DNA of 64,000 nucleotides from Balneola sp. GTDB lineage: Bacteria > Bacteroidota > Rhodothermia > Balneolales > Balneolaceae. The stretch covers positions 1 through 64,000 of the forward strand of contig NZQV01000018.1 in the NCBI GenBank assembly GCA_002696035.1, given 5' to 3'. Below are positions 1 to 64,000 of the stretch, piece by piece. Position numbers and translations under genes: made by a program. The notes beneath the pieces were generated by a model, which made no database searches, had not been told where the DNA came from, and saw nothing but the letters and a program-made list of their open reading frames with translations. Each line of letters begins with the position of its first letter. Within the stretch, counting starts at the first letter, position 1.

Positions 1-13
1 AAAACCCTGGTAG
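1..13 (+). CDS. 3' end of a further tandem lipoprotein copy (partial)
   Basis: The first 13 bases read as the last codons K-P-W and a TAG stop. They are identical to the end of the lipoprotein gene at 67-252, and the sequence that follows (TAGTCATTCACAAT) also matches the sequence after that gene. The window therefore begins inside the tail of at least one more copy of the repeated unit. How many copies lie upstream cannot be seen. Confidence 0.65.
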
Positions 14-66
14 TCATTCACAATTCTTACTTAACTCAATTTCTTAACCACCAATTATACCCTACT

Positions 67-252
67 ATGAAATCTCTTAAATCTATCTTCGCCCTTTTTT
101 CCATCGTTACCCTTTCTTTCGGTTGTGCCTCTGTTACCGACGCCTCCCTGACCGAAGAACTTGACCAGCCTGCCATCGAAACCACCACTGCTGACGACGG
201 CGTGTTCGGTACCGGAAACGACATGGATCCTGTGATCGAAAAACCCTGGTAG
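67..252 (+). CDS. small acidic lipoprotein, tandem copy 1
   Basis: This 61-residue protein has a lysine-containing n-region (MKSLKS), a hydrophobic core and a plausible lipobox LSFGC, with the lipidated cysteine at residue 20. The predicted mature part is about 42 residues, acidic, without cysteines other than the lipidated one, and ends in EKPW. The residue after the cysteine is alanine, so retention in the inner membrane is not signalled and outer-membrane sorting is plausible. It is nearly identical to the next gene (only S12A differs). No family is recognised. No clear Shine-Dalgarno sequence precedes the ATG, which is common in this phylum. Its place just upstream of a secreted CHAT protease raises the possibility that it is a partner or substrate, but this is inference. 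Confidence 0.75.
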   Translation: MKSLKSIFALFSIVTLSFGCASVTDASLTEELDQPAIETTTADDGVFGTGNDMDPVIEKPW

Positions 253-304
253 TCATTCACAATACCTCCTTAAATAATTTCTTAACCACCAATTATATCC
301 TACT

Positions 305-490
305 ATGAAATCTCTTAAATCTATCTTCGCCCTTTTTGCTATCGTTACTCTTTCTTTCGGATGTGCTTCCGTAACGGACGCTTCCCTCACCGAAGAACTC
401 GACCAGCCTGCCATCGAAACCACCACTGCTGACGACGGCGTGTTCGGTACCGGAAACGACATGGATCCTGTGATCGAAAAACCCTGGTAA
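305..490 (+). CDS. small acidic lipoprotein, tandem copy 2
   Basis: This is the second complete copy, 61 residues, with the same signal peptide, LSFGC lipobox (Cys20) and acidic mature part as copy 1. Residue 12 is alanine instead of serine and the stop is TAA instead of TAG. Compared with copy 1, codons 15, 19, 21, 22, 23, 24, 26, 28 and 32 differ only at synonymous positions, so the protein is under purifying selection and is almost certainly expressed. It ends 72 bases before the GTG start of the TPR-CHAT gene on the same strand, and an apparent promoter lies in that gap. Function unknown. Confidence 0.78.
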   Translation: MKSLKSIFALFAIVTLSFGCASVTDASLTEELDQPAIETTTADDGVFGTGNDMDPVIEKPW

Positions 491-530
491 AGTTTAGTAT
501 TTTTGGCCCTCCATTGGTCACATTGTTTAC

Positions 531-538
531 TATCTTTG
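531..538 (+). promoter_or_regulatory. candidate -7 element TATCTTTG before the TPR-CHAT gene
   Basis: TATCTTTG matches the Bacteroidota -7 consensus TAnnTTTG exactly and lies 24 bases before the GTG start. A TTGG at 514-517 is closer than the usual -33 spacing, so the upstream element is uncertain. Confidence 0.4.
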
Positions 539-562
539 ACCATTAAATAAAACTGAGGACCT

Positions 563-3500
563 GTGTTTCTACTTTCATTGCTAATTTTTTTGGCCCCAAT
601 TTTACCTGATTCAAGTGAGGTTCAGAACAGGTTAGAAACACAGGTGGATACATATATATCAGGTATCAAAGAACATAATAATGGTCTCTATAGGTGGGCA
701 TTATATGAAGCGGCTACTAGCGACTGTAAATCTTATAAGATTATCCAAAAAGAGTTTAAGACTCGATATTTCAATTGTGAAAAGTTAGTAAATGAAGGAT
801 CTATAAGTGACTCGTTAAGATTTCTTTGGTCTGAGCAAGACAGAGCTCTACTTGAAAAAATAATAAGTAAGGACACAATTCTTACTGAGAATATATTGAG
901 CTTATCTGAAAAACCTCATCTGCACCTCGAGCTTCTAATGAGAAGAAGTTTTCACAAGTTCTATGATCAGGAACTCCTTTCAAAAGCATTAGAAAAGTGG
1001 GTACATATTGCTAATAATAACGACTCCTCGAACTCACTTCAACAAACTCTGTATGTAATCAACATTATCTGGGTAGCCTTCATTAATGATGACTACAGAC
1101 TATTAAATAAATACGCTGATAGATTCATCAGTGCTGACTCCTTTCCAATTTCAACAAAATTACTTCGAATCTATAGCGCTTTAGATTTTTCTTATTATGC
1201 CACACAACAGTTTGATAAGTCCTTAAGATTACAAAGAGAATATTCTATTCCATTAGCATCATATTTAGAAGAAAATACACTGATACAACAAATCAAAAAA
1301 CGACAAGGAGTCTATCTCTACTCATTAGGAAAATATGAAGAATCTAAAAATATTTACGAAGAGCTTTATGCTCAAAGTGATGGCGAGGATTTCTATTTAC
1401 TTACTAACCTTAGTAACAATTATTATAAGCTAGGATATTCTAATAAGTATATATCTTTTCAGCTTAGAGCTTTAGAATTTGAGTTTAAAGATTACAGAAA
1501 TCTTTTAAACGTTTATAGAAATCTCTTCCTCTACTATACCGCAAATAAAGACATAAGCTCAGCCCTTCAATACATAGAGAAAGCCAAAGAAGTAGCTGTC
1601 AACAATAATGATTCAACCGAATTGGCACTTATTGATTCATACCTGGGTACTTTCTACTGGACTCAGTATAGAGATCACAAAAAAGCCTTAGAAAATTTTG
1701 ATGCAGCCCAACAAGTATTGTCTCCTAGTGATAACTACATTAAATACATCGATCTTTTAGGTGAAAAAGGGGACGTTTATTTCCGTATTGATTCGTTAAG
1801 TAAGGCTCGCGAAATTTTTAAATCGGCTAAAGATCTTGCTCTTTCTAAGTCAAATACGGTGGATTATCTGGATGCTCTTATCAATCTTGCAGCTATTGAG
1901 CTGAAGCAGAACAATATGCAGGCTGCTGAAGAAATCTTCGACGAGATCAACCTCTATCCCCTCGATGATGTGGACTTCCCTCTCTTAACTAAGTTCTTTA
2001 CGGTAAGATCTCAGTTCCTATCTCTGCAAAATAACAACAGAGCCGCGATCAATGAATTAGCTCCGGTTGTTGATCAGGTGATAGATCGGGCTAAGAATAA
2101 TACTGATTCTCAGGAAGGGTTTTGGTCGGTAGAAGATGAGTATCTAGACGCCGTGGAACTTCTTGTGGAAATGCTGATCTCAAACCAAAATACCAGCGAG
2201 GCTTTAACGCTTCTCGACAAATTGAAGACCATCAATGATGCGGCTTTATATAATAGTCCGCTGGTTAAAGCCGCCAAACTTTCGGAAGAAGATCTTGCTG
2301 AGGAAAAGAGGCTGAATCAAAGAATTCAGTCGTTAAGAAAACGATACTTGAATGCGCAAGAAAATGACCGGTTCACCATAAAACAAGAGATAGACCGGAT
2401 TTCTGCCCTGAGAGAGCAAATTCTTTCGGAAGTGAATCTGAATAAATCTACCCCCTTGTCGCCGGTTTGGGCCATTCAGCGCTCGATCGATGAAGATGAA
2501 CTCGTTCTGCATTTTACCGAAGTGGGATCAACCCTGTACATCACATGTCTGACTCATAACCATATTGAGATCACCCCTTTTGAGTTTTCCGGTGATACTA
2601 AAGAGCATTTTTCTAAGATCGCCGATGCTCTTGCTTCAGGAAATACCGACCTGCAGGCACTCCATGAAATTTATGAGCAACTCAATCTCGATGATATCCC
2701 CAAACAGATCCAAAAGATCAGCGTGATACCGGATAATTTCCTGTATAGAATTCCGCTGGAAGTGCTCCCTTCACATCAGCCAGATTCTCCGTTCAGTTTT
2801 GGCAGTACCCGATACCTTATCGAAGACTATCAGTTTCGGTACTTTACCTCGCTTAAAGAATTTGAGAGCAATCGGCGCAGTAGCTTTTCCGGAAGTAATG
2901 CTGATTTCGATTTTTCAGGATTCGGCATTTCTGACTTCTCGAAATTCAATGGGATAGATCTGCCGTCATTGCCCTATGCAACTATCGAAACCCAAAACAT
3001 CCAGACCACACTCAGTACTTTTGAAGAGGAGAATAAAGACATATTTACCGGAGATCAGGCTACTAAAGAAACATTTAAAAGTCGTGTAGGGAATTCCAGA
3101 TTGGTGCACGTTGCCACTCACAGCGAAGTTTCTGAGCAAGATCCGCTGTTTTCGACCATCTATTTAACCACCAGGAATCCCGCAGATACAGCTCTCCAGT
3201 CTGATCAGGCGCTTTATGCTTATGAGTTGTTTGATACGCCACTGAACAGTGAATTTATCATGTTGAACTCATGTAGTTCCGGTTCAGGGAATTACATACA
3301 GGGAAGTGGCATTATGGGCATCAGCAGAGCGCTGAGGTATGCAGGTGCCCAAAGCCTTGCGCTTAACCTATGGGCCGTGAATGATAAGATCGCTTCTGAA
3401 TTTGCCACTGACTTTTACACTTCCATCAACAAAGGTAATTCGAAGAACAAAGCCATCAGAGAGGCAAAATTGAACCAGCTAAAAACCGGTAATGCCAACC

Positions 3501-3646
3501 CACATTTTTGGGGCGCTTATACCATGATCGGAAACCCGGCTCCCATCACTCCGAAGGATAATTACCATAGTCTGTTTTTGATCTTATTGGCCCTGGGAAC
3601 TGTCATGACCGGCTTTATGGCCTATTCATCCGGTAAAGAAGTATAG
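563..3646 (+). CDS. secreted, membrane-anchored TPR-CHAT caspase-like protein
   Basis: This 1027-residue protein starts at GTG with a GAGGA site four bases upstream; an in-frame stop at 554-556 excludes a longer start. The first 18 residues are hydrophobic like a signal peptide, but without the usual basic n-region. Residues from about 150 to 560 look like degenerate TPR helices, about 575-640 is a charged coiled coil, and about 700-985 is a CHAT domain. The caspase-type dyad is intact: His853 in VATHS and Cys904 in LNSCSSG, followed by the family pattern LNLWAVND. A single membrane segment lies at about 1001-1020 with a short tail, so the protease domain should face the periplasm. CHAT proteins are clan CD proteases, related to separase and to the Craspase TPR-CHAT subunit. 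The first 1.3 kb is clearly more A+T-rich than the rest, suggesting a mosaic gene. Possible partners are the lipoproteins just upstream. Confidence 0.88.
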   Translation: MFLLSLLIFLAPILPDSSEVQNRLETQVDTYISGIKEHNNGLYRWALYEAATSDCKSYKIIQKEFKTRYFNCEKLVNEGSISDSLRFLWSEQDRALLEKIISKDTILTENILSLSEKPHLHLELLMRRSFHKFYDQELLSKALEKWVHIANNNDSSNSLQQTLYVINIIWVAFINDDYRLLNKYADRFISADSFPISTKLLRIYSALDFSYYATQQFDKSLRLQREYSIPLASYLEENTLIQQIKKRQGVYLYSLGKYEESKNIYEELYAQSDGEDFYLLTNLSNNYYKLGYSNKYISFQLRALEFEFKDYRNLLNVYRNLFLYYTANKDISSALQYIEKAKEVAVNNNDSTELALIDSYLGTFYWTQYRDHKKALENFDAAQQVLSPSDNYIKYIDLLGEKGDVYFRIDSLSKAREIFKSAKDLALSKSNTVDYLDALINLAAIELKQNNMQAAEEIFDEINLYPLDDVDFPLLTKFFTVRSQFLSLQNNNRAAINELAPVVDQVIDRAKNNTDSQEGFWSVEDEYLDAVELLVEMLISNQNTSEALTLLDKLKTINDAALYNSPLVKAAKLSEEDLAEEKRLNQRIQSLRKRYLNAQENDRFTIKQEIDRISALREQILSEVNLNKSTPLSPVWAIQRSIDEDELVLHFTEVGSTLYITCLTHNHIEITPFEFSGDTKEHFSKIADALASGNTDLQALHEIYEQLNLDDIPKQIQKISVIPDNFLYRIPLEVLPSHQPDSPFSFGSTRYLIEDYQFRYFTSLKEFESNRRSSFSGSNADFDFSGFGISDFSKFNGIDLPSLPYATIETQNIQTTLSTFEEENKDIFTGDQATKETFKSRVGNSRLVHVATHSEVSEQDPLFSTIYLTTRNPADTALQSDQALYAYELFDTPLNSEFIMLNSCSSGSGNYIQGSGIMGISRALRYAGAQSLALNLWAVNDKIASEFATDFYTSINKGNSKNKAIREAKLNQLKTGNANPHFWGAYTMIGNPAPITPKDNYHSLFLILLALGTVMTGFMAYSSGKEV

Positions 3647-3669
3647 AAAAAATCACCTGAGTTTTATAA

Positions 3670-4425
3670 TTACTCGCTTGCTGTTACCCCTACATTTCCA
3701 AGCGCATCCATATATGTTTTTGCAACACGGCTGTAGGCTCCATTCAGGTCGTATGCGTTCCGAAAAGCCACTTCAGCTTCTTCCATTCGCTCTAACTGAA
3801 AATAGGTATTCCCCAGAAACCAATAGCCTTTTTCGAGGGTGAGAAGATCAACATTATCCTGACGCACCACCTTTTCAAAATTCTCTAAAGAGGCATCATA
3901 ATTACCATTATTATACTGTATAGAGCCTAAACTAAGGGCTAAATCAGCCGTAAGCTGTGGATCATCGGTTACCTCAAGTTCATCCTGCAATATGGAGATC
4001 GCTTGCTGAACATCGCCTTCAGTAGCTAACCGGATGGCACGACGAATCACATCGTTCGTAACCTCACCTGAAATACCTTCCGCGCTGCGTACCACATCCA
4101 ATCCAATTTGGTCTACCGGGCTCACGGAGAGATCCCCGGAAGTATTCATATTCAATACGCCTAAGACCGAGGCAATTAATATCACTGCAGCAGCCATTCC
4201 ATATCGCACTGCTTTTTGTATTGGAGTGATGCTGGCTTTGGCTTTCTTTTGTTTCTTCTCATCCATCACTGCTTTCAGGTTAGCTACACTTTTCATGTAG
4301 TCCATGTAATATTCATCCTGAATCAGTTCAGCCCATAACTCGTCAACCTCTTCTGCGTTTAACTTCCCATTCACATAAAGATCGATCTTTCTCTCGAGTT
4401 CCTTATTTGATTTGCTTTCTATCAT
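3670..4425 (-). CDS. anti-sigma-factor-like membrane protein with TPR tail
   Basis: This 251-residue protein has a short helical cytoplasmic domain (DLYVNGKLNAEEVDELW) of the type seen in zinc-less anti-sigma factors of Bacteroidota. One membrane helix follows at about residues 75-93, then an extracytoplasmic part with about three TPR units (about 150-240). In related genomes such proteins accompany ECF sigma factors and TPR-CHAT proteins. No sigma factor gene is visible here. The gene is convergent with the TPR-CHAT gene, 23 bases between stop codons, without a clear terminator hairpin. The anti-sigma role is inference from architecture and context; a plain TPR scaffold is the alternative. 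Confidence 0.65.
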   Translation of the reverse strand: MIESKSNKELERKIDLYVNGKLNAEEVDELWAELIQDEYYMDYMKSVANLKAVMDEKKQKKAKASITPIQKAVRYGMAAAVILIASVLGVLNMNTSGDLSVSPVDQIGLDVVRSAEGISGEVTNDVIRRAIRLATEGDVQQAISILQDELEVTDDPQLTADLALSLGSIQYNNGNYDASLENFEKVVRQDNVDLLTLEKGYWFLGNTYFQLERMEEAEVAFRNAYDLNGAYSRVAKTYMDALGNVGVTASE

Positions 4426-4706
4426 TTGTTCCGATTTATGATTACCAGTCTAAAACAGTTTAACCTGTATAACTTTTGTTTAATTTCGATGTTAATTCAC
4501 CCCTTTTTTAGAGTGTTGTACTATCCGTAATACCTCATCTTAAGACAAGAGTAATGACACCGCCATTTGTTACAATTTATTTTCATTTTTTTTGAAAATT
4601 ATTTTTAGCAGAACCTTTTCTTATTATAAAGAGGCTCTGAAAGGAAAATGTTACAGATTCTCATTCCATTATTTCAATTATTAAGCGATTCTAACTTCCG
4701 GATTTT

Positions 4707-6161
4707 ATGACATCTTTTGCAAAATTGTGCGGAATTTTATCCATTTACCTTTTTATGACTGGCTGTGGAAACGATACAGAAGTCAGTGGTTCCATCGACT
4801 ACATTGGTGATGCAGATCTTATCCTTAAAGATAAACCCATTCACTATAAATATGCGCCCGTCACTCAGGATACTTTGACTGTTGATGATAACGGGAATTT
4901 CTCTACCGCCATTTCTGTCAAAAAGCCAGAGATTCGCACTTTGGAAATTGAAGACGAATCGTATCCAATTTTCCTTACTCCCGAACGCGACCTGAAGATT
5001 GATATCTCAAGATCAGATTTCCCGCAAAATGTACAGGTTCAGGGATATGCAGAAAATTGGCACGAACGCTATGATCAATACCTTTCTGAAATTAAGGAGA
5101 TCACAACTCAGATTCCCGTGGAGGAAGAAGAGATCAAGATCGGGGAAGAAAACAACCTGACCGAACTTAGTCAGCAAAAATACGAGATCGCTGAAGATCA
5201 CCTTGAGGAAACCCCTCTCAATGACTATTACCTGAAAGCTATCGGCGAACATCTTGTTTTTAAAATTCGCTCTATTGAATATAATCAACGTTTTTTTGAA
5301 GATTTTGATGCTGATTCTGCCCGAAATGCCGTTTTTGCCGAAGCCGACTCTCTCAACTTTTTCACTGTTGAATCGCTGAAAGCGCAGCGTGCCGGCATCC
5401 GGGATTTTGCCCATTATTACGCCCGTACCTTCGGAATTTATGACAGCGTAAAAGCCGCTTATGACATGGACCTTTCCGAGTATGATATCAAACAAGTGGC
5501 GTATGAAGAGCTTAACGATAAACGCGTGCAGGTGCTGGATCACATGGAAAGTCGAGATGCTCTGGCCCACGCCAAAATGTATTTGATCGCTGAACGCATT
5601 GGCGAACAGGGACCGGAAACTGCCCGACCAAGCTTTGAAGCCTATCTCGAAGAATTTGCTGATTATCCCGAATACACCGAGTTTCTCACGTACTTTTTTA
5701 ATGAAATTAAATCCGTTTCTCCCGGTCAGCCAGCAGTGCCTTTTGCCCTGCCCGATTTGGAAGGCAACATTCACACGATGGAGGATTATCGCGGCAAATT
5801 CGTACTGCTGGATTTCTGGGCCGGATGGTGCCAGCCTTGCCTGGATGAATTTTCTTATATGAAGGAAATCTACGAAGAATATTCCCGCGACGAACTCGAG
5901 ATCATCGGCATTTCCAACGAAGTGGACAGCCTCCTTTGGGTGCAGGATGTGAACCGACTTGAGCTCCCTTGGGTGCAGCTTTACGGAGGCAATGGCTTCC
6001 AGGAAGAAACGTTCAAGGCTTACAAGGGCGGCGGCATTCCATTTTATATTTTAGTGGACCCGGATGGAAAAATCGCCCGTTATAACGATATTCGTCCCTC
6101 CTTCAACTTTACTGAAGTTCTCGACAGTTTACTTATACAACATCAAAACCAACCTAACTAA
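4707..6161 (+). CDS. TlpA-like thiol-disulfide oxidoreductase lipoprotein
   Basis: This 484-residue exported protein has a lipobox-like FMTGC around residue 20. It carries an N-terminal beta-rich DUF4369-like region, a helical middle part, and a C-terminal thioredoxin-fold domain from about residue 345. The redox motif is WAGWCQPC, the classical CxxC of TlpA/ResA proteins, and the cis-proline loop is GGGIPFYILVD. Such proteins reduce or shuffle disulfides in the periplasm, often during cytochrome maturation, but the substrate here is unknown. The stop codon overlaps the start of the next gene by one base (TAATG), so the two are co-translated. Confidence 0.87.
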   Translation: MTSFAKLCGILSIYLFMTGCGNDTEVSGSIDYIGDADLILKDKPIHYKYAPVTQDTLTVDDNGNFSTAISVKKPEIRTLEIEDESYPIFLTPERDLKIDISRSDFPQNVQVQGYAENWHERYDQYLSEIKEITTQIPVEEEEIKIGEENNLTELSQQKYEIAEDHLEETPLNDYYLKAIGEHLVFKIRSIEYNQRFFEDFDADSARNAVFAEADSLNFFTVESLKAQRAGIRDFAHYYARTFGIYDSVKAAYDMDLSEYDIKQVAYEELNDKRVQVLDHMESRDALAHAKMYLIAERIGEQGPETARPSFEAYLEEFADYPEYTEFLTYFFNEIKSVSPGQPAVPFALPDLEGNIHTMEDYRGKFVLLDFWAGWCQPCLDEFSYMKEIYEEYSRDELEIIGISNEVDSLLWVQDVNRLELPWVQLYGGNGFQEETFKAYKGGGIPFYILVDPDGKIARYNDIRPSFNFTEVLDSLLIQHQNQPN

Positions 6162-7309
6162 TGATCCGAATTCTACTCTCCCTGTTTTTATTATCTTCTT
6201 TTTTTGGATGTCAACAATCCGAATCTCAACCTCAACCTGAGTCTGAAGAAATCATCGATCCGCTACGACTTGGACAGATGATCATGGTTGGATTTCGTGG
6301 CACCGAACTGTCACAGGATAGTACCATTTTTGAGGACCTCTCAAAGCGCAATATCTCTGGCGTAGTATTATTTGATCGGGATGTGATCACCGGCAATCGC
6401 AGCCGTAACATCGAAGATCCCACGCAGCTCATGCATCTCAGTAACGACATCATTGCTGCTACACCTAACTCTCCATTTATTGCCGTGGACCAGGAAGGCG
6501 GTTTGGTTAGCCGGCTTAAGGAGAGCAAGGGATTTCCAACGTCTGTTTCTGCTGAGTATTTGGGTGAACTGGATAATGAAGATTCGACCCGATACTATTC
6601 CCGGATCATGGCACAGGAATTTATGGTGGTTCGAACGAATACGAATTTTGCTCCTGTGGTAGATGTAAACACCAATCCTGATAACCCTGTGATTGGTAAC
6701 ATTGAACGCAGTTTTTCCTCCGATCCCGATAAAGTCGCTGAACACACCGGGTATGTAATTGATGAATATTCCAAGGAAGGAATTCTCTCCGTGCTGAAGC
6801 ATTTTCCGGGTCATGGAAGCTCGACCACTGATAGTCATTTGGGATTTACGGACGTCACCGATACCTGGGACCCCAAAGAACTCATTCCCTACAAAAAGCT
6901 CTTTGCGGAAAAAGAGATTCGCGCCGTCATGACTGCTCACATTTTCAATGCAAATATCGACTCTGTATGGCCGGCTACGCTTTCCGAAAAAACCATTAAC
7001 GGACTGCTGCGCGATTCACTTGGATTTGAAGGCGTGGTCTTTTCCGACGACATGCAGATGGATGCCATTCGCGAAGAATACGGACTGGAAACGGCCATCC
7101 AGCAAACCATTAACGCCGGTGTGGATGTACTGATCTTTGGCAACAACCTGCATTACGAGCCGGACATTGCCGAGCGAGCGATTGGCATCATCCAGAAACT
7201 ATTGCGCGAAGGAAAGATCGAGAAAGAAACCGTTGAGCAATCCATCGCCCGCATTGATTCGTTGAAGATTGATGTGATCGATGAATTGTGTAGCTGTATG
7301 GATTTTTAG
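6161..7309 (+). CDS. nagZ: glycoside hydrolase family 3 lipoprotein, beta-N-acetylhexosaminidase type
   Basis: This 382-residue protein has a lipobox (SSFFGC) at the end of its signal peptide. It is otherwise a single GH3 N-terminal TIM barrel, the size of NagZ plus a leader. The diagnostic NagZ loop KHFPGHGSSTTDSH is present, as is the FSDDMQMDAI segment that carries the nucleophilic aspartate. NagZ removes N-acetylglucosamine from peptidoglycan fragments. The proteobacterial enzyme is cytoplasmic, whereas this one is exported, as in Bacillus and many Bacteroidota. It overlaps the upstream TlpA-like gene by one base. The symbol is by family resemblance; activity on other beta-hexosaminides is possible. 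Confidence 0.88.
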   Translation: MIRILLSLFLLSSFFGCQQSESQPQPESEEIIDPLRLGQMIMVGFRGTELSQDSTIFEDLSKRNISGVVLFDRDVITGNRSRNIEDPTQLMHLSNDIIAATPNSPFIAVDQEGGLVSRLKESKGFPTSVSAEYLGELDNEDSTRYYSRIMAQEFMVVRTNTNFAPVVDVNTNPDNPVIGNIERSFSSDPDKVAEHTGYVIDEYSKEGILSVLKHFPGHGSSTTDSHLGFTDVTDTWDPKELIPYKKLFAEKEIRAVMTAHIFNANIDSVWPATLSEKTINGLLRDSLGFEGVVFSDDMQMDAIREEYGLETAIQQTINAGVDVLIFGNNLHYEPDIAERAIGIIQKLLREGKIEKETVEQSIARIDSLKIDVIDELCSCMDF

Positions 7310-7318
7310 TGATTAGGT

Positions 7319-7372
7319 GTTAGGTTTTAGAGGCAAGGTGCAAGTAGTTTCTTGAAACTAAAACCAGCTAAC
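7319..7372. terminator. bulged hairpin after the GH3 gene
   Basis: GTTAGGTTTTAG at 7319-7330 pairs with CTAAAAC (7358-7364) and CTAAC (7368-7372), leaving a three-base bulge. It starts nine bases after the stop codon. No T-run follows, so it may be a weak terminator or an mRNA stabiliser. Confidence 0.45.
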
Positions 7373-7392
7373 AAAATTCCTAATTTCCCTAC

Positions 7393-8052
7393 ATGGATAT
7401 AAAAGAAATCCTCACCATAACCGAAAACCACGTCCGCCAAAAACTGGAAGGCGAAGGCTCCGGCCACGATTGGTGGCACATTCACCGCGTTCGAAATACC
7501 GCTTTGAAGCTCGGAAAGGAAGAACAAGCCGATCTGTTTATTGTGGAGCTTACCGCCCTGCTCCACGACATCGCCGATCATAAATTTCATGGCGGAGATG
7601 AGGAAATTGGTCCGGCTACTGCCAGAAACTGGCTGAAAAGTTTGGAAGTGGAAGAATCCATTATAAACCACGTTTTTGAGATCATTCGCGATGTCTCTTT
7701 CAAAGGAGCCGAAGTGGAAACACCCATGAAAACTATCGAAGGGAAAGTGGTGCAGGATGCAGATCGTTTGGATGCACTAGGAGCCATTGGGATTGCCCGA
7801 GCATTTGCCTATGGCGGATATAAAGGCCGTGAATTGCACAATCCCAACATTCCGCCAGAAAACCACGATTCGTTCGAAGAGTATAAAAAGAGTACAGGCC
7901 CTACCCTTAATCATTTCTATGAAAAGCTTTTTTTGCTGAAAGACCGAATGAATACTGATTCCGGTCGCAAGCTCGCCGAAGAACGCCACCAATTTATGGA
8001 GGAGTTTGTGAATCGATTTCTCTCTGAATGGGGTGGGAATGTTGAATTATGA
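7393..8052 (+). CDS. HD-domain metal-dependent phosphohydrolase
   Basis: This 219-residue cytoplasmic protein matches the YedJ/YpgQ-like HD family over its full length. Conserved metal ligands are visible: DWWHIHRV around residues 26-33, the HD pair in LLHDIADHK at residues 58-59, and the late aspartate in VQDADRLDALG. Members hydrolyse nucleotides or other phosphate esters; the substrate cannot be read from sequence. It has its own spacing of 83 bases from the GH3 gene, with a hairpin between, so it may be transcribed separately. Confidence 0.87.
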   Translation: MDIKEILTITENHVRQKLEGEGSGHDWWHIHRVRNTALKLGKEEQADLFIVELTALLHDIADHKFHGGDEEIGPATARNWLKSLEVEESIINHVFEIIRDVSFKGAEVETPMKTIEGKVVQDADRLDALGAIGIARAFAYGGYKGRELHNPNIPPENHDSFEEYKKSTGPTLNHFYEKLFLLKDRMNTDSGRKLAEERHQFMEEFVNRFLSEWGGNVEL

Positions 8053-8099
8053 ATGCTAAATGTTGAATTGAAAGAATTTAAAATTCAACATTTAGCATT
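8052..8099. terminator. bidirectional hairpin between convergent genes
   Basis: A perfect 18-bp inverted repeat, 8052-8069 with 8082-8099, has a 12-base loop and lies between two converging genes. The stem is A+T-rich (core ATGCTAAATGTTGAATT). It probably terminates transcription from both sides. Confidence 0.65.
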
Positions 8100-8107
8100 T
8101 AACATTT

Positions 8108-10855
8108 CTAATTACCTATAAACGCTTCCCCTTCCAAGATCCATTCCGGCTCGCCTTCACCTTTCAGGTAGTAGTCAAAATACTCCTTCATGCGTATGGC
8201 GTAGTCTAATTTGTTGGAGAATTTCTGCGGATGATGCGGCTCATCATGATATTGCAGGAAGATCGCATCTTTGTCGTATCGACGCATGGCCAGGTATAGC
8301 TCAATGCTTTGCTCCCACGGCACGGCGCCATCATCATCTCCGTGCATGATGAGCATGGGCGTGTTAATTCGGTCAGCATAAAATACCGGGGAATTTTCAA
8401 TATAGAGATGTGGTGCCTCCACCAGCGTTTTTCCAATGCGACTTTGCGTTTTCTCATACTGAAATTGTCGTGCCAGTCCTGAACCCCAGCGAATGCCACT
8501 GTACGCACTTGTCATATTACTGACCGGAGCTCCGGAAACAGCCGCATCAAAAATATCGGTTTGGGTGACCATGAATGCCGTTTGGTAGCCACTCCATGAA
8601 TGTCCGTGCAGACCAAGTTTGTCTTCATCGGCGATGCCCATTTCGATGAGTTTCTGGATTCCGGGCACTAAACTTTTGGTGGCAGCGAATCCAGGAGTGC
8701 CGACTTCAAATCGAATATCAGGCAGAAAAACCACGTAATCATCGCTCACATACTGTGCAAAAACAGGTCTGTGATTGGTCTTCGGCTCATTGAAATCATG
8801 CAGTCGGTTCGTAAAGAAACGATAGTAATACGTCATGATCGGATAACGCTTATTGGGATCGTAATTATCCGGTTTAATGACCACACCCTGAATGAATTTC
8901 CCATCCACACTCAGCCAGTCGATGAGCTCGGCACTGCCCCAGTTCCATTTTTCTTTGAGGTCTTCGTGAAGATTTGTGAGCTTATTCGTGCGATCAAATT
9001 TCCAGTTGTTAGCCACCCAGATATTTGGAAATTCATCATAAGCTTCGCGTTTGTACAACACCGTGTTGGCCTCTTCGGCTTTCTCTATAAAAGTGAATTT
9101 TTTATCCTCTTCCAGCAACCGGTTCACCCCAGATCGATTGGCACGAGCTGAATAAAATCCGAAATTTTTCATCAGATCGTGGTAGGAGCTCAGCAGCAGT
9201 TCTTCGTTGTTTTCGAACGGTTCATCCCAGTCTTTATTCATGCGCTCCACCCGAAAAATACGTTTGGCTTCGCGGCCTTCGCCGTTAGTGATGTTGGTCG
9301 GTTCGCTAAAGTCAGTAGGGAATCGCCAGATGTCATACTTATCGTATATCAATACAGCTTGATCATTTTCAATCCAACCGGCTATACCATAATCGGGCAC
9401 TCGGGAGGGGTAATCGTGATCTTCATCATAGAAAGGCACCGTCATATTTGACGTAATATTTCGCGATGTTCCATTTTCAATATCCAGCAGATTCCAGTTC
9501 TTATTCACATAAAAAGCGGCAAATTTACCCCCGGGCGACAGATTCACTCCTTCCGATAATTTCTTACCGATCAGAGTCCGCTCCCCTGTTTCCAGATCCA
9601 CGTAATACCAATCGTTGAAAAAGCCTTCCCAGGTCATTTCCTTTAGGTACGGCTTCTGCGAACTCCCCAAAACCACATTGGGATTGTGCGCTATGCGAAT
9701 GTCTTCCAGTTCGTGATCAGCCAGCTGCACCCACTCATTTTCGTCGAGATGATATACTGCGGTGTACAGGTGATTCTTCCGCGAATTCCAGGTATTCTTT
9801 TCATGCGTTTTGATACGCGGATCGTCATCATGCCAGATATCCAAACCACGGTCTTCCACGATATCATCAATATCATACACATCCACTTCTTCGTCCTCAT
9901 CGTCCTCTTTTTTGGAATCCAGATCGGCCATTTTTGCATCCATGAATCCGAAGAATAAGCGGCTGCCGTCATTGGTAAAGGTGAGATTATTGTTTGATCG
10001 AAGCGTGAATCCTTCGTTACCATCATCTGCATTTAGTAGCGTGAGGAGTTCTTCATTTTCTGCATCCCAGAGGTGAAGTGATGCATCGCTTTCAACATAA
10101 GAGGTATCGTACTTGGCTTTGGTGAAGGCCAGTTTTTCTTCGTCATAATCCCAGGTTAGGTTTGCATATAATCCGCTAAGCTCAGAATTGATCCGCTGAG
10201 ATTCTTCCCTATTCAGATCAAACACATACACCCCGTTGATGGTATTGGATGTATCCACAGTGGAATAGGCAAGGTAATTGGAAAGGCTATCGAAGGCCAT
10301 TTCCCGCACAAAAGGAATATCGAATTCATCTCCGGATTCAAGGTTCTTCAGCAAAAGCTTTGTTCCCAGTCGTTTGTTCTTGGATTTCAGATCCTCAACC
10401 TGTTTGCTTTGCATGTGATGGATCGCCAGCCAGCTACCATCTTCTGAAAACTGAAAACTCCGAACGCTGTCGTACTGTGAAATTCCTCCATCATTGGTAG
10501 ATAACAGCGACAATCCCTGCTGTGGTTTATCCTTTCCGTCCTTCAGTTGTTCGGCCAGTGGCACATTTCGGAAAACCGCTACCCATGCTCCGTTTGGTGT
10601 GATTTTTGGTGAAGCTCCAAGATCAATGGAATGCGTATTCCGGCCATTCGTGCTTTTAACTTCCACTTTTCCATCCCCACGATCGGGCCAGACTTCGTAG
10701 GCTACCCAATCGCCATTTTCAGAAAGTTCAATGGAACCAATATCCTCAAATTTCATTACGTCCTCGAAACTCAAAACTCCTTGTGCCGTAGCCGAAGAGG
10801 TGAGCATCAAACCAATTAAAAGAACAAAACAGTAGCGCATTTTATGGGATAGCAT
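8108..10855 (-). CDS. S9 family (prolyl oligopeptidase-type) secreted peptidase
   Basis: This 915-residue protein has a signal peptide (MRYCFVLLIGLMLTSSATAQ after a short start) and a long N-terminal beta-propeller with WD40-like PD40 strands, followed by a C-terminal alpha/beta-hydrolase peptidase domain. The probable triad is Ser753 in LHGHSWSGY, Asp842 in HGDDDGAVP and His874 in HDEPHH. The nucleophile elbow reads GHSWSG where most S9 enzymes have GxSxGG, a mild deviation. An acidic insertion (KKEDDEDEEVDVYDIDD) sits in the propeller. Such enzymes degrade peptides in the periplasm or outside the cell. It stands alone, divergent from the DinB gene. Confidence 0.9.
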   Translation of the reverse strand: MLSHKMRYCFVLLIGLMLTSSATAQGVLSFEDVMKFEDIGSIELSENGDWVAYEVWPDRGDGKVEVKSTNGRNTHSIDLGASPKITPNGAWVAVFRNVPLAEQLKDGKDKPQQGLSLLSTNDGGISQYDSVRSFQFSEDGSWLAIHHMQSKQVEDLKSKNKRLGTKLLLKNLESGDEFDIPFVREMAFDSLSNYLAYSTVDTSNTINGVYVFDLNREESQRINSELSGLYANLTWDYDEEKLAFTKAKYDTSYVESDASLHLWDAENEELLTLLNADDGNEGFTLRSNNNLTFTNDGSRLFFGFMDAKMADLDSKKEDDEDEEVDVYDIDDIVEDRGLDIWHDDDPRIKTHEKNTWNSRKNHLYTAVYHLDENEWVQLADHELEDIRIAHNPNVVLGSSQKPYLKEMTWEGFFNDWYYVDLETGERTLIGKKLSEGVNLSPGGKFAAFYVNKNWNLLDIENGTSRNITSNMTVPFYDEDHDYPSRVPDYGIAGWIENDQAVLIYDKYDIWRFPTDFSEPTNITNGEGREAKRIFRVERMNKDWDEPFENNEELLLSSYHDLMKNFGFYSARANRSGVNRLLEEDKKFTFIEKAEEANTVLYKREAYDEFPNIWVANNWKFDRTNKLTNLHEDLKEKWNWGSAELIDWLSVDGKFIQGVVIKPDNYDPNKRYPIMTYYYRFFTNRLHDFNEPKTNHRPVFAQYVSDDYVVFLPDIRFEVGTPGFAATKSLVPGIQKLIEMGIADEDKLGLHGHSWSGYQTAFMVTQTDIFDAAVSGAPVSNMTSAYSGIRWGSGLARQFQYEKTQSRIGKTLVEAPHLYIENSPVFYADRINTPMLIMHGDDDGAVPWEQSIELYLAMRRYDKDAIFLQYHDEPHHPQKFSNKLDYAIRMKEYFDYYLKGEGEPEWILEGEAFIGN

Positions 10856-10965
10856 AGATCTCGATTTTGTTTTCGTATAATGGCCTAAAGAAAGTGTATT
10901 TAGCCATCAGATGAAATATTGAACTCTCTCATTTTGGATAATTTTACCAGCCATAAATTTAAACG

Positions 10966-11535
10966 ATGAAAAATTCAGATTACACCTACGATTATTTATT
11001 GGACGCCTTTCAACAGGCAAAGCAAACAGCACAGGAATTAACAGAATCTGTATCTGCAGAAATCTTTCTGAGAAAGCCTGCTGAGGACAAATGGTGCATG
11101 GGTGAAATCCTGGATCACCTGGTTCAGGCCGGTAATGAATATTTACCCCAAATAGAGAAGGGATTGAAAAAGCCTGATGAACAACTACCCAAAGGAGGAG
11201 AACCTTTCACCCCAAATTTCTTTTTTCGATGGTTTATCAAAATTGTGAGTCCGGAGTATCAGCGTGGTGTTCCCACAGTGAAACCATTTGAGCCTAAAAA
11301 AGCTGTTGAAATAGATAGAAAAGAAGTATTGGCTAATTTCCTCACTTTGCAGGATAATTTCATCAAAATTCTGAAACGAGCAAAGCTGGAACAGTTGCAT
11401 CTGGATCGAATCAAGACAAGAAACCCTGTAGTAAAGCTTGTCCCAATGTCGTTAACAGCTTGTTTTGCGATTCAGGAAGCGCACCAACGGCGACATTTTG
11501 AGCAGATGCGGGATTTGAGAGAGCGGTTTGATTAA
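10966..11535 (+). CDS. DinB/YfiT-like four-helix protein
   Basis: This 189-residue cytoplasmic protein fits the DinB_2/YfiT superfamily: N-terminal DAFQQAKQTAQEL helix, the WCMGEILDHLVQAG helix with the first metal-ligand histidine, and the C-terminal EAHQRRHFEQM helix with two more. The three histidines can bind a metal ion, as in bacillithiol or mycothiol transferases. The substrate is unknown. It is divergent from the S9 peptidase, with 110 bases between starts, and convergent with CrtZ. Confidence 0.82.
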   Translation: MKNSDYTYDYLLDAFQQAKQTAQELTESVSAEIFLRKPAEDKWCMGEILDHLVQAGNEYLPQIEKGLKKPDEQLPKGGEPFTPNFFFRWFIKIVSPEYQRGVPTVKPFEPKKAVEIDRKEVLANFLTLQDNFIKILKRAKLEQLHLDRIKTRNPVVKLVPMSLTACFAIQEAHQRRHFEQMRDLRERFD

Positions 11536-11572
11536 CCACAGAGAACGCAGAGTTTGCTACCTTCTTTTATAG

Positions 11573-11662
11573 AACCTGCGAGCGTCCGTAGATCCTCGCA
11601 GCGTTTGGTTTCTTAGCTCGAAAGTCGCAACGCTCGCAAGACTTAGCAGACGCTGCGAGGTT
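11573..11662. repeat. G+C-rich REP-like element with interleaved inverted repeats
   Basis: Two perfect inverted pairs are interleaved: TGCGAGCGT (11577-11585) with ACGCTCGCA (11630-11638), and CCTCGCAGCGT (11594-11604) with ACGCTGCGAGG (11650-11660). The order A-B-A'-B' would form a pseudoknot in RNA. The element is visibly more G+C-rich than its surroundings and fills the gap between two convergent genes. A short CCACAGAGAACGCAGAG motif precedes it at 11536-11552. Confidence 0.6.
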
Positions 11663-11697
11663 ACTCCATTTTATCCTGATATAATTTCTGGATTCAT

Positions 11698-12165
11698 TCA
11701 CCGATTGAATTTACGTTTGTGCTCGGGGTAATTGTCGTAGGGAAAAAGAAATAAACCGTATGGTTCATGGCCTTCTTTCTCTACATCCTGATGGTGACGT
11801 TGGTGAGCACGACGAATCAGCTTCATGATCTTGTTATCACTGCTGAAGGGTATGAATCGTTTGTGTGCAAACAGATCATGTATGATGAAATACAGAAGCC
11901 CGTATACAGCTATACCTGCGCCAAGGCCAAATAATGGCTGTTTAAACATCGTTGTTGCTCCATCTATCATGAACCAGATAGAAATACTTGCGAATACGAG
12001 GGAGAAAATGTCATTTAGCTCAAAGACCCCGTGATCCGGTTTATGGTGAGATTCGTGGATATTCCACAAAACTCCATGAAACAGCCAGCGATGCACACAA
12101 TAGGAAATGACTTCCATGCCCATCAAGCCAAGTAAAATGAATCCTAACAAATACAGCCAATCCAT
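11698..12165 (-). CDS. crtZ: beta-carotene hydroxylase of the fatty-acid hydroxylase superfamily
   Basis: This 155-residue integral membrane protein has four hydrophobic stretches and the complete histidine clusters of the di-iron CrtZ family: HRWLFHG, HESHH, HDLFAHKRF and RAHQRHH. Its length is that of bacterial CrtZ. CrtZ adds 3-hydroxyl groups to the rings of beta-carotene to make zeaxanthin-type xanthophylls. No other carotenoid gene is in the window. The start at 12165 fits, with the second residues WLYLLGF entering the membrane at once. Confidence 0.87.
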   Translation of the reverse strand: MDWLYLLGFILLGLMGMEVISYCVHRWLFHGVLWNIHESHHKPDHGVFELNDIFSLVFASISIWFMIDGATTMFKQPLFGLGAGIAVYGLLYFIIHDLFAHKRFIPFSSDNKIMKLIRRAHQRHHQDVEKEGHEPYGLFLFPYDNYPEHKRKFNR

Positions 12166-12314
12166 ACGTTATATTTATTTCTGTATTAAAATTTTGCTAA
12201 CCCAAAGCGCCTCAGATGGTTCTGCTCACACTCGGTTAGACCATGTCAGCTTGCGTCATCTTTCCAACTAAATTTTCGAAATAATAGTTTAAAATTCCCG
12301 CATATACACATACA

Positions 12315-12326
12315 TTACACATGTAA
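12315..12326. promoter_or_regulatory. candidate operator TTACA-CA-TGTAA before umuDC
   Basis: TTACACATGTAA is an inverted repeat with five-base arms and a two-base spacer, 24 bases before the umuD start. SOS-type umuDC operons are usually repressed through such a dyad. The sequence does not match the Proteobacterial or Bacillus LexA box, so the regulator is unknown. Confidence 0.4.
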
Positions 12327-12349
12327 ATTCTCAAGGCAACGAGGTGTAA

Positions 12350-12790
12350 ATGGAGGAACTTAAAATATATCAGGGCGGATCGGAAAAAAAGCCCAAACAA
12401 GAAAGGAAGTTATCACAAAAAGCAGAGACTGGTTTTGTGTCTCCGGCGGCCGATCATCTCCAAAAACCGCTGGACCTGGAAGAGCTGATCGTGCATCACC
12501 CCACCGCCACATTCTATGTACGTGCTGAGGGAAATGCAATGAAAGCTTCCGGTATTCACGATGGCGATATTTTAGTGGTAGACCGTTCACTCAATCCAAA
12601 TGATGGTACCATTGTGGTTGCTGCTATTGATGAAGAACCCGTCATACGACGCTTAATAAAACGTGGGGGGCGGCTGCTTTTGGTTTCAGATGATCTCAAG
12701 ATCAAACCATACGCCATTAATTCCGACACCAACTGGATGATCTGGGGAGTGGTGACACATGTGATTCATAAGTACCGTCATGAGCATTGA
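12350..12790 (+). CDS. umuD: UmuD-like S24 protein with missing catalytic dyad
   Basis: This 146-residue protein aligns along its whole length with E. coli UmuD: GFVSPAADHLQKPLDLEEL, HPTATFYVRAEGNAM, GIHDGDILVVDRS and WGVVTHVIHK. UmuD cleaves itself with a Ser60/Lys97 dyad at Cys24-Gly25. Here the serine of GDSM is Ala63 (codon GCA, GNAM), the lysine is Arg100 (VIRRL), and the P1 residue is Thr27 before Gly28. The spacings 36 and 37 are the same as in E. coli. All three changes predict a protein that cannot process itself. The gene overlaps umuC by 11 bases and is otherwise intact, so it is probably functional in uncleaved form. The GAGG in ACGAGGTGTAA serves as ribosome site. Confidence 0.9.
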   Translation: MEELKIYQGGSEKKPKQERKLSQKAETGFVSPAADHLQKPLDLEELIVHHPTATFYVRAEGNAMKASGIHDGDILVVDRSLNPNDGTIVVAAIDEEPVIRRLIKRGGRLLLVSDDLKIKPYAINSDTNWMIWGVVTHVIHKYRHEH

Positions 12791-14114
12791 GCCAGAATCA
12801 TACAATAACCGCAGTTCCATTGTGTATGCCATGGTAGACTGCAACAACTTTTATGCATCCTGCGAACGAGCCTTTGATCCCAAACTGGAGGGCCGACCCG
12901 TTGTCATTCTTTCCAACAATGATGGTTGCGTGATCGCCCGTTCCGAGGAGGCTAAAGAGTTGAATATTCCCATGGGGGCTCCGGAATTCAAATACCGAAA
13001 TTTCTTTAAAGAACGCGGAGTCGTCGTTCGATCCTCCAACTACCCGCTGTATGGCGATATGTCGCGCCGGGTAATGGAGACGCTGCGCCGACTCACCCAC
13101 GATATTGAAGTTTATAGCATTGATGAAGCCTTCGCCGAGCTTTCCACCAATACCTATACTGACCTGGAAGAATATGGCAAGATCATTAAAAACACCGTTT
13201 ATCAATGGACCGGGATTCCCGTTTCGGTGGGTATTGCACCCAGTAAGACTCTGGCCAAAATTGCTAACGAAACGGCCAAACGAAATCTCTTATATAACGG
13301 TGTTTTGAGTTTGTGTGACAATGCCGGTACCGATGCCATTCTTAAACAAATGCCTTTGCAGAAAGTTTGGGGAATTGGACATAGCCTGACTATTCGGCTG
13401 AATCGTTACAATATTTCTACAGCCTATCACCTAAAACAAAAGGTTAACAACAAGCGATGGGTTCGGAAGCATCTCAATGTAACCGGATTGCGAACCGTGC
13501 TGGAATTGAATGGACTTCCCTGCATGAAATTAAGTGAAGCGCTGGAAACGCGGAAAGGGATCTTAACCTCCAGAATGTTTGGCAAGCCGCTCTACGATCT
13601 GCCGGATATTCAGGAAGCTGTAGCGACTTTCATTTCCCGGGGAGCTGAAAAATTACGGGCTCAAGGCTCGGTTGCTTCCAATCTTCAGGTAACACTGATC
13701 GGGGATAAGTTCAAAGATCCCAAGTCAAAATATAAATATGGAGCTTATACCTCTTTTAAGGTTCCCACCGCCCATACTCCAACTTTGATCCATGCCGGAA
13801 AACGAATCGCAGCAGCTGTTCATCTCCCCAACACCAAATATAAAAAAGCGGCCATCATGCTAACCGGACTCGTTCCCCACAGCGAAGTACAAATGGACCT
13901 CTTTGATCCCGACCTATACACTCAGCAACAATTTCGACTCATGGAATGCATCGATCAGATCAATACCAAGCACGGACGTAATAAGGCGGCCTTTGCTGCA
14001 ACGGGATTGCATCGTAAAAATAATGAGGAAGCTACATGGAAGATGAATCAAAACTTTTTAAGCAAACGATACACTACAGACTGGAATGATATTATGGCTG
14101 CCAAAACTGAGTGA
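12780..14114 (+). CDS. umuC: Y-family DNA polymerase V catalytic subunit
   Basis: This 444-residue protein has the Y-family palm signatures YAMVDCNNFYASCERAF near the N-terminus and YSIDEAFAEL around residue 110, which supply the metal-binding acidic residues. The PSKTLAKIANETAKR finger segment follows, then helix-hairpin-helix and little-finger regions and a C-terminal DUF4113 (LMECIDQINTKHGR, TDWNDIMAA). It carries out error-prone translesion synthesis, normally as a complex with processed UmuD. Its start overlaps the end of umuD by 11 bases, indicating translational coupling. All motifs look intact, in contrast to the changed UmuD. Confidence 0.93.
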   Translation: MSIEPESYNNRSSIVYAMVDCNNFYASCERAFDPKLEGRPVVILSNNDGCVIARSEEAKELNIPMGAPEFKYRNFFKERGVVVRSSNYPLYGDMSRRVMETLRRLTHDIEVYSIDEAFAELSTNTYTDLEEYGKIIKNTVYQWTGIPVSVGIAPSKTLAKIANETAKRNLLYNGVLSLCDNAGTDAILKQMPLQKVWGIGHSLTIRLNRYNISTAYHLKQKVNNKRWVRKHLNVTGLRTVLELNGLPCMKLSEALETRKGILTSRMFGKPLYDLPDIQEAVATFISRGAEKLRAQGSVASNLQVTLIGDKFKDPKSKYKYGAYTSFKVPTAHTPTLIHAGKRIAAAVHLPNTKYKKAAIMLTGLVPHSEVQMDLFDPDLYTQQQFRLMECIDQINTKHGRNKAAFAATGLHRKNNEEATWKMNQNFLSKRYTTDWNDIMAAKTE

Positions 14115-14124
14115 TGGTGAATAG

Positions 14125-14234
14125 GTGATATAGTGACACGGTGATATGGTGGAAAGTAACTTTGCAAAAATAGACCAAAGGAGAATTCTAAGTTTTCAAT
14201 CCTGGACCCACCAAATACAAGAACACTATATCAC
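14125..14234. repeat. intergenic inverted repeat with word-like direct repeats
   Basis: GTGATATAGTG (14125-14135) is the exact reverse complement of CACTATATCAC (14224-14234). Inside lie variants such as GGTGATATGGTGG and CCACC. The right arm overlaps the stop of the FAD oxidoreductase gene. It may act as a two-way terminator between convergent genes, or be the remains of a small inserted element. Confidence 0.5.
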
Positions 14235-15326
14235 TAATTCAGAAGCTTCGCGGCCGAGTTGCATTCCCAGGGCGACGCCCATTCCGCTTAGTCCCGCAGC
14301 TATTACTGTTTTGCCTGATACTTTTTTAAGAATAGGACTTTTAGTAGACGTAAATCCCATTATGCCCGACCATTCTTTTTCAATTTCCCAATTGTGAGGG
14401 AGTTCTAAAACCTCGTCTGCAAACTGTATGAGGTGATCTCTGATCTTTTGATTGGTCCCGAATTCAGTTGTTGTTTCCACATCAATGTCCAAACTTCGAG
14501 CTCCACCCAGCAACATTCGGTTTTCTCCAATACCTCGAAAGTAGTAGTAACCGGCATCATAATGGTAAGTGCCCTGCCACTTCAGATCAGGGATCGGTTT
14601 CGTTACAAATACAAATCCTCTGCCGGGTTTTATATCTAGCTCAGGAAGCAATTTTGAAGTAAACGAATTCGTAGCTATCGCCAATCTATCCGCATTCAAT
14701 TCGATGCCATTCGACAGTGTAACTTGAGCAAGTTCAACATTTATGTTCTGCACCTGAGATTGCCATCTGAACTCCAGATCCAGGTTCTTTTGATACAGTG
14801 TTTTCATCATCTTCCCGGGGTGAAGACATCCTTCATGTTTTATACTGATTGCCGGAAAGCCATTATGCTCAGTTTGTTCATATACCTCTTCAACACCGGC
14901 GGCTTCTTTGAGCCATCGGTTGCAAATGTCTATATGATCCAACGCGTCGTCATACACTTGCTCGTCGGTGAAGATCTCATACGCTCCTGGCTCCCTGTAA
15001 TCCAGATTTTCATCCCCAAGCGTGGATCGAAGCAATTTCAATCCGTTAAAACGCCTCCGAATGCGATCAATGATCTTTGACTCTTCTTCGATCTTCATGT
15101 CAGCCATATGTTCTGTTACGGATCCAAAACAGGCAAACCCGGCATTTCGTGTGCTGGCCCCAATTGGGAAAAAGCCACGATCCAACACCATTACGCTCGC
15201 CTTTGGATTTTTTTTCTTGAAGAAGTGAGCCGTTGACTGACCTGTAAGTCCGCCTCCAATTACGATAAGATCGTAGGTGCGTTCATATAATTCCGATTCC
15301 CAAAAAGAGCGTTCAGCCTGTATCAT
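14226..15326 (-). CDS. FAD-dependent amino-acid oxidase-type oxidoreductase
   Basis: This 366-residue protein belongs to the DAO superfamily. A Rossmann FAD-binding motif (VIGGGLTGQSTAHFF) is at residues 20-36, the DRGFFPIGASTRNAGF segment resembles the FAD-contact loop of glycine/sarcosine oxidase-type enzymes, and the C-terminal GLSGMGVALGMQLG motif closes the cofactor site. The likely reaction is oxidation of a secondary or primary amine; the substrate is unknown. Its start overlaps the stop of the M20 gene by four bases (ATGA), so the two form an operon. Confidence 0.85.
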   Translation of the reverse strand: MIQAERSFWESELYERTYDLIVIGGGLTGQSTAHFFKKKNPKASVMVLDRGFFPIGASTRNAGFACFGSVTEHMADMKIEEESKIIDRIRRRFNGLKLLRSTLGDENLDYREPGAYEIFTDEQVYDDALDHIDICNRWLKEAAGVEEVYEQTEHNGFPAISIKHEGCLHPGKMMKTLYQKNLDLEFRWQSQVQNINVELAQVTLSNGIELNADRLAIATNSFTSKLLPELDIKPGRGFVFVTKPIPDLKWQGTYHYDAGYYYFRGIGENRMLLGGARSLDIDVETTTEFGTNQKIRDHLIQFADEVLELPHNWEIEKEWSGIMGFTSTKSPILKKVSGKTVIAAGLSGMGVALGMQLGREASELVI

Positions 15327-16507
15327 TGGTGGTCAAAAACTAAGCTTACCATGAGTGGAGTTGCGATCTCGAAAAAACGATCGTCCACATTATATTTGGA
15401 ATGATGCCAGGGGTAGAATGAATCCGCTTCTTCGCTACCACTACCTACAAAAAAGAACGCGCCGGGAAATTGCTGCTGATAGAACGCAAAATCTTCTCCC
15501 GCCATAATGGGTCGACGCATTTCGATGGCAATTTCATCTCCAAAAAGTGTGCGAGCTGAATTCAACACCGTTTGTGCTTCTTTTTCGGAATTGATAACGG
15601 CCGGGTAGCCTTTATTAAAATCCAGTTTATAACTTCCACCGGCTGACTCTGTAATTCCTTTTGCCAGGGCCTCCAGCTTCTTGATCACTAAATCTTCCGT
15701 GTCTGGAGATAACGTCCTCGCAGTTCCCCATAACTTCACTTTTTCCGGAATTATGTTATGAGCAGAGCCCCCCTCCACTCTTCCGATCGTTACCACAACA
15801 GGTTCTGTGGGATCCACATTACGACTGGCGATCGTTTGAACCGCGTTGATGTATTGAGCGGCCAAAACCACGGGATCAACTGTTTCATGCGCCCGGGCTG
15901 CATGCCCTCCTTTTCCGATGATCTCCACCTCAAACTCAGATGTTGACGCCATCAGCGGACCTACCTTTGTAGCCATGGTTCCGGCTTTATGCATCGGTGA
16001 AGTATGAATTCCAAAAATAGCATCTACGCCTTTTTCTTGCAGGAAACCGGTTTCTGTTAAAAGCTTTCCTCCCCCCGGAAGTTTTTCTTCGCCGGGTTGA
16101 AATACCAGCAACACCGTTCCTTCAATATCATCCTGAAGGTCTTTCAATATCTTGGCTGCCGCAAGTAGATTCGCAGTGTGTGCATCATGTCCGCAACAGT
16201 GAGCAACCCCTTTATTTTTTGAAAAGAATTCCGACTTTGCTTCCCCTTCTTCCTGAATAGGCAGCGCATCAATATCAGCACGAAGGGCGATCACCCGATC
16301 GGATTTCTGCCCGCCTTCCAGAATTCCTACACAACCTGTTTCGAGTGGACTTTCATAGGGTATTCCCAACTTATCCAGTTCCCTTTTAATAAACTTGGTA
16401 GTCTCAAATTCCTTGAAACTTAGCTCGGGATGTTGATGTAAGTAGCGTCTTATTTTAATAGCATCAGGCAAGTATTTGTCTGACAATTCTTTGATTTTCG
16501 AATGCAT
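15323..16507 (-). CDS. M20 family amidohydrolase (hippurate hydrolase/IAA-amino acid hydrolase type)
   Basis: This 394-residue cytoplasmic enzyme has the M20D metal-binding set: HCCGHDAHTANLL, FQPGEEKLPGGG, GIHTSP and a late HHSKYNVDD. A dimerisation lid domain (GKGGHAARAHETVDPV) lies between. Such enzymes hydrolyse N-acyl or amide bonds of amino acids. It is the first gene of an operon with the FAD oxidoreductase, suggesting sequential release and oxidation of an amino acid or amine, which is inference. Confidence 0.88.
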   Translation of the reverse strand: MHSKIKELSDKYLPDAIKIRRYLHQHPELSFKEFETTKFIKRELDKLGIPYESPLETGCVGILEGGQKSDRVIALRADIDALPIQEEGEAKSEFFSKNKGVAHCCGHDAHTANLLAAAKILKDLQDDIEGTVLLVFQPGEEKLPGGGKLLTETGFLQEKGVDAIFGIHTSPMHKAGTMATKVGPLMASTSEFEVEIIGKGGHAARAHETVDPVVLAAQYINAVQTIASRNVDPTEPVVVTIGRVEGGSAHNIIPEKVKLWGTARTLSPDTEDLVIKKLEALAKGITESAGGSYKLDFNKGYPAVINSEKEAQTVLNSARTLFGDEIAIEMRRPIMAGEDFAFYQQQFPGAFFFVGSGSEEADSFYPWHHSKYNVDDRFFEIATPLMVSLVFDHQ

Positions 16508-16615
16508 GAATTTGCTCTGAATTTGGTTTAAGGAATAATAAGGATATTCTGTGAGTTGACGTAACCTTTTACAATCTATGCCGTAGTTAAACGGGTTACA
16601 AAATTAAAGGACATT

Positions 16616-17854
16616 ATGAAGCGATCATCTTGGGAAATTATTTTAGCAGGTTTCATTTTTGTAGGTATCGGTGTTTACATAGCAGGCAATTCATCTACCC
16701 CTAAACAACAAGCTTCCTCAAACATTTCAGCAGACAGTATAAATGTTAAGCTGGAGGGAGAGAATATCAGGGTCATCAAGCTGGAAAAAATAGCTAATCT
16801 TGAAAAACTGGAGAACCTGGAGAATCTAAAAAACCTCAAAAATTTGGGAAATTTCCTACCTGCAGAAGTTCGGGCAGATCTTGAAAATGAGATCGACGAG
16901 GTACTGAGACAGTTTGAGGATGAAAGTTTGAAGGTCAACATCAATACTGAAGACGGTACTGTTGAAATTCAGCGTGCAGTCACCGTTGGAGCGTCCGGTA
17001 GCTGGACGTCCGTATCTCCTGGTGTTTTTGCGTACGTGAAAGAATTTGACACCGATGCTTTGGAAAATATGGCCATCAGTATTCCCTTTGGTTCCATTGA
17101 AATTGTTAGTCAGACTTCTGGCCCAGGCAAATTAACGCTAAAAGCCTCTGGTCAGATCGCCAGCAAAGAAGATCTGGAATCCATCGTTTCCATTACTGAA
17201 CAACTCAGTTCCGACAAAGCTACTTTTCAAATTCGGTCCGCTTCTTCCGGCAATCAAAGAAATGTTAATCTGCAAGCAGTCCTGCATGTACCTCAAAATA
17301 TTGACTTAAATGCCACTACTGCAGCCGGACACATTTCATCCCAAAATATAACCGGTCAGCAGCATTACAGGACTAAAGGCGGACATATAACACTTTCTGA
17401 ACTTTCGGGTAAAGTAAACGCCAAAACCAGTGGTGGGCACGTTTCCCTGAAAAAGTCTAAAGGCACTTTTGTACTGGAATCTGCCGGCGGACATATTAGC
17501 GCCATGGAAACCGAAGGAGATATTACAATGAAGACCTCAGGTGGGAATTTACGAGCCTCCAAGATCAGTGGCGGAATTCAGGCATCAACAAATGGTGGAA
17601 ATATAGAATTTCAGTTTCTTCAGCTGAATGGAGATACTTTTGCCTCAACCGCTGCCGGCTCCATAACTTTGCAATTGCCAACCAGCACAGATGTCAGCTT
17701 AAATCTATCCGGTAATACCATTGAGATCCCTTCTGCTTTTAATTTTAATGGAGAGAACTCCTCAGGTAAAGCAAGTGGAACTATTGGTTCCGGAACACAT
17801 TCTGTTACCGCAAAAACCAATTATGGCAATGTGATTCTAAAGGCACATAATTAG
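16616..17854 (+). CDS. DUF4097-type beta-solenoid envelope protein
   Basis: This 412-residue protein begins with an uncleaved-looking signal anchor (WEIILAGFIFVGIGVYIAG). A leucine/asparagine-rich heptad-like segment follows at residues 58-82 (EKIANLEKLENLENLKNL), then an acidic linker. From about residue 150 it consists of a beta-strand repeat with recurrent TxGGHI and SxGGxI turns (AAGHISSQN, SGGHVSLKK, AGGHISAME, SGGNLRASK), the hallmark of DUF4097 solenoids. It probably sits in the periplasm attached to the inner membrane. Function is unknown; family members often accompany stress regulators. Confidence 0.75.
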   Translation: MKRSSWEIILAGFIFVGIGVYIAGNSSTPKQQASSNISADSINVKLEGENIRVIKLEKIANLEKLENLENLKNLKNLGNFLPAEVRADLENEIDEVLRQFEDESLKVNINTEDGTVEIQRAVTVGASGSWTSVSPGVFAYVKEFDTDALENMAISIPFGSIEIVSQTSGPGKLTLKASGQIASKEDLESIVSITEQLSSDKATFQIRSASSGNQRNVNLQAVLHVPQNIDLNATTAAGHISSQNITGQQHYRTKGGHITLSELSGKVNAKTSGGHVSLKKSKGTFVLESAGGHISAMETEGDITMKTSGGNLRASKISGGIQASTNGGNIEFQFLQLNGDTFASTAAGSITLQLPTSTDVSLNLSGNTIEIPSAFNFNGENSSGKASGTIGSGTHSVTAKTNYGNVILKAHN

Positions 17855-17870
17855 AACCTGAATTTTCTAC

Positions 17871-18143
17871 TTATCCTTTTGAAGGCCCTTTATTTCTTTT
17901 TCTGAAATATGAACTCTTCAACCAACTTGCATGTAAAGTCAGGTGCAATGCAATGAATGCTGTAAATGCAGCTGCTATCCAAAAGTGAATATCTCCCCAC
18001 TGATGTCGCGTGAGCACAGCAAATGTATCTTGTCGGCTGCCAGGTGGTAATACAAAGTACAGAATGATACCGGTTGCAATTAATCCGATAAAGCCGACAA
18101 AAAGGCAAACATCCAATAGTACATTTTGGGTATGTTTTCTCAT
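17871..18143 (-). CDS. small DUF4405-type membrane protein
   Basis: This 90-residue protein has two membrane helices (LFVGFIGLIATGIILYFVL and WIAAAFTAFIALHLTLH) and histidines in TRHQWGDIHFW and LHLTLH placed as in DUF4405/cytochrome-b-like helices. The histidines could bind haem, but a four-helix bundle would need a dimer. The gene is convergent with the DUF4097 gene, with 16 bases between stop codons. Confidence 0.72.
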   Translation of the reverse strand: MRKHTQNVLLDVCLFVGFIGLIATGIILYFVLPPGSRQDTFAVLTRHQWGDIHFWIAAAFTAFIALHLTLHASWLKSSYFRKRNKGPSKG

Positions 18144-18249
18144 CTTAACTCCTGCCTATATATTGGTAAGCTACATGGCTAACATGAATCTTTTGTGAAT
18201 TAAATAATACTTAGCTTTACCTTGAAAAAAATTAAGTTCAGGCTACTTT

Positions 18250-19014
18250 ATGTCTCCGAAAGTTCATCAAACCAAAGACGGTTCTTCCACACTCTATTCC
18301 GAAAAATTTGAGCAATATTATCACAACCCGAATGGCGCAGCTTCTGAAAGCGTGTACGTATTTTTTGAGCAGTCGGGGTTGATCTCGTTTCTGGAAACCA
18401 CTGATACTTTGACCGTTTTAGAAGTAGGTTTTGGAACGGGCCTTAATTTTCTGCTTTTGCTGGATATTCTGAAGAAACATAACCTGCATATTCCTGTCAG
18501 GTTCTACTCGATCGAAGCCTTTCCCATTACTGTTGAAACAGCCCGATCTATTGACTTCAAAGAACATCTTTCAGATCCGGGCTTGAATGAGCTCTTGCCA
18601 TCTATCTTTTCTGATCTCAATCCCGGAATGAATATTATCAAACCAATGAAAGATCTTGATGTTGAGCTTCATTTATTTTTTGGAACTTTTGATGGCTTCA
18701 GAGCTCAGGAGTGTTCGGCCGATTTTATTTTTCATGATGCCTTTTCTCCTGAAGTAAATGAAGAGCTCTGGGATGATAAGACTTTCAAAAAACTTTCAAC
18801 ATACTCCCACTCTGAAACGGTACTTACTACCTACTGTGCAGCCTCCAAAGCCCGGGGTGCTATGTGTGCCGCAGACTGGTATGTCGCAAAAGCTCGAGGG
18901 GCTTTAGGCAAAAGGGAAATGACCATTGCTTCTTTATCTGAAGAAAAGCTATCCGGTTTTAAACGAGTGAATGAAAAAAGACTGGCTGAGCGCTATAATA
19001 AAGGTGACTTCTAA
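18250..19014 (+). CDS. mnmD: tRNA 5-methylaminomethyl-2-thiouridine methyltransferase
   Basis: This 254-residue protein matches the stand-alone methyltransferase half of MnmC. It has the N-terminal TKDGSSTLYSEKFEQYYHN block, the SAM-binding LEVGFGTGLNFLLLL motif at about residue 58, and the FHDAFSPEVNEELW active-site region. There is no C-terminal FAD oxidase domain, which makes it the MnmD type. It completes mnm5(s2)U34 in the wobble position of certain tRNAs. Confidence 0.88.
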   Translation: MSPKVHQTKDGSSTLYSEKFEQYYHNPNGAASESVYVFFEQSGLISFLETTDTLTVLEVGFGTGLNFLLLLDILKKHNLHIPVRFYSIEAFPITVETARSIDFKEHLSDPGLNELLPSIFSDLNPGMNIIKPMKDLDVELHLFFGTFDGFRAQECSADFIFHDAFSPEVNEELWDDKTFKKLSTYSHSETVLTTYCAASKARGAMCAADWYVAKARGALGKREMTIASLSEEKLSGFKRVNEKRLAERYNKGDF

Positions 19015-19018
19015 ATTT

Positions 19019-19042
19019 TGTTTAAACAATATTGTTTAAACA
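19019..19042. repeat. perfect 24-bp palindrome
   Basis: Two copies of the self-complementary decamer TGTTTAAACA are separated by ATAT, and the whole 24 bases read the same on both strands. It lies five bases after the mnmD stop, between convergent mnmD and engB. It could be a weak hairpin terminator with a four-base loop or a protein-binding site. Confidence 0.7.
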
Positions 19043-19099
19043 CTAATTGAAATAAATGACTTCTCTGCTTTTAATAATGTCAGAATTATGCAAGAATTG

Positions 19100-19702
19100 T
19101 CACTCTACTTGCTGCTCGAAAACGAATTCTTTGATGAGCTTATCGACTTCTTCTACGCCCTCTCTTGAGGATGAAGAGAATGGCAAAATTGGCACATCAA
19201 TATTCATTTCTTTAAGTACGCGCCTCACTTTGGCTTTCGAGGCATTCACTTTATTTCGTGATAGTTTATCGGACTTGGACAGGACCACTGCAAATGGTTT
19301 TTCATTCATCCCCATCCAATAGAAAAAATCTTCATCAAGTTGACTGGGATCGTGCCGCACATCTACAACATGCAAGATCAGGCGAAGTGATTCTCGGTCG
19401 AGTAAGTATTCCCGGATACTTTTACCCCATCGTTCTCGCTCTTTTTTGGGAACTTTAGCAAATCCATAGCCCGGCAGATCCACCATAAAAAACTCGTCCC
19501 CGATCTGATAATAATTCATCTGCTGTGTTTTCCCGGGCGTGTTTGAGGTCCGCGCAATATTCTTACGGTTCAACAAGGTATTGATGAGTGAAGATTTCCC
19601 CACGTTAGAACGACCTGCAAAACAAACTTCCGGCAGGGTAGCAGGTGGACATTCTTCCAGTTTAGTAGCGCTTGTAATAAATTTCGGCTGAGCTTTGAAC
19701 AT
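19100..19702 (-). CDS. engB: ribosome biogenesis GTP-binding protein YsxC/EngB
   Basis: This 200-residue GTPase carries all G motifs in order: G1 GRSNVGKSS, G2 with SNTPGKTQQ, G3 DLPGYG, G4 SKSD and G5-like PFSSSS. The TPGKTQQMNYY segment is diagnostic of the YihA/YsxC/EngB family. It assists assembly of the large ribosomal subunit. It starts three bases after the purF stop, so both are transcribed together. Confidence 0.94.
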   Translation of the reverse strand: MFKAQPKFITSATKLEECPPATLPEVCFAGRSNVGKSSLINTLLNRKNIARTSNTPGKTQQMNYYQIGDEFFMVDLPGYGFAKVPKKERERWGKSIREYLLDRESLRLILHVVDVRHDPSQLDEDFFYWMGMNEKPFAVVLSKSDKLSRNKVNASKAKVRRVLKEMNIDVPILPFSSSSREGVEEVDKLIKEFVFEQQVE

Positions 19703-19705
19703 GAA

Positions 19706-21208
19706 TTAAATTAAATCGTTGGCTTCCTTTTCAACCCCAAAGTTGACCGGTACAGGATAATTTCCGGTAAAACAGGCGGTACAGTAATCGGCATCGGATG
19801 GATTGGCTTCTTTGACCGCATCCACGAGTCCATCGGGTGACAGATAGCAGAGACTATCAACTCCAATTTCCTTAGCCATTTTTTCGATATCACGGTCAAA
19901 TTTATTGGCGATGAGTTCTTCAGGACTTGGGAAATCCATTCCGTAATAGCATGGTGAAATAATAGGAGGAGAACTCACCAAAAAGTGAATTTCAGCCGGA
20001 TTACAATCACGGATCATATCTACCAGATATCGGGAAGTTGTTCCGCGGACAATGGAATCATCCACAATGATGATGTTTCGTCCTTCGATCACCCCGCGAA
20101 CCGGATTGAACTTGGTCCGCACTTTCTGCTCACGGGATTTCTGTCCCGGTGAAATGAATGTGCGCCCCACATAATGATTGCGGATCAAACCCATATCATA
20201 TTTACATTCATGGCCTAGTTTACGGCTTTCGCTGGCATACCCAAGGGCGGCAGTGTTGCTTGAATCGGGAACTGACATTACCACAGGTTTTCTTCCCGTA
20301 GTATTGTTTTTAATGATCTTATCTAAGGGATGCTCTTTAGCCAGTTGTTTCCCGAGATTTCGGCGGATCTTATCTACCATCTCACCAAATATCATACTGT
20401 CTGGCCGTGAAAAATACACGTATTCAAAAATACATTGGCTGGTACCCGTTCCTTTGGTTGGCGGTATGAAAAATGATTTGGGTTCGCCTGTTTCTACAGC
20501 TTCATCATCAATCACAACGACTTCGCCTGGTTTCACATCACGGATATATTCGGCGTTATTGATGTCGAAGGCACAAGTTTCACTGGCCACACAAAAGGCT
20601 CCATCCACTTTCCCGATAGCAAGCGGACGGAATCCATTGGGATCCCTAACGGCAATGAGTTTGTCATCGGTCATTATAACCAGGCAGTATGCGCCTTCAA
20701 TTTGTCTCAAAGCATCCATGATCTGATCAAGCTGATCTTCGTACAAACTGTGCGAGATCAGGTGAAGGATCAATTCCGTATCAGAGGTACTTTGGAACAG
20801 GACGCCCTCTTTCCGAAACCGTTCCCGGATCTGCTTCGCATTGGAAAGATTTCCGTTGTGCCCTATCGCCAGGTTCCCTTTTCGGTAATGTACCCGAAAT
20901 GGTTGAATATTCGCAGGATTCTTAGACGATCCGGATGTGGAATACCTGTTGTGCCCGATAGCTTTATTCCCTTTCAGGACCTTCTTCAAGACCTTTGGAT
21001 CATCAAAGACATTCAGGACCAAGCCAAAATCTTTGTATGCCGGCATAGCAGGACGTCCCTTCTTTTCATCATAATACGAAGACACGATTCCCGCAGATTC
21101 TTGTCCACGATGTTGCAGGGCATGAAGCCCATAATAGGTATGCAGGGCGGCATCGGGATGGTTATAGATTCCGTAAATTCCGCAATATTCGCGAGGTTTG
21201 TCGCTCAT
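19706..21208 (-). CDS. purF: amidophosphoribosyltransferase
   Basis: This 500-residue enzyme has an N-terminal glutaminase domain whose catalytic cysteine is Cys9 in EYCGIYGI, exposed after removal of a short leader. HALQHRGQESAGI follows, then a phosphoribosyltransferase domain with the PRPP loop IIIVDDSIVRGTTS. It makes phosphoribosylamine from PRPP and glutamine in the first step of purine synthesis. A CYYGMDFPSPEELIA segment near the C-terminal third and late cysteines are as in family members that bind an Fe-S cluster. It leads an operon with engB. Confidence 0.95.
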   Translation of the reverse strand: MSDKPREYCGIYGIYNHPDAALHTYYGLHALQHRGQESAGIVSSYYDEKKGRPAMPAYKDFGLVLNVFDDPKVLKKVLKGNKAIGHNRYSTSGSSKNPANIQPFRVHYRKGNLAIGHNGNLSNAKQIRERFRKEGVLFQSTSDTELILHLISHSLYEDQLDQIMDALRQIEGAYCLVIMTDDKLIAVRDPNGFRPLAIGKVDGAFCVASETCAFDINNAEYIRDVKPGEVVVIDDEAVETGEPKSFFIPPTKGTGTSQCIFEYVYFSRPDSMIFGEMVDKIRRNLGKQLAKEHPLDKIIKNNTTGRKPVVMSVPDSSNTAALGYASESRKLGHECKYDMGLIRNHYVGRTFISPGQKSREQKVRTKFNPVRGVIEGRNIIIVDDSIVRGTTSRYLVDMIRDCNPAEIHFLVSSPPIISPCYYGMDFPSPEELIANKFDRDIEKMAKEIGVDSLCYLSPDGLVDAVKEANPSDADYCTACFTGNYPVPVNFGVEKEANDLI

Positions 21209-21313
21209 ATTCTAAACACTCCGAGGATAAAGTTTGATTAAAACTAAAGATAAGAAATTATAGCGGGCTTAGTGAATTAGAAGTCGCGGAAGTTATTGAC
21301 AGGTTTTGAACAT

Positions 21314-23425
21314 TCATTCGGACCTTGGTAATTCTACATAAAAAGTAGTGCCTTCCCCTTCTTCACTTTCAAACCATATACGCCCGTTCATTTTCTCAAC
21401 AAATTCTTTGGTCATGCTAAGTCCGAACCCGGATCCTTTTTCTTTACCCGTACCAACGCGGGTCCATGTATTGCTGTTGAATATTTTATCCATTGATGAC
21501 TCTGGAATGCCTACCCCATCATCTTTAACCCCTATAATAATTTTCTCTTTTTCTTCCTGAGTAAATACCTCTATCACTCCATTCTCATTGGTATATTTGA
21601 TAGCATTTGAGATGAGGTTCCGTAAAATCACTCGCATGGCATTGGGATCGGCTAAAATTGTTGAAGCTTCTCCATTCAGATTATTTCTGAGCTCTATTTT
21701 TTTCTGGATTGCCAGGAAGGACTGGGTAGTCAGAACATCCGCCAATAGTGGTTTCAATTCCATCGGTTTTGGATCCAGGTCGAAGCCCGAAAGCTGATCT
21801 TTTGCCCAGGCTAACAAGTCTTCGATCACATTTACGTTTTGCCGAACTGAACTATCTATATCGTCTATCAGACGTTTAAGGTCCTCACCTTTCAAAATAT
21901 CATCACGAATTAGATCGAGAATTCCCTGCACGGATGTAAGCGGTGAACGCAGATCATGAGAAACCATTGCAAATACCTGATCTTTGGCTTTGTTAAGATC
22001 TTGTAGTTCATCTCTTTGAGCTTGTATCTCTTCAAGTAACTCTTGTTTAACTTTTGCATTTCTCTTCGCCACAAATAATAAAATGGCTATAAGGATCAAG
22101 ATAATACCACCCGCAGCTATTAAGATCAGTTGAAACTGAATGCGGGCCTGCTGCTGTGCCTGTTTTTCCTCCAGGAGACGATTTATCTCATTTTGTCTCC
22201 TTAACTCAAGCTGACTTTCCAAATTCGCCAGGTCTTTTTCTATTGATAATTGAGTCAGGCTATCAGTAATTGTAGTATACCTTTCGTGGCTTTTAAGTGC
22301 TTCTTCATAGTTCTGTCCAGATTTGTACGTTTCGTACAATTGCAGCTGTGCTTCTTTTTCATAGTCAGGGTTATCCAGATCAGCTGCTACCTGAAGGGTG
22401 CTATTCAAAAAGTCCAATGCCTGTTCATAGTTGCCCACATCTAAATAAAGTTTTCCTAATTCTAAGTAATTGTGATAAAATGCTTCTACCACATTTATTT
22501 TTTGCGCGTTCTCCAGTGATAGCTTCAGGTATCGTTCTGCTTCAGAATAATTTCCCTCTTTTCGTTTTAACTCGCCCAGGTTATGATTTGCGATCAACTC
22601 AGGAGCTCCGGGGTTTACTTCTTCAAATACTTCCTGAGCTTTAAACAGATATTCTTCGGCCTCAGAAAACTGCTCCAGCTTCATTTTAACCACCCCAAGG
22701 TTATTATATGCATTATACAAATATGACCTGAAATTGAACTCCTGTCCTATCTCTATAGCTTTTTCATAGTACGAAACAGCCGTTTCGTAGTTGTCCATGC
22801 CTTCGTAAAGCACCCCTATATTAAGCCTGGATAGAAACATTAGCGGGACATATTCAGCCTCATCGGCAAACACAATGGCTTCCAGATAGTTTTCGGCTGC
22901 GAGGCCGGTGTTGCCAAGGTCGTCATAGGCATTGGCCATATTCATTTTGAGACCCGCTGAAAATTGTTCGCGCGACTTCTCCTCCATCATCCATGTAAGA
23001 TCTAAGGCATTTTGAAAAGCCTCCAATGCCTGACGACTTTGCCCCCTTGCATCAAACACATTTCCCATTCCATTGTAGTAGTCAGGCAAAAATTGAGTCT
23101 CAGAATACTCTTTGATACCGAAATTGTATTGAGAAAAAGCAGAGTCCAACTTCTGTTCCCTTTCATAAAGATTCCCCAAAATTAAGACACTCCTTGCTTT
23201 TCCATCGGTATAGTTTCTTTCTTGAGAAAGTGAATCTGCTTTTGCTATAAGCATTCTTGCTTCATCCAATCCCCCTTGCTGGTTCAAAACAAAAGCCTGA
23301 CTCAAAAGCGAATCTACATAAGCTGTTTCCGGATTATCATCTTTATCCTGAAAACCGAGCGCAGAAACAGTACCTATACAACTCACAACCAACACCAATA
23401 CCAGCTTTTCTACAATCCTTTGCAT
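21314..23425 (-). CDS. TPR-containing sensor histidine kinase, paralogue A
   Basis: This 703-residue protein has a signal peptide, about eight tetratricopeptide repeats in the periplasm (residues about 40-390), a coiled coil, one membrane helix (LILIAAGGIILILIAILLFV), a HisKA domain with His490 in VSHDLRSPLTS, and a HATPase_c domain (NLISNAIKYTN, DDGVGIP, GSGFGLSM). No receiver domain or neighbouring regulator is present, so it is an orphan kinase. It lies directly downstream of a paralogue of the same layout. The last 50 or so bases of both genes are identical. Confidence 0.9.
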   Translation of the reverse strand: MQRIVEKLVLVLVVSCIGTVSALGFQDKDDNPETAYVDSLLSQAFVLNQQGGLDEARMLIAKADSLSQERNYTDGKARSVLILGNLYEREQKLDSAFSQYNFGIKEYSETQFLPDYYNGMGNVFDARGQSRQALEAFQNALDLTWMMEEKSREQFSAGLKMNMANAYDDLGNTGLAAENYLEAIVFADEAEYVPLMFLSRLNIGVLYEGMDNYETAVSYYEKAIEIGQEFNFRSYLYNAYNNLGVVKMKLEQFSEAEEYLFKAQEVFEEVNPGAPELIANHNLGELKRKEGNYSEAERYLKLSLENAQKINVVEAFYHNYLELGKLYLDVGNYEQALDFLNSTLQVAADLDNPDYEKEAQLQLYETYKSGQNYEEALKSHERYTTITDSLTQLSIEKDLANLESQLELRRQNEINRLLEEKQAQQQARIQFQLILIAAGGIILILIAILLFVAKRNAKVKQELLEEIQAQRDELQDLNKAKDQVFAMVSHDLRSPLTSVQGILDLIRDDILKGEDLKRLIDDIDSSVRQNVNVIEDLLAWAKDQLSGFDLDPKPMELKPLLADVLTTQSFLAIQKKIELRNNLNGEASTILADPNAMRVILRNLISNAIKYTNENGVIEVFTQEEKEKIIIGVKDDGVGIPESSMDKIFNSNTWTRVGTGKEKGSGFGLSMTKEFVEKMNGRIWFESEEGEGTTFYVELPRSE

Positions 23426-23496
23426 GCCAATGTCTTATTATTTAAAAGAGTTGAAAACCGTCCTCATCAACGGGTCAATATAGACTATTTCTTCTA

Positions 23497-25626
23497 TCAG
23501 GCTTTGGGTAATTCTACATAAAAAGTAGTGCCTTCCCCTTCTTCACTTTCAAACCAGATCTTGCCACCCATTTTTTCGGTGAATTCTTTACTGAGGCTTA
23601 ACCCAAAACCTGAACCCTTCTCATTTTTGGTACCTTCACGCGTCCATGTACGGCTGTTGAAGATTTTTTGAGCTGACTCTTTTGGAATCCCGATCCCGTT
23701 GTCCTTCACCATTATGGTAACGCTGTCCTTATTTTCTGTTGCATTCACAGTAATAGTATCCCCCTTTTCGGTGTACTTGATGGCGTTTGAAATAAGATTC
23801 CTAAAAATGATGCGGGTTGCGTTTACATCGCCCTTAATTTTTTGCTCCCTCAAGTTTGATTCCAGGGAAATATCTTTCCGGATAGCCATAAAAGACTGGC
23901 TGGTAAGTACATCTTTGACCAAAGGCTCCAGATCCACTTCCCCTGACTGAAGCTCCAATCCGGATAACTGATCCTTGGCCCAGGTAAGCAGGTCTTCAAT
24001 TACATCTACATTTTCTTGTACGGATTGATCAATATCCTGAACCAGTTGTTTCAATTCATCTCCCTTCAAGATCTCATCTTTGACAAGCTCCAGCACTCCC
24101 TGAACCGATGTGAGTGGTGAACGAAGATCATGAGATACAATAGCAAAAACCCGGTCTTTGGCCTGATTTAGCTGCTCAAGCTCGTCTTTTCGATCTCTTA
24201 ATTCCTCTAAAAGTTCCTGTTTTTCGCGGGTGGTCTTTCTTGCCATAATTAAAAGTGCCGCGATCAAAAGTATGATCAAAATAGCTGCGCCAATAAGAAT
24301 GTTCTGTACACGAATCTGTCGTTCCTGCTGTGTTTGTTTCTCCTCCAGAAGTTCGTTGATCTCCTGCTGACGGCTAATCTCAAAAGTGCTTTTTAATTCC
24401 GACAACTCCTTCTCCTTTTCTATGGTCTTAAGGCTGTCAGTCAATGCTTTATCTTCTACTAACGTGTTGTACGCTTTTTGATAACGACCGGCGCTTGCAT
24501 ACACCTTTTGTGCTTGTTGCAGCGCTGCAGTAAGCGTTGAAAGACTTCCGGAACCTCTTGCTAGTGGAAGCGCCTGTTCTATATGAAAAACACTTTTTTC
24601 GAGCTGTCCTGCATTTTCATACAAACGACTCAATTCCAGATGATTAAAATAAATACCCTGTGGTAACTGAATGGACTCGCTCATTTCAAGAGATCTGAAT
24701 AAGAGATCTTCAGCTTCCTTAAATCTCCCCATTCTACTTAGGGTAGCCCCTTTATTGTGAATGATTATGGCAGGTGGAGCATTAGGCCGGAGCTCTTCCC
24801 AAAGTACTGCTGCTTGATCGTAATATGCTAAGGCATCGGTATACTTCCCCTGCTCTCGAGACACATTTGCCAGATTTAATATTGCACGGGATTCATTGAC
24901 CTTACTATTGATGGATCTGGCCATTTCCATTGACTTTTCAAGGTAGTATTGACTTTTCTCATACTCCTTCACATCCTCATAAGCGCCTCCAAGATTATTG
25001 TAAAGCAAAGTGAGCATTAATGAATCTGAACGGGATTCTGCAAAATCAATAGCTTTGAGAAAATTCTCAAAACTTTCATTCATATTACCGAACGCCATGT
25101 GCGTGGTAGCAAGTGTTTGATACATGGTTGCAAGAAACTGTTCTCTTGAACTTTCATCAGGAATACGGTTTGCCAGTCCCAACGCTTTTTCTAATACCGG
25201 CATAGCACCTATAATATCGCCCTGATTATAAAGAACCTCCCCTTTTAACTTATACAGACGAGCCAACTGATCTGAATTTGCAAACCGCTGCAAGGCTCCA
25301 GCCAGAACTTCTTCGGCTTTGGTAAATTCATACCGTTCGTTATAGGTTTCAGATAATACAATAATAGCCTTTAACTGCCCTTCCTCGTATAAAATATCCT
25401 CGGCTATAATATCCGCTTTCTTGGCAAGTATAATGGTACTGTCATAATCAGAAACTGATTTAAACTGACGCGCATCATCCAGCAATGCCTCAACATATGA
25501 AGTATCAGGAATTACCTCATTCTCTGTTTGTCCCTGCACACTAAACATGCACGCAAAAACCAACACAAACATACTGACCGACCGGATTAGGATTCTTAAG
25601 ACCACTGCCCTCCTTAAAGTTTTCAA
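23497..25626 (-). CDS. TPR-containing sensor histidine kinase, paralogue B
   Basis: This 709-residue protein has the same architecture as its neighbour: signal peptide, TPR array, coiled coil with EEKQTQQERQ, membrane helix (ILIGAAILIILLIAALLIMA), HisKA with His499 in VSHDLRSPLTS, and HATPase_c (NLISNAIKYTE, DNGIGIP, GSGFGLSL). The kinase halves are far more alike than the TPR halves, suggesting that the two sense different ligands or proteins but share output. Spacing to paralogue A is 71 bases. No cognate regulator is adjacent. Confidence 0.9.
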   Translation of the reverse strand: MKTLRRAVVLRILIRSVSMFVLVFACMFSVQGQTENEVIPDTSYVEALLDDARQFKSVSDYDSTIILAKKADIIAEDILYEEGQLKAIIVLSETYNERYEFTKAEEVLAGALQRFANSDQLARLYKLKGEVLYNQGDIIGAMPVLEKALGLANRIPDESSREQFLATMYQTLATTHMAFGNMNESFENFLKAIDFAESRSDSLMLTLLYNNLGGAYEDVKEYEKSQYYLEKSMEMARSINSKVNESRAILNLANVSREQGKYTDALAYYDQAAVLWEELRPNAPPAIIIHNKGATLSRMGRFKEAEDLLFRSLEMSESIQLPQGIYFNHLELSRLYENAGQLEKSVFHIEQALPLARGSGSLSTLTAALQQAQKVYASAGRYQKAYNTLVEDKALTDSLKTIEKEKELSELKSTFEISRQQEINELLEEKQTQQERQIRVQNILIGAAILIILLIAALLIMARKTTREKQELLEELRDRKDELEQLNQAKDRVFAIVSHDLRSPLTSVQGVLELVKDEILKGDELKQLVQDIDQSVQENVDVIEDLLTWAKDQLSGLELQSGEVDLEPLVKDVLTSQSFMAIRKDISLESNLREQKIKGDVNATRIIFRNLISNAIKYTEKGDTITVNATENKDSVTIMVKDNGIGIPKESAQKIFNSRTWTREGTKNEKGSGFGLSLSKEFTEKMGGKIWFESEEGEGTTFYVELPKA

Positions 25627-25661
25627 AATTGAAAATCGATAGAATATCTATCTAAAATAAC

Positions 25662-25688
25662 AAAGCCCTTCAACAGTTGAAGGGCTTT
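25662..25688 (-). terminator. intrinsic terminator of the OsmC gene
   Basis: AAAGCCCTTCAAC (25662-25674) and GTTGAAGGGCTTT (25676-25688) form a perfect 13-base inverted repeat. Read on the minus strand it follows the OsmC stop by 29 bases and leads into GTTATTTTAG. Confidence 0.8.
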
Positions 25689-25717
25689 AAAAGTGATTCT
25701 ATGTTAAAAAAATAAAA

Positions 25718-26140
25718 TTAACTGATCAGGGTGGCATCCAATTGGATATCAACACCGGTTAATGCTTTTGAAACCGGGCATCCACTCTTTGCAGCTTTTG
25801 CAATTTCCTGGAATTTTTCATTCTCTATATCAGAAACATCACCCTTTGTTACTAATTTAATAGTGGTGATTGCACCCGCTCCTGGATCAATGGTCACATC
25901 CGCAGAAGTTTCAACTGAATTCGGGGTGAAGCCAGCTTTGTCGAGTTCATTTGATAAAGCCATGGAAAAGCATCCGGCAAGAGCAGCGCCAATCAATTCC
26001 TCGGGATTCGATCCTTCCTTATCCTCAAACCTTGTAGCAAAACTGTAAGCTCCTTCATAAGCTCCGCTACCAACTTTCATGGTTCCATTTCCAGACTTTA
26101 AGTCTCCTTTCCAAATCGCATTAGCTTTCTTAGTAGGCAT
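25718..26140 (-). CDS. OsmC family peroxiredoxin
   Basis: This 140-residue cytoplasmic protein has the two redox cysteines of the OsmC family, in IGAALAGCFSMALS and KSGCPVSKALTG, and the usual WKGDLKSGNGTM start. OsmC proteins reduce organic hydroperoxides through a cysteine pair. The length and the SGCPVSKAL motif place it with OsmC rather than Ohr. It is monocistronic with its own terminator. Confidence 0.9.
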   Translation of the reverse strand: MPTKKANAIWKGDLKSGNGTMKVGSGAYEGAYSFATRFEDKEGSNPEELIGAALAGCFSMALSNELDKAGFTPNSVETSADVTIDPGAGAITTIKLVTKGDVSDIENEKFQEIAKAAKSGCPVSKALTGVDIQLDATLIS

Positions 26141-26265
26141 ATTTTTTAGTTTTGAGTTGATATTTATTCTTCACCTAAGATAACGAGTCCCGGCAGATAT
26201 ACATTCCTTTTTTAAACCGCCTTATTCAAGCTTCAAAGAAAATCCGGGATTTATTAAAAAAATAG

Positions 26266-26297
26266 TTGAATAGTAACTGACATCGCCCTTATATTTG
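26266..26297 (+). promoter_or_regulatory. candidate promoter for the tRNA-Gly region
   Basis: TTG at 26266-26268 and TATATTTG at 26290-26297 are 21 bases apart and match the Bacteroidota TTG / TAnnTTTG layout. A second match, TATTTTTG at 26326-26333, lies just before the decayed tRNA copy. Either could drive transcription of the tRNA region. Confidence 0.45.
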
Positions 26298-26336
26298 ATG
26301 CCCTTTCAAAAAGTAATTTAATAATTATTTTTGAAT

Positions 26337-26400
26337 GCAGGAATAGCTCAGTGGTAGAGCATCCGGAGGCTTCGGGACCAAGGTTGAGGTCGCGAGTTTT
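26337..26400 (+). pseudogene. decayed tRNA-Gly copy
   Basis: Bases 26341-26361 match the 5' half of the intact tRNA (GGAATAGCTCAGTGGTAGAG), and GGTCGCGAGTT near 26389 matches its T-arm start. The anticodon arm between is replaced by unrelated sequence (CCGGAGGCTTCGG), and the 3' half, including the acceptor strand, is missing after GAGTT. It cannot fold into a tRNA. Confidence 0.8.
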
Positions 26401-26429
26401 TTAAATACCACACAAAGAATTGACATATT

Positions 26430-26501
26430 GCGGGAATAGCTCAGTGGTAGAGCACAACCTTGCCAAGGTTGGGGTCGCGAGTTCGAATCTCGTTTCCCGC
26501 T
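26430..26501 (+). tRNA. tRNA-Gly(GCC)
   Basis: All arms are visible: acceptor GCGGGAA (26430-26436) with TTCCCGC (26494-26500), anticodon stem CAACC/GGTTG around the loop TTGCCAA with anticodon GCC at 26462-26464, and T-arm GCGAG-TTCGAAT-CTCGT. The discriminator base is T. CCA is not encoded. Confidence 0.95.
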
Positions 26502-26507
26502 CATACA

Positions 26508-26540
26508 GGGCAGTCAGGTAATACTTGGCTGCCCTTTTTT
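26508..26540 (+). terminator. intrinsic terminator of tRNA-Gly
   Basis: GGGCAGTCA (26508-26516) pairs with TGGCTGCCC (26526-26534), one G-U pair included, and six T follow at 26535-26540. Confidence 0.85.
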
Positions 26541-26557
26541 ATTTGCGGGAAGATAAT

Positions 26558-26791
26558 ATGTATCAAACCTATCTCATATTTAGCGCATCCAAAGATCGAT
26601 ATTATATCGGTTCAACCAGTGTCGGTGTTCACAAACGACTAGCACGACATAACGAAGGCTGGACGCGCTCAACAAAATCCGGAATTCCATGGGTTTTAAA
26701 ATACACACGCACTTTTGAGCACAAATCCGATGCTCTGAAATGTGAGAATCTTATCAAACGGCAGAAAAGCAGAATTTTATTGAGAAGCTGA
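26558..26791 (+). CDS. GIY-YIG nuclease-like protein, probably frameshifted
   Basis: The start chosen is ATG 26558 (MYQTYLIFSASKDRYYIGSTSV), with GGGAAG just upstream; an earlier in-frame ATG lies inside the terminator region and is unlikely. The 77-residue product has the GIY-YIG-like core YLI..YYIG, the conserved arginine in HKRLARHNEG, and the catalytic-site glutamate in CENLIKRQKSR. The reading frame ends early in RILLRS. Another frame directly continues with FIEKLINSNRNGW, the usual family ending, so a single-base deletion near 26782 is likely. Related small proteins are UvrC-like endonucleases of unknown role. It follows tRNA-Gly. Confidence 0.7.
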   Translation: MYQTYLIFSASKDRYYIGSTSVGVHKRLARHNEGWTRSTKSGIPWVLKYTRTFEHKSDALKCENLIKRQKSRILLRS

Positions 26792-26831
26792 TCAATTCCA
26801 ATCGAAATGGATGGAATAAAAATTTGAGTTA

Positions 26832-29800
26832 TTATTTTATCAGCATCAGTTTCTTTGTCTGCACGAAATCGCCTGCTTCAATCCGGTAGATATAGATGCC
26901 AGTTGCCATTCGGCTGGCATCGAACTGAATCTCATGGTAGCCGGCACTTTGTTGCTTGCTAACCAGCAAAGATACCTGACGGCCTAACAAATCGTAAACA
27001 AGAAGCTGGACATTTGCCGCCTCCGGCAGAGCATACTTAATTGTGGTACTAGGATTAAAAGGGTTTGGATAATTTTGCTCAAGTGCATACTCTGATGGAA
27101 TCATGCTTCCTTCTTCCACTGATACAATAGAGGCTCCATAACCTGTTATTATTAATCTTAGCGTATCTACTAAAGCATTGGTTTTGAGTACTAATTCATC
27201 TTCATAGCTAACCACATCAGTAGGAGAAAATTTTGCCGTAAGATTAACTGAATCCTGAGCACCTACTTCATATTCTGAGATAGCCACAGAAAAAGCCTCA
27301 CTATCAAGGATTAATGTATCGATAACTAAAGAAGCATTACCGCGGTTATATAGCCATAAATCTAATTCAGATATTTCACCAACATTAACTTCTCCAAAAT
27401 CATAAGACAACTGCGATAGCTCAGCAACAGGAGCTATTCCTAATCCTGTCACATGTATTAACCTCTTTCCCAATTCTTTTATTGACACTTCAATTCTTCC
27501 TTCATAAAGACCAATCTGAGTCGGCTGAAATGAGATGGGAATATTCATACTTGAATCAGGTTCAATAATTGATGGTTGAAAATCATAGGTAAACACTTCT
27601 GTTGTTACCAATACTGAGTCTATACTTAAATCTACATTGCCATTATTACGAATGATTAATGTATTCGTATTTTGTTTTTCAAGGAATGTCTCACCAAAAT
27701 TTAAACTATCAAGCGAAAAGGATACACTAGGCTCCAGAGATGTATCTTCGAATCCTTTACCATTAAGTGATATATTAAGTGTATCCGAATTTATAACAAG
27801 CTGTAAGTCTTGGCTATAACTGATAGCATCCATAGGAGTAAATACCGTTTCCACAGCCACCGAGTCAAATGCACGAATATCCTCTTCGGTCAGCTTAACA
27901 CTGAATACCTCACTTTCCAATAAAAGTGTATCTACTGTCAAGGCTATATTGCTTCTGTTATACAGCCAAAAGCTCTTTATTGAGTTCTCACCTATCTTTA
28001 CATTTCCAAATTCCTGTGCCGAAACTGAAATTTCGGAAAATGCCGATGCTGTACGTCCATCTAATGATACTACCATCGTTTCCAAATCTTGGATATAGAC
28101 ATTCAGACTGTCATTATACTCCCTAATTTGGGTAGGTGAAAAAGCAACCTCAAAACTCATAGAGGAGTCTGGCTTTAATAAAGCAGGCTGGAAATCGATG
28201 CCATAGGCCATGTTTGATGTTTCCATAGAATCCAACCTAATATCAATGTCTCCACTGTTTGTAATCGTTAATGATCTATTTTTTTTGCTACCCAATTCAA
28301 CATCACCAAAATTGAGTGAATATGTAGAGAAGGACACTCCTATATCTGCAGATCCGTTTCCATTTAGTGTTATATCAAGAGTATCTGAACCCGGATTTAC
28401 GACAAACTGCAAGTCTTCGTTGTAATTACCTCCTTCAACAGGTGAGAATGAAGTCTTCACAGCTATAGAATCAAATGCCGGAACCTCATCTGTTGACAGT
28501 TGAACACTGAATACCTCGCTATCCAATAATAATGGATCTACTGTCATGGCTACATTACTAGTGTTATAAATCCAAAAACTTTTTTCCAAGGTTTCACCTA
28601 ATTTGACATAACCAAAATTTTGAGTGGAGATCCCTAGCTCTGCACTTGCAATAGGCAAAGCCTGCCCCATTCCAACAATAGTTAATGTGAAACTAGTGTC
28701 GGTTTCAAACCCGTTATAGATAAGATGAATCTTGTCTGAGAAGACATTTTCCGAATTTGGTGAAAACGTAATCTCAACTTCTGTAGAGCCATTTTCATCT
28801 AATGAGACTTCCGATTCTTCAGCTGAAAATACGTTGCCATCTTTGAAAGCGATTGAATAATTTCTACTAACTGGTAAGGTGTGACTCAATACAATCGAGG
28901 AGGCCTCAGATTCGCCTGCATTTACAGTGTTAAATTTAAGAGTATCAATCTGGGTAGTTATCCAAGGCTTCTCATATCTGGCAGTAAATGAAATACGTTT
29001 GGTAATATCGAAACCATAATCATCTCTTACGTTTACATCTATGTAGAAAACGCCTTCTTTTAAAACGTCCATCGACAGACTATCACCAAAGACATTCAGG
29101 TTAGCATATCCATCATTTAAAATTTCAACCGAATGAGTAAGTTCCCTATCCATCTGCACATCGAAAAGTGCCATAGAAATATCATCTCCCACCAGTACAT
29201 CGTGGGCTTCTGAAGATTGAAATGCGGGTTCATCTATAATGATGAAAGTAGTCGTATCCAAAGCTGAAGATGTTTCTGTTTCAGCAGCATGCGCAACATT
29301 CACTTCTCCATAAAATTCCTGCTGAAGTTGGAGCCTGTAAAAATTGGCAAACCTGCTAGCAACCAAAGCTGAAGTATCGCTTGTGAAAGTATGAGTTATT
29401 GTTTGATTATTAGGATCGTTTATCAAAGTATCTAAAGAAGCGTAGGTTGTGGCAGAGAATTGATTTTCCCTGAAATAGACCGTTTTGCCTCGATCTTTAA
29501 AATAGATTGGCTCATCTGCTTCAATAGTAGCTGCCTGAAAAGCACCTGAACCAAACTTTCCATCACCGCTGAATGTATTAGAGAACACTCCCAGTTCTAC
29601 CGGCTCCTCTCTGCCAAATGCATTTTTATAAACTTTAAAAGAAATATCATTGCCATCATAATAACCCGGCAGGTTATTGGTGGGATTTGCTTTCCAGGCC
29701 GTAACGGGAATATTTGAGTTAGAGCCTTTCCAGACATGAAGTCCAACGATCTGATTCCCATCAAAGACTGCAATTTGATCCCCATAGTTATAAGGCTTTC

Positions 29801-31886
29801 CCGGTTCGTTTAGATTCAATACCAAAGAGTAGGGTACTCCGGTTTCAACGACTTCCTCAAAATGATCTTCGTATGTTAATTGATAGAGCTCTATTTCTTG
29901 TCTGCTTCCATCCTGAAACGTCAGTACTAATTGCAATGTATCGGCTCCTACACTGCTCCCCGTTAGATCCAGGCCTAAACGGTTACTTTCATTACCTGCA
30001 ATAGTAATACTGCTTTGCTGAAGTGAAACATCACTGCTGTTCTCGATTGATAAATCAATCGCTTCAGTGCGAGCAAAATTGTTTTTAAGCATCAAGCTAA
30101 CATCGCTTTGTGCATTCAGAGGTGAGTGCAGCCATGGGCTTTCTGAGTCTGGGAGAGAAACACGTTCTTCTGAAACTTCAATCAAGGCTCTTCCTCGAAG
30201 CGAAATATCAACATTAGTGTTAAAAGGATCGTTAGTTGATAGGATAAAAACACCTTCATTTATGCCTATCGTATTTGCACGAAATAAAATATCAACATAG
30301 GTCGAATCCCCTGATCCTAATAGATAACTTCCAACTTCATCAACTGAGAAATTACCCGTCGCACTTGCAGAATTGATTCTTAATTCCTCATCTCCAGTAT
30401 TAAATATCCACTTTCGTAATGTTTCCGTATAATTCTGAGGGAGATCCTCATACAATAGTGGCGATTCATCTATTTTCACCGTCGGTGCAAATCCTGTGAT
30501 ACCTTTAATACCAATTACTGAGAAGGCATCGTTTCCATACGTTCCGTCTCCTCTTTTAATTTCTAGATTCGACTCAACTTCCAGCTGTTGATCATATTTG
30601 AAAGTGCTTATCTTAGCTGAAATTGAATCTCCCTGCGTAAAACCACTCAATCCCTGCTGAGTATCTTCCTGCCATGCTGTTATACTAAGAGGAAAACTAC
30701 CGGTATAAACACCCAGGCCAACTACCCTCTCACCATCCATCAAGGCTATTTCACTGCCTACAGCTGGTATTTGATTATCAACTAAAATTCGATTAATTAT
30801 AACCGTATAAGGTAATCCAGTTTCAACAGGGGTAGCAAAGAATCCTTCATAACCTATCCACGAGACAGGAACAGATGTAGCGCTCCCACTTGCTCCATTT
30901 GATTGAAACTGAATACTTGCATTATTCTGTCCAACTGAGGTTGCATTTACCGTAAAGCTTATTTCAGAAAATTCTCCAGATGGAATTTCCAGATCATCCA
31001 TACTAACAGTTAAAGAATTGGTATTCCAAGATGTTACAGATGAAATTCGTAGCGTATCATTGCCTCGGTTATATACTCGGGCATTTACCGTCTCCGAATC
31101 CTGAAGCTTAATGTTGCCGAGTAAATATGAATTGGGCTCCATTGACAAAACCGGTGCCAGAGCGGGTAATCCCTGACCTGTTATTTCAACAGTGGTTACT
31201 CCGTTATCAGGATCAGACGAATTGATAGCAAGAGTGGCATCAAGTGGATTTTCTGTAGTTGGCGCGTAGGTCACTGTCACCGTTTGTGAACCGCCGTCCG
31301 CAATTTCACCATTTGCAAAATCAACTGATATCTGATTGTTGTTGCTGCTTATAGAGTAAATCTGTAGTTGCGCATTACCGGTATTGGATATAGTAAATTC
31401 CCTCGTGGCCTGATTTCCACGCCGGACACTACCAAAATCAAAGCTTGTGTTATTTATTGAAATGTTTGGACTAAAATTGGTCTGATGACTCAATTTAACA
31501 GACGTAAATGCACCATAACCAAACGTCCCGTCTCCATCTTCGTAGGTTACAGTTGGCTCGTAAACGATAACTGAATCATAGATTGCTGATTTTACCCTGA
31601 ATGTTATCGGATTTCCTGCTTTAAAACCCTCTAAATTCTGGGATGCGTCTCCCTCCCAGGCCGATATAACCATTGGAAATCCGCCCTGAAATTCAGAAGC
31701 TCCCACACTCAAATCTCCATCAAATACGGCTACAGTATCTCCGATACTGAGGTTGCTTTCATTCAGGAGGGCATCCTTAATTAGCACGGTATAGGCTTTC
31801 CCTGTAGAGGGCACCGGTTTCAGACTTTCCTGAGCAAGAGCGCTTGTAGACGTAATCAGTAGCACTAAACTTATCAACCACTTCAT
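26832..31886 (-). CDS. giant T9SS-sorted surface protein with choice-of-anchor-D repeats
   Basis: This 1684-residue secreted protein has a signal peptide (WLISLVLLITSTSALA) and ends in a T9SS type A sorting domain (LEQNYPNPFNPSTTIKY, YDLLGRQV, GIYIYRIEAGDF, KKLMLIK). Between these are many immunoglobulin-like ASPM/SPD-2/HYDIN-type domains marked by FDFGSVRRG, LNFGETFLEK and FGEVNVGE strands with ISNTGN or NRGN turns. There are three copies of a 110-residue module beginning near residues 27, 350 and 700 (TGLPYTVII, GDxIAxxDG, ITAW, GDGTYG). It contains few cysteines and no obvious enzyme domain, so it is probably an adhesin or surface-layer component. It lies downstream of a second T9SS protein on the same strand. 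Confidence 0.88.
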   Translation of the reverse strand: MKWLISLVLLITSTSALAQESLKPVPSTGKAYTVLIKDALLNESNLSIGDTVAVFDGDLSVGASEFQGGFPMVISAWEGDASQNLEGFKAGNPITFRVKSAIYDSVIVYEPTVTYEDGDGTFGYGAFTSVKLSHQTNFSPNISINNTSFDFGSVRRGNQATREFTISNTGNAQLQIYSISSNNNQISVDFANGEIADGGSQTVTVTYAPTTENPLDATLAINSSDPDNGVTTVEITGQGLPALAPVLSMEPNSYLLGNIKLQDSETVNARVYNRGNDTLRISSVTSWNTNSLTVSMDDLEIPSGEFSEISFTVNATSVGQNNASIQFQSNGASGSATSVPVSWIGYEGFFATPVETGLPYTVIINRILVDNQIPAVGSEIALMDGERVVGLGVYTGSFPLSITAWQEDTQQGLSGFTQGDSISAKISTFKYDQQLEVESNLEIKRGDGTYGNDAFSVIGIKGITGFAPTVKIDESPLLYEDLPQNYTETLRKWIFNTGDEELRINSASATGNFSVDEVGSYLLGSGDSTYVDILFRANTIGINEGVFILSTNDPFNTNVDISLRGRALIEVSEERVSLPDSESPWLHSPLNAQSDVSLMLKNNFARTEAIDLSIENSSDVSLQQSSITIAGNESNRLGLDLTGSSVGADTLQLVLTFQDGSRQEIELYQLTYEDHFEEVVETGVPYSLVLNLNEPGKPYNYGDQIAVFDGNQIVGLHVWKGSNSNIPVTAWKANPTNNLPGYYDGNDISFKVYKNAFGREEPVELGVFSNTFSGDGKFGSGAFQAATIEADEPIYFKDRGKTVYFRENQFSATTYASLDTLINDPNNQTITHTFTSDTSALVASRFANFYRLQLQQEFYGEVNVAHAAETETSSALDTTTFIIIDEPAFQSSEAHDVLVGDDISMALFDVQMDRELTHSVEILNDGYANLNVFGDSLSMDVLKEGVFYIDVNVRDDYGFDITKRISFTARYEKPWITTQIDTLKFNTVNAGESEASSIVLSHTLPVSRNYSIAFKDGNVFSAEESEVSLDENGSTEVEITFSPNSENVFSDKIHLIYNGFETDTSFTLTIVGMGQALPIASAELGISTQNFGYVKLGETLEKSFWIYNTSNVAMTVDPLLLDSEVFSVQLSTDEVPAFDSIAVKTSFSPVEGGNYNEDLQFVVNPGSDTLDITLNGNGSADIGVSFSTYSLNFGDVELGSKKNRSLTITNSGDIDIRLDSMETSNMAYGIDFQPALLKPDSSMSFEVAFSPTQIREYNDSLNVYIQDLETMVVSLDGRTASAFSEISVSAQEFGNVKIGENSIKSFWLYNRSNIALTVDTLLLESEVFSVKLTEEDIRAFDSVAVETVFTPMDAISYSQDLQLVINSDTLNISLNGKGFEDTSLEPSVSFSLDSLNFGETFLEKQNTNTLIIRNNGNVDLSIDSVLVTTEVFTYDFQPSIIEPDSSMNIPISFQPTQIGLYEGRIEVSIKELGKRLIHVTGLGIAPVAELSQLSYDFGEVNVGEISELDLWLYNRGNASLVIDTLILDSEAFSVAISEYEVGAQDSVNLTAKFSPTDVVSYEDELVLKTNALVDTLRLIITGYGASIVSVEEGSMIPSEYALEQNYPNPFNPSTTIKYALPEAANVQLLVYDLLGRQVSLLVSKQQSAGYHEIQFDASRMATGIYIYRIEAGDFVQTKKLMLIK

Positions 31887-31932
31887 AATAAACTCCTTTT
31901 TAAAGATTATTAGCTGTTAGTGAGATAGAGAT

Positions 31933-31957
31933 GGGGCCCTAGTTAAAAGAAGGCCCC
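31933..31957 (-). terminator. G+C-rich hairpin between the two T9SS genes
   Basis: GGGGCC (31933-31938) pairs with GGCCCC (31952-31957), 12 bases after the upstream gene on the minus strand. No clear T-run follows, so termination may be partial and the two genes may still be co-transcribed. Confidence 0.45.
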
Positions 31958-31968
31958 AATTTCTATAT

Positions 31969-34900
31969 CTACTTAATCAGCATCATCTTATTAGTGTTGA
32001 CATATGAACCAGCTGTCATCCGTACTAGGTAGACTCCTGATGAAACGTTGCTTGCATCCCAGGTAACATTAAAACGGCCGGGATTTTGACGCTCATTAAC
32101 CAGGGTCGCGACTTTTTGGCCAAGCACGTTAAAAACTTCCAAAGTTACATGAGCTGTATTTGGTACGCTATATCCAATATTGGTTGTCGGATTAAAAGGA
32201 TTAGGATAATTCTGCTTTAGCTCAAAGCTTTTTGGCTTCTCATTTTCCAATCCATTGGAAGTAAGAAGAGGAAGATTAATCTCGATCTTACTGAATATAT
32301 CTTCCCCATAGGTAGGCTTGGTATCGCTCTGAAGATTGCCTATTTCCAGTTCTAATACTTGTTCTGAATCAGCTACATATCCCCTCAAAACGATCTGATC
32401 GCCCGGCTCAAAACCGGGGAGGTCGTAATCAGTATTTTCTTTCCAGGCTGTTATGGCAAGCGGAAGATCGTGGCTTTCAATTTTCGCAGAACCGACCAAT
32501 TGATCAGAACCTTGACCTTTGAACAGAGCAAGTTCATCTATCTGTTTCCAGTCATCAAAATTTGATACTTCATTAATCAGGACGGTATAAGGCAATCCAC
32601 TTGACTTGACCTCAGCGAAAAACTCAGGCTCGGAGGTGGGGGCTGACACAAACTTTCTTTTTGCCGCTGCCGTATATAAGGTATCTGGGAAGTTATACGT
32701 GGTATCATTCCCTGAAACATATAATAGATATCCTTTACCGGGAACCATTTGACCAATCGTATTCACGTTATCCGAAGGCATCCATACATTTCCTTCATCA
32801 TCCTGTGCAATTACAATCCTGTCTTCCAGACCTCCCATTGCCTCTTCAATTGCTACGCTGTCACTATACAAATTAGGCACAATATTGAAGCGATTTCCAG
32901 AAAGTTCAATGTCTGTTTCAGAAGGAAGTTTGCGGCGCCCTTCGATATTGAAATCCAAAGTATCCTCACCACTTGTGAAAAGATAATAACCTCTTTCGCC
33001 ATTGATCTGTCCAATCGTATTCACATTGTAACCGGGGATAAAAACTGAGCCTTCGTCATCCTGTACGATTTCGAGGCCGGGAATACTACCAAACACAGAA
33101 GCAGGGGATCCATTGGATGGGAAAACGTTCAATGACATCAGGTTAAACTTAGACGGATAGAACCTGACAGTTTGTTCAGCGAATAGTGTTGCTGAGAGAT
33201 CTATCTGCGTGAGTGAATTCCTAGTAGCTGTAACCTCTTCCCCAGTGGCGGCTGATACCAGCTGCCCACTGCTGTTGTCATAGATCTGAAAGGTAAGCGG
33301 GGATCCTGCATTCGATTCCTCCAATTTAACAATCTTAGGAAATACTCCGTTATGGCTGAACGATCCAACCAATTCATTGCCCGAGTACACGGCCACTTCA
33401 TCTCCGGTTTGTAGAGGTTGGTTATCCAAATTTACGCTGCTCAAAGCAAGATATACCGGATCATTTCCAACGACTACTTCATCAAAATACGTTGGGGAGA
33501 GTCCAAAAGTGCTTTCTTTAATCAGATAGGTGGAGTGGGTTTTCGAACTGTCGGAAGCATCTGACTGCTGTACCGTAATGGTGTTCTCCATGAACTGGGG
33601 CGCATTTCCAAATCTTAACGTTGTTGAAACCGTATCTGTATCATTTACATTGAGCAGTGTTTCATCAAAGTTGGTACCATCCATTGAAGCAAATTTAAAA
33701 TAAAAACGCCCATCCATATAACTATTGAAATTTCTGTTGAACTGAAACCTTAGTTGATTGTCATTACTCCAGAATTCGCTTTTGTTGAGTACAAATGTGT
33801 AAGTATGATCATCAGTAATGCCTGACTCGAGTGCGGTTACTACCTTACCATTTATTAGTAGCTCGGGTTGGTAAAATGAGCTATCTGAGCTCGTTCCGAT
33901 GTAGTTTTGCGCATCCCATCGGTAAGTACTACCACAACATCGGTGAATTTCACCCGACACTTGCATATAAAGTACGTCTTCACTCGAAAGAGCACTTGGC
34001 AAACTATAATTAATATCATAGTTATAGTCGAATTGAGTATTAAAAGAATTTCCTACAGACGCAAAATCAGGTGGAGATGAAATTTCTCCAGCTACCGAAA
34101 AGTCCTTCGTCCCGGTATTAGCAATTTGATAAGAAATCGTTTTTGAGGTATCCGTATCGCTTAGCACGTAAATAAGACTATCGGAAGAAACGGTAAAAGA
34201 GGCGGTTCCAGGGATGGCCGTTACCGTATCGGTGGGAATACTTTCTGTATTATAAAAAACCGCTTTGGCTATAAGATAATAGGTTTCATTATTAGTAAGC
34301 CCTGTAAGCACCACGTTGTTTGCCACAGGATCCGTAACCAGACTCATCTCGGATAGACTTGCCGGATTGGTGCCCCCGATAATGCGATAACCAGAAACAG
34401 AATCACGTAAAACGGGATCGAATGATAGTGTTATACTTGCTTCACCGGTTTCAGCAGCTCGCAAGTTCTTCGGGTTTCCATAGTCAAAGGGGTTGGCCCC
34501 GATATCGGAACGGGTGCCGTCTGCATCTGAAAGTTTATCCGAACCGGCATCAACGAGGGGTGAACTTGTTTGCAATGCATAATTAGAATCTGCCGGGTTT
34601 ATAAACTGAGGATCCACATTTATATTGAAATAGATATCACTGGAGGAGCCTTGATGGTTGGTCGTACTAAAGGTTCCTATTTGAGATGGAAGTTCTGAAC
34701 CTGAAAAAGCAGCTGTATTCTGATATAGGTTATTAAATGAAGGGATATTATTTACCGAATTAATGGTAATACCTGTTGCGAAATTCTGTATATGATTGTT
34801 TTGAACATCAATGGAAGAGTTGTTATCAACCAAAATACCCGTGCCCGTACCGGTTGAATCAGACATTACTAAAGTATTATTCACGACATCAGCTTCGGAA

Positions 34901-36711
34901 GCGCCGGTGACATGAATACCCAGCCTTTCATTACCGATGGTGTTATGAATTTCATTATAGCTAATCTCCCCATTTCGATCCAAACCTTCCGCATATATAC
35001 CCCGTTCGTTATAGATAACGTTATTCTGAATGATGGAGCTCCCGTTTGTTCTAATCGCATATTTATATGAAAGATTAGCAGTTACCCAGTTAGAATAAAA
35101 AGTTTTCGAAATAGTATTTCTCCTGAAAGTTGAATTTTCCGAAACAATAACTCCATTTCGATCTCCAGAATTCAAAAAGGAGAACTCGTTATCCTCTACC
35201 CGTGAGTTTCTAAAATAAAAACCCATATAAGCACCTGAAGAACTTGTTGCTTCATAATGAAATGTATTATTTCTGATCTCTGAGTTGTAAACACGATCAC
35301 TTAAACTTACATCCATTGCACTAGTTCTTCCACCATACATATATCTTGCAAAAATTTGAAAGTCATTACTTATAACTTTTACATTATTTACATGAAGAAT
35401 TCCGAAATAATATAAACGACGATCGGTATTAACTAGAAGCTCATTATCTCGAATTACCCCACCGTTTGAGCTGAAAACATGTCCGTAAGTATATGAATCT
35501 TCCGTGCCTTCATACGCTATGGTCAAACGGTTATTGACAATATTACCTCTGCTAATCGAGATCATTTTCAATCTATCTTCATCCGTTCTGCTCCCTCCCA
35601 AAACTGAAATATCATTATTGATAACTTGGGTTGAATCTCCACCTACCTGAATTGCTATTTCGTTTCTATGGATCGTGGAAATGGTATTTGCCTCAATATT
35701 TATATTTGAGCCATTTCCATATATGGCAGTACCCGTATAATTTTGGATAGTGTTATTTTTAAATTCAAAATTATTCTCCCCAGTTTCATCCCAATAACTA
35801 ACATAAACACTTCTCTCAAAGCCATTCTTAAAAGTATTTCCCTCCAAGCTATTGTTAGCTCCACTAATTTGAATATTATATGATTCCTTAGTGTCTATAG
35901 TAGAATTGGAAACGACGTTCTCGGAGCCATTCAAACGAAAAGGGAGTTGTCTCAAGCTTGTATTCTGTATTCGAATAAAATCAAACAGGGAATTTGTTAT
36001 GCCTTGTGTACCTGTACTATCACCTACACTTATTGCATTTAATGCCCGGTCTATGGTCAAATGGGAGAGGATATGATTAGTTCCTCCGTTAAAATAAATT
36101 CCCTTCCAGTCTCCGAAATCAGGGATATCGGCATTAGAACTAAATAGTACGCTGTCAGTCGCAGTTCCGTTTATTGCAAGCGTTCCACCATTTATTCTTA
36201 AGCCTGTTTCCTGGTCAAATCGTACCTCTGTCCCGGCCTCTATTTCTAAACTACTTCCGGCAGCTACCACAATATCATCTGTTACCACATACAGTGTATC
36301 GCTATACAGAGTGCCCGAAATATCTCCCGAAATATTTTTAAGCCCTCCTACCTTCATAATCTGGGTGGTCAGCACAGAATCTTTATCTATGAAAATATCG
36401 GGGATGCGAGAAGGCACAAATCCCTCTTTACTAAACCGCACCGTATAAATCCCCACATTTACACTATTGGCCGTCCAGGTACCATCGCTGTTGGTGGTTA
36501 CTGTTTTTTCAGCCGCGGAGGGAGATTGCGGATCAAAATATACTTCAACCCCGCCGTAATCGGTTTCGCCTTCAAGCTCTACGATACCCTGAACAGTTAC
36601 GGTAGTTTGCGCAAATAAATCTGCCGGTGCCAGGCTTAGCGCCAGCAAACAAATTAGTATAGTTGCTGAAAATGATGAGTAGATCTTGCTTATTGTAGCT
36701 GAAATTTTCAT
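31969..36711 (-). CDS. giant T9SS-sorted parallel beta-helix surface protein
   Basis: This 1580-residue protein has a signal peptide ending near AQTT and a carboxypeptidase-regulatory-like domain at about residues 38-125 (GGVEVYFDPQ). A long right-handed beta-helix (about 140-770) follows, with repeated xNNxI, xxNTI and SxIxNN turns of the NosD type, and then a fibronectin type III domain (about 790-870). Around residue 1275 there are two tandem 80-residue units sharing QDDEGxVxxPxxNVNTIGQ. One copy of the SGLPYTVLI module found in the neighbour precedes the C-terminal T9SS sorting domain (LKQNYPNPFNPTTN). It is probably cell-surface bound; beta-helices often bind or cut polysaccharides, but no catalytic residues can be named. 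Confidence 0.87.
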   Translation of the reverse strand: MKISATISKIYSSFSATILICLLALSLAPADLFAQTTVTVQGIVELEGETDYGGVEVYFDPQSPSAAEKTVTTNSDGTWTANSVNVGIYTVRFSKEGFVPSRIPDIFIDKDSVLTTQIMKVGGLKNISGDISGTLYSDTLYVVTDDIVVAAGSSLEIEAGTEVRFDQETGLRINGGTLAINGTATDSVLFSSNADIPDFGDWKGIYFNGGTNHILSHLTIDRALNAISVGDSTGTQGITNSLFDFIRIQNTSLRQLPFRLNGSENVVSNSTIDTKESYNIQISGANNSLEGNTFKNGFERSVYVSYWDETGENNFEFKNNTIQNYTGTAIYGNGSNINIEANTISTIHRNEIAIQVGGDSTQVINNDISVLGGSRTDEDRLKMISISRGNIVNNRLTIAYEGTEDSYTYGHVFSSNGGVIRDNELLVNTDRRLYYFGILHVNNVKVISNDFQIFARYMYGGRTSAMDVSLSDRVYNSEIRNNTFHYEATSSSGAYMGFYFRNSRVEDNEFSFLNSGDRNGVIVSENSTFRRNTISKTFYSNWVTANLSYKYAIRTNGSSIIQNNVIYNERGIYAEGLDRNGEISYNEIHNTIGNERLGIHVTGASEADVVNNTLVMSDSTGTGTGILVDNNSSIDVQNNHIQNFATGITINSVNNIPSFNNLYQNTAAFSGSELPSQIGTFSTTNHQGSSSDIYFNINVDPQFINPADSNYALQTSSPLVDAGSDKLSDADGTRSDIGANPFDYGNPKNLRAAETGEASITLSFDPVLRDSVSGYRIIGGTNPASLSEMSLVTDPVANNVVLTGLTNNETYYLIAKAVFYNTESIPTDTVTAIPGTASFTVSSDSLIYVLSDTDTSKTISYQIANTGTKDFSVAGEISSPPDFASVGNSFNTQFDYNYDINYSLPSALSSEDVLYMQVSGEIHRCCGSTYRWDAQNYIGTSSDSSFYQPELLINGKVVTALESGITDDHTYTFVLNKSEFWSNDNQLRFQFNRNFNSYMDGRFYFKFASMDGTNFDETLLNVNDTDTVSTTLRFGNAPQFMENTITVQQSDASDSSKTHSTYLIKESTFGLSPTYFDEVVVGNDPVYLALSSVNLDNQPLQTGDEVAVYSGNELVGSFSHNGVFPKIVKLEESNAGSPLTFQIYDNSSGQLVSAATGEEVTATRNSLTQIDLSATLFAEQTVRFYPSKFNLMSLNVFPSNGSPASVFGSIPGLEIVQDDEGSVFIPGYNVNTIGQINGERGYYLFTSGEDTLDFNIEGRRKLPSETDIELSGNRFNIVPNLYSDSVAIEEAMGGLEDRIVIAQDDEGNVWMPSDNVNTIGQMVPGKGYLLYVSGNDTTYNFPDTLYTAAAKRKFVSAPTSEPEFFAEVKSSGLPYTVLINEVSNFDDWKQIDELALFKGQGSDQLVGSAKIESHDLPLAITAWKENTDYDLPGFEPGDQIVLRGYVADSEQVLELEIGNLQSDTKPTYGEDIFSKIEINLPLLTSNGLENEKPKSFELKQNYPNPFNPTTNIGYSVPNTAHVTLEVFNVLGQKVATLVNERQNPGRFNVTWDASNVSSGVYLVRMTAGSYVNTNKMMLIK

Positions 36712-36850
36712 GCTGAAATCCCCGAAGTTTGATTTTAAGAAAGAAGTATGCTATTAATTATTGGAAGTTTAATAGCTAAGACAGCTTAATCATTTACCCC
36801 TGTAAAACAAAATTTATGTTGGAAATTGAAAATAGCACTGAGCCTTTAAG

Positions 36851-36883
36851 TTGACGGTTTTTTAAAAAGTTCATTATTTTTTG
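36851..36883 (+). promoter_or_regulatory. candidate promoter upstream of the histidine kinase
   Basis: TTGACGG at 36851-36857 and a TATTTTTTG-like stretch at 36875-36883 lie in the divergent gap before the kinase gene. The second element is one base longer than TAnnTTTG, so this is tentative. The transcript would have a leader of about 110 bases. Confidence 0.28.
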
Positions 36884-36998
36884 CAGAGTAAATTGAATTC
36901 TAAAAGAGCGAGCTGCCCTACCTATTTTTACCAATTTTGAGTTTAATGCATTTTTCTTAGTGCTATATTGATGATCTAATTTTCAATTTAATGCAACT

Positions 36999-38654
36999 AT
37001 GAAAGTGTTACGAAACAGAGTTTTTCGCTGGGGATTGTTGATGGTTGGCCTGATCGCCATTATTACCCTGACAGGGATGAACGTTCTCTCTCTTTATGAC
37101 CTGCGCGACCGTATGGTTGAAAGCGAGGAAGAACGCCGTATCGATCAACTCGATGAGATCAATGATTCAATCCGAAATCAGATCCTGGCTCCCCTTCGCG
37201 GACTATATAAGCTGGAGCTCGAACCTATTGAATCTTCGATCCAGCAAACCGGGCATCTCCCCAATAATATACAAGACGTACTTCAACGGTCATCCGAAAG
37301 CCCCTTTTTTACAAATATCTACTTTACTCCTGAAGGGACCGATCCATGTACCGATAACGCTACTATTTATAAATATCATGAAGACCTAAATGAAGTAAAT
37401 TCAACGTCTGAATATCCCGATCTTTTATGTGATGGCGTTGGAATAGCACGCACCAAGACCCGTATACAGCTCAATGATTTCAACTACCGATGGAATAATA
37501 ATTTTGAATTCGATACCCATCGAAGTCTCAATCTTGGGCTCATCAACCTCGCAGAAAGCCGGTTGATAGGAGTACTCACACTTACACTTGATCAGGATTA
37601 TATCGTACAAGAAGTGCTACCACCTCTTTTAGAGAATTATTTTGGGGATAGTGAAGAAACCGGCATTGTTGTTTGGGTACTCGACTGGCCCGATAATAAT
37701 GTAATTGCCACAAGCGATCCTGATGTGGAGTATGACCGTGACCTTAGGGACTATAGAATGGGTTTTTCCGGTTCCGGCTTTTTCGACAATTGGTCCATGA
37801 ATCTCGCTTTTCTTCAATCTCCGGTAACTACGGCCTATAACGAGACGCTGCTGAAAAACCTGTTTGTACTGGGAGTGGCTGTATTGTTTTTACTTGGGGC
37901 GCTTATCTTCATGTTTGTGACCGCTCAACGAGAACGCCATTTGGCCCAGCGACAGGCTAGTTTCCTGGCCAATGTAACGCACGAACTGAAGACCCCCTTA
38001 GCGGTAATGCAGGCTGCCGGTGAAAATATTTCGGACGGACGAGTGACCGAACCAAAACGCCTTAAACAATATGGGGAACACATCTACAACGAATCTATTC
38101 GCCTGCGCGGAATGATCGAAAAGCTTTTGGATGTAGCACGGGTCGATTCTGGTCAAAACATGATCAAAGCTGCACCTTATGAGATCAAAGAACTATTGGC
38201 AAAATATCTCTCCGAAAACAGAGAGTATATTGAAAAGAAAGGATTTGAGGTTATTTTTAAATCTCCAGATGACAATACACGTAGCCTTGTTGATAGTGAT
38301 AATTTCGAAACCATCGTAAATAATCTCACCGAAAATGCCCTTAAATACAGCAGCGATGAAAAATACATAGAGTATCAGGTATCCACTGATAAGAACAATG
38401 TGTATTTCAGCATATCAGATCGCGGCCAGGGAATCGCAAAAAAAGATCAAAAAAATATCTTTAAAAAATTCTATCGGGTTGAAAAATCTGACACCCAAAG
38501 TCAGAAAATTAAAGGACATGGTCTTGGGCTCAGTATTGTTAAAAATCTGGTTGAACTGAACAATGGAACTATTGAGGTAAAAAGTAGTTTGGGCAAGGGA
38601 ACAACATTTATTGTAAGATTTCCTAAATTAGAAGCCGATGAGAATCAGAATTAA
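36999..38654 (+). CDS. membrane sensor histidine kinase
   Basis: This 551-residue protein has a first membrane helix at about residues 10-28 (WGLLMVGLIAIITLTGMNVL), a periplasmic sensor domain of about 260 residues, and a second helix at about 288-307 (LFVLGVAVLFLLGALIFMFV). HisKA follows with His328 in ANVTHELKTPLAVM, then HATPase_c (NLTENALKYSS, DRGQGI, GHGLGLSIV). The sensor contains two cysteines (DPCTDN and LLCDGVG) that may form a disulfide. It is followed after 66 bases by an OmpR-family regulator, the evident partner. Confidence 0.93.
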   Translation: MKVLRNRVFRWGLLMVGLIAIITLTGMNVLSLYDLRDRMVESEEERRIDQLDEINDSIRNQILAPLRGLYKLELEPIESSIQQTGHLPNNIQDVLQRSSESPFFTNIYFTPEGTDPCTDNATIYKYHEDLNEVNSTSEYPDLLCDGVGIARTKTRIQLNDFNYRWNNNFEFDTHRSLNLGLINLAESRLIGVLTLTLDQDYIVQEVLPPLLENYFGDSEETGIVVWVLDWPDNNVIATSDPDVEYDRDLRDYRMGFSGSGFFDNWSMNLAFLQSPVTTAYNETLLKNLFVLGVAVLFLLGALIFMFVTAQRERHLAQRQASFLANVTHELKTPLAVMQAAGENISDGRVTEPKRLKQYGEHIYNESIRLRGMIEKLLDVARVDSGQNMIKAAPYEIKELLAKYLSENREYIEKKGFEVIFKSPDDNTRSLVDSDNFETIVNNLTENALKYSSDEKYIEYQVSTDKNNVYFSISDRGQGIAKKDQKNIFKKFYRVEKSDTQSQKIKGHGLGLSIVKNLVELNNGTIEVKSSLGKGTTFIVRFPKLEADENQN

Positions 38655-38720
38655 AACGATCTGCCACAGTTAATCAGAAGCAGAGGCTCATCTAACAACA
38701 ATTAAATAAGTACACACAAC

Positions 38721-39425
38721 ATGTCGGATAAACGAATGAAAGTTCTCGTTGTGGAAGACGAGCCCAGCCTGATCTTCACCCTGAGAGATACTCTCGAAAG
38801 TGAAGGATACGATGTAATTGTAAGTGAAGAGGGTACCGAAGCTGTAAACCTTGCCAAAGAGCACAAACCGGATATTATGATCCTGGATATTATGCTGCCG
38901 GGCAAAAGCGGGTACGAGATCATGGAAGAGATCCGAAAAGAAAAACTGACTTTTCCTGTCATCATGCTGACCGCAAAAGATCAGGAACCCGATAAAGTTA
39001 AAGGGCTGAATCTGGGTGCCGATGATTATTTGACCAAACCTTTTGGGGTGAAGGAATTACTGGCCCGTATTGAAGCCCGGTTACGTCGCGCCGGCACATA
39101 CTCAACTTCAGGAGAAGTAGATATCCTTCAGTTGGGCCCGGTTAAAATAGATTTGAAAGAATCGGTAGTGCATCGGCCAAATGATGAAGTGCTTGAACTT
39201 ACCTCCCGCGAAGTTGAACTGATCCGTTATCTGCTGAAAAGTGCCAACGAACCCGTATCAAGAGATGAGCTTCTTGAAAAAGTATGGCGGTACGAATTCA
39301 GTACCAATACCCGAACGGTAGATGTTCACATCTCCAAATTACGGGCAAAGATCGAAGTTCACCCCGACGATCCGCGCTATCTTATAACTTTACACGGTGT
39401 AGGATACATGCTGCGAAACAGCTAA
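38721..39425 (+). CDS. OmpR/PhoB-family response regulator
   Basis: This 234-residue regulator has a receiver domain with the phosphoacceptor Asp56 (MILDIMLPG), the acidic pair in VVEDEPS and Lys in YLTKPFG. A winged-helix Trans_reg_C domain follows (LTSREVELIRYLL, VDVHISKLRAKI, ITLHGVGYML). OmpR-family regulators bind direct repeats spaced about 11 bases. It forms an operon with the upstream kinase. The stop codon is immediately followed, base to base, by the stop of the convergent FMN-reductase gene. Confidence 0.95.
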   Translation: MSDKRMKVLVVEDEPSLIFTLRDTLESEGYDVIVSEEGTEAVNLAKEHKPDIMILDIMLPGKSGYEIMEEIRKEKLTFPVIMLTAKDQEPDKVKGLNLGADDYLTKPFGVKELLARIEARLRRAGTYSTSGEVDILQLGPVKIDLKESVVHRPNDEVLELTSREVELIRYLLKSANEPVSRDELLEKVWRYEFSTNTRTVDVHISKLRAKIEVHPDDPRYLITLHGVGYMLRNS

Positions 39426-39989
39426 TTATACCAGCTGATCCATCTCTTTGTTCTGGGATGCTTCCACAAATTTGATGAAGTTTTGAACCTGTGAATTGAG
39501 CAATTTTTGCTTAAAAGGATCCGATAAACCTTCCACTTCATCAAATTCACTTTTTACGCGGGAGATAAATACCCGCTCAGGAAACTGAAGCGCATTTCTA
39601 TAGTTAGCGATCATCTGAAACTGTTCAACAGAACGTAACGCCCCAAAAGCTCCGGCCGATTCCCCGATAAACGCCATTGGCATTTTTTCGAAAGCATCGG
39701 GAAATGGCAGGTAATCCACAAACACCTTCAGGATACCCGGAAAACTACCGTTGTACTCAGGGATCACAAAGATCAATCCATCTGCATTGATGATCGGATC
39801 TCTGAATTTTTCTACAGCCGGTATATTTTTGCCGTAGAGCCCGCCAACCACTTCTTCCAGGGGAAAATCTTTTAAGCTTATGACCTCTGCATTTACGTCC
39901 TGTTGCTGATATAACGTCTGCACATAATTTGACACTTTTAATGCATAAGCATTTGGACGATCGGTTCCGCTGATTATTTTCAGATCCAT
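39426..39989 (-). CDS. NADPH-dependent FMN reductase
   Basis: The start is set at ATG 39989 (MDLKIISGTDRP), because the longer frame begins with TTG and adds unconserved residues. The 187-residue product is a flavodoxin-fold NAD(P)H:FMN/quinone reductase. It has the phosphate-binding ISGTDRPNAYALKV loop, the IPEYNGSFPGILKVFVDYLP segment typical of the family, and GESAGAFGALR. Such enzymes reduce free FMN, quinones or azo compounds. Confidence 0.86.
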   Translation of the reverse strand: MDLKIISGTDRPNAYALKVSNYVQTLYQQQDVNAEVISLKDFPLEEVVGGLYGKNIPAVEKFRDPIINADGLIFVIPEYNGSFPGILKVFVDYLPFPDAFEKMPMAFIGESAGAFGALRSVEQFQMIANYRNALQFPERVFISRVKSEFDEVEGLSDPFKQKLLNSQVQNFIKFVEASQNKEMDQLV

Positions 39990-40164
39990 GAATAGAAAAA
40001 TATTATTGGTTGTGTTTAGTGGAATCAAAACTACCAAATATATGTGATAATCATTCCATTTCAGGATAAGATTCCAGTGAACATAATTTTGTAAGCGCTT
40101 TTCAGAATAATACTATATTATAAAAGTCGTAATAATTATTTAACCTAATTTATTTTTGTATTTA

Positions 40165-40350
40165 ATTAATTCCTTCATATATTTTCAGGTGTATTCAAGC
40201 AGGTAGCTTAAATCTGTTGATCATGAACTTTTATTCCGCCTAATATTTCTCAGAGAGCTCGGTTGGTTAGGCTGCGATTTACTCTCTGATGGTATTAGTG
40301 ACTCCAACAACAACGGGCGAAGGATTGACTTCCTTCGCCCGTTTTATTTT
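40165..40350 (+). ncRNA. candidate structured small RNA
   Basis: A 366-base gap without a gene holds a TATTTTTG -7-like element at 40151-40158, a long stem and a strong terminator. CTAATA (40240-40245) pairs with TATTAG (40293-40298), and CAGAGAG (40251-40257) pairs with CTCTCTG (40282-40288), around an internal loop and a 24-base apical loop rich in GGTTGGTTAGG. No open reading frame with a ribosome site is seen. A transcript of about 185 bases would be the size of 6S RNA, but I cannot show that identity. The 5' end is an estimate. Confidence 0.55.
40314..40350 (+). terminator. strong intrinsic terminator of the small RNA
   Basis: CGGGCGAAGG (40314-40323) and CCTTCGCCCG (40332-40341) form a perfect 10-bp stem with an eight-base loop, followed by TTTTATTTT. 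The nearest gene upstream on this strand ends about 900 bases away and is separated by a convergent gene, so the terminator needs its own transcript. Confidence 0.88.
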
Positions 40351-40403
40351 ACAATGTCTGCTCTTCTTTACACCTTTTGGTGAATGCTAATAAATCATGG
40401 TAT

Positions 40404-40931
40404 ATGCGTACCTTCAAAAACGTCAAGATCAACTGTATTCAGGGTGATATTGCAAACCAGCCTGATGTTAGTGCCATAGTTAATGCAGCGAATGCCGAAC
40501 TAAAGACCGGTGGCGGCGTTGCCGGTGCCATTCACCGTGCTGCAGGCCCTCAACTTGCTGAGGAATGCCAGCCCATGGCTCCCATCAAACCTGGAGAAGC
40601 AGTCATTTCCGCGGCACATAACCTTCCCAATAATTACGTGATTCACTGTCTTGGTCCGGTATATGGACAAGATAAACCCGAGGAAAAGTTACTTGCCGAT
40701 TGTTATAGAAATGCCTTACAAATAGCTGAAGAACATGATATCGATTCTATTGCCTTTCCGGCTATTTCAACCGGAGCTTTTGGTTTTCCCATGAAGGAAG
40801 CAGCAACAGTGGCCTTTGAAACTATTAAAGATGAGATCGGTCAGTTGAAATCCGTTATAGAAATACGATTTGTTCTTTTTAGTGATAGTGATCTAAGAAT
40901 TCATCAGAAGATATTGAAGACTATAGCCTAA
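40404..40931 (+). CDS. macrodomain protein (O-acetyl-ADP-ribose deacetylase type)
   Basis: ATG 40404 (MRTFKNVKINCIQGDI) is preferred over a TTG nine codons upstream. The 175-residue protein is a single macrodomain with the ADP-ribose contacts CIQGDIAN, VNAANAELKTGGGVAGAIHRAAG and ISTGAFGFP, as in MacroD-type enzymes. These remove ADP-ribose from proteins or cleave O-acetyl-ADP-ribose. It follows the small RNA terminator by about 50 bases and probably has its own promoter. No ADP-ribosyltransferase or sirtuin is adjacent. Confidence 0.9.
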   Translation: MRTFKNVKINCIQGDIANQPDVSAIVNAANAELKTGGGVAGAIHRAAGPQLAEECQPMAPIKPGEAVISAAHNLPNNYVIHCLGPVYGQDKPEEKLLADCYRNALQIAEEHDIDSIAFPAISTGAFGFPMKEAATVAFETIKDEIGQLKSVIEIRFVLFSDSDLRIHQKILKTIA

Positions 40932-41085
40932 GCCATATTCACTCCGACGCAGAGCGTGCGGAGCGAGGAAAAACAGAATAAAGAGTAGGGATACAAAATT
41001 TCGCGTAACTATTATCACTTAAAACAACTCAAATACCCTCTTGCGCTATTCCAAAAAAAAATCCTGAAATCAATCAATCCAAAAA

Positions 41086-42450
41086 TCAGTGATCTTTTTT
41101 CTTGATCTCTTGCCATTTCTTCCACAACAAAGCTTCACGCCCCTGATTTCCGGCTTCATACCACCTTTTGTTCTTCAATTCATCCGGCAGGTACTGTTGA
41201 TCTACCCAATTATTGGGATGATCATGAGGGTATTTATAATCATCGGATGCATTTTCCACATCCAGATGTTTGGCCCCCATCTTGTTCGCTGTTTTATCCT
41301 TTAAATATGGTGGAATATCTTTCACACCCCTCTCGCTTATCTCACGATTCACCTGAAAGATCGCCTTGGTGCTGTTACTTTTCGGGCACTGACTCAAATA
41401 CAAACACGCATGTGATAAAAAGTACATTCCTTCCGGCATTCCACATTTTGTAAAGGCATCCTGACATGCATTCACCATTGTGATCGCATTCGGTTCGGCC
41501 AGCCCCACATCTTCGCTGGCAAAAATCAGCATCCTTCTGAATAAAAAGATCGGATCATCCCCTCCCTCCAGCATGGCATTCATCCAATAAAGAGCTGCAT
41601 CAGGATCGGACCCCCGCATAGATTTGATAAAAGCTGAAGCGTAATGATAATGTTCATCCCCGGTTCTATCGTATCTCACATTTCGCCTTTGTATACTCTC
41701 TTTGGCTACTTCCAGATTTATGGTGATCGAGCCTTCCTCATCCGGCTCACTGGATAGAACCGCCACTTCAAGAGCGTTCAAGGCATTTCGGATATCTCCA
41801 CCAGCCATTTCTGCCAGGTGATTGAAGGCGTCATCTGTAACTTCAATATCCTTCGCGCCCAATCCTCTTTCATCATCTTTCATCGCCCGATTCAGCATTA
41901 ACTTCACCTCATCCATAGTTAAAGGGTGAAGCTCAAAAAGCTGACACCTTGAAAGCAACGGGTTTACCAGCGAATAGAACGGATTTTCGGTTGTGGCCCC
42001 AACCAAGGTAATAATTCCTGATTCCAGGTGAGGCAGCAAGGCGTCCTGCTGGGCTTTATTCCAACGATGAATTTCATCTACAAAAAGTATGGTCTTTCTG
42101 CCATTCAACTTCCGAAGTTTTTCAGCTTTATCAACTACATTCCGTAACTCTTTTATACCATCGAGAACTGCATTTATCACCTCAAACTGAGCCTTAATTT
42201 CTCGTGAGATTACATGCGCCAAAGTCGTTTTACCGGAACTTGGCGGACCATAAAAAATGAGCGAACCAATCACCCCACTTTCTATCATTCTCCGAAGCAT
42301 TTTACCTTCTCCCACTAAATGCTCTTGACCGGCAAATTCATCCAGCGATTGTGGACGCATTCGGGTTGCTAATGGCTCACTATACTGCGGATTTTCTTTT
42401 TGGGATGAAAAATGTGCAGCACCGGATTTTTTTTCTTCGAAGAGATCCAT
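41086..42450 (-). CDS. rarA: replication-associated recombination protein A (AAA+ ATPase)
   Basis: This 454-residue protein is a RarA/MgsA/WRNIP1-type clamp-loader-like ATPase. It has the N-terminal PLATRMRPQSLDEFAGQ motif, Walker A GPPSSGKTT, Walker B LFVDEIHRW, sensor 1 GATTENP and the arginine-rich MSR-type LLSRCQLFEL segment. The C-terminal tetramerisation domain has SDPDAALYWM and ASEDVGLA. RarA acts at stalled replication forks. It is the last gene of a minus-strand group with two photolyases. Confidence 0.94.
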   Translation of the reverse strand: MDLFEEKKSGAAHFSSQKENPQYSEPLATRMRPQSLDEFAGQEHLVGEGKMLRRMIESGVIGSLIFYGPPSSGKTTLAHVISREIKAQFEVINAVLDGIKELRNVVDKAEKLRKLNGRKTILFVDEIHRWNKAQQDALLPHLESGIITLVGATTENPFYSLVNPLLSRCQLFELHPLTMDEVKLMLNRAMKDDERGLGAKDIEVTDDAFNHLAEMAGGDIRNALNALEVAVLSSEPDEEGSITINLEVAKESIQRRNVRYDRTGDEHYHYASAFIKSMRGSDPDAALYWMNAMLEGGDDPIFLFRRMLIFASEDVGLAEPNAITMVNACQDAFTKCGMPEGMYFLSHACLYLSQCPKSNSTKAIFQVNREISERGVKDIPPYLKDKTANKMGAKHLDVENASDDYKYPHDHPNNWVDQQYLPDELKNKRWYEAGNQGREALLWKKWQEIKKKDH

Positions 42451-42507
42451 GAATAAATTTCGGGGTGATTGAAAAGTATATGTAAGATATGTGTTTTAAG
42501 GGAAAGA

Positions 42508-42550
42508 AGTAGTCAGAATTCAGGAATCAGAACTCAGTATTCTGACTACT
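42508..42550. repeat. intergenic inverted repeat with word-like direct repeats
   Basis: AGTAGTCAGAAT (42508-42519) and ATTCTGACTACT (42539-42550) are exact reverse complements 19 bases apart. Further variants of CAGAATTCAG, CAGAACTCAG and TTCTGATTTC fill 42511-42575. It lies between the photolyase and rarA on the same strand and may attenuate transcription into rarA. Confidence 0.55.
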
Positions 42551-42573
42551 GAATTCTGGGTTCTGATTTCTTT

Positions 42574-44052
42574 CTACAATAACGACTTCTGACTCCCATA
42601 CTTCTCTAAATAACGATCCAGCTTTAACTTCTTCCGGGTTGAGTCGCTCGTCATGTAGCGCAGTTTCCCATAGATAGGGCGTTCCTGCCAGGCTCGGTCA
42701 AACCTACCAAAGCACCAGAATATCCCCGAATAACTGTTGGGATCACGTCCATCCAATGCATACCGGTTATTCAGCTCGATCATGTAATCCAATGCCGTGC
42801 GGTAGTCTTTGCTCCACTCAATGATCTTCTTACCCCACAACATCCGCAGGTAGTTCTGCATGATGCCTGTCTCCCTAAGCTGTGTTTGAGCAGCATTCCA
42901 GATCTCATCGTGGGTTTTGGATTGGGCGAATTCCTCCAGCTCGTACACCCATTCACGCTCATCATCCTGATGTTTGCCTAGCGTCTTGAGCACCCAGTCC
43001 GGCAGGCTTTCAAACTGATCGTAATCCGGTCGGTGATGGGCGAAATGGAATCCCACTTCTCGCCAGGTGATCACTTCGTCCAGGAAACTCTCTACATTTG
43101 GATCGCCGTTAAAGAAACCCGAATTCTTTCCTTTGTTTGGGGTGATGTCACCCAAGTCCCAGTTTTCGGGCTGATGATCGAGGACCACCTTCACGATCTC
43201 GTATTCACTTATCAACCCAAAGTGCAGCCACGGACTTAGTCCACTAGCTGCATCTGCATCGGGGTCATTGCGTTCCTCATCATAACGGCTCAGCCCATGT
43301 GCGATAAAATCTCCTAATTTACCCAATGCGTACTGCCGGGTCCCTTTCATGTCTGTTATACCGATGTCATGGTTGATATCCAGTTTGGAGATAAAAGCGG
43401 GAATATCATCCAGCAGGTCATCAGCCCGGGGATATTTATCTTCAAATCCATCCGGCAATTTTGCCCTTTCTTTATTCTTTAGATCATCGAGCGGGTCTTT
43501 CGTTGGTGGATGCGTATAAGCTTCCAAAAAATGTTTTTGCATCACTTTTCGAAACAGGTAGGCGGAATATGGGTCTTTATCAGTGACGCCCAAAGGGATA
43601 ATGCCGTTCGAGTCGATAGAGATATATGGCACATCAATTTCCTCGGCCATTTTTTCGTTGTTCTCACGAATGATATACACCGGATATTCATCGGCCACAA
43701 CCGCCACTGCATTTTCTGCCAGATCATAGAACGATTGCTCTACCGTGCCGGCCTCCTCTTCAGCATAACAATAGTGGCTGACATCAGAATCCTTAAGCTC
43801 ATCCAGATGCTCTTTCATCCCCTCCAGCAAAAAGGAATGAAAGCGATCGCTGGCCCAGGGATAATTTACCATCACACTTTCGTAGATCAGAAGGGGCTTG
43901 TCATGTTTATTGGCAAGAGCCACTGCATATTCCAACGCATAATTGTATTGGGTGCGCCGGTTGATCTGCATCCAGTACAAGATGTAATCCCCATCCGGAT
44001 TTGCCTCATTATCGTTCCGCTTAAATTTTCGGTAGCTGTTGATGTTTTTCAT
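42574..44052 (-). CDS. class II CPD photolyase
   Basis: This 492-residue flavoprotein matches class II deoxyribodipyrimidine photolyases. It has the N-terminal DYILYWMQINRRTQYNYALEYA block, the LLEGMKEHLDEL antenna domain, the FAD-binding region with LSPWLHFGLIS and WREVGFHF, and the diagnostic C-terminal run with WGKKIIEWS and YALDGRDPNSYSGIFWCFG. It repairs cyclobutane pyrimidine dimers using light. It lies on the same strand as two unknown membrane proteins and the FeS-type photolyase, only 29 bases from the nearest. Confidence 0.92.
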   Translation of the reverse strand: MKNINSYRKFKRNDNEANPDGDYILYWMQINRRTQYNYALEYAVALANKHDKPLLIYESVMVNYPWASDRFHSFLLEGMKEHLDELKDSDVSHYCYAEEEAGTVEQSFYDLAENAVAVVADEYPVYIIRENNEKMAEEIDVPYISIDSNGIIPLGVTDKDPYSAYLFRKVMQKHFLEAYTHPPTKDPLDDLKNKERAKLPDGFEDKYPRADDLLDDIPAFISKLDINHDIGITDMKGTRQYALGKLGDFIAHGLSRYDEERNDPDADAASGLSPWLHFGLISEYEIVKVVLDHQPENWDLGDITPNKGKNSGFFNGDPNVESFLDEVITWREVGFHFAHHRPDYDQFESLPDWVLKTLGKHQDDEREWVYELEEFAQSKTHDEIWNAAQTQLRETGIMQNYLRMLWGKKIIEWSKDYRTALDYMIELNNRYALDGRDPNSYSGIFWCFGRFDRAWQERPIYGKLRYMTSDSTRKKLKLDRYLEKYGSQKSLL

Positions 44053-44081
44053 AGTTGTTTCGAAACCAAATTGAAGAACAT

Positions 44082-44783
44082 CTAATTCCGATAAGTCATC
44101 ACTTCAGGACTAAAAGGCATTACTTCTATTTTGTTACCAATACCTCCAGTCTCCAGGTTTGGAGCAACTATTATAACGGTGCTGTCAGAAGCTGTTTTTT
44201 CTGTCTTGTATTCAAACTTTAAGCCATCTATATCCAGGTCGCTAACACTAAAAGACTCGTCAAAACCATCTTCTAAGATGCCATATTCGGCGGCTCTAAA
44301 ACCTACGTGTTGTAATTCTTGTCTCACTAAATCCTGACTCCTACTCAGTTCAGCACTTGATTGTGTATTCTGAAAAACGGTAAAACTAATGATGAGAACA
44401 GGAATACTGGAGAGCGAGAAGACGCTCAACGAACTTCCCAAAAACCAATACCAAGGTTTCAGGGCTGATTCGTCATTATTCTCATCCTGTTTATACCCAG
44501 TATAAAACAACCATGGACCTATCATCAATAACAGTACGATACTTATCAATATTGACACGGTTTCAAAGTTCATACTTATTTCTTCAGGAACCGTGCCACT
44601 GAAAATATCTATAGCAGCTACTGTTTCTAAGCCCATAATAATAACGCCGGGATTGGGATTGAAGAAATACCCCGGATTAAATTGCGCTCCATTTCCCCAA
44701 TAAAAGGAACCGGCAAAACCTGATACTATTACAATCAGCACCACAATCAGCCACTCATTCAGTGTTTTAATTTCGAACTTCAT
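44082..44783 (-). CDS. unknown membrane protein between photolyases, second
   Basis: No family is recognised for this 233-residue protein. It has three predicted membrane helices: residues about 12-29 (WLIVVLIVIVSGFAGSFY), about 75-95 (VSILISIVLLLMIGPWLFY) and about 113-137 (LGSSLSVFSLSSIPVLIISF). A soluble C-terminal domain of about 95 residues has an acidic region (GILEDGFDESFSVSDLDIDG). Its start overlaps the end of the preceding gene by 17 bases, so the two are translationally coupled and probably form a complex. The overall layout resembles the neighbour: membrane N-half, soluble C-half. Confidence 0.65.
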   Translation of the reverse strand: MKFEIKTLNEWLIVVLIVIVSGFAGSFYWGNGAQFNPGYFFNPNPGVIIMGLETVAAIDIFSGTVPEEISMNFETVSILISIVLLLMIGPWLFYTGYKQDENNDESALKPWYWFLGSSLSVFSLSSIPVLIISFTVFQNTQSSAELSRSQDLVRQELQHVGFRAAEYGILEDGFDESFSVSDLDIDGLKFEYKTEKTASDSTVIIVAPNLETGGIGNKIEVMPFSPEVMTYRN

Positions 44784-45420
44784 ATCCCACCCCTTGCTTA
44801 TTCACTGTAAATTCCATTTCTAAACGCCCGACTTGCCCATCATAATTTTTAAATTCAGGGTTTTCTCCCCGAGATACATCAGTAACAACGATCACTCGTA
44901 ATTCATCGGCCTCTTCATCGAGCTCGTAAAAGTAATTTGTATTGTCATCATTCAATGAATTTTCTTCCAGATCAAACTCTGAAAGATATATTCCGTCCTC
45001 TCCAAGCCTCTCCGGCATTACATCTCTTGCGGTTTCTACTACTGAATTTCTATCTCCAGTGTGATACCTCGAAAAGACATAGGTGAGTTCTTTTTGTACA
45101 TCCGATCTGGCAATACCGGTATCTAGGATTTTTCTTATTTCCAGCAGAATATTTTTTTGGTAATCCTTCCTATTGTAATCATGGACAAACAAAAGAATAT
45201 TGCAGATCAGAAGAGTTCCGGTAACACCTATCACAACTCGTCTAGAGATCTTTGATTCCAAATTAAGCCTGGCAAACCAGATTAAACTGCCCAAGAATGA
45301 GATGGTAATTAGTAAGAGCAGAGTGTAACCAAGCCAGATACTTCCAAAATAAAGGGGTACCAAATAAGCTATTGATCCCGCTAATATAGCCCCTATTAAC
45401 AATTTAGTTTCGTTAGACAT
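44767..45420 (-). CDS. unknown membrane protein between photolyases, first
   Basis: This 217-residue protein of unknown family has three membrane helices within the first 80 residues (LLIGAILAGSIAYLVPLYF, LGYTLLLLITISFLGSLIW, VIGVTGTLLICNILLF). An acidic soluble domain follows (KNILLEIRKILDTG, DEEADELRVIVVTDVSRG). No cysteine pair, protease motif or transporter signature is visible. It overlaps the following membrane-protein gene by 17 bases and begins 59 bases after the FeS-type photolyase gene ends. Confidence 0.65.
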   Translation of the reverse strand: MSNETKLLIGAILAGSIAYLVPLYFGSIWLGYTLLLLITISFLGSLIWFARLNLESKISRRVVIGVTGTLLICNILLFVHDYNRKDYQKNILLEIRKILDTGIARSDVQKELTYVFSRYHTGDRNSVVETARDVMPERLGEDGIYLSEFDLEENSLNDDNTNYFYELDEEADELRVIVVTDVSRGENPEFKNYDGQVGRLEMEFTVNKQGVGYEVRN

Positions 45421-45479
45421 ACCTCGAAAATTTATTTCATTTACTGAAATACTAACAAAAAACGCCTAAAATCAAAAAA

Positions 45480-47051
45480 CTAATTCAATCGTTTTAAGTC
45501 TTCAATAAACTTTTCCGAGCCCTCCCAGATCGCTTTTTTATCGTCTTCACTCTTTTTATTAAACATATTCACCATAAAATTGGCACGTCCGTTTTTAGAA
45601 AAGGTTTCCCGCTGCTTGTCAATGAAATTCCAATACAAATAATTAAACGGACACGCTTCCTCCCCGGTTTTCTTGCTGATCTTGTACTCGCAATGCTTGC
45701 AGTAATCGCTCATTTTATTGATGTAGTTTCCACTGCTCACATACGGTTTCGAGGCTAAAACCCCGCCATCTGCAAAAGTGGACATCCCCAGCACATTCGG
45801 CAACACCACCCATTCATACGCATCTACATAGGCCAGATGAAACCATTCATTTAATTCCCGTGGATCGGTTTCCGTCAGATTACTAAAGTTACTGAGCACC
45901 ATCAGCCTTGGAATGTGATGCGAATACCCCTCATCGATCACCGGCTTCAGACATTCACTCATGCAGTTCATTTTGGTCTCGCCTGACCAGTACATCTCCG
46001 GAAGTTTTTTGGTGAAGTTGAAGTGATTGGCATTCCGAACTTCCGGCATCATGGCTTCGTAGTACACCCGCACATATTCACGCCAGCCTATGATCTGCCG
46101 AATAAGCCCTTCTACTGAATTCAGCCGGGCCTCTCCGTTTTGATAGGTTTTTTCGGCTTTGTCACAGACTTCTTTAGGGAGAAGCAATCCGTTATTCAAA
46201 TACACCGACAATTGGGAGTGAAATAACTTGTATTGACCCTGAGCCATCGCATCTTCATACGGACCAAATTCATCCAGCCGCTCATCAATAAATTCATTGA
46301 GACGATACAACGCCTGCCTTCTTGTGACTGCATATGTGAAATTCTCACTATTACCGAAATGATCCGGGTACCACTCCTCTACCATCTCGATCACTTCCTG
46401 AGTAATTTCATCTGGCTCAGTTTCAGCAATAGTCGGAACCGGATGATCTTTAGGGAGCTTCTCGCGATTCTTCTCATCATAATTCCATTCCCCGCCCTCC
46501 GGCTGATCTCCATTCATCAGGTATCCCGACTTCCGACGCATTTCCCGATAGAAATACTCCATCAACCAGCCGTCTTTTACTCGTTCTTTATACTCTTCAG
46601 GATCGGCCAGGAAAAAATTGTTTGGGATCTCCCGGACCCGATCTTCAAATTCAGCTTGTATATTGCGCAGGCGTTCCCGGCTATCCCATTCGGAGGGCGT
46701 CATGAAGGTCATACTAAGCTGCTCATTGGCCGAAAGGATCTCTGACAATCCATCATCGAAATGACCTTTTGTGGAGTGATAATGCACCGGATAACCTGCC
46801 TCGGCACATTCAAGGGCGAAGTGACGCATACTGCTGAGTACATAGATCGCCTTTTTCTTGTGATGAGGAAGTTCATTTCCTTTTCCCGCTGACTCCATAA
46901 AGATGAGTAATGGTTTTTCCTCCCGGATCCAGCTGGGCCAGGCATCCATGTTCAGCTGATCATGTAAAATGAACACTGCTCGCCCATGTTCTTTTAAATT
47001 CGGTTTTGAAATGGTACTATCCACATGCGATAAAAAAGCTCTGTTGTCCAT
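45480..47051 (-). CDS. FeS-type prokaryotic (6-4) photolyase / cryptochrome-like protein
   Basis: This 523-residue protein matches the FeS-BCP family (PhrB-type). It has the N-terminal Rossmann domain (AVFILHDQLNMDAWPSWI), the FAD-binding helical domain (RQIIGWREYVRVYYEAMM), and a C-terminal region whose cysteines fit the [4Fe-4S] ligands: MSECLKPV earlier, then YCKHCEYK and EEACPFNYLYW. Family members repair (6-4) photoproducts or act as light sensors. It is first in a minus-strand run that continues through two membrane proteins to the CPD photolyase. Confidence 0.93.
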   Translation of the reverse strand: MDNRAFLSHVDSTISKPNLKEHGRAVFILHDQLNMDAWPSWIREEKPLLIFMESAGKGNELPHHKKKAIYVLSSMRHFALECAEAGYPVHYHSTKGHFDDGLSEILSANEQLSMTFMTPSEWDSRERLRNIQAEFEDRVREIPNNFFLADPEEYKERVKDGWLMEYFYREMRRKSGYLMNGDQPEGGEWNYDEKNREKLPKDHPVPTIAETEPDEITQEVIEMVEEWYPDHFGNSENFTYAVTRRQALYRLNEFIDERLDEFGPYEDAMAQGQYKLFHSQLSVYLNNGLLLPKEVCDKAEKTYQNGEARLNSVEGLIRQIIGWREYVRVYYEAMMPEVRNANHFNFTKKLPEMYWSGETKMNCMSECLKPVIDEGYSHHIPRLMVLSNFSNLTETDPRELNEWFHLAYVDAYEWVVLPNVLGMSTFADGGVLASKPYVSSGNYINKMSDYCKHCEYKISKKTGEEACPFNYLYWNFIDKQRETFSKNGRANFMVNMFNKKSEDDKKAIWEGSEKFIEDLKRLN

Positions 47052-47134
47052 GCCATTTAAATGCTTTTTATTGATTTAAGCGTTCCGGATGGGTTTTAAA
47101 GAATATTTATTGCATTTCGATCTATTACTATTAT

Positions 47135-47150
47135 ATTAGTACTAACTAAT
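47135..47150. promoter_or_regulatory. candidate BlaI-type operator
   Basis: ATTAGT (47135-47140) and ACTAAT (47145-47150) form a dyad with a four-base spacer, 10 bases before the blaI-like start. BlaI/MecI regulators bind TACTA-rich dyads in their own promoters, and TACTA words abound here (47124-47156). Confidence 0.5.
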
Positions 47151-47160
47151 TACTACTGCC

Positions 47161-47541
47161 ATGAGAAAATCACTGACACCACTTGGAGAATCGGAAATGG
47201 AAATCCTGCATCACGTGTGGGAACTGGGCGAAGCGACGGTTGCTCAGGTAAGAGAGCGCATCCTGAAAGAGCGCAAAGTAGCCTATACCACGGTTATGAC
47301 CATCATGAAAAACCTGAACGACAAAGGATATTTGAAGTATTACAAAGATGGAAATACGTATGTATACAGCGCACGTATTGAGCCGGAGAAGGTACAATCC
47401 AACCTGGTATCAGGATTGATAGATAAAGTATTTAAAGGTTCCGCTTCTGCCCTTGTGCAAACGTTGGTTAAAGGTGAGAATATCAGTGAAAAGGAACTCA
47501 AAGATCTTCGGAATATGATTGACAATATGGAGGATCAGTGA
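47161..47541 (+). CDS. BlaI/MecI/CopY-family repressor
   Basis: This 126-residue regulator has the family winged-helix start LGESEMEILHHVWELGEATVAQVRE and the recognition-helix region VAYTTVMTIMKNLNDKGYL. The C-terminal dimerisation helices contain the proteolysis-prone segment used by BlaR1/M56 proteins. It overlaps the M56 gene by four bases. In this phylum such pairs respond to cell-envelope signals rather than only beta-lactams. Confidence 0.92.
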   Translation: MRKSLTPLGESEMEILHHVWELGEATVAQVRERILKERKVAYTTVMTIMKNLNDKGYLKYYKDGNTYVYSARIEPEKVQSNLVSGLIDKVFKGSASALVQTLVKGENISEKELKDLRNMIDNMEDQ

Positions 47542-49355
47542 TGTTTGAACTTGTTTATTATTTGAGAGAGATTGGGAATTTTAGTCTGGATGCCATTTGG
47601 TTTCCATTGGGTATCTGGACACTCTGTTGCGGAATCGCATTCCTTGTTCTGCGTAATCAGGAAGGTTTGAATCCCCTCTTCCACTACCATTTGCGAACCG
47701 CTGCACTTCTTTCACTTCCTTTTGGCATCGGTGCAGCTGCACTTATGAATCGCATCCCGGTTTGGTTTGCTGAGTCTAACATTGAGACCGCTTTTTTTGT
47801 AGTCATGAATCCTATTGAGTTAGTACCATCAGCGAATAATTCCACAGCCGAGATATCCATCAATTGGATGGAACCTTCTTTATTGATCGGGGTAGCGACA
47901 GTGCTTGTGGCGTTCATCTCACTTATTATGCTGGGCCGACTCTTAAGCAGTTATATAGCCCTGAAATCATTATACAAGAATTTGAGCATCACGAAACTTC
48001 AGGATGTAGTTTCCGGAGCATCTGATAACGACCGCCCGATTAAACTGGCTTTTCATGATCATCCGCTGGTTCCATTCACTTTTGGATGGAAGCAGCCGGT
48101 GATCGTGCTCCCAAAATTATTACAGCACGAACCGGAAAAACTGGAGATGGCCCTTCAGCACGAACTCACTCATATTAAACGAGGTGATTACCTGCTGCAG
48201 CTAGCCTTATCCATGATCGAATCGGTGTTTTGGTTTCATCCGTTGATACGGTATGGAAATCAGGAGATCGATACCTATCGGGAAATTTCCTGTGATCAGG
48301 AAGTACTTTCCAGATCCGATTTCTCCATAAAATCCTACGCCAATCTGTTATACGAGTTAGTACCTCTAAGCAGTGGCGCTGAACGGTTGTCAGTAAGCAT
48401 GGCAGTGAAGAATTCAACCCTAAAGAAACGGATCAAAACCATGAAATATCATAAACTACACAAAACCTCTTTCCGGCAAAGCATCGCCTTTTTGATGCTG
48501 ATGATCGTTGGAATTACCCTACCTATTGCCTGCTCAGATTTGAGAGGGCCTCAAGGGCTAAGTGAAGAGGAATTGATAAACACTAAATTTGACCTTGCCA
48601 ATAGTACATTGTCAGTCAATGGTAAAGAAATAGTTACTTTTCCTGAAAATAATATCGGTAATGCCCCTTCTCTAAATAGTGGCATAGCTTTTTCAGCCAG
48701 AGAATATGGTTCTATTATAATTTCAGGAACTGAATTTGAAGGTGCTGTTAAATCGGCGACTCTTTCCGGAAGTAAACTTAGATTTAATACGAATGAATTA
48801 AATTTTGAAGTAAATAAACCTGATGGAAAGTTTATTGATGGGGAAGCTCAATTATGGGTTCGACATTTTCCAAATAAAGTATCCGCTACCTGGCTAATGT
48901 CATCTGTACCCTATTCAAAGCTCAAGGAAGCAAGTTTCGACAATTATCCCATACCGGATACAAAGGGTGTAGCTAATGCTGGCAAAGAAGATGATGATTT
49001 CTTTGTAGTAGTAGAAGAAATGCCTGTTCTCATTGACGGTATGAAATCCATCCAAAGTAAAATTGAGTACCCTGAATTGGCCCGCCGTGCAGGAATCGAA
49101 GGCCGCGTAACCGTGCAGTTCATCGTTAATGAAAATGGTGATGTTGAAAATCCTAAGGTAGTTCGTGGCATTGGCGGAGGCGCCGATGAAGAAGCTCTTC
49201 GGGTTATAAACCAGGCTAAATTTGAACCTGGTATGCAGCACGGACAACCGGTACGTGTTCAATATGCGTTGTCAATAAACTTCAGACTGCAAGATTCCGA
49301 CTTTTCATCAGGTGAAAATAATGTTCAAAAAGAACAAGGCAGTGGTTTAAATTAA
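47538..49355 (+). CDS. M56 (BlaR1-type) membrane metalloprotease fused to a TonB C-terminal domain
   Basis: This 605-residue protein has about four membrane helices. The zinc-protease motif HELTH is at residues 208-212 (QHELTHIKRGDYLLQ), and the third ligand region is REISCDQEVL. A further helix near residue 320 (IAFLMLMIVGITLPIACS) is followed by an extracytoplasmic part. The last 90 residues are a TonB_C domain (YPELARRAGIEGRVTVQFIVNENG, FEPGMQHGQPVRVQY). It presumably cleaves the BlaI-type repressor on sensing a signal. The TonB-like domain may contact outer-membrane receptors. Translation is coupled to the repressor by a four-base overlap. Confidence 0.9.
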   Translation: MMFELVYYLREIGNFSLDAIWFPLGIWTLCCGIAFLVLRNQEGLNPLFHYHLRTAALLSLPFGIGAAALMNRIPVWFAESNIETAFFVVMNPIELVPSANNSTAEISINWMEPSLLIGVATVLVAFISLIMLGRLLSSYIALKSLYKNLSITKLQDVVSGASDNDRPIKLAFHDHPLVPFTFGWKQPVIVLPKLLQHEPEKLEMALQHELTHIKRGDYLLQLALSMIESVFWFHPLIRYGNQEIDTYREISCDQEVLSRSDFSIKSYANLLYELVPLSSGAERLSVSMAVKNSTLKKRIKTMKYHKLHKTSFRQSIAFLMLMIVGITLPIACSDLRGPQGLSEEELINTKFDLANSTLSVNGKEIVTFPENNIGNAPSLNSGIAFSAREYGSIIISGTEFEGAVKSATLSGSKLRFNTNELNFEVNKPDGKFIDGEAQLWVRHFPNKVSATWLMSSVPYSKLKEASFDNYPIPDTKGVANAGKEDDDFFVVVEEMPVLIDGMKSIQSKIEYPELARRAGIEGRVTVQFIVNENGDVENPKVVRGIGGGADEEALRVINQAKFEPGMQHGQPVRVQYALSINFRLQDSDFSSGENNVQKEQGSGLN

Positions 49356-49385
49356 CCTGACAACAAATACTGACTTTATGAAATT

Positions 49386-49415
49386 AGCGAAGCTAGATCG
49401 GCTTCGCTTTTTTTA
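49386..49415 (+). terminator. intrinsic terminator of the BlaI/M56 operon
   Basis: AGCGAAGC (49386-49393) pairs with GCTTCGCT (49401-49408), followed by a run of seven T. Confidence 0.88.
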
Positions 49416-49489
49416 TTGAACTTTTTTGCAACATCTTTTTTTTGCTGTCGTACCAATGGCTTAGATTATAATCTAAAAAAAGAATTACC

Positions 49490-49672
49490 ATGGCAGCTAA
49501 ACTCAGAAAATCACGCACCGATAAAATGCTTGCAGGCGTTTGCGGTGGTTTTGCCGAATATCTTGGATGGGATGCAACCCTCATTCGTGTACTTTTTGTA
49601 TTACTAATATTCCTTGGCTGGGGCTCACCTATACTTTTATACTTCATACTGGCCATTGTAATGCCCGACTAA
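49490..49672 (+). CDS. PspC domain protein
   Basis: This 60-residue protein is essentially one PspC domain: a basic KLRKSRTDKMLAGVCGGFAEYLG start with the family GVCGG motif, then two adjoining hydrophobic stretches ending in AIVMPD. Small PspC proteins sit in the inner membrane and take part in envelope-stress responses. It has its own gap of 134 bases from the M56 gene, with a terminator between. Confidence 0.88.
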   Translation: MAAKLRKSRTDKMLAGVCGGFAEYLGWDATLIRVLFVLLIFLGWGSPILLYFILAIVMPD

Positions 49673-49733
49673 CAGATTGTTGTAAAAGTCGTACCGGCTT
49701 AGCATCTTGAATGCCAACAAACATGGAAAGCTT

Positions 49734-50588
49734 ATGAAAGTTGGAATTGTAGGAGATGCAAAACGCGGGGTTGCCTGGGAACGCCATTTGCGGCCGCACC
49801 AAATAGTTCAGGAAGTAGAATTATGTCCTCATATAAGTGAAGTAAGCGAGGTAGATGCTTGCTTTTTGGTAGACGAATCTCCCCATGATCTCGACATTTT
49901 ACTTGAAGGCATACGATCAGGGTTGAATTGTTACCTGATCTCAAGAATGCCCACCGATACTGAAAAACTCGAAAAGATCTACCGGGCTACCCGTGAGGCC
50001 GGAGTACAAGTACAATTTTCCCATTGGCCTACCTTAGCCCCCGCCACCCAGTGGATGATGGACCGAATGCATCGTCCTTCTTATCTCAGTATTTCACGGG
50101 ACATTCAATACACTCATTTTTTAAACTCAGAAGATGAATTCCGCCATTATTGGATCGATGAGCTCGGGCTTTGCATGAAATGGATGGATAGCGGGATTCA
50201 TCATGCTGAGGCAAAAAAAGTGATGCTGAATGATATCCACCCCACAGCCATTCACATTTTCCTTCGTTTTGATAATGGCTCAACAGCTGATATCAATATT
50301 TATACCGGGGCTTCGGAAAACCGACATCATCGTATGGCCTCCAATAAGTCAGAGATCCTGGATTGCAGCGTCTCTGATCAAAACATAAGGGCAGGAAGGT
50401 TAAATTCTGGCAATCGGCTTTACTTCGAAAAACAATCTTTTGACCCCTCTACCTCAGCTGAAAAATCTGCCTTAATGTTTTTGAAGTCGATACAGATGGA
50501 TAAGGAAACCCCTTACACCGCTTATGATGCCTATCAGCTCTCCATTCAGGTAAAAACCCTTGAAAAACGACTCTCACAGTTCTCCTGA
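49734..50588 (+). CDS. Gfo/Idh/MocA-like oxidoreductase homologue
   Basis: The start is ATG 49734 (MKVGIVGDAKRGVAWERHL), preceded by GGAAAG; a TTG nine codons upstream is less likely. The 284-residue protein has an N-terminal Rossmann-like strand MKVGIVG and a segment ACFLVDESPHDLDILLEGIRSG like the second half of a Gfo/Idh NAD domain. The C-terminal alpha/beta part contains the SGIHHAEAKKV and ADINIYTG stretches. The dinucleotide loop is atypical (GDAKRG, not GxGxxG), so cofactor binding is doubtful. Substrate unknown. Confidence 0.6.
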   Translation: MKVGIVGDAKRGVAWERHLRPHQIVQEVELCPHISEVSEVDACFLVDESPHDLDILLEGIRSGLNCYLISRMPTDTEKLEKIYRATREAGVQVQFSHWPTLAPATQWMMDRMHRPSYLSISRDIQYTHFLNSEDEFRHYWIDELGLCMKWMDSGIHHAEAKKVMLNDIHPTAIHIFLRFDNGSTADINIYTGASENRHHRMASNKSEILDCSVSDQNIRAGRLNSGNRLYFEKQSFDPSTSAEKSALMFLKSIQMDKETPYTAYDAYQLSIQVKTLEKRLSQFS

Positions 50589-50596
50589 GGGCTATG

Positions 50597-50662
50597 TTAA
50601 CTTAATGTTAAATTTACGTTAACAAACCATTTACATTAAGTTAACAATTCCTTAACATTGGG
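50597..50662 (+). promoter_or_regulatory. six 11-bp phased direct repeats (Pho-box-like operator array)
   Basis: Six units begin exactly every 11 bases at 50597, 50608, 50619, 50630, 50641 and 50652, with hexamers GTTAAC, GTTAAA, GTTAAC, ATTTAC, GTTAAC and CTTAAC. The core, read one base later, is TTAACA-like. OmpR/PhoB-family regulators bind direct repeats of this period, and Bacillus PhoP boxes have a TTAACA core. A possible -7 element, TAACATTG (50654-50661), overlaps the last unit. The array ends 23 bases before the next start codon. Confidence 0.7.
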
Positions 50663-50685
50663 GAGCATTCAATGTGGAGAACTTT

Positions 50686-51036
50686 ATGAAATCTATTATC
50701 TCAACGATCTTATTTACGCTGGTTTTAACAACCGGTCTTTTTGCACAGCAAAACATCACCAATGAAAAACATGAACGTTTGTTAACGCATGTTGAAGGAA
50801 ACATTTTTAATGTTCAATTCTTAAATAATGATGGAAATGTAGTGCAGGAAGGTCAATATTGGAGAGATGCAGATCATTTCAAGCCACATGGAACATGGTT
50901 ATTATATTCTGAGATCTCTGAAGAGGTTGTAACTAAAGCAACCTATGAGAAAGGAAAACAATTAACCGTAGAAACAAATATCAATGGAAAGGTAATTAAA
51001 GCTGACAGACAGCACTTAGCTTCTATAAGACAGTAG
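50686..51036 (+). CDS. small secreted protein of unknown function
   Basis: The start is ATG 50686 (MKSIISTILFTLVLTTGLFAQQ), preceded by GGAG; a GTG four codons upstream is inside the ribosome site. The 116-residue product has a clear signal peptide cleaved after FAQ. The mature domain is one of about 95 residues with the motif GNVVQEGQYWRDADHFKPHGTW, reminiscent of MORN/toxin-antitoxin YwqK-like repeats (GxWxxY). Its function is unknown. It lies directly behind the 11-bp repeat array and is therefore probably a tightly regulated target. Confidence 0.75.
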   Translation: MKSIISTILFTLVLTTGLFAQQNITNEKHERLLTHVEGNIFNVQFLNNDGNVVQEGQYWRDADHFKPHGTWLLYSEISEEVVTKATYEKGKQLTVETNINGKVIKADRQHLASIRQ

Positions 51037-51095
51037 CTATTTTACTTTTTCAAGCCGAACAAATTAAATGCACCAAAAAAATAGGAGGTGCCACT

Positions 51096-51251
51096 ATGAG
51101 AGCTAAATTATATGAGAAATATTACAAATTAGGATTCGACCACTACATCTTTAAGAATGTTTTTGGGTTAGACAAACCAGACAAAAATGTAAAGCGGTTT
51201 TATTATGCCTTAATGTTTACCGTACTTATGGTAGGCTTTATAATCTCTTAG
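51096..51251 (+). CDS. 51-residue single-pass membrane peptide
   Basis: This short frame begins at ATG 51096 with a near-perfect Shine-Dalgarno sequence AGGAGGTG eight bases before it, unusual for this window. The product starts MRAKLYEKYYKLGFDHYIF, is basic and aromatic-rich, and ends with a membrane helix (YYALMFTVLMVGFIIS). It lies 59 bases after the small secreted-protein gene and could share its transcript. No homologue is recognised. Confidence 0.7.
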   Translation: MRAKLYEKYYKLGFDHYIFKNVFGLDKPDKNVKRFYYALMFTVLMVGFIIS

Positions 51252-51262
51252 GAGTTAGCCTG

Positions 51263-52120
51263 CTACTTATCTGGCTTCATAGCCTTGAATACTTTTTTCA
51301 GTTTACTGCGCGACATCAATCCGTCGATAAAGTTGAACTGACCAGCTTGAAGCCGTTCTCCTCCATCTATAACCACACATTCTCCGGTCATATAGGATGA
51401 GAGGTCAGACATTAAGAATACAGCAAGATTGGCGAGCTCTTCCGGCTCGCCAACTCTTTTTAGGGGAATTTTTTCAATAAATTTTTTCTCCATCACTTTC
51501 TTGGGAACCAAACGTGACCATGCTCCTTCTGTTGGGAACGGCCCCGGGGCGATCGCATTTAACTTGATCCCATATTCTGCCCATTCGAAGGCAAGTGATC
51601 TCGTCATAGCCAGCACGCCTGCTTTTCCACAAGCCGATGGCAACACAAACGCACATCCTGTTCCTTCAGCATAGGTCGTAACCATATTAAGGATATTCCC
51701 TTCCTTTTCATTGTCGATGAGATAATTCCCAAATACATGTGTACAGTTGAAGCTTCCATGAAGCACTATATCCACGATTGCTTTAAAACCACCGGGGGTT
51801 AGATCTTCCGATGCAGACAAAAAGTTACCGGCTGCATTGTTTACTAATCCTTCTAATGACCCAAAATCATCTACTATCTGTTCAAACATCGATGTTACTC
51901 CATCATAATCCCGAACATCACATTGGTAGTAGCGAGCAACCGCTCCTTCTCTTTCCTTTTCGATCTCTTTTACAGCCTTTTGAAGCTTCTCCTCGGTTCG
52001 GCCACAAATGGCAATATCAGCTCCGGTTCCGGCAAACGCTTTAGCCATAGCAAGTCCAAGTCCGCTGCCCCCGCCTGTTATCAAAATTGTTCTTTCTGAT
52101 AGCGTATCATCTGTAAACAT
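51263..52120 (-). CDS. short-chain dehydrogenase, 2,4-dienoyl-CoA reductase-like
   Basis: The start is ATG 52120 (MFTDDTLSERTILITGGG), with AGGAG six bases upstream. The 285-residue protein has the SDR cofactor motif TGGGSGLG, NNAAGN, and a substrate-site region where the usual YxxxK reads SACGKAGVLAMTRSLA. The tyrosine is replaced, as in DECR-type dienoyl-CoA reductases that use other residues. The C-terminal region (ECVVIDGGERL) fits. It would reduce 2,4-dienoyl-CoA during degradation of unsaturated fatty acids, consistent with thiolase and FadB next to it. Confidence 0.84.
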   Translation of the reverse strand: MFTDDTLSERTILITGGGSGLGLAMAKAFAGTGADIAICGRTEEKLQKAVKEIEKEREGAVARYYQCDVRDYDGVTSMFEQIVDDFGSLEGLVNNAAGNFLSASEDLTPGGFKAIVDIVLHGSFNCTHVFGNYLIDNEKEGNILNMVTTYAEGTGCAFVLPSACGKAGVLAMTRSLAFEWAEYGIKLNAIAPGPFPTEGAWSRLVPKKVMEKKFIEKIPLKRVGEPEELANLAVFLMSDLSSYMTGECVVIDGGERLQAGQFNFIDGLMSRSKLKKVFKAMKPDK

Positions 52121-52198
52121 AATTCTCCTGATGACGGATAACCAAAGAAGGTTGACCACAAACTAGCATCGTACTGCAATCTTCAATAGCGATCCTGA

Positions 52199-53377
52199 TT
52201 ATAGATTTTCAAAAATACCCGCAGCGCCCATACCGCCACCAATACACATAGTGACCAAGCCGTATTTTGATTTGCGAGCTTTCATTTCGTGTAAGATCTG
52301 TGTGGTTAATTTCGCGCCGGTGCAGCCCAGTGGATGTCCCATTGCAATAGCGCCACCGTTTACATTGGTGATCTCTTCATCTAATCCCAACTCACGAATT
52401 ACAGCCAGCGATTGTGAAGCAAAAGCCTCATTTAATTCTATAAGATCAATCTCTGACAGTTTTAAACCAGTTTTATTTAGAACCTTTGGCACAGCTTCAA
52501 TCGGCCCAATACCCATAATCTCAGGAGCCACACCGGCCACCTGAAATCCAACATATCTGGCCATGGGTTCCAAGCCTAGCTTTTTCACCATCTCTCCGCT
52601 CATAACCACCACACCTGCGGCGGCATCATTCATCTGAGAAGAGTTACCGGCCGTTACACTTCCACCATTTTTAAACGCTGGTCGCAATCCGGATAAAGCC
52701 TCTACGGAAGTATCCTTCCTGGGACCTTCATCTTGCTTAAAAGTGAAGGTATCTTCAATGACCTCTCCGCCTGCTGACACTTTCTTTTCTTGAACTTCCA
52801 CAGGGGTGATCTGACCGTCAAACTTTCCATCTTCCCAGGCCTTAATTGCTCGCTGGTGACTTCGGTATGCAAATTCATCCTGATCTTCACGGCTTACCTC
52901 ATATTTGTCTGCAACGTTTTCAGCAGTAATCCCCATACTTACATAAATTCCTGGTTTTTCATCCACTAATTGCGGGTTGGGTTGAACTGACATTCCCCCC
53001 ATAGGCACCAAACTCATTGATTCCACTCCTCCGGCAATGATCACATCTGCTCCGCCTGCCATAATTCTTTCGGCAGCCATCGAAATAGTTTGTAATCCAG
53101 AAGAACAAAATCGGTTTACAGTCACGCCGGGAACCGAATCAGGCAATCCCCCAAGAAGTGCGATTTGTCTCGCCACATTCAATCCTTGGGATGCCTCAGG
53201 GAAAGCACATCCCATGATCACATCTTCCACGTGTTCCGCTTCCAACCCTTTAATACGATTCAGCAGATCCTTGACAACGGCACCCCCCATCGAATCGGGA
53301 CGAGTGAACCGAAGTGAGCCTTTATTCGCCTTCCCACAAGGTGTGCGTGTTGCTGCTACGATGTATGCTTCTCTCAT
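52199..53377 (-). CDS. fadA: acetyl-CoA C-acyltransferase (3-ketoacyl-CoA thiolase)
   Basis: This 392-residue thiolase has the acyl-enzyme cysteine in [12 protein letters not shown] (about residue 90), the NEAFASQ motif, the catalytic histidine in [10 protein letters not shown], and the proton-transfer cysteine in [11 protein letters not shown]. It cleaves 3-ketoacyl-CoA in the last step of beta-oxidation. It is on the same strand as fadB, but a decayed four-helix gene of about 400 bases now separates them. Confidence 0.94.
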
Positions 53378-53386
53378 AATAGTATT

Positions 53387-53782
53387 GAGTTTTGAGTCGT
53401 GAGTATTGAGTTACAATTTCTTCGAGAATGAATAGATCACTTTTTGAATTTGATCAATCTCTTCTGATAAACTTTCATGCATTTGCTCATTTAAATAATC
53501 TAAATTTTTTGAGATCAATAATTGAGTTTCAAGTTCATAGATCGAACCATAGGCAATGTTTAAAAATCGTTTAAATTCTTTTTTTACTTGGCCTGCCTGC
53601 GCCTTCTGCAATATTCGACGGAACTGAAACAGAACACCTCCTTATTTGAGATGTGATTCCATATTTCTCTTCTTTTGGGAATGATTATGTTACATCATAA
53701 ACATCAGTGGCTAAAGCCACAGATCTTTGCCAAATCTCTAAATTCTTATATTTATTCATAACAAACTCACTTCTCAAAACTC
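53387..53782. repeat. imperfect inverted repeats flanking the four-helix pseudogene
   Basis: The 18 bases at 53387-53404 (GAGTTTTGAGTCGTGAGT) match the reverse complement of 53765-53782 at 16 of 18 positions. AGTATTGAGTT also recurs directly at 53381 and 53402. These arms enclose the whole pseudogene. Confidence 0.6.
53411..53759 (-). pseudogene. four-helix-bundle (23S rRNA intervening-sequence-type) protein, decayed
   Basis: Read from ATG 53759 the frame gives MNKYKNLEIWQRSVALATDVYDVT, then a TAA stop. In the same frame it continues [31 protein letters not shown], and after a run of seven A a +1 shift restores [23 protein letters not shown] to the end. Together these make a typical protein of about 115 residues of the IVS/four-helix-bundle family. 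One nonsense codon and one frameshift inactivate it. It sits between fadB and the thiolase gene, flanked by inverted repeats, and looks like a small inserted cassette. Confidence 0.85.
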
Positions 53783-53795
53783 AAGACTCACACAC

Positions 53796-56141
53796 CTAAT
53801 TCCTCAGAGGTTTTCCCTTCTTCAGCATATGCTCCATCCGGGCAAGCGTCCGATCATCTTGTAAACATTCCAAAATGGCTTCACGCTCCAGCTTCAACAA
53901 ATAAGATTCCGGCACATCCTGAGCTTCACTCAGATCTCCACCGGCCAACACATACGCTACGCGCTTTGCCACAACCTGATCATAATCTGTGATGAATTTT
54001 CCTTCATGCATCACATGTAGCATTAGTTTCATTGCAGCTAAAGCCGTTTTCCCTAAAACTTTAATGGGTGTATCAGCAGGCGATTGATATCCTGCCTGAA
54101 CCAAATTAAGTGCTTCTTCTTTCGCAGTCTTGATCAGCAGATCCCGATTCATCACGATAGTGTCAGTCGGTCGCAAATACCCAAGTTCTTTGGCCAAATG
54201 GGCGCTTTCAGAAACTTTCGCCATGCCAATGGTTTTAAAAACTTCTCGTATAAATGGCATTGGATCAGCTTCACCTTCCAGTTTATCCATAGCTCGCCGG
54301 AGAAGTTCAGTGGTTCCTCCGCCGGCAGGAATTAGCCCTACGCCAACTTCAACCAAACCCATATACAATTCATGATGAGCTACTACTTTATCAGAATAGA
54401 GGCAAAATTCCACTCCTCCCCCCAATGTTTTACCAAAGGGAGCTGACACAACCGGAAACGGAGCATAACGTAAGGCAACCGCTGTTTTCTGGAAATTATT
54501 TACAGCTTCCTCCACGCTTTCCCAATCGCCGTTTTGTTTGGCAGTCAGTGCTTCTTTCAAGTTCGCGCCAAAGGCAAAATTGTCACTATCGTGACTTATG
54601 ACCAAAGCATCAAAGTCTTTTTTAACGGTATCAAGAGCGCCATAAAGAGACTGTACCAGCTCAGCACCCAAGGTAGAATGTGGCGTATGGAATTCAAAAA
54701 GTGCTACTCCATCTCCCATATCATGGAGAGCAACACTTTCATTTTCCATCACCGGCTCTTTCTGTTTTCGAAGATGCGCTACTTTTATCTCCCCTTTGGC
54801 CTCCGGTGCAATTTCAACCATAGATTTTGAAGTCGGGTCATAGACTTTGCCTTCTTTATAGAACTGCTCAAAACCAGCATCCAGCATTTCCGTGATCAGT
54901 TCAGGAACTTCTTTTCCTTCTTTCTTAATTCGATCGGAGGTCTCTTTAATGCCAAGGGCATCCCATCGCTCAAAAGGCCCCATCTCCCAGTTAAAGCCCC
55001 ACTGCATGGCACGGTCGATGGAAAGTGGCGCATCCGTGATCTCCGGAATACGGTTGGCTGCATACATCAGCAAGTCTCGATGCACATTCCACAAAAAGTC
55101 TCCGATCTTCCCTTCAGAATTTACCAGGAACTTGAGTCTCTCGGCTGTATCTTTCTTCTTTTTTACCTCTTCCAGAACCGGATCTTCAAGCTCTTGCTGT
55201 GACTCATATTCAAAACTCTCCGGGTTTAGCACCAGGTATTCGCCCTCTTTTTTTGTGTAGAAACCTTTACCTGCCTTATTTCCGATCATTCCCTCATCCA
55301 CCATCTTCTGGAATTCTTCAGGAAGATCAAAAGTCTCCCGCATTTCATCATCAGGAATGGATGGATAGAGATTTTTGGCCACATGATTGGTTACATCCAG
55401 CCCGGCCATATCGGCGGTGCGGAAAGTTGCCGCTTTAGAATATCCGGTAATTGTTCCCGTAAGCAGGTCTATCTCTTCCGCACGAAATTCCCCATTAAAA
55501 AAGTAAGGCATAATGTTTGCGATGGAGAAGATGCCCACACGATTGGCTATAAAATTCGGTGTGTCTTTACAGATCACCACTCCTTTTCCGAGAGATTTCT
55601 CACCAAAACGATGCATAAATTCGGTCACCTCATCAGAAGTGGTTTCCGTCGGAATAATCTCCAGCAACTTCATATAGCGGGGCGGGTTGAAAAAATGGGT
55701 TCCCAAAAAATGTGCTTTGAAATCATCACTGCAATCTTCGCTGATCTCCCCGATCGGCAATCCGGATGTGTTGGAGCTCACGATCGTTTCCGGCTTTCGA
55801 ATCTCATCAATACGAGCCATCATATCTTTCTTCACGTCCATCTTTTCGATAATGACCTCACAGATCCAATCGGCCTCTTTCAGTTTATCGAAATCATCTT
55901 CGAAGTTTCCGACTTCAATCCGGTGGGCAAATTCAGGTTTACCGAAGGGAGCCGGCTTCATTTTAGATGCTTTCTGTAAACTCTCTTCTGCTGTTTTATT
56001 GGGACGCTTAGGATCATCACTTTTCAGATCCAGCAAAACCACATCCAATCCGGCATTTACACAATGAGCTGCAATTTGGCTGCCCATTACCCCTGAACCT
56101 AACACTGCTACTTTCTTGATCGAATACTTATTTGTGCTCAT
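53796..56141 (-). CDS. fadB: 3-hydroxyacyl-CoA dehydrogenase / enoyl-CoA hydratase
   Basis: The start is ATG 56141 (MSTNKYSIKKVAVLGSG); the longer frame begins with TTG. The 781-residue protein has the dehydrogenase part first: NAD motif VLGSGVMGSQIAAHC, then ANRVGIFSIANIMPYF. The hydratase/crotonase part comes in the last third (NFAFGANLKEAL, FGKTLGGGVEFCLYSD, LIPAGGGTTELLRR). This order is the reverse of E. coli FadB and usual in Bacteroidota and actinobacterial-type enzymes. It carries out the two middle steps of beta-oxidation. Confidence 0.92.
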   Translation of the reverse strand: MSTNKYSIKKVAVLGSGVMGSQIAAHCVNAGLDVVLLDLKSDDPKRPNKTAEESLQKASKMKPAPFGKPEFAHRIEVGNFEDDFDKLKEADWICEVIIEKMDVKKDMMARIDEIRKPETIVSSNTSGLPIGEISEDCSDDFKAHFLGTHFFNPPRYMKLLEIIPTETTSDEVTEFMHRFGEKSLGKGVVICKDTPNFIANRVGIFSIANIMPYFFNGEFRAEEIDLLTGTITGYSKAATFRTADMAGLDVTNHVAKNLYPSIPDDEMRETFDLPEEFQKMVDEGMIGNKAGKGFYTKKEGEYLVLNPESFEYESQQELEDPVLEEVKKKKDTAERLKFLVNSEGKIGDFLWNVHRDLLMYAANRIPEITDAPLSIDRAMQWGFNWEMGPFERWDALGIKETSDRIKKEGKEVPELITEMLDAGFEQFYKEGKVYDPTSKSMVEIAPEAKGEIKVAHLRKQKEPVMENESVALHDMGDGVALFEFHTPHSTLGAELVQSLYGALDTVKKDFDALVISHDSDNFAFGANLKEALTAKQNGDWESVEEAVNNFQKTAVALRYAPFPVVSAPFGKTLGGGVEFCLYSDKVVAHHELYMGLVEVGVGLIPAGGGTTELLRRAMDKLEGEADPMPFIREVFKTIGMAKVSESAHLAKELGYLRPTDTIVMNRDLLIKTAKEEALNLVQAGYQSPADTPIKVLGKTALAAMKLMLHVMHEGKFITDYDQVVAKRVAYVLAGGDLSEAQDVPESYLLKLEREAILECLQDDRTLARMEHMLKKGKPLRN

Positions 56142-56259
56142 AATTTTCAACTCTTACATACTTTTTGTTCGAGGCTAACGACACCAGCGAACTATAGATT
56201 TCAATTTCAGATGCCCTTTATCGTACAGATCTTAAGACGGCATTTCATATAAGGAACAA

Positions 56260-58047
56260 TTATGATTCCTCGTCTGCATAAATAGAATCGATCTGCTCTT
56301 TGTATTTCTTATTGATCACACTTCGCTTCACTTTTAATGTTGGGGTGATCTCTCCATCTTCGATGGTAAACTGATCTTCAAGCAACTTGAATTTCTTCAC
56401 CTTTTCCCACTTCGAAAGGTCTTCATTCACTTTATCGACCTCTTTTTGGATGCGCTTGATGACGAATTCATTTTCAGCAGGATTATCTTCTGGAAAAGTA
56501 TGGCCGGTCGTTTCAAACCGCTTCTTCATATTCTCCCAGTTAGGCACTATCAATGCTCCACAGAATTTGTGCTCACTTCCAACTACCACCGCCTGTTCAA
56601 TAAATCCACTATTTACCAAGGCATTTTCAATAGGCTGAGGCGCTACATACTTCCCGGTAGAAAGCTTAAAGAGCGACTTTTTCCGGTCGGTAACAAACAA
56701 CCAGCCATCATCATCCAGATGTCCAATATCCCCTGTATAAAACCAGCCATCATCATCAATAGCCTCCTCGGTTTTTTCTGGCATTTTGTAATAGCCCTTC
56801 ATGATATTCGGACCTTTGGCAAGGATCTCGCCATCCTCCGCGATCTTGATCTCTACATCTGCGATGGCTTTTCCAGAGGAGCCAATTCTTAGTTCTCCCA
56901 CCGGAGGTCCTGTTAAAACAGGGGAAGTTTCGGTGAGTCCGTATCCCAATCCACAGTAAATGCCAATGCCGTTTATAAATCGGGCAATATTGGGAGACAG
57001 AGCCGCTCCGCCAACATTAAAGCCGACCATCCGTCCGCCAAACAACTCTTTGATCTTGGAATACACCAGCTTATTAGCAAGCCACATTTTCCAATTTGCA
57101 GGAGGATTCTCAGGATCGTACTCTTCTGCCATATTCACTGCCCAGTAATATAGCTGCTTCTTAATTCCACTCATTTCCTGTCCTTTTACCTTAATTCCAG
57201 TCACGATCTTTTCCAGCAATCGGGGAACAGTTACAAGATAGATAGGTCTAATTTCGGCAAAGTCTTCTTTAATGCTTTCTACATCTTCAATGTAATAGGG
57301 CGGTACTCCCGCATATAAATAAATGTAGGAAGCCGTACGCTCGAACATATGAGCCAGAGGTAAATATGAGATCACCTTCGGTTCGTCAAAATCATCAGGA
57401 TCAAAAGGAAAAATTTCGTGTGCCCGCAAAGCATTCCCCGCTATGTTATCGTGGGTCAGCATCACTCCTTTGGGAACGCCCGTAGTTCCGGAGGTATAGA
57501 TCAAAGTCGCCAGGTCTTCAGGTTCTACATCGCCCTTCAACTTATCATATAAAGCCGGATCTTCTTCTCCTTTTTTATGTCCCATTTCCAGGATCTCATC
57601 AAATGCACGTAATTTATTGTGGTTTGAATCTACGATGGAGATCACTGCCTTCACATTTTCTATGCCTTTGATCAGCGGCTTTGTCTCAGCAAAAACGTCA
57701 TCATTCGAGACAAAATGAACTTTAGTCTCCGAGTTTTCCAGAATATATTCGATCTGTTCGCCTGGCTGTGTGGTATAGATGGGTACCAAAACCGCCCCAA
57801 GTGTTAACACTGCCTGATCTATCACCAGCCATTCGGTAGAATTTTCAGCGTGCAGAGAAACTTTATCGCCTTTGCGAACACCCAGTTCATACAATCCAAG
57901 GGCAAGGTCTTGCACCATTTGTTTAAAATCCTCAATGGAAGTTTCTATCCACTTCCCATTTCGCTTAACGGCAGAAACGATCCCCGTTTTATTTTTTTCA
58001 AAACCCTGTTCTGCAATTGATAGTATGGTTGTTGGCTCGTATTTCAT
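56260..58047 (-). CDS. long-chain acyl-CoA synthetase
   Basis: This 595-residue AMP-forming ligase has the P-loop-like LIYTSGTTGVPKGVMLTH, GYGLTETSPVL, the GWFYTGDIGHLDDDG hinge region with the catalytic aspartate, and the C-terminal lid with LKVKRSVI. The length and DPENPPANWKMW insertion fit the FadD15/FACL type. It activates fatty acids to acyl-CoA and heads the beta-oxidation cluster, 118 bases before fadB. Confidence 0.92.
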   Translation of the reverse strand: MKYEPTTILSIAEQGFEKNKTGIVSAVKRNGKWIETSIEDFKQMVQDLALGLYELGVRKGDKVSLHAENSTEWLVIDQAVLTLGAVLVPIYTTQPGEQIEYILENSETKVHFVSNDDVFAETKPLIKGIENVKAVISIVDSNHNKLRAFDEILEMGHKKGEEDPALYDKLKGDVEPEDLATLIYTSGTTGVPKGVMLTHDNIAGNALRAHEIFPFDPDDFDEPKVISYLPLAHMFERTASYIYLYAGVPPYYIEDVESIKEDFAEIRPIYLVTVPRLLEKIVTGIKVKGQEMSGIKKQLYYWAVNMAEEYDPENPPANWKMWLANKLVYSKIKELFGGRMVGFNVGGAALSPNIARFINGIGIYCGLGYGLTETSPVLTGPPVGELRIGSSGKAIADVEIKIAEDGEILAKGPNIMKGYYKMPEKTEEAIDDDGWFYTGDIGHLDDDGWLFVTDRKKSLFKLSTGKYVAPQPIENALVNSGFIEQAVVVGSEHKFCGALIVPNWENMKKRFETTGHTFPEDNPAENEFVIKRIQKEVDKVNEDLSKWEKVKKFKLLEDQFTIEDGEITPTLKVKRSVINKKYKEQIDSIYADEES

Positions 58048-58221
58048 TTTATTTTCCTATCATCTGATGGTTAATCGTGGGTGGTGTAATGGCAAGGAAT
58101 TTAGATCCTATGAATCGAATCATTTCACCACCAATACCTAATAACAATTTCGCCGCTTTATTGAAAGCGATTCCATGCCTTTATTTTAATAACTTAACAC
58201 CGTTAATCAAATTCAAGTTTT

Positions 58222-58650
58222 ATGTTTATCGAAGAGTCCCTAAAAGACAAAGCCAAGCTGTACTTCAACTTCAAGCACAAGCACATGGGCCATGCTCTGG
58301 GAATGGAATTTCAGCACATCGCCAAAAAAGAAATTATAGCAACTATGCCCGTGAACGAGAATTCTGTGCAACCATTTGGGTTGTTACATGGGGGAGCTTC
58401 TGTAGCCCTGGCGGAAACATTGTGCTCAGTCGGCGGTTGGTTCTTGCTTGAGGATAAAGACAAAACTGTTGTTGGCGTCGAGATCAACGCCAATCATATC
58501 CGCTCAGTAAAAATGGGGGGCAAAGTAACCGGAACAGCCAAACCCATTCACATGGGCCGAAAAATTCAGGTCTGGGAATGTGAGATCAGGGATGAAAAGG
58601 GAAAGCTGGTTTGTACTTCCCGGTGTACACTAGCGGTAATAAAAGGCTGA
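58222..58650 (+). CDS. PaaI/MenI-type hotdog thioesterase
   Basis: This 142-residue hotdog-fold protein has the family active-site segment PFGLLHGGASVALAETLCSVGG, with the catalytic acidic residue in ALAETL, and the VGVEINANHIRSVKMGG strand. It hydrolyses aryl- or acyl-CoA thioesters. Such proteins serve as DHNA-CoA thioesterase in menaquinone synthesis or in CoA salvage. It is divergent from the acyl-CoA synthetase, which suggests a CoA-related role. Confidence 0.88.
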   Translation: MFIEESLKDKAKLYFNFKHKHMGHALGMEFQHIAKKEIIATMPVNENSVQPFGLLHGGASVALAETLCSVGGWFLLEDKDKTVVGVEINANHIRSVKMGGKVTGTAKPIHMGRKIQVWECEIRDEKGKLVCTSRCTLAVIKG

Positions 58651-58703
58651 TATTTATATTTATTGGCTTTCAACATAGAAGATGTCAAAGACCGATTCCA
58701 CAC

Positions 58704-59714
58704 TCACGAAAACGGAACATCACTACCCGCAAGAATTTCTTTCATTACCTGCTCTACTTTTTGGCGTTTTTTTGGGGTGAATTTTTCCATAGACTGCAGG
58801 CAGGTGAACCGTATATCTTCGTTTCTGAGCTTATTTAACTTCTTTCTCAAAGCCAGGGAAACATCCATTTCACCGTGTATCATCAAATAGTGATCGGTGT
58901 TTTTAAGTACCGCTTCCTCTTTCATCAGCTCAAGGTGACCCGCAAGGAATATGGCCGAGAACTGGTCGGTGCTGCGAAACTGGTATTTGATATTCTCATC
59001 AAACATATGCGGGTGGACTTCAAAAAAATCAGCCAGCGTTTTTGTTCTGATGGGATGCGGAACATGAGGAATATGAAAATACTGCTCTTTATAGCCCGCT
59101 AATTCTGCGGAACGGACCTGCAACAGGTTATGCATAGACCGGGTAATCCCAAACAACTTTTTCGTTAAAGAGCTGAACACATCATTCGCTTTTAACCGAA
59201 GTGGACTGTATTTCTGAATGGGCTTCCATGTTCCTCTTAAAACCGGTTTCTCACCTTCAAAAAAATCATCCGGTCGCACTTTTCCCGTAAAAACAAAATC
59301 ATCATTGAAATTGATAAAATAGGGAGCTATCCCGGGTATTCTCCACAAAGCAGTGTCGATAGTACGGGTGTTAAAAGTAGGAAGCGCCCACTCATAAGAC
59401 CTGAAAATATCTTTATGATCGATGATATGGATGTTGTGTTTTTCCATGAACCCGGGAGTCAAAAAACCGGGCACCTGATTATCAGTGACCACATAAATAT
59501 TGCGGATCCACGGTGCAAACTTCAGGATGGATGCTATGCAAAACTGAATTTCGTCGTTATCGGTAAAACGAGTCGCGTCAAACCCACTGGGAAGTGTATT
59601 CTTTGCCTCCCTCTCAGTTTTCTTGAGCGCAGCTAATCTTCTTTTTTGATGCTCGGGATCATCGCCATCAACCCAACTTATAACGGCATCTATCGGTTCT
59701 TTTTGAGAATGCAT
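58704..59714 (-). CDS. Stealth-family capsular polysaccharide phosphotransferase
   Basis: This 336-residue protein has the four Stealth conserved regions in order: CR1 PIDAVISWVDGDDPEHQ, CR2 with ALWRIPGIAPYFINFNDDFVF, CR3 with HVPHPIRTKTLADF, and CR4 with FRSTDQFSAIFLAGH. Family members transfer hexose-1-phosphate units from nucleotide sugars to a polysaccharide. No signal peptide is present, so it acts in the cytoplasm. No other capsule gene is adjacent. Confidence 0.9.
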   Translation of the reverse strand: MHSQKEPIDAVISWVDGDDPEHQKRRLAALKKTEREAKNTLPSGFDATRFTDNDEIQFCIASILKFAPWIRNIYVVTDNQVPGFLTPGFMEKHNIHIIDHKDIFRSYEWALPTFNTRTIDTALWRIPGIAPYFINFNDDFVFTGKVRPDDFFEGEKPVLRGTWKPIQKYSPLRLKANDVFSSLTKKLFGITRSMHNLLQVRSAELAGYKEQYFHIPHVPHPIRTKTLADFFEVHPHMFDENIKYQFRSTDQFSAIFLAGHLELMKEEAVLKNTDHYLMIHGEMDVSLALRKKLNKLRNEDIRFTCLQSMEKFTPKKRQKVEQVMKEILAGSDVPFS

Positions 59715-59844
59715 TAATTATTTTTTGCCACTTATGTGTGCTGTGGAGTCTCTTTTGTATTTACTCACTACCTTCAAAGATAACGCCTATTTTTGATATG
59801 CTCAGGTTCTTTTCCCAATCTCAGTTTTAATTAATCTATCGGGT

Positions 59845-61509
59845 TCATCGATCTCTGAATTGAACTTCTTTCCATTCCCCGAACAAATGAGCCACCTTCA
59901 GTCGCTGATACTTACCCGTTGAGGTTACCGGAAGTTCATCTCCAAAAACCACTACCTTGGGCGCTTTTGAAAACGGGAGATGGTCATGACAATAATCCAG
60001 GATGGATTGTTCATCCTCCTCGGCGCCTTCTTTAAGCTGTATATAAGCACCGACTTCTTCCCCATACCAGTCATTCTCAAACCCCACCGAGATCCCTGCT
60101 TTTACTCCCGGAGCTTTATTGATCACCTCATCAATTTCAAGCGGAGCTAAATTAATGCCGCCCCTTATAATAAGTTCTTTCAATCTCCCGGTAATAAAAA
60201 AGAAGGGATTACCCTTGGCATCTCTTTTGATGAAACCTTCATCCCCGCTTCGAAACCACCCATTTGTAAAAGCAGATTCATTGGCTTCCTTATTGTTGAA
60301 ATACCCTTTCATCACGTTTACTCCACGAATTACAATTTCCCCTTTTTCTCCTTCAGGAACAGAGTTTCCTTTCTCATCATGGATGTCCATTTCGTTGGCC
60401 GGAATCGGAATACCAATACTTGGGTAACCAAAATCCCTCATCCATTTATTGTGCTCTTGTTTGGAGTGATCCGCAGGCATGAAACAAGAATAGCATGTGG
60501 TCTCCGAAAGTCCGTACCCATGGATGATGGGAATGTCGAATTTCTCCTCGAAGTTCTGTGCAACTTGCACGGTAAGCGGACCTGCTCCACAAATAATATG
60601 TCGAAATTGATCGATCGAGGGCGCTTCTTTCTCGGAGTAATAGTTGGTGAGATACTGAAGCAAAGTTGGAACCACACTCACAATGTGAACTTTTTCTTCC
60701 TCAACCACCTCAAAGAAATGTCCTGCACTGAATTTCTGATTGAGTACCGTTGAACCTCCAACATAAAACGGAGTGATCATCGTCACAACAGTACCATTTA
60801 CATGATGGATGGGAAGCACACACATCATTTTTGTTTGACCATCAATGTTATGCCATCTAGATGTGCTTCGGGCATCCTCCAACAAATTCCGCTGTGTTAG
60901 AACAACGCCTTTTGGATTCCCTGTTGTACCAGAAGTAAATACGATCAACGCTTCTGATTCAATATCTACTTCAGGATCATCCAGCATTCCTTCCTCTTCT
61001 GAAAAACAAGCCACATCTTCATCACACACCACCATTTCGATTCCGGAAAGTGTGATCTCTTTGTTAATGATCGATTGCACACGACCTGCATATTCATCCC
61101 GAACCAGTGCCAGTTTTACTTCAGCGTTTTCCAAGATATAGGCAACGCGACTGTCGTCTTCACCTAAATTGACTGGCACAACCACTAATCCACAAAACCA
61201 TGCTGCGAAATATTGCACCACGGTATGCCAGTGATTGTGTGAAATGGTTGCAATTTTATCCCCCGGCTGAAGTCCTTTGGATTGATAAAATCGTGCAGTA
61301 TTCAACACATATTCATAGAAATCCCGGTAGGTGATCTCCGTTCTATTTTGATCGGCATCTCTGTATGTCAGATATACCTTGTTGCTGCCAATTCCCTTTT
61401 TTAGCAACTTTTTGAAATCTACTCCAAGATCCGGTAATGGATTGGTAAGACTTCGGGCGTGATCCATCTTCTCTTCTAAGCTTTTGAACTCCATCGATCT
61501 ACAACTCAT
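59845..61509 (-). CDS. class I adenylate-forming acyl-CoA synthetase
   Basis: This 554-residue protein has the AMP-binding motifs LIVFTSGTTGNPKGVVLTQ, IHGYGLSETTCY, the GWFRSGDEGFIKRD hinge and the C-terminal catalytic lysine region TSTGKYQRLK. An N-terminal methionine five residues later (MEFKSLEEK) is an alternative start. The substrate may be a medium or long fatty acid or an aromatic acid. It differs from the ligase at 56260 in lacking that gene's insertions, so the two are not recent duplicates. Confidence 0.9.
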   Translation of the reverse strand: MSCRSMEFKSLEEKMDHARSLTNPLPDLGVDFKKLLKKGIGSNKVYLTYRDADQNRTEITYRDFYEYVLNTARFYQSKGLQPGDKIATISHNHWHTVVQYFAAWFCGLVVVPVNLGEDDSRVAYILENAEVKLALVRDEYAGRVQSIINKEITLSGIEMVVCDEDVACFSEEEGMLDDPEVDIESEALIVFTSGTTGNPKGVVLTQRNLLEDARSTSRWHNIDGQTKMMCVLPIHHVNGTVVTMITPFYVGGSTVLNQKFSAGHFFEVVEEEKVHIVSVVPTLLQYLTNYYSEKEAPSIDQFRHIICGAGPLTVQVAQNFEEKFDIPIIHGYGLSETTCYSCFMPADHSKQEHNKWMRDFGYPSIGIPIPANEMDIHDEKGNSVPEGEKGEIVIRGVNVMKGYFNNKEANESAFTNGWFRSGDEGFIKRDAKGNPFFFITGRLKELIIRGGINLAPLEIDEVINKAPGVKAGISVGFENDWYGEEVGAYIQLKEGAEEDEQSILDYCHDHLPFSKAPKVVVFGDELPVTSTGKYQRLKVAHLFGEWKEVQFRDR

Positions 61510-61554
61510 TTTTTATTGATGGTAGCGGATGAAAATAAAAAAGGCAAATAGATG

Positions 61555-61648
61555 AAACCGCAGAAATCACTGAGGTTCACAGAGTCTTTACACATTGCTA
61601 AGCTTCTGTGCCTATGTTATTTCAGTGTCCAAACATCATTGTTTGGAC
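61555..61648. repeat. hairpin-rich spacer with CCGCAGA/CACAGAG words and terminator-like stem
   Basis: CACTGA and CACAGA near 61569-61584 recur as reverse complements TCTGTG and TCAGTG near 61606-61626, giving a nested stem. A second stem, GTCCAAACA (61627-61635) with TGTTTGGAC (61640-61648), overlaps the stop codon of the M24 peptidase and may terminate it. The CCGCAGA words resemble those at 11536-11552. Confidence 0.5.
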
Positions 61649-62979
61649 GCAGTTCTTGGAATGGTCATAATTTCACGTTGGCGGCCATCTATATACCAAA
61701 CGCCAGTACTGTCGAAAAAGGCATCTTCCTCCAGCATGATGCGGATCTCCTTCCCCCATTCTTCTATGTAAGTCGCTGCATTCAGTTCTATGGAATATGC
61801 TGAATTAAGGTGAAGCGGATAATCGCCATCGCCGGGTACTCCGTCTTGTTGATCCCACATTCCCAGCGTAGTTCCGGCTGCATGACCGTGATACCCGATC
61901 GGGTGCGTATAGATGCTTGGCTTAAGTCCTTCTTCAATCGCTTGTTCACGGGACATTTTCAGTACTTCATTCCCAGTCCGACCCTTTTTGAAATTGGTTG
62001 TGAAAATGTCTTGCAGTCGATTTCCGTTTTCAAATGCTTCCCTCAGATAATCTGGCACCTCGCTTTCTTTCGGGCGCAGCACGTAAGCATGCTGTTGTGT
62101 ATCGGTATTCAATCGAAGGTACTCGATCCCAAAATCTACGTGTAACAGATCGCCGGGTATGATCACATTCTCTTCCGGGCGACTGTCAAAAGTTCTAAGG
62201 TGATCAAAGGAGTCCGGGTCGGCACGCTGAATGGAAACACTGGGATGAAACCATGTATTCAGCTTTAGCTCTTTGATCTTTTCCCGGTACCACCAAACCA
62301 CATCTTCGGTAGTGGTAACGCCCGGTTGAATGACACGGTCCGAAAATCCTTCCGCTATAATTTCGTGTGCGATTCTTACGATCTGCGGATAGATCTGCAT
62401 TTCCTTTGGAGTACGTGTTTCCAGCCACCCTACCGCCAGTTTTTCAGCTGAAACCAATCTCTGCGCATACTTATCGCCGATCGCTTCCTTCATTTCTTTG
62501 TGATCAGTGACAACCAATCCATCTGCATGTCCCCATATTTCAGAGATATTGATCCCGATCGTCTGCGGATCTCTTTCTTCTATGATCTCTTTCAATCGCT
62601 CCCATTGGTTCGGCTGAGTTTCTGGATCCCACGCTCGTTTAAACATCTCTCCTACATCGTAGCGGGCTACAGCTAAGGTTTCCACCTTCCCATCGCCGAG
62701 GTTATGCATCACCAAAATGGTTCTTCTGCGGGCAGCATGCCATGTTGCAGGAAGTAGTGTTTCTATGACCGGATCTTCATTGTATTCCCGGGAAACCACC
62801 ACCCACATATCTATTCCGGTTCGCTCCATGAGTCCTGGAAGCACCGTTTCGATCTTATCCTTAAGCAGATCATCGATCACCTTTGCGCGTTCTTTCATGG
62901 GCAGTATATGCGGGTAATTTTGAGCAGAGAGTGCGGAAGTGAACAGTGATAAAGTGAGAAGCAGTAAGATCTTTTTCAT
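61636..62979 (-). CDS. secreted M24 family metallopeptidase (Xaa-Pro aminopeptidase type)
   Basis: The start is set at ATG 62979 (MKKILLLLTLSLFTSALSAQ), which opens a clean signal peptide; 24 upstream codons in the same frame look non-coding. The 447-residue protein has an N-terminal creatinase-like domain and a C-terminal pita-bread domain. Metal-ligand regions are visible (LLHVDFGIEYLRL, THPIGYHGHAAGTT, YSIELNAATY), although the second aspartate region is unusual. It probably trims peptides in the periplasm. Confidence 0.83.
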   Translation of the reverse strand: MKKILLLLTLSLFTSALSAQNYPHILPMKERAKVIDDLLKDKIETVLPGLMERTGIDMWVVVSREYNEDPVIETLLPATWHAARRRTILVMHNLGDGKVETLAVARYDVGEMFKRAWDPETQPNQWERLKEIIEERDPQTIGINISEIWGHADGLVVTDHKEMKEAIGDKYAQRLVSAEKLAVGWLETRTPKEMQIYPQIVRIAHEIIAEGFSDRVIQPGVTTTEDVVWWYREKIKELKLNTWFHPSVSIQRADPDSFDHLRTFDSRPEENVIIPGDLLHVDFGIEYLRLNTDTQQHAYVLRPKESEVPDYLREAFENGNRLQDIFTTNFKKGRTGNEVLKMSREQAIEEGLKPSIYTHPIGYHGHAAGTTLGMWDQQDGVPGDGDYPLHLNSAYSIELNAATYIEEWGKEIRIMLEEDAFFDSTGVWYIDGRQREIMTIPRTASKQ

Positions 62980-63138
62980 AGTCTGTGATTTGTTGAATGA
63001 TATCGCAGAATATGCCGATGAAATTTGAGAGGGGCAACACGGGTTTTTCACCGGTTTAAATGCTATTGACCAATTAAGACTAACCTATCTATTTTGAATA
63101 TATTGAGAGTTTAAATTTCACTCCCATATAATATTCAA

Positions 63139-63732
63139 TTAAATGTCGCTAGGTAGTGGTAAACCCTGATCAAGCCATTCTCTTAACTTATCTATGCCAA
63201 ACATTCTTCTGACAAGCTGCTCATCTTCAACTCCCCGAGCTATGAAAGTTGAATCATTATTACTACCCCCATAAACTCTTTTTGTAAGTACTAAACTAGG
63301 TACAGCAGGAGTTCCTGCAAATTCATCGAAAATATACTTCATTGTTCCCGTACCAAACCAGTTATTCCCAATTAGCACCTCGTCAAAGGATCCATAGTCT
63401 TCTAAATGACTATAACCTTTTTCTATAACCCAATTATTAGAAATACCAATAGTCATAAAACCCAACTCTAAACTATCTGCTTTCTTTTCTAACCTGCTCT
63501 TAATTTGCTTTACTACTTCAATATTTTCCTGAAGGGTACATATACCACACCCAGGACTGGTAATATATACCATCACTATTTCCTCCTTTTTTTCAATTCT
63601 ATAATCTGAATTATAAGTCGCCCCCAATTCAGCATCACTGCTATTTTGCTTTTTATTTTCACAAAATGTTAATATTAAAATAGCTGGTAATAATAAGCTT
63701 AAAAATTTAACCCTATTTTTGAAATTGCTCAT
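63139..63732 (-). CDS. thioredoxin-like lipoprotein with CGIC motif
   Basis: This 197-residue protein has a signal peptide with a lipobox-like ILTFC. A thioredoxin-like strand-helix follows, with the motif YITSPGCGICTLQENIEVV, a CxxC redox pair. The cis-proline region is likely FAGTPAVPSLVL. It probably acts as a periplasmic thiol reductant or sensor. The gene is strikingly A+T-rich compared with its neighbours and overlaps the upstream gene by 20 bases, indicating coupled translation. Confidence 0.68.
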   Translation of the reverse strand: MSNFKNRVKFLSLLLPAILILTFCENKKQNSSDAELGATYNSDYRIEKKEEIVMVYITSPGCGICTLQENIEVVKQIKSRLEKKADSLELGFMTIGISNNWVIEKGYSHLEDYGSFDEVLIGNNWFGTGTMKYIFDEFAGTPAVPSLVLTKRVYGGSNNDSTFIARGVEDEQLVRRMFGIDKLREWLDQGLPLPSDI

Positions 63733-64000
63733 AGAATCCTTTGTAGATATTAATTAATGGATAACCCTTTTGTCCCTTTGTAACTAAAATATTTTTTGAA
63801 ACCGCTTCTACAGTGGGGAAGTCAAGAGTCAAAAATTTTCCTTCCCCTGTAAATGCATTGATCAAAAATGTCATATTATTTGAGTATAACACTTCATTAT
63901 TATTTCTCTCACTTCTATTTATTTGAAGTAAAAAGTATTCTGTACCTTCAATTTCTAACAACTTATTATAGCTGTCAGTTATATCGTTAGGATTTATACG
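63713..64000 (-). CDS. 6-bladed propeller-like protein, 5' part outside the window
   Basis: The open frame runs to the window edge without a start, so this is the C-terminal 95 residues. Its segments YFLLQINRSERNN and NMTFLINAFTGEGKFLTLDFP resemble blades of BF3164/6-bladed beta-propeller lipoproteins of Bacteroidota. This is a weak resemblance. It is A+T-rich like its partner and overlaps it by 20 bases. Confidence 0.5.
   Translation of the reverse strand, partial: RINPNDITDSYNKLLEIEGTEYFLLQINRSERNNNEVLYSNNMTFLINAFTGEGKFLTLDFPTVEAVSKNILVTKGQKGYPLINIYKGFYEQFQK

Follow-up and report, generated by a model that had tools for sequence, protein, structure and literature searches.

What role does a putative TPR-CHAT protease play when it is encoded next to an array of tiny acidic lipoproteins and an anti-sigma-like membrane protein? 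The main known examples of TPR-CHAT proteases, separase and Craspase, are intracellular. The question was raised by the first 64,000 nucleotides of a Balneola sp. contig, referred to here as the window. A first-pass annotation of the window proposed that the lipoproteins and the CHAT protein form a protease-substrate module which might act as a stress or defence switch. Our preferred reading, to which we assign a probability of roughly 0.5, is that the locus encodes an envelope-sensing circuit of ECF sigma and anti-sigma factors, in which a TPR-CHAT protease would work in the periplasm and the lipoproteins would be dosage-amplified ligands or feedback partners.

Organization and conservation of the unit

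The features of the locus are listed in Table 1. The array described in the first-pass annotation is present as two complete lipoprotein genes and the end of a third. Base 1 of the window is the start of a contig (C22) and lies inside the array. The other flank of the unit is on a second contig (G000:C10), which ends within another lipoprotein copy and carries a divergent ECF sigma gene. A stand-alone, unregulated array was considered and is ruled out because this sigma gene sits on the adjoining contig.

Table 1. Features of the unit; positions are those of the window unless a contig is given.
Feature	Position	Strand	Remarks
Order of the unit			sigma (-), lipoprotein x n (+), predicted secreted TPR-CHAT (+), TPR anti-sigma-like membrane protein (-)
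Further lipoprotein copy, 3' end	2..13	+	codons K-P-W-stop; cut by contig end at base 1
Tiny acidic lipoprotein	67..252	+	complete, 61 aa, lipobox LSFGC
Tiny acidic lipoprotein	305..490	+	complete, 61 aa, 238 nt past preceding copy
TPR-CHAT protein, predicted secreted	563..3646	+	1027 aa, GTG start
Anti-sigma-like protein	3670..4425	-	251 aa, TM 73-91, TPRs
Putative promoter motif TGTAACAAAT-N13-CTCTTGT	4545..4574	-	0 mismatches, 149 nt upstream of anti-sigma-like start
Same motif, upstream of array	G000:C10:329015-329044		first of two
Same motif, upstream of array	G000:C10:329095-329124		second of two

Gene order was compared in a synteny table of 82 stretches, from which 8 without a CHAT match were set aside to leave 74 with CHAT. 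Wherever the sigma and CHAT genes are on one contig (40/40 stretches), the sigma gene is oriented divergently, with one or more lipoprotein genes between the two, and the lipoprotein-CHAT linkage supposed in the first-pass annotation is thus kept in every intact stretch. The anti-sigma-like gene is convergent with CHAT in 69 of 69 stretches and shares a promoter motif with the array (see below), which makes the convergent membrane protein noted earlier a part of the unit. The upstream sigma gene was not found on L112 or L114, where the lipoproteins, CHAT and the anti-sigma-like gene are all present, and neither a lipoprotein nor the upstream sigma gene was found on L135, which has CHAT and the anti-sigma-like gene. 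These comparisons of gene order establish, at the level of sequence, a four-part unit of fixed order and orientation with genes for a predicted sigma factor, one to six or more tandem lipoproteins, a TPR-CHAT protein and a predicted transmembrane TPR protein. The module is near-universal and syntenic across the family, and the unit recurs in two further families within the order (L370 and L371) and, without a sigma match, in L373. From its make-up, this conserved gene set of the Balneolota resembles a switch for signalling the state of the cell envelope.

The TPR-CHAT protein and the lipoprotein array

The TPR-CHAT protein consists of an N-terminal hydrophobic signal, a TPR superhelix, a CHAT domain at approximately residues 698-991 and a C-terminal transmembrane helix from about residue 1001. 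The CHAT domain matches the PF12770 profile with 159.4 bits (curated cut-off 24), and the AlphaFold2 model of the protein has a pLDDT of 85.7. A PDB sequence search with the CHAT domain alone returned no relative, and its kinship therefore rests on the Pfam match and on the modelled fold, which is closest to Csx29 and separase. The intact His853/Cys904 dyad, signal and C-terminal anchor reported in the first-pass annotation agree with the alignment and with hydropathy predictions of the protein ends. The dyad of this putative protease is invariant in 74 of 74 aligned relatives; a C-terminal transmembrane segment is found in 63/63 relatives and an N-terminal hydrophobic stretch in 59/63. CHAT is predicted to be extracytoplasmic, as supposed earlier. 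Because of this prediction and the conserved linkage, two of the three outcomes named beforehand as speaking against the module, CHAT proteins regularly without lipoproteins and CHAT facing the cytoplasm, were not borne out.

The two complete lipoprotein copies in the window have 98% protein identity and recur as a 238-nt tandem unit, which makes the array a clear case in which to test whether small lipoprotein genes evolve in concert. The mature lipoprotein has 42 residues and a net charge of -9. A lipobox-type cysteine is present in the 80 unique copies (copies with N runs or lacking a complete start were excluded, and some of those retained end at a contig edge), from which lipidation is predicted. 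The mature part has a disordered linker and ends in a tail with the conserved pattern x-P-[IV]-[IVL]-x-[KR]-P. A weak terminator-like hairpin at 504-520 separates the array from CHAT, its strength being within the chance rate. The possibility that the lipoproteins are a scattered family is unsupported, as the matches checked elsewhere are contig-end halves of arrays next to a divergent sigma gene. The nine stretches checked (L378-L386) comprise seven new contigs, all with the sigma gene (7/7), and two repeats of stretches already in the set (L385 and L386); weaker matches, with E values above 1e-4, also occur. The sigma gene is joined at the contig end by a lipoprotein detected with BLAST in L378-L381 and L383, and only the sigma gene is seen in L382 and L384.

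It is conceivable that the lipoproteins are CHAT substrates whose released tail or lipidated stub is the effector or signal, with the sigma and anti-sigma factors merely controlling expression of the pair. This alternative survives better than the others, though we consider it unlikely. It accords with the strict lipoprotein-CHAT linkage, with the compartment that the two proteins are predicted to share, and with the cutting of dedicated neighbours by TPR-CHAT proteins, such as Csx30 in the available text of PMC10028731. The lipoprotein tail was compared with the whole CHAT protein encoded alongside it, and in 16 of 58 genomes the closest 8-residue match lay in a segment directly after the CHAT domain; shuffled tails gave a mean of 3.35 and a maximum of 9 (200 rounds; genome kinship uncorrected). 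This resemblance could mean that there is a common self-processing and lipoprotein-processing site and serves as a lead only. However, it is not specific to the cognate CHAT protein (other genomes score equally well at a median share of 0.49), and it is strongest in Balneola and weak in the window (segment score 10). Moreover, neither an evident cleavage site nor a cleavage motif was found, and substrate status for the lipoproteins leaves the shared promoter of the anti-sigma-like gene unexplained. As the putative substrate of CHAT we favour the anti-sigma-like protein over the lipoprotein, which may equally be a ligand, an inhibitor or a downstream effector. The lipoprotein tail and the conserved juxtamembrane strip of the anti-sigma-like protein gave no excess of matches (3/26 versus a shuffled mean of 4.19).

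The shared promoter motif and the proposed circuit

The motif TGTAACAAAT-N13-CTCTTGT is common to the regions upstream of the array, of the anti-sigma-like gene and of a conserved small-RNA-like element. Among genes with at least 150 nt of upstream sequence, it occurs with two or fewer mismatches in 33/42 array upstreams and 38/66 anti-sigma-like upstreams. Upstreams of other genes served as controls at the same threshold and gave 0/48 for sigma, 0/33 for TRX, 0/49 for GH3, 0/26 for HD and 1/63 for CHAT. Ten Gracilimonas genomes have 50 sites with at most one mismatch versus none for a reversed-pattern control. The targets in these genomes include the small-RNA-like element (10/10) and pilin-like genes (6/10), and unrelated genes are also preceded by the motif. 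The small-RNA-like element, which on G000:C25 lies at about 45460-45570, has only sub-threshold, chance-level matches in Rfam, and we regard it, on sequence grounds, as a new and conserved element. Upstreams without the motif, having more than 4 mismatches to it, number 16/66 for the anti-sigma-like gene and 3/42 for the array and belong mostly to a deep clade around L128-L145; if the model is right, the sigma factor of that clade must use a different site. With its shared promoter and sigma-linked small-RNA-like element, the regulon can be tested directly in the culturable genera Gracilimonas, Balneola, Fodinibius and Rhodohalobacter.

The sigma gene on C10 matches TIGR02937 with 43.2 bits (curated cut-off 42.9), and its matches to the Pfam profiles for regions 2 and 4 are below their cut-offs. 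The anti-sigma-like protein is predicted to have an N-terminal helical domain (three helices, modelled at moderate confidence), one transmembrane segment, the juxtamembrane strip at about residues 102-118 and a periplasmic TPR domain. Among relatives complete at both ends, hydropathy predicts a single transmembrane segment in 66/67 and an excess of K/R on its N-terminal side in 66/66. The protein has a weak match to the NCBIfam anti-sigma family LIMLP_03685 (E 0.065), and a Foldseek search with its model retrieved only TPR proteins and no anti-sigma structure. In 18 of 21 loci, a paralogue of the anti-sigma-like gene immediately follows a sigma gene of its own (sigma2), and in the unit itself the sigma and anti-sigma-like genes flank the array-CHAT pair. 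A protease and substrate standing alone fit less well with the sigma factor, the common promoter and the small-RNA-like target, which suggest signalling through a sigma factor. The parts and linkage of the module proposed in the first-pass annotation are real, and the unit is larger than was thought then.

In the envelope-sensing circuit that we favour, the anti-sigma-like protein would hold the sigma factor by its cytoplasmic N-terminal domain, and the shared motif would be the promoter for that sigma factor. CHAT would be expressed by read-through from the array. As the first protease, periplasmic CHAT would cut the anti-sigma-like protein in its juxtamembrane strip and thereby release the sigma factor. 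The lipoproteins would act on TPR-CHAT as a ligand, competing substrate or inhibitor, with their amount or place reporting on the envelope and feeding back, and tandem copies would provide a higher dose.

Alternatively, the lipoproteins and CHAT could be mere output of the sigma factor, in which case cells under stress would make abundant small lipoproteins for the envelope and a protease for quality control in the periplasm, neither with a sensing role. The motif does precede the array, and its other targets, which include the pilin-like genes and the small-RNA-like element, are of kinds found in sigmaE-like regulons. Yet the pair keeps its place between the sigma and anti-sigma-like genes in every intact stretch and across two or three families, which exceeds what is usual for a regulon target, and the TPR-CHAT fold recurs within other sigma/anti-sigma systems (Csx29 and DdvA). 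We consider a pure output role improbable, more so than a substrate role for the lipoproteins. Mobile defence islands, unlike the present module, are not usually near-universal and syntenic in a family. A defence switch was suggested in the first-pass annotation. In such a defence or suicide switch, infection or damage would activate CHAT, and the lipoproteins would become lethal or protective through its action. Relatives by fold do serve defence, in Craspase and in DdvS/DdvA, which controls a defence island according to the available text of a review (PMC12288465). This reading is very improbable given that the PADLOC matches were weak and incidental and that nothing pointed to defence in particular.

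Comparison of the proposed sigma/anti-sigma circuit with known systems

The proposed envelope circuit resembles Craspase/CASP of type III-E CRISPR systems, where the gene neighbours of a TPR-CHAT protease likewise include an ECF sigma factor and a protein that inhibits it. The available text of PMC10028731 describes how the TPR-CHAT protein Csx29 cuts Csx30, the inhibitor of the ECF sigma factor CASP-sigma. The TPR-CHAT model aligns to Csx29 with Z scores of 25.8 (7y9x_B, 458 residues) and 25.1 (8eex_B, 549 residues) and a Foldseek E value of 5e-14. The present unit differs in that its TPR-CHAT protein is predicted to be secreted and membrane-anchored, its anti-sigma-like protein spans the membrane and carries TPRs, and it has lipoproteins in tandem array where Craspase has Csx30/Csx31. 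Within the unit there is no sign of gRAMP, and the predicted extracytoplasmic location of CHAT speaks against its working with Cas7-11/gRAMP and crRNA.

A similar fold is found in Myxococcus xanthus DdvA, residues 423-991 of which (PDB 8rot and 8rw5) align to the model with a Z score of about 20 over 504-513 residues. DdvS/DdvA, as described in the part of its literature available, is also an ECF sigma factor with a transmembrane anti-sigma factor. The TPR-CHAT-like part of DdvA is within the anti-sigma chain, whereas here the two are separate genes. Separase, the eukaryotic cohesin protease, likewise combines a helical repeat with a CHAT-like caspase fold (Z about 25 over 300-312 residues) but is cytosolic or nuclear, cuts cohesin, and has neither a signal peptide nor a sigma factor. 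DegS-RseA-RseB/sigmaE of E. coli has a periplasmic protease anchored in the inner membrane beside a transmembrane anti-sigma factor, an autoregulated sigma factor and a small-RNA target. The likeness is in circuit logic, and the present unit differs in having a caspase-like rather than trypsin-like protease, a lipoprotein array in the operon and a TPR anti-sigma-like protein. The DegS-RseA pair is treated in the available text of PMC10028731. In the literature covered (most subscription papers and two papers on DdvA lie outside it), no paper was found in which a secreted CHAT protein is linked to both lipoproteins and a sigma factor.

By analogy, we propose that the circuit logic is that of Craspase-Csx30-CASP-sigma, shifted to the periplasm. 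With a secreted, anchored TPR-CHAT protein placed between a sigma factor and the protein that probably restrains it, the known reach of caspase-like signalling would come to include the periplasm of bacteria. The Craspase circuit linked to CRISPR would then seem to have taken up an older module for sigma control. It is possible, and we offer this only tentatively, that TPR-CHAT is the periplasmic site-1 protease of an ECF sigma system and is gated by the free C-terminal tail of the tiny lipoprotein, with a homogenised tandem array setting the dose and a sigma-dependent small RNA closing the loop. Such a system would be a CRISPR-free envelope counterpart of Craspase-Csx30-CASP-sigma, and maybe one nearer to its origin.

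Organization and conservation of the unit

The contig holding the window, C22, is one of 27 contigs of the Balneola sp. genome (G000), and the unit is divided between C22 and a second contig, C10. A gene for an ECF sigma factor (43.2 bits against an NCBIfam cut-off of 42.9) is followed by a tandem array of lipoprotein genes with a repeat unit of 238 nt, a gene for a TPR-CHAT protein and a gene for an anti-sigma-like TPR protein. The start of C22 and the end of C10 both fall within lipoprotein copies, and taken together the two contigs therefore indicate at least three copies in G000, which is a minimum count, as assembly broke off within the repeat. The array likewise interrupts contigs in G008, G014, G018, G019, G030 and G035, and the number of copies counted in a draft genome is accordingly a minimum. 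Further contig-end halves of broken arrays are adjoined by the divergent sigma gene. Misassembly does not account for the array, since the single-contig genomes G003 and G040 carry 3 and 4 copies. Both flanks of the unit are syntenic in the family.

Positions of the unit, its flanks and related features in G000 (C22 positions are those of the window; L006 and L007 are stretches of C10 and C3)
Feature	Position	Strand	Remark
Lipoprotein copy end	2-13	+	third copy, 3' end only
Lipoprotein gene	67-252	+	complete
Lipoprotein gene	305-490	+	complete
TPR-CHAT protein	563-3646	+	1027 aa; Pfam CHAT 159.4 bits
Anti-sigma-like TPR protein	3670-4425	-	251 aa, one TM helix; convergent, closes unit
Promoter motif	4545-4574		upstream of anti-sigma-like gene
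Thioredoxin-like lipoprotein, GH3, HD-domain genes	4707-8052		flank
DUF6992 gene	L006:16650-17258		other flank, beside sigma
ECF sigma gene	L006:17259-17831	-	190 codons; divergent, upstream of array
Second locus (CHAT near sigma and adjacent anti-sigma-like gene)	L007:5978-8905, 11411-12034, 12118-12933		same families
Anti-sigma-like paralogue	C3:167141-167878		adjoins second sigma gene, near second CHAT gene
Pilin-like genes	L148:1340-900 region (C14:733770)	-	also L303, L306, L307, L312, L317
Small-RNA-like element	C25:45460-45590 (L151:1531-1660)		relatives L300, L301, L304, L308, L309, L310, L314, L316, L319

Of 92 Balneolaceae genomes searched, 71 gave a lipoprotein match (E up to 1) and 80 encode CHAT relatives, a count that takes in paralogues (E up to 1e-20); named relatives of the window CHAT protein belong to Gracilimonas and other Balneolaceae. 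Genes were mapped in 82 stretches (80 from relatives, the window and L006), 74 of which have a CHAT match. The upstream sigma gene lies on the same stretch in 40 of the 74 and is divergent in every case. At least one lipoprotein gene stands between sigma and CHAT in all 40 (one copy in 12, two in 16, three in 8, four in 3 and six in 1), and the lipoprotein profile matched every intact stretch. In most of the other 34 (31 stretches) the sequence ahead of the aligned CHAT start runs for 1.2 kb at most, and L112, L114 and L135 have no upstream sigma match. The anti-sigma-like gene, present in 69 CHAT stretches, is always downstream and convergent. All four parts occur in L370 and L371, from two other families of the order, and L373, also from outside the family, has all but the sigma gene. 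The linkage of lipoprotein and CHAT genes proposed in the first-pass annotation is thus conserved. Two deep-clade genomes (L135, L136) have a tandem pair of CHAT genes between the sigma side and the anti-sigma-like gene.

The CHAT protein and the lipoproteins

The proposed catalytic dyad (His853 and Cys904) is intact: all 74 CHAT proteins have H and C at the corresponding alignment positions. The expected C-terminal anchor is predicted as a TM helix in all 63 with a complete 5' end. Of the 63, 59 have an N-terminal hydrophobic stretch, and some relatives (L116, L119) have plain signal peptides, although the N-terminus of the window protein lacks Lys and Arg. An AlphaFold2 model from 39 sequences has a mean pLDDT of 85.7, with low confidence beside the active site (874-879 and 906-914). 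Among solved structures, the model is closest in fold to the Craspase protein Csx29 and to separase (Z about 25), and then to DdvA, a transmembrane anti-sigma factor according to the title of its structure, which aligns over 504-513 residues (model 297-990; Z 20.0-20.2), a likeness of fold and no proof of function.

The lipoprotein of the window matches no family in Pfam, NCBIfam or PADLOC. In a set of 80 unique sequences, which includes a few copies cut at contig ends, the mature protein has 32-67 residues (median 44) and a median net charge of -8. Sequence is conserved in the signal and lipobox but varies in the middle of the protein, and 65 of the 80 carry a tail matching x-[IVM]-[IVLM]-x(1-3)-P near the C-terminus. 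Median DNA identity is 0.969 within arrays (30 arrays; lowest 0.76) compared with 0.72 between Gracilimonas genomes, indicating that copies are homogenised within genomes.

The anti-sigma-like family and the promoter motif

In the anti-sigma-like protein a conserved N-terminal domain (about 60 residues) precedes a single TM helix (66 of 67 proteins) with a K/R excess on its N-terminal side (66 of 66). Just beyond the membrane comes a conserved strip (P-x-x-x-I-E-L-D-x-x-R-S, R113 invariant), followed by TPRs. Its AlphaFold2 model is of modest confidence (pLDDT 71.8), and a structure search with it returned TPR matches only. The best evidence that this is probably a family of anti-sigma factors comes from the second locus, which occurs in many family genomes: sigma is directly upstream of the paralogue on the same strand in 18 of 21 paralogue stretches. 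The other three are from other families of the order, two of them being the four-part unit.

The motif TGTAACAAAT-N13-CTCTTGT occurs without mismatch twice upstream of the array on C10 and once upstream of the anti-sigma-like gene, where chance expectation within three mismatches is 0.26 for the window and 0.10 for L006. Within two mismatches it precedes 33 of 42 arrays and 38 of 66 anti-sigma-like genes, compared with upstreams of sigma (0/48), thioredoxin-like lipoprotein (0/33), GH3 (0/49), HD-domain (0/26) and CHAT genes (1/63). Ten Gracilimonas genomes hold 50 sites within one mismatch versus 0 for a reversed-pattern control. From its position and co-conservation, we infer that the motif is read by the sigma factor. 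Near the sigma/anti-sigma pair of the second locus the motif is absent within three mismatches in 18 of 18 paired loci; one second locus has a distant three-mismatch site.

Pilin-like genes, which begin MGQQQLLLVILVTIIVGIATVVAINTF and are often paired, lie behind the motif in 6 of the 10 Gracilimonas genomes, as do various other genes. Directly behind it in all 10 is a small-RNA-like element of about 100 nt, in three tandem copies in G022. The element has no reading frame common to these genomes and no Rfam match at threshold. Its 5' half is conserved, its ACTCCTTA stretch could base-pair with sequences of Shine-Dalgarno type, and its terminator hairpin shows compensatory changes. Three copies fold more stably than shuffled sequences (z -2.3 to -4.8). 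With the promoter left out of the model, a search gave 13 matches covering all 10 genomes (E up to 2.4e-20) and, when the limit was set at E 0.01 and weak unvetted matches were included, reached 79 of 89 family genomes. In the best 20 stretches outside Gracilimonas, the motif (up to four mismatches) is directly upstream of the element in 15. Four of the five lacking it are from one genus, g19 (L335, L340, L344, L348), and three of these four genomes have no CHAT match at 1e-20.

Proposed mechanism and known systems

Judged by gene order and predicted topology, the layout of the unit matches a protease-controlled anti-sigma system, in which sigma would reside in the cytoplasm, the anti-sigma factor would span the membrane and an extracytoplasmic protease would lie beside it. 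The nearest tested case is Craspase, in which Csx29 cuts Csx30 and full-length Csx30 blocks CASP-sigma (PMC10028731). Given the layout and this precedent, CHAT is favoured as the first protease to act on the anti-sigma factor, with the lipoprotein tail as a ligand or competitor. The main rival is that CHAT cleaves the lipoprotein itself, as the first-pass annotation supposed in proposing the array as substrates. In a mimicry test the tail resembled the segment behind the CHAT domain in 16 of 58 cases versus a shuffled-tail mean of 3.35, with no preference for its own partner, and no resemblance was found between the tail and the anti-sigma strip.

A literature search found no paper describing a secreted TPR-CHAT protein that lies together with a tandem array of lipoproteins between sigma and anti-sigma, and among the papers found this arrangement appears to be new. 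The parts and the logic are already known from CHAT proteins, ECF sigma and anti-sigma factors, DdvA and Craspase, whose authors draw a comparison with DegS and RseA (PMC10028731).

Follow-up and report, generated by a model that had tools for sequence, protein, structure and literature searches.

An intact umuD gene of Balneolaceae whose product is predicted to be unable to cleave itself

SOS mutagenesis is taught as having a defining safety step in the RecA-triggered cleavage of UmuD, which in E. coli switches DNA polymerase V (Pol V) on. The stretch of DNA analysed here (positions 1 to 64,000 of contig NZQV01000018.1 of Balneola sp., assembly GCA_002696035.1; referred to below as the window) carries, beside umuC, a umuD-like gene whose product appears to have lost the parts required for self-cutting. 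With a UmuD devoid of every one of these parts, Pol V must be controlled in another way.

The umuD-like gene and its missing self-cleavage parts

The ORF at 12350–12790 starts with ATG, encodes a protein of 146 amino acids and overlaps umuC (12780–14114) by 11 bases; that the gene is intact and overlaps umuC had been noted in an earlier reading made from the sequence alone. The features of the umuDC locus given here all lie on the forward strand. BLASTP against E. coli UmuD gave 37% identity over 123 amino acids (E 2e-31), and the protein matched the Peptidase S24 family (Pfam PF00717, E 7e-24) as well as the NCBIfam model NF007621 (129.7 bits, above the cut-off of 110). The name carried by that model, 'translesion error-prone DNA polymerase V autoproteolytic subunit', is a wrong automatic name for UmuDs of the present kind. 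An AlphaFold2 model built from 39 homologues had a pLDDT above 90 in its globular part, and its best match in the PDB was E. coli UmuD' (1ay9; rmsd 1.2 Å, TM normalised to the target 0.89). Confidence was low for the N-terminal arm, for which a catalytic control also reached just 50–58, so that the low value says little about whether the arm is docked. The protein has a short arm of 27 residues only (codons 12350–12430) and no N-terminal DNA-binding domain, and was thus not classed as a repressor of the UmuDAb/LexA type.

Alignment to E. coli UmuD placed Ala63 (codon GCA, 12536–12538) at the nucleophile Ser60, Arg100 (CGA, 12647–12649) at the general base Lys97 and Thr27 (ACT, 12428–12430) at the P1 residue Cys24, which confirmed the three substitutions named in the sequence-only reading. 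The Thr27-Gly28 pair (12428–12433) occupies the position of the Cys24-Gly25 cleavage bond. The features of the autoprotease that are absent are thus Ser60, Lys97, an Ala/Cys-Gly bond and the P-h-h...V docking motif found in the arm of catalytic UmuDs. With these residues, self-cleavage of the protein should be impossible. UmuDs in this condition are referred to as dead below.

The window belongs to a 3.97-Mb genome whose relatives are Gracilimonas, within the Balneolaceae, a family of marine bacteria. Ala, Arg and Thr were present in 8/8 Gracilimonas genomes carrying umuD, the genome of the window included, and the same three residues in seven further genomes of the genus argue that no sequencing error is involved. 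Across the family, all 38 of the standard orthologues read had Thr at P1 and no working Ser-Lys dyad. Position 60 was found to be Ala, Glu, Gly, Asp, Asn or Ser, and position 97 Arg or Cys and never Lys; in the few proteins that keep Ser, position 97 is Cys and Met61 is gone. A one-strain mutation or a sequencing error, either of which had been named as grounds for refuting the sequence-only reading, is thus set aside by the recurrence of the dead residues in every orthologue. In contrast to the Balneolaceae, Ala-Gly, Ser and Lys are all present in 8/8 genomes read from f2, a sister family within the order, which places the loss at or near the base of the Balneolaceae. In a tree of UmuC, a different protein from UmuD, the Balneolaceae formed a single clade with a support of 100. 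An intact second UmuD was absent from the genome of the window, where the sole S24 protein with a dyad is LexA, and a second UmuD was not found in most genomes of the family.

To define what had been lost, the 38 dead UmuDs of Balneolaceae and nine from a distant family in another class of the same phylum (f26) were set against 119 umuC-linked catalytic UmuDs from the phylum and Desulfobacterota. Positions showing 80% conservation or more among the catalytic UmuDs were taken as strongly conserved. Six of them, and no others, were lost in both dead groups, namely P16, V22, P1 (24), S60, T95 and K97 in E. coli numbering. P16 and V22 lie in the stretch of the arm (TFPLF...VQC in E. coli) which, from what is known of UmuD and LexA, we take to dock the cleavage bond; all six lost positions are docking or catalytic parts for the arm. 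The remaining strongly conserved positions were for the most part kept in one or both dead groups, among them G25, F26, A30, D32, L40, T51, D70, D75, R76, E93, R98, L107, W128 and G129. Within the phylum, 52 of 58 catalytic UmuDs had the complete P16-hh-V22 motif, against 0/34 dead ones from Balneolaceae and 0/8 from f26.

The P1 residue was Ala in 119/119 catalytic UmuDs and Thr in 38/38 and 9/9 of the dead UmuDs of Balneolaceae and f26, respectively. The sequence-only reading, in which Thr27 was set against Cys24 of E. coli, is to be corrected in this respect; the real change is from Ala to Thr, with Cys a peculiarity of E. coli. All four Thr codons are used for this residue, which indicates that it is maintained by selection on the residue itself. 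The sequence T-G-F is likewise invariant in the dead UmuDs (38/38 and 9/9), as are the G, F, A and D around the GFPSPA segment of E. coli (G-F-x-x-x-A-x-D).

An internal start making UmuD' directly was considered and rejected as a general feature. An in-frame ATG lies right before ETGF, as a potential start for a UmuD'-like protein, in five loci (L012, L016, L018, L019 and L021); the window has GCA at this place, and most relatives have no start codon there.

Gene integrity, association with umuC and an SOS-like box

The dead umuD genes are intact, under purifying selection and clearly functional. The median dN/dS for umuD of Gracilimonas was about 0.06 in the body and about 0.10 in the arm (Nei-Gojobori), which is a rough figure with synonymous sites near saturation. 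The expectation that the gene works while its product should be incapable of self-cleavage was supported and could be extended to the whole family. Of 92 Balneolaceae genomes, 38 carry both an intact umuD and umuC and 51 carry neither; a divergent umuD stands alone in two, and umuC alone in one. The co-occurrence has a Fisher p of about 3e-22, a value that overstates the case given the relatedness of the genomes. The two genes overlap or adjoin in most genera. Those genomes that resemble Fodinibius have umuD far from umuC (L027, L028, L029 and L031), both genes still co-occurring, and broken copies of umuD are found where umuC is itself broken or missing; in L196, the unlinked umuD precedes TetR-like and ABC1-kinase-like genes.

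The partner encoded at 12780–14114 is a Y-family polymerase of 444 amino acids (Pfam IMS, IMS_C and DUF4113) in which the equivalents of D6, D101 and E102 are present; these three residues were conserved in 48/48 aligned partners of dead UmuDs. The window umuD is thus encoded, and co-occurs, with a catalytically intact umuC, as expected of a Pol V accessory subunit. A beta-clamp-type motif (QMDLF, 13890–13904) aligned with QLNLF of E. coli UmuC, and a conserved C-terminal tail (14037–14111) carries a WKMNQ...RYTT motif seen in nearly all partners of dead UmuDs, both the clamp-type motif and the tail being kept in most of them. The tail corresponds to the region which in E. coli binds UmuD', and also to the RecA-binding region. 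Its retention is consistent with predicted UmuD binding and support of translesion synthesis. Just before WKMNQ, at 14010–14040, the UmuC of the window has a short insert (HRKNNEEA) which is found in part of the Balneolaceae only and is absent where position 97 is Cys; being so confined, it does not explain the loss of cleavage.

Upstream of umuD, an SOS-like box (TACACATACATTACACATGT) was detected at 12305–12324. With two mismatches allowed at most, the 3.97-Mb genome contains just three copies of the pattern TACACATAYnnTnTACAYAT, which was drawn from the lexA and umuD sites: the promoter of the intact lexA, 12305–12324 and a second Y-family polymerase, the last being independent of the pattern. 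At this third site (C14:679025–679046, L036), the box lies 20–40 bp upstream of the start of the polymerase gene (450 aa). As the reversed pattern gave five matches, the count of boxes alone is not significant, but their positions are. The umuD promoter thus shares its box with lexA, a feature of an SOS regulon, and the box recurs upstream of linked umuD genes throughout the Balneolaceae, being missing from the unlinked genes of the Fodinibius-like genomes. The position of the box at lexA, umuD and the second polymerase, together with its recurrence in the family, makes SOS-type control of the umuDC promoter likely, and we infer that the umuD box is a putative binding site of LexA. It should also be noted that two large genes resembling those of photolyases or cryptochromes, seen on a look at the sequence only, lie close together in the window (42574–44052 and 45480–47051).

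An uncut subunit of Pol V and the alternatives

It is proposed that the UmuD of the window serves Pol V as a structural subunit without proteolytic activity, working uncut and in a UmuD'-like manner, RecA-triggered cleavage having been dropped, and this account is considered reasonably probable. The protein retains the UmuD' body together with the G-F-x-x-x-A segment that enters UmuC in the E. coli Pol V model, and the self-cleavage apparatus (arm-docking motif, P3, P1, Ser, Lys and the neighbouring Thr) is gone. In the proposed scheme the uncut protein would dimerise with its arm undocked and support UmuC much as UmuD' does, which would leave Pol V under the control of SOS-type transcription through the LexA-like box and of RecA binding through UmuC. 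No cleavage would occur in the cell, and the complex would be active rather than inhibitory. The loss of the docking residues together with the catalysts points to a UmuD'-like state, and in E. coli, UmuD3A (T14A L17A F18A), with its arm weakened, is regarded as a mimic of UmuD' (PMC5342242). Since G, F, A and D are invariant in the dead UmuDs, the GFPSPA-like segment probably continues to bind UmuC, now from within a longer chain. Activation of Pol V by RecA may also remain, the UmuC tail that matches the RecA-binding region being recognisable.

The same end state appears to have been reached by another route in a family of the same class as the window (f13), where arm-less UmuD-like proteins, most of them starting with M-x-F (L103, L119, L121 and L124), have a damaged dyad and umuC beside them in divergent orientation. 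Of the two roles suggested in the sequence-only reading, Pol V working with full-length UmuD is favoured because the docking motif is lost, UmuC is intact and this parallel lineage has an arm-less, damaged-dyad UmuD'. Against a UmuD'-like reading, the start of UmuD' (GFPSPA) enters UmuC near the active site in the E. coli Pol V model (PMC11791011), so that an uncut arm must fit there or be displaced.

The second suggested role, that of a permanent brake in which uncut UmuD would trap UmuC in an inactive, checkpoint-like UmuD2C complex, is rather unlikely. Uncleavable UmuD can be inhibitory in E. coli, where UV mutagenesis falls with S60A and UmuC stays at the membrane with K97A (PMC3901139, PMC4552617), and this counts against the UmuD'-like reading. 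However, a permanently silent polymerase should let the catalytic residues of UmuC drift, and they are intact in all 48 partners; the arm-docking motif found with the inhibitory form in E. coli is missing here, and the arm-less relatives with a damaged dyad also argue against a brake.

Also unlikely is a cut at the Thr-Gly bond made in trans, whether by LexA, by ClpP or by some unknown protease, that would give a normal UmuD'. The invariance of Thr-Gly-Phe, maintained through all four Thr codons, could reflect cutting at this bond by another protease, and in E. coli an active UmuD is able to cleave UmuD S60A in trans (PMC5342242). Against this, LexA, as the only other dyad-bearing S24 protein in the genome, has Ala-Gly at its own site, the motif that presents the bond is lost, and most Balneolaceae genomes yielded no second UmuD that could act in this way. 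A departure of UmuD from Pol V for another role, as a regulator, clamp or replication factor, seems very improbable; the unlinked, box-less umuD of Fodinibius-like genomes and the strongly conserved arm in f26 would fit it, but the near-perfect co-occurrence with intact umuC, the overlap or adjacency in most genera and the retained G-F-x-x-x-A-x-D segment speak against it. Sequencing error or gene decay has a negligible probability; broken umuD copies in a few related genomes (L084, L085 and L122) would fit decay, but the orthologues of the genus share the same residues, intact frames, low dN/dS and SOS-like box.

Other dead UmuDs and comparison with known systems

The dead UmuDs of f26 have T-G at the bond, Ala (once Ser) at position 60 and Arg at 97, and umuC adjoins the gene in nearly all genomes read. 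Their arm is strongly conserved (AYxGxKxFxQ...TANATGF, L149–L162), which suggests an unknown partner. Genome G357 of this family carries a catalytic umuDC (L151) and a umuDC operon with a dead UmuD (L279) together, offering a natural side-by-side comparison. A single dead UmuD was found in family f20 (L109; T-G, Glu, Arg). Two proteins keep Ala-Gly intact with a damaged dyad, L100 having lost Lys and L163 both dyad residues. In the Desulfobacterota sample, umuC-linked proteins with Ala-Gly were catalytic in 61/61 cases, and one dead UmuD was found, in Salidesulfovibrio brasiliensis (L203:2486–2995; T-G, Asp, Arg), where it lies downstream of a umuC split by a frameshift in a draft assembly. 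Two divergent UmuD-like proteins, in L082 and L083, have no umuC nearby and D-Y in place of the G-F segment.

The UmuC tree requires seven changes for the origin of the dead form, at least three of them forced, and the UmuD tree at least two forced changes; an AU test did not reject a single clade of Balneolaceae (f1) and f26 (p 0.32 for UmuC, 0.46 for UmuD). Among the matches listed from plasmids and phages, all annotations were of the ordinary UmuD or the HumD-like type. Whether UmuD has repeatedly been converted from a self-cutting switch to a permanent structural subunit, with convergent Thr-Gly-Phe for Ala-Gly-Phe, is judged evenly balanced; it would define a Pol V class without the RecA-driven cleavage gate, with several origins in Bacteroidota and one occurrence seen in Desulfobacterota.

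Searches of the open-access literature yielded no description of UmuD families that are uncleavable by nature, and such UmuDs go unmentioned in the UmuD passages brought up from a paper on SOS control in Bacteroidetes and from two surveys of polymerases in bacteria. What is new, as predicted from sequence, is a UmuD which lacks the features of an autoprotease and has those of a Pol V partner. A large natural group would thus have dropped UmuD cleavage and kept the polymerase, next to a sister family that is still catalytic. A comparison of relatives then offers a direct test of what cleavage is for, and structural work gains Pol V complexes that are uncut by nature.

The UmuD of the window resembles E. 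coli UmuD/UmuD' in its fold, arm length, G-F-x-x-x-A segment, umuC operon and SOS-type promoter box, and differs from E. coli UmuD in having no Ser-Lys dyad, Thr at P1 and no docking motif. It is also like two laboratory mutants of E. coli, the uncut S60A and the UmuD' mimic UmuD3A (PMC5342242); in contrast to these, it occurs in nature, is fixed throughout a family and joins the two kinds of change to a Thr at P1. HumD of phage P1, annotated as complementing UmuD', is likewise a UmuD'-type subunit that needs no cutting, but it starts at the cleavage site (MGFPSPA), whereas the window protein keeps a full-length arm of 27 residues conserved in the genus. The f13 proteins share the damaged catalytic residues, have a divergent umuC and begin at M-x-F, where the UmuD of the window has an arm. 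ImuB and other inactive Y-family subunits are also enzymes turned into structural subunits of a mutasome, the dead part being a polymerase in their case and a protease here.
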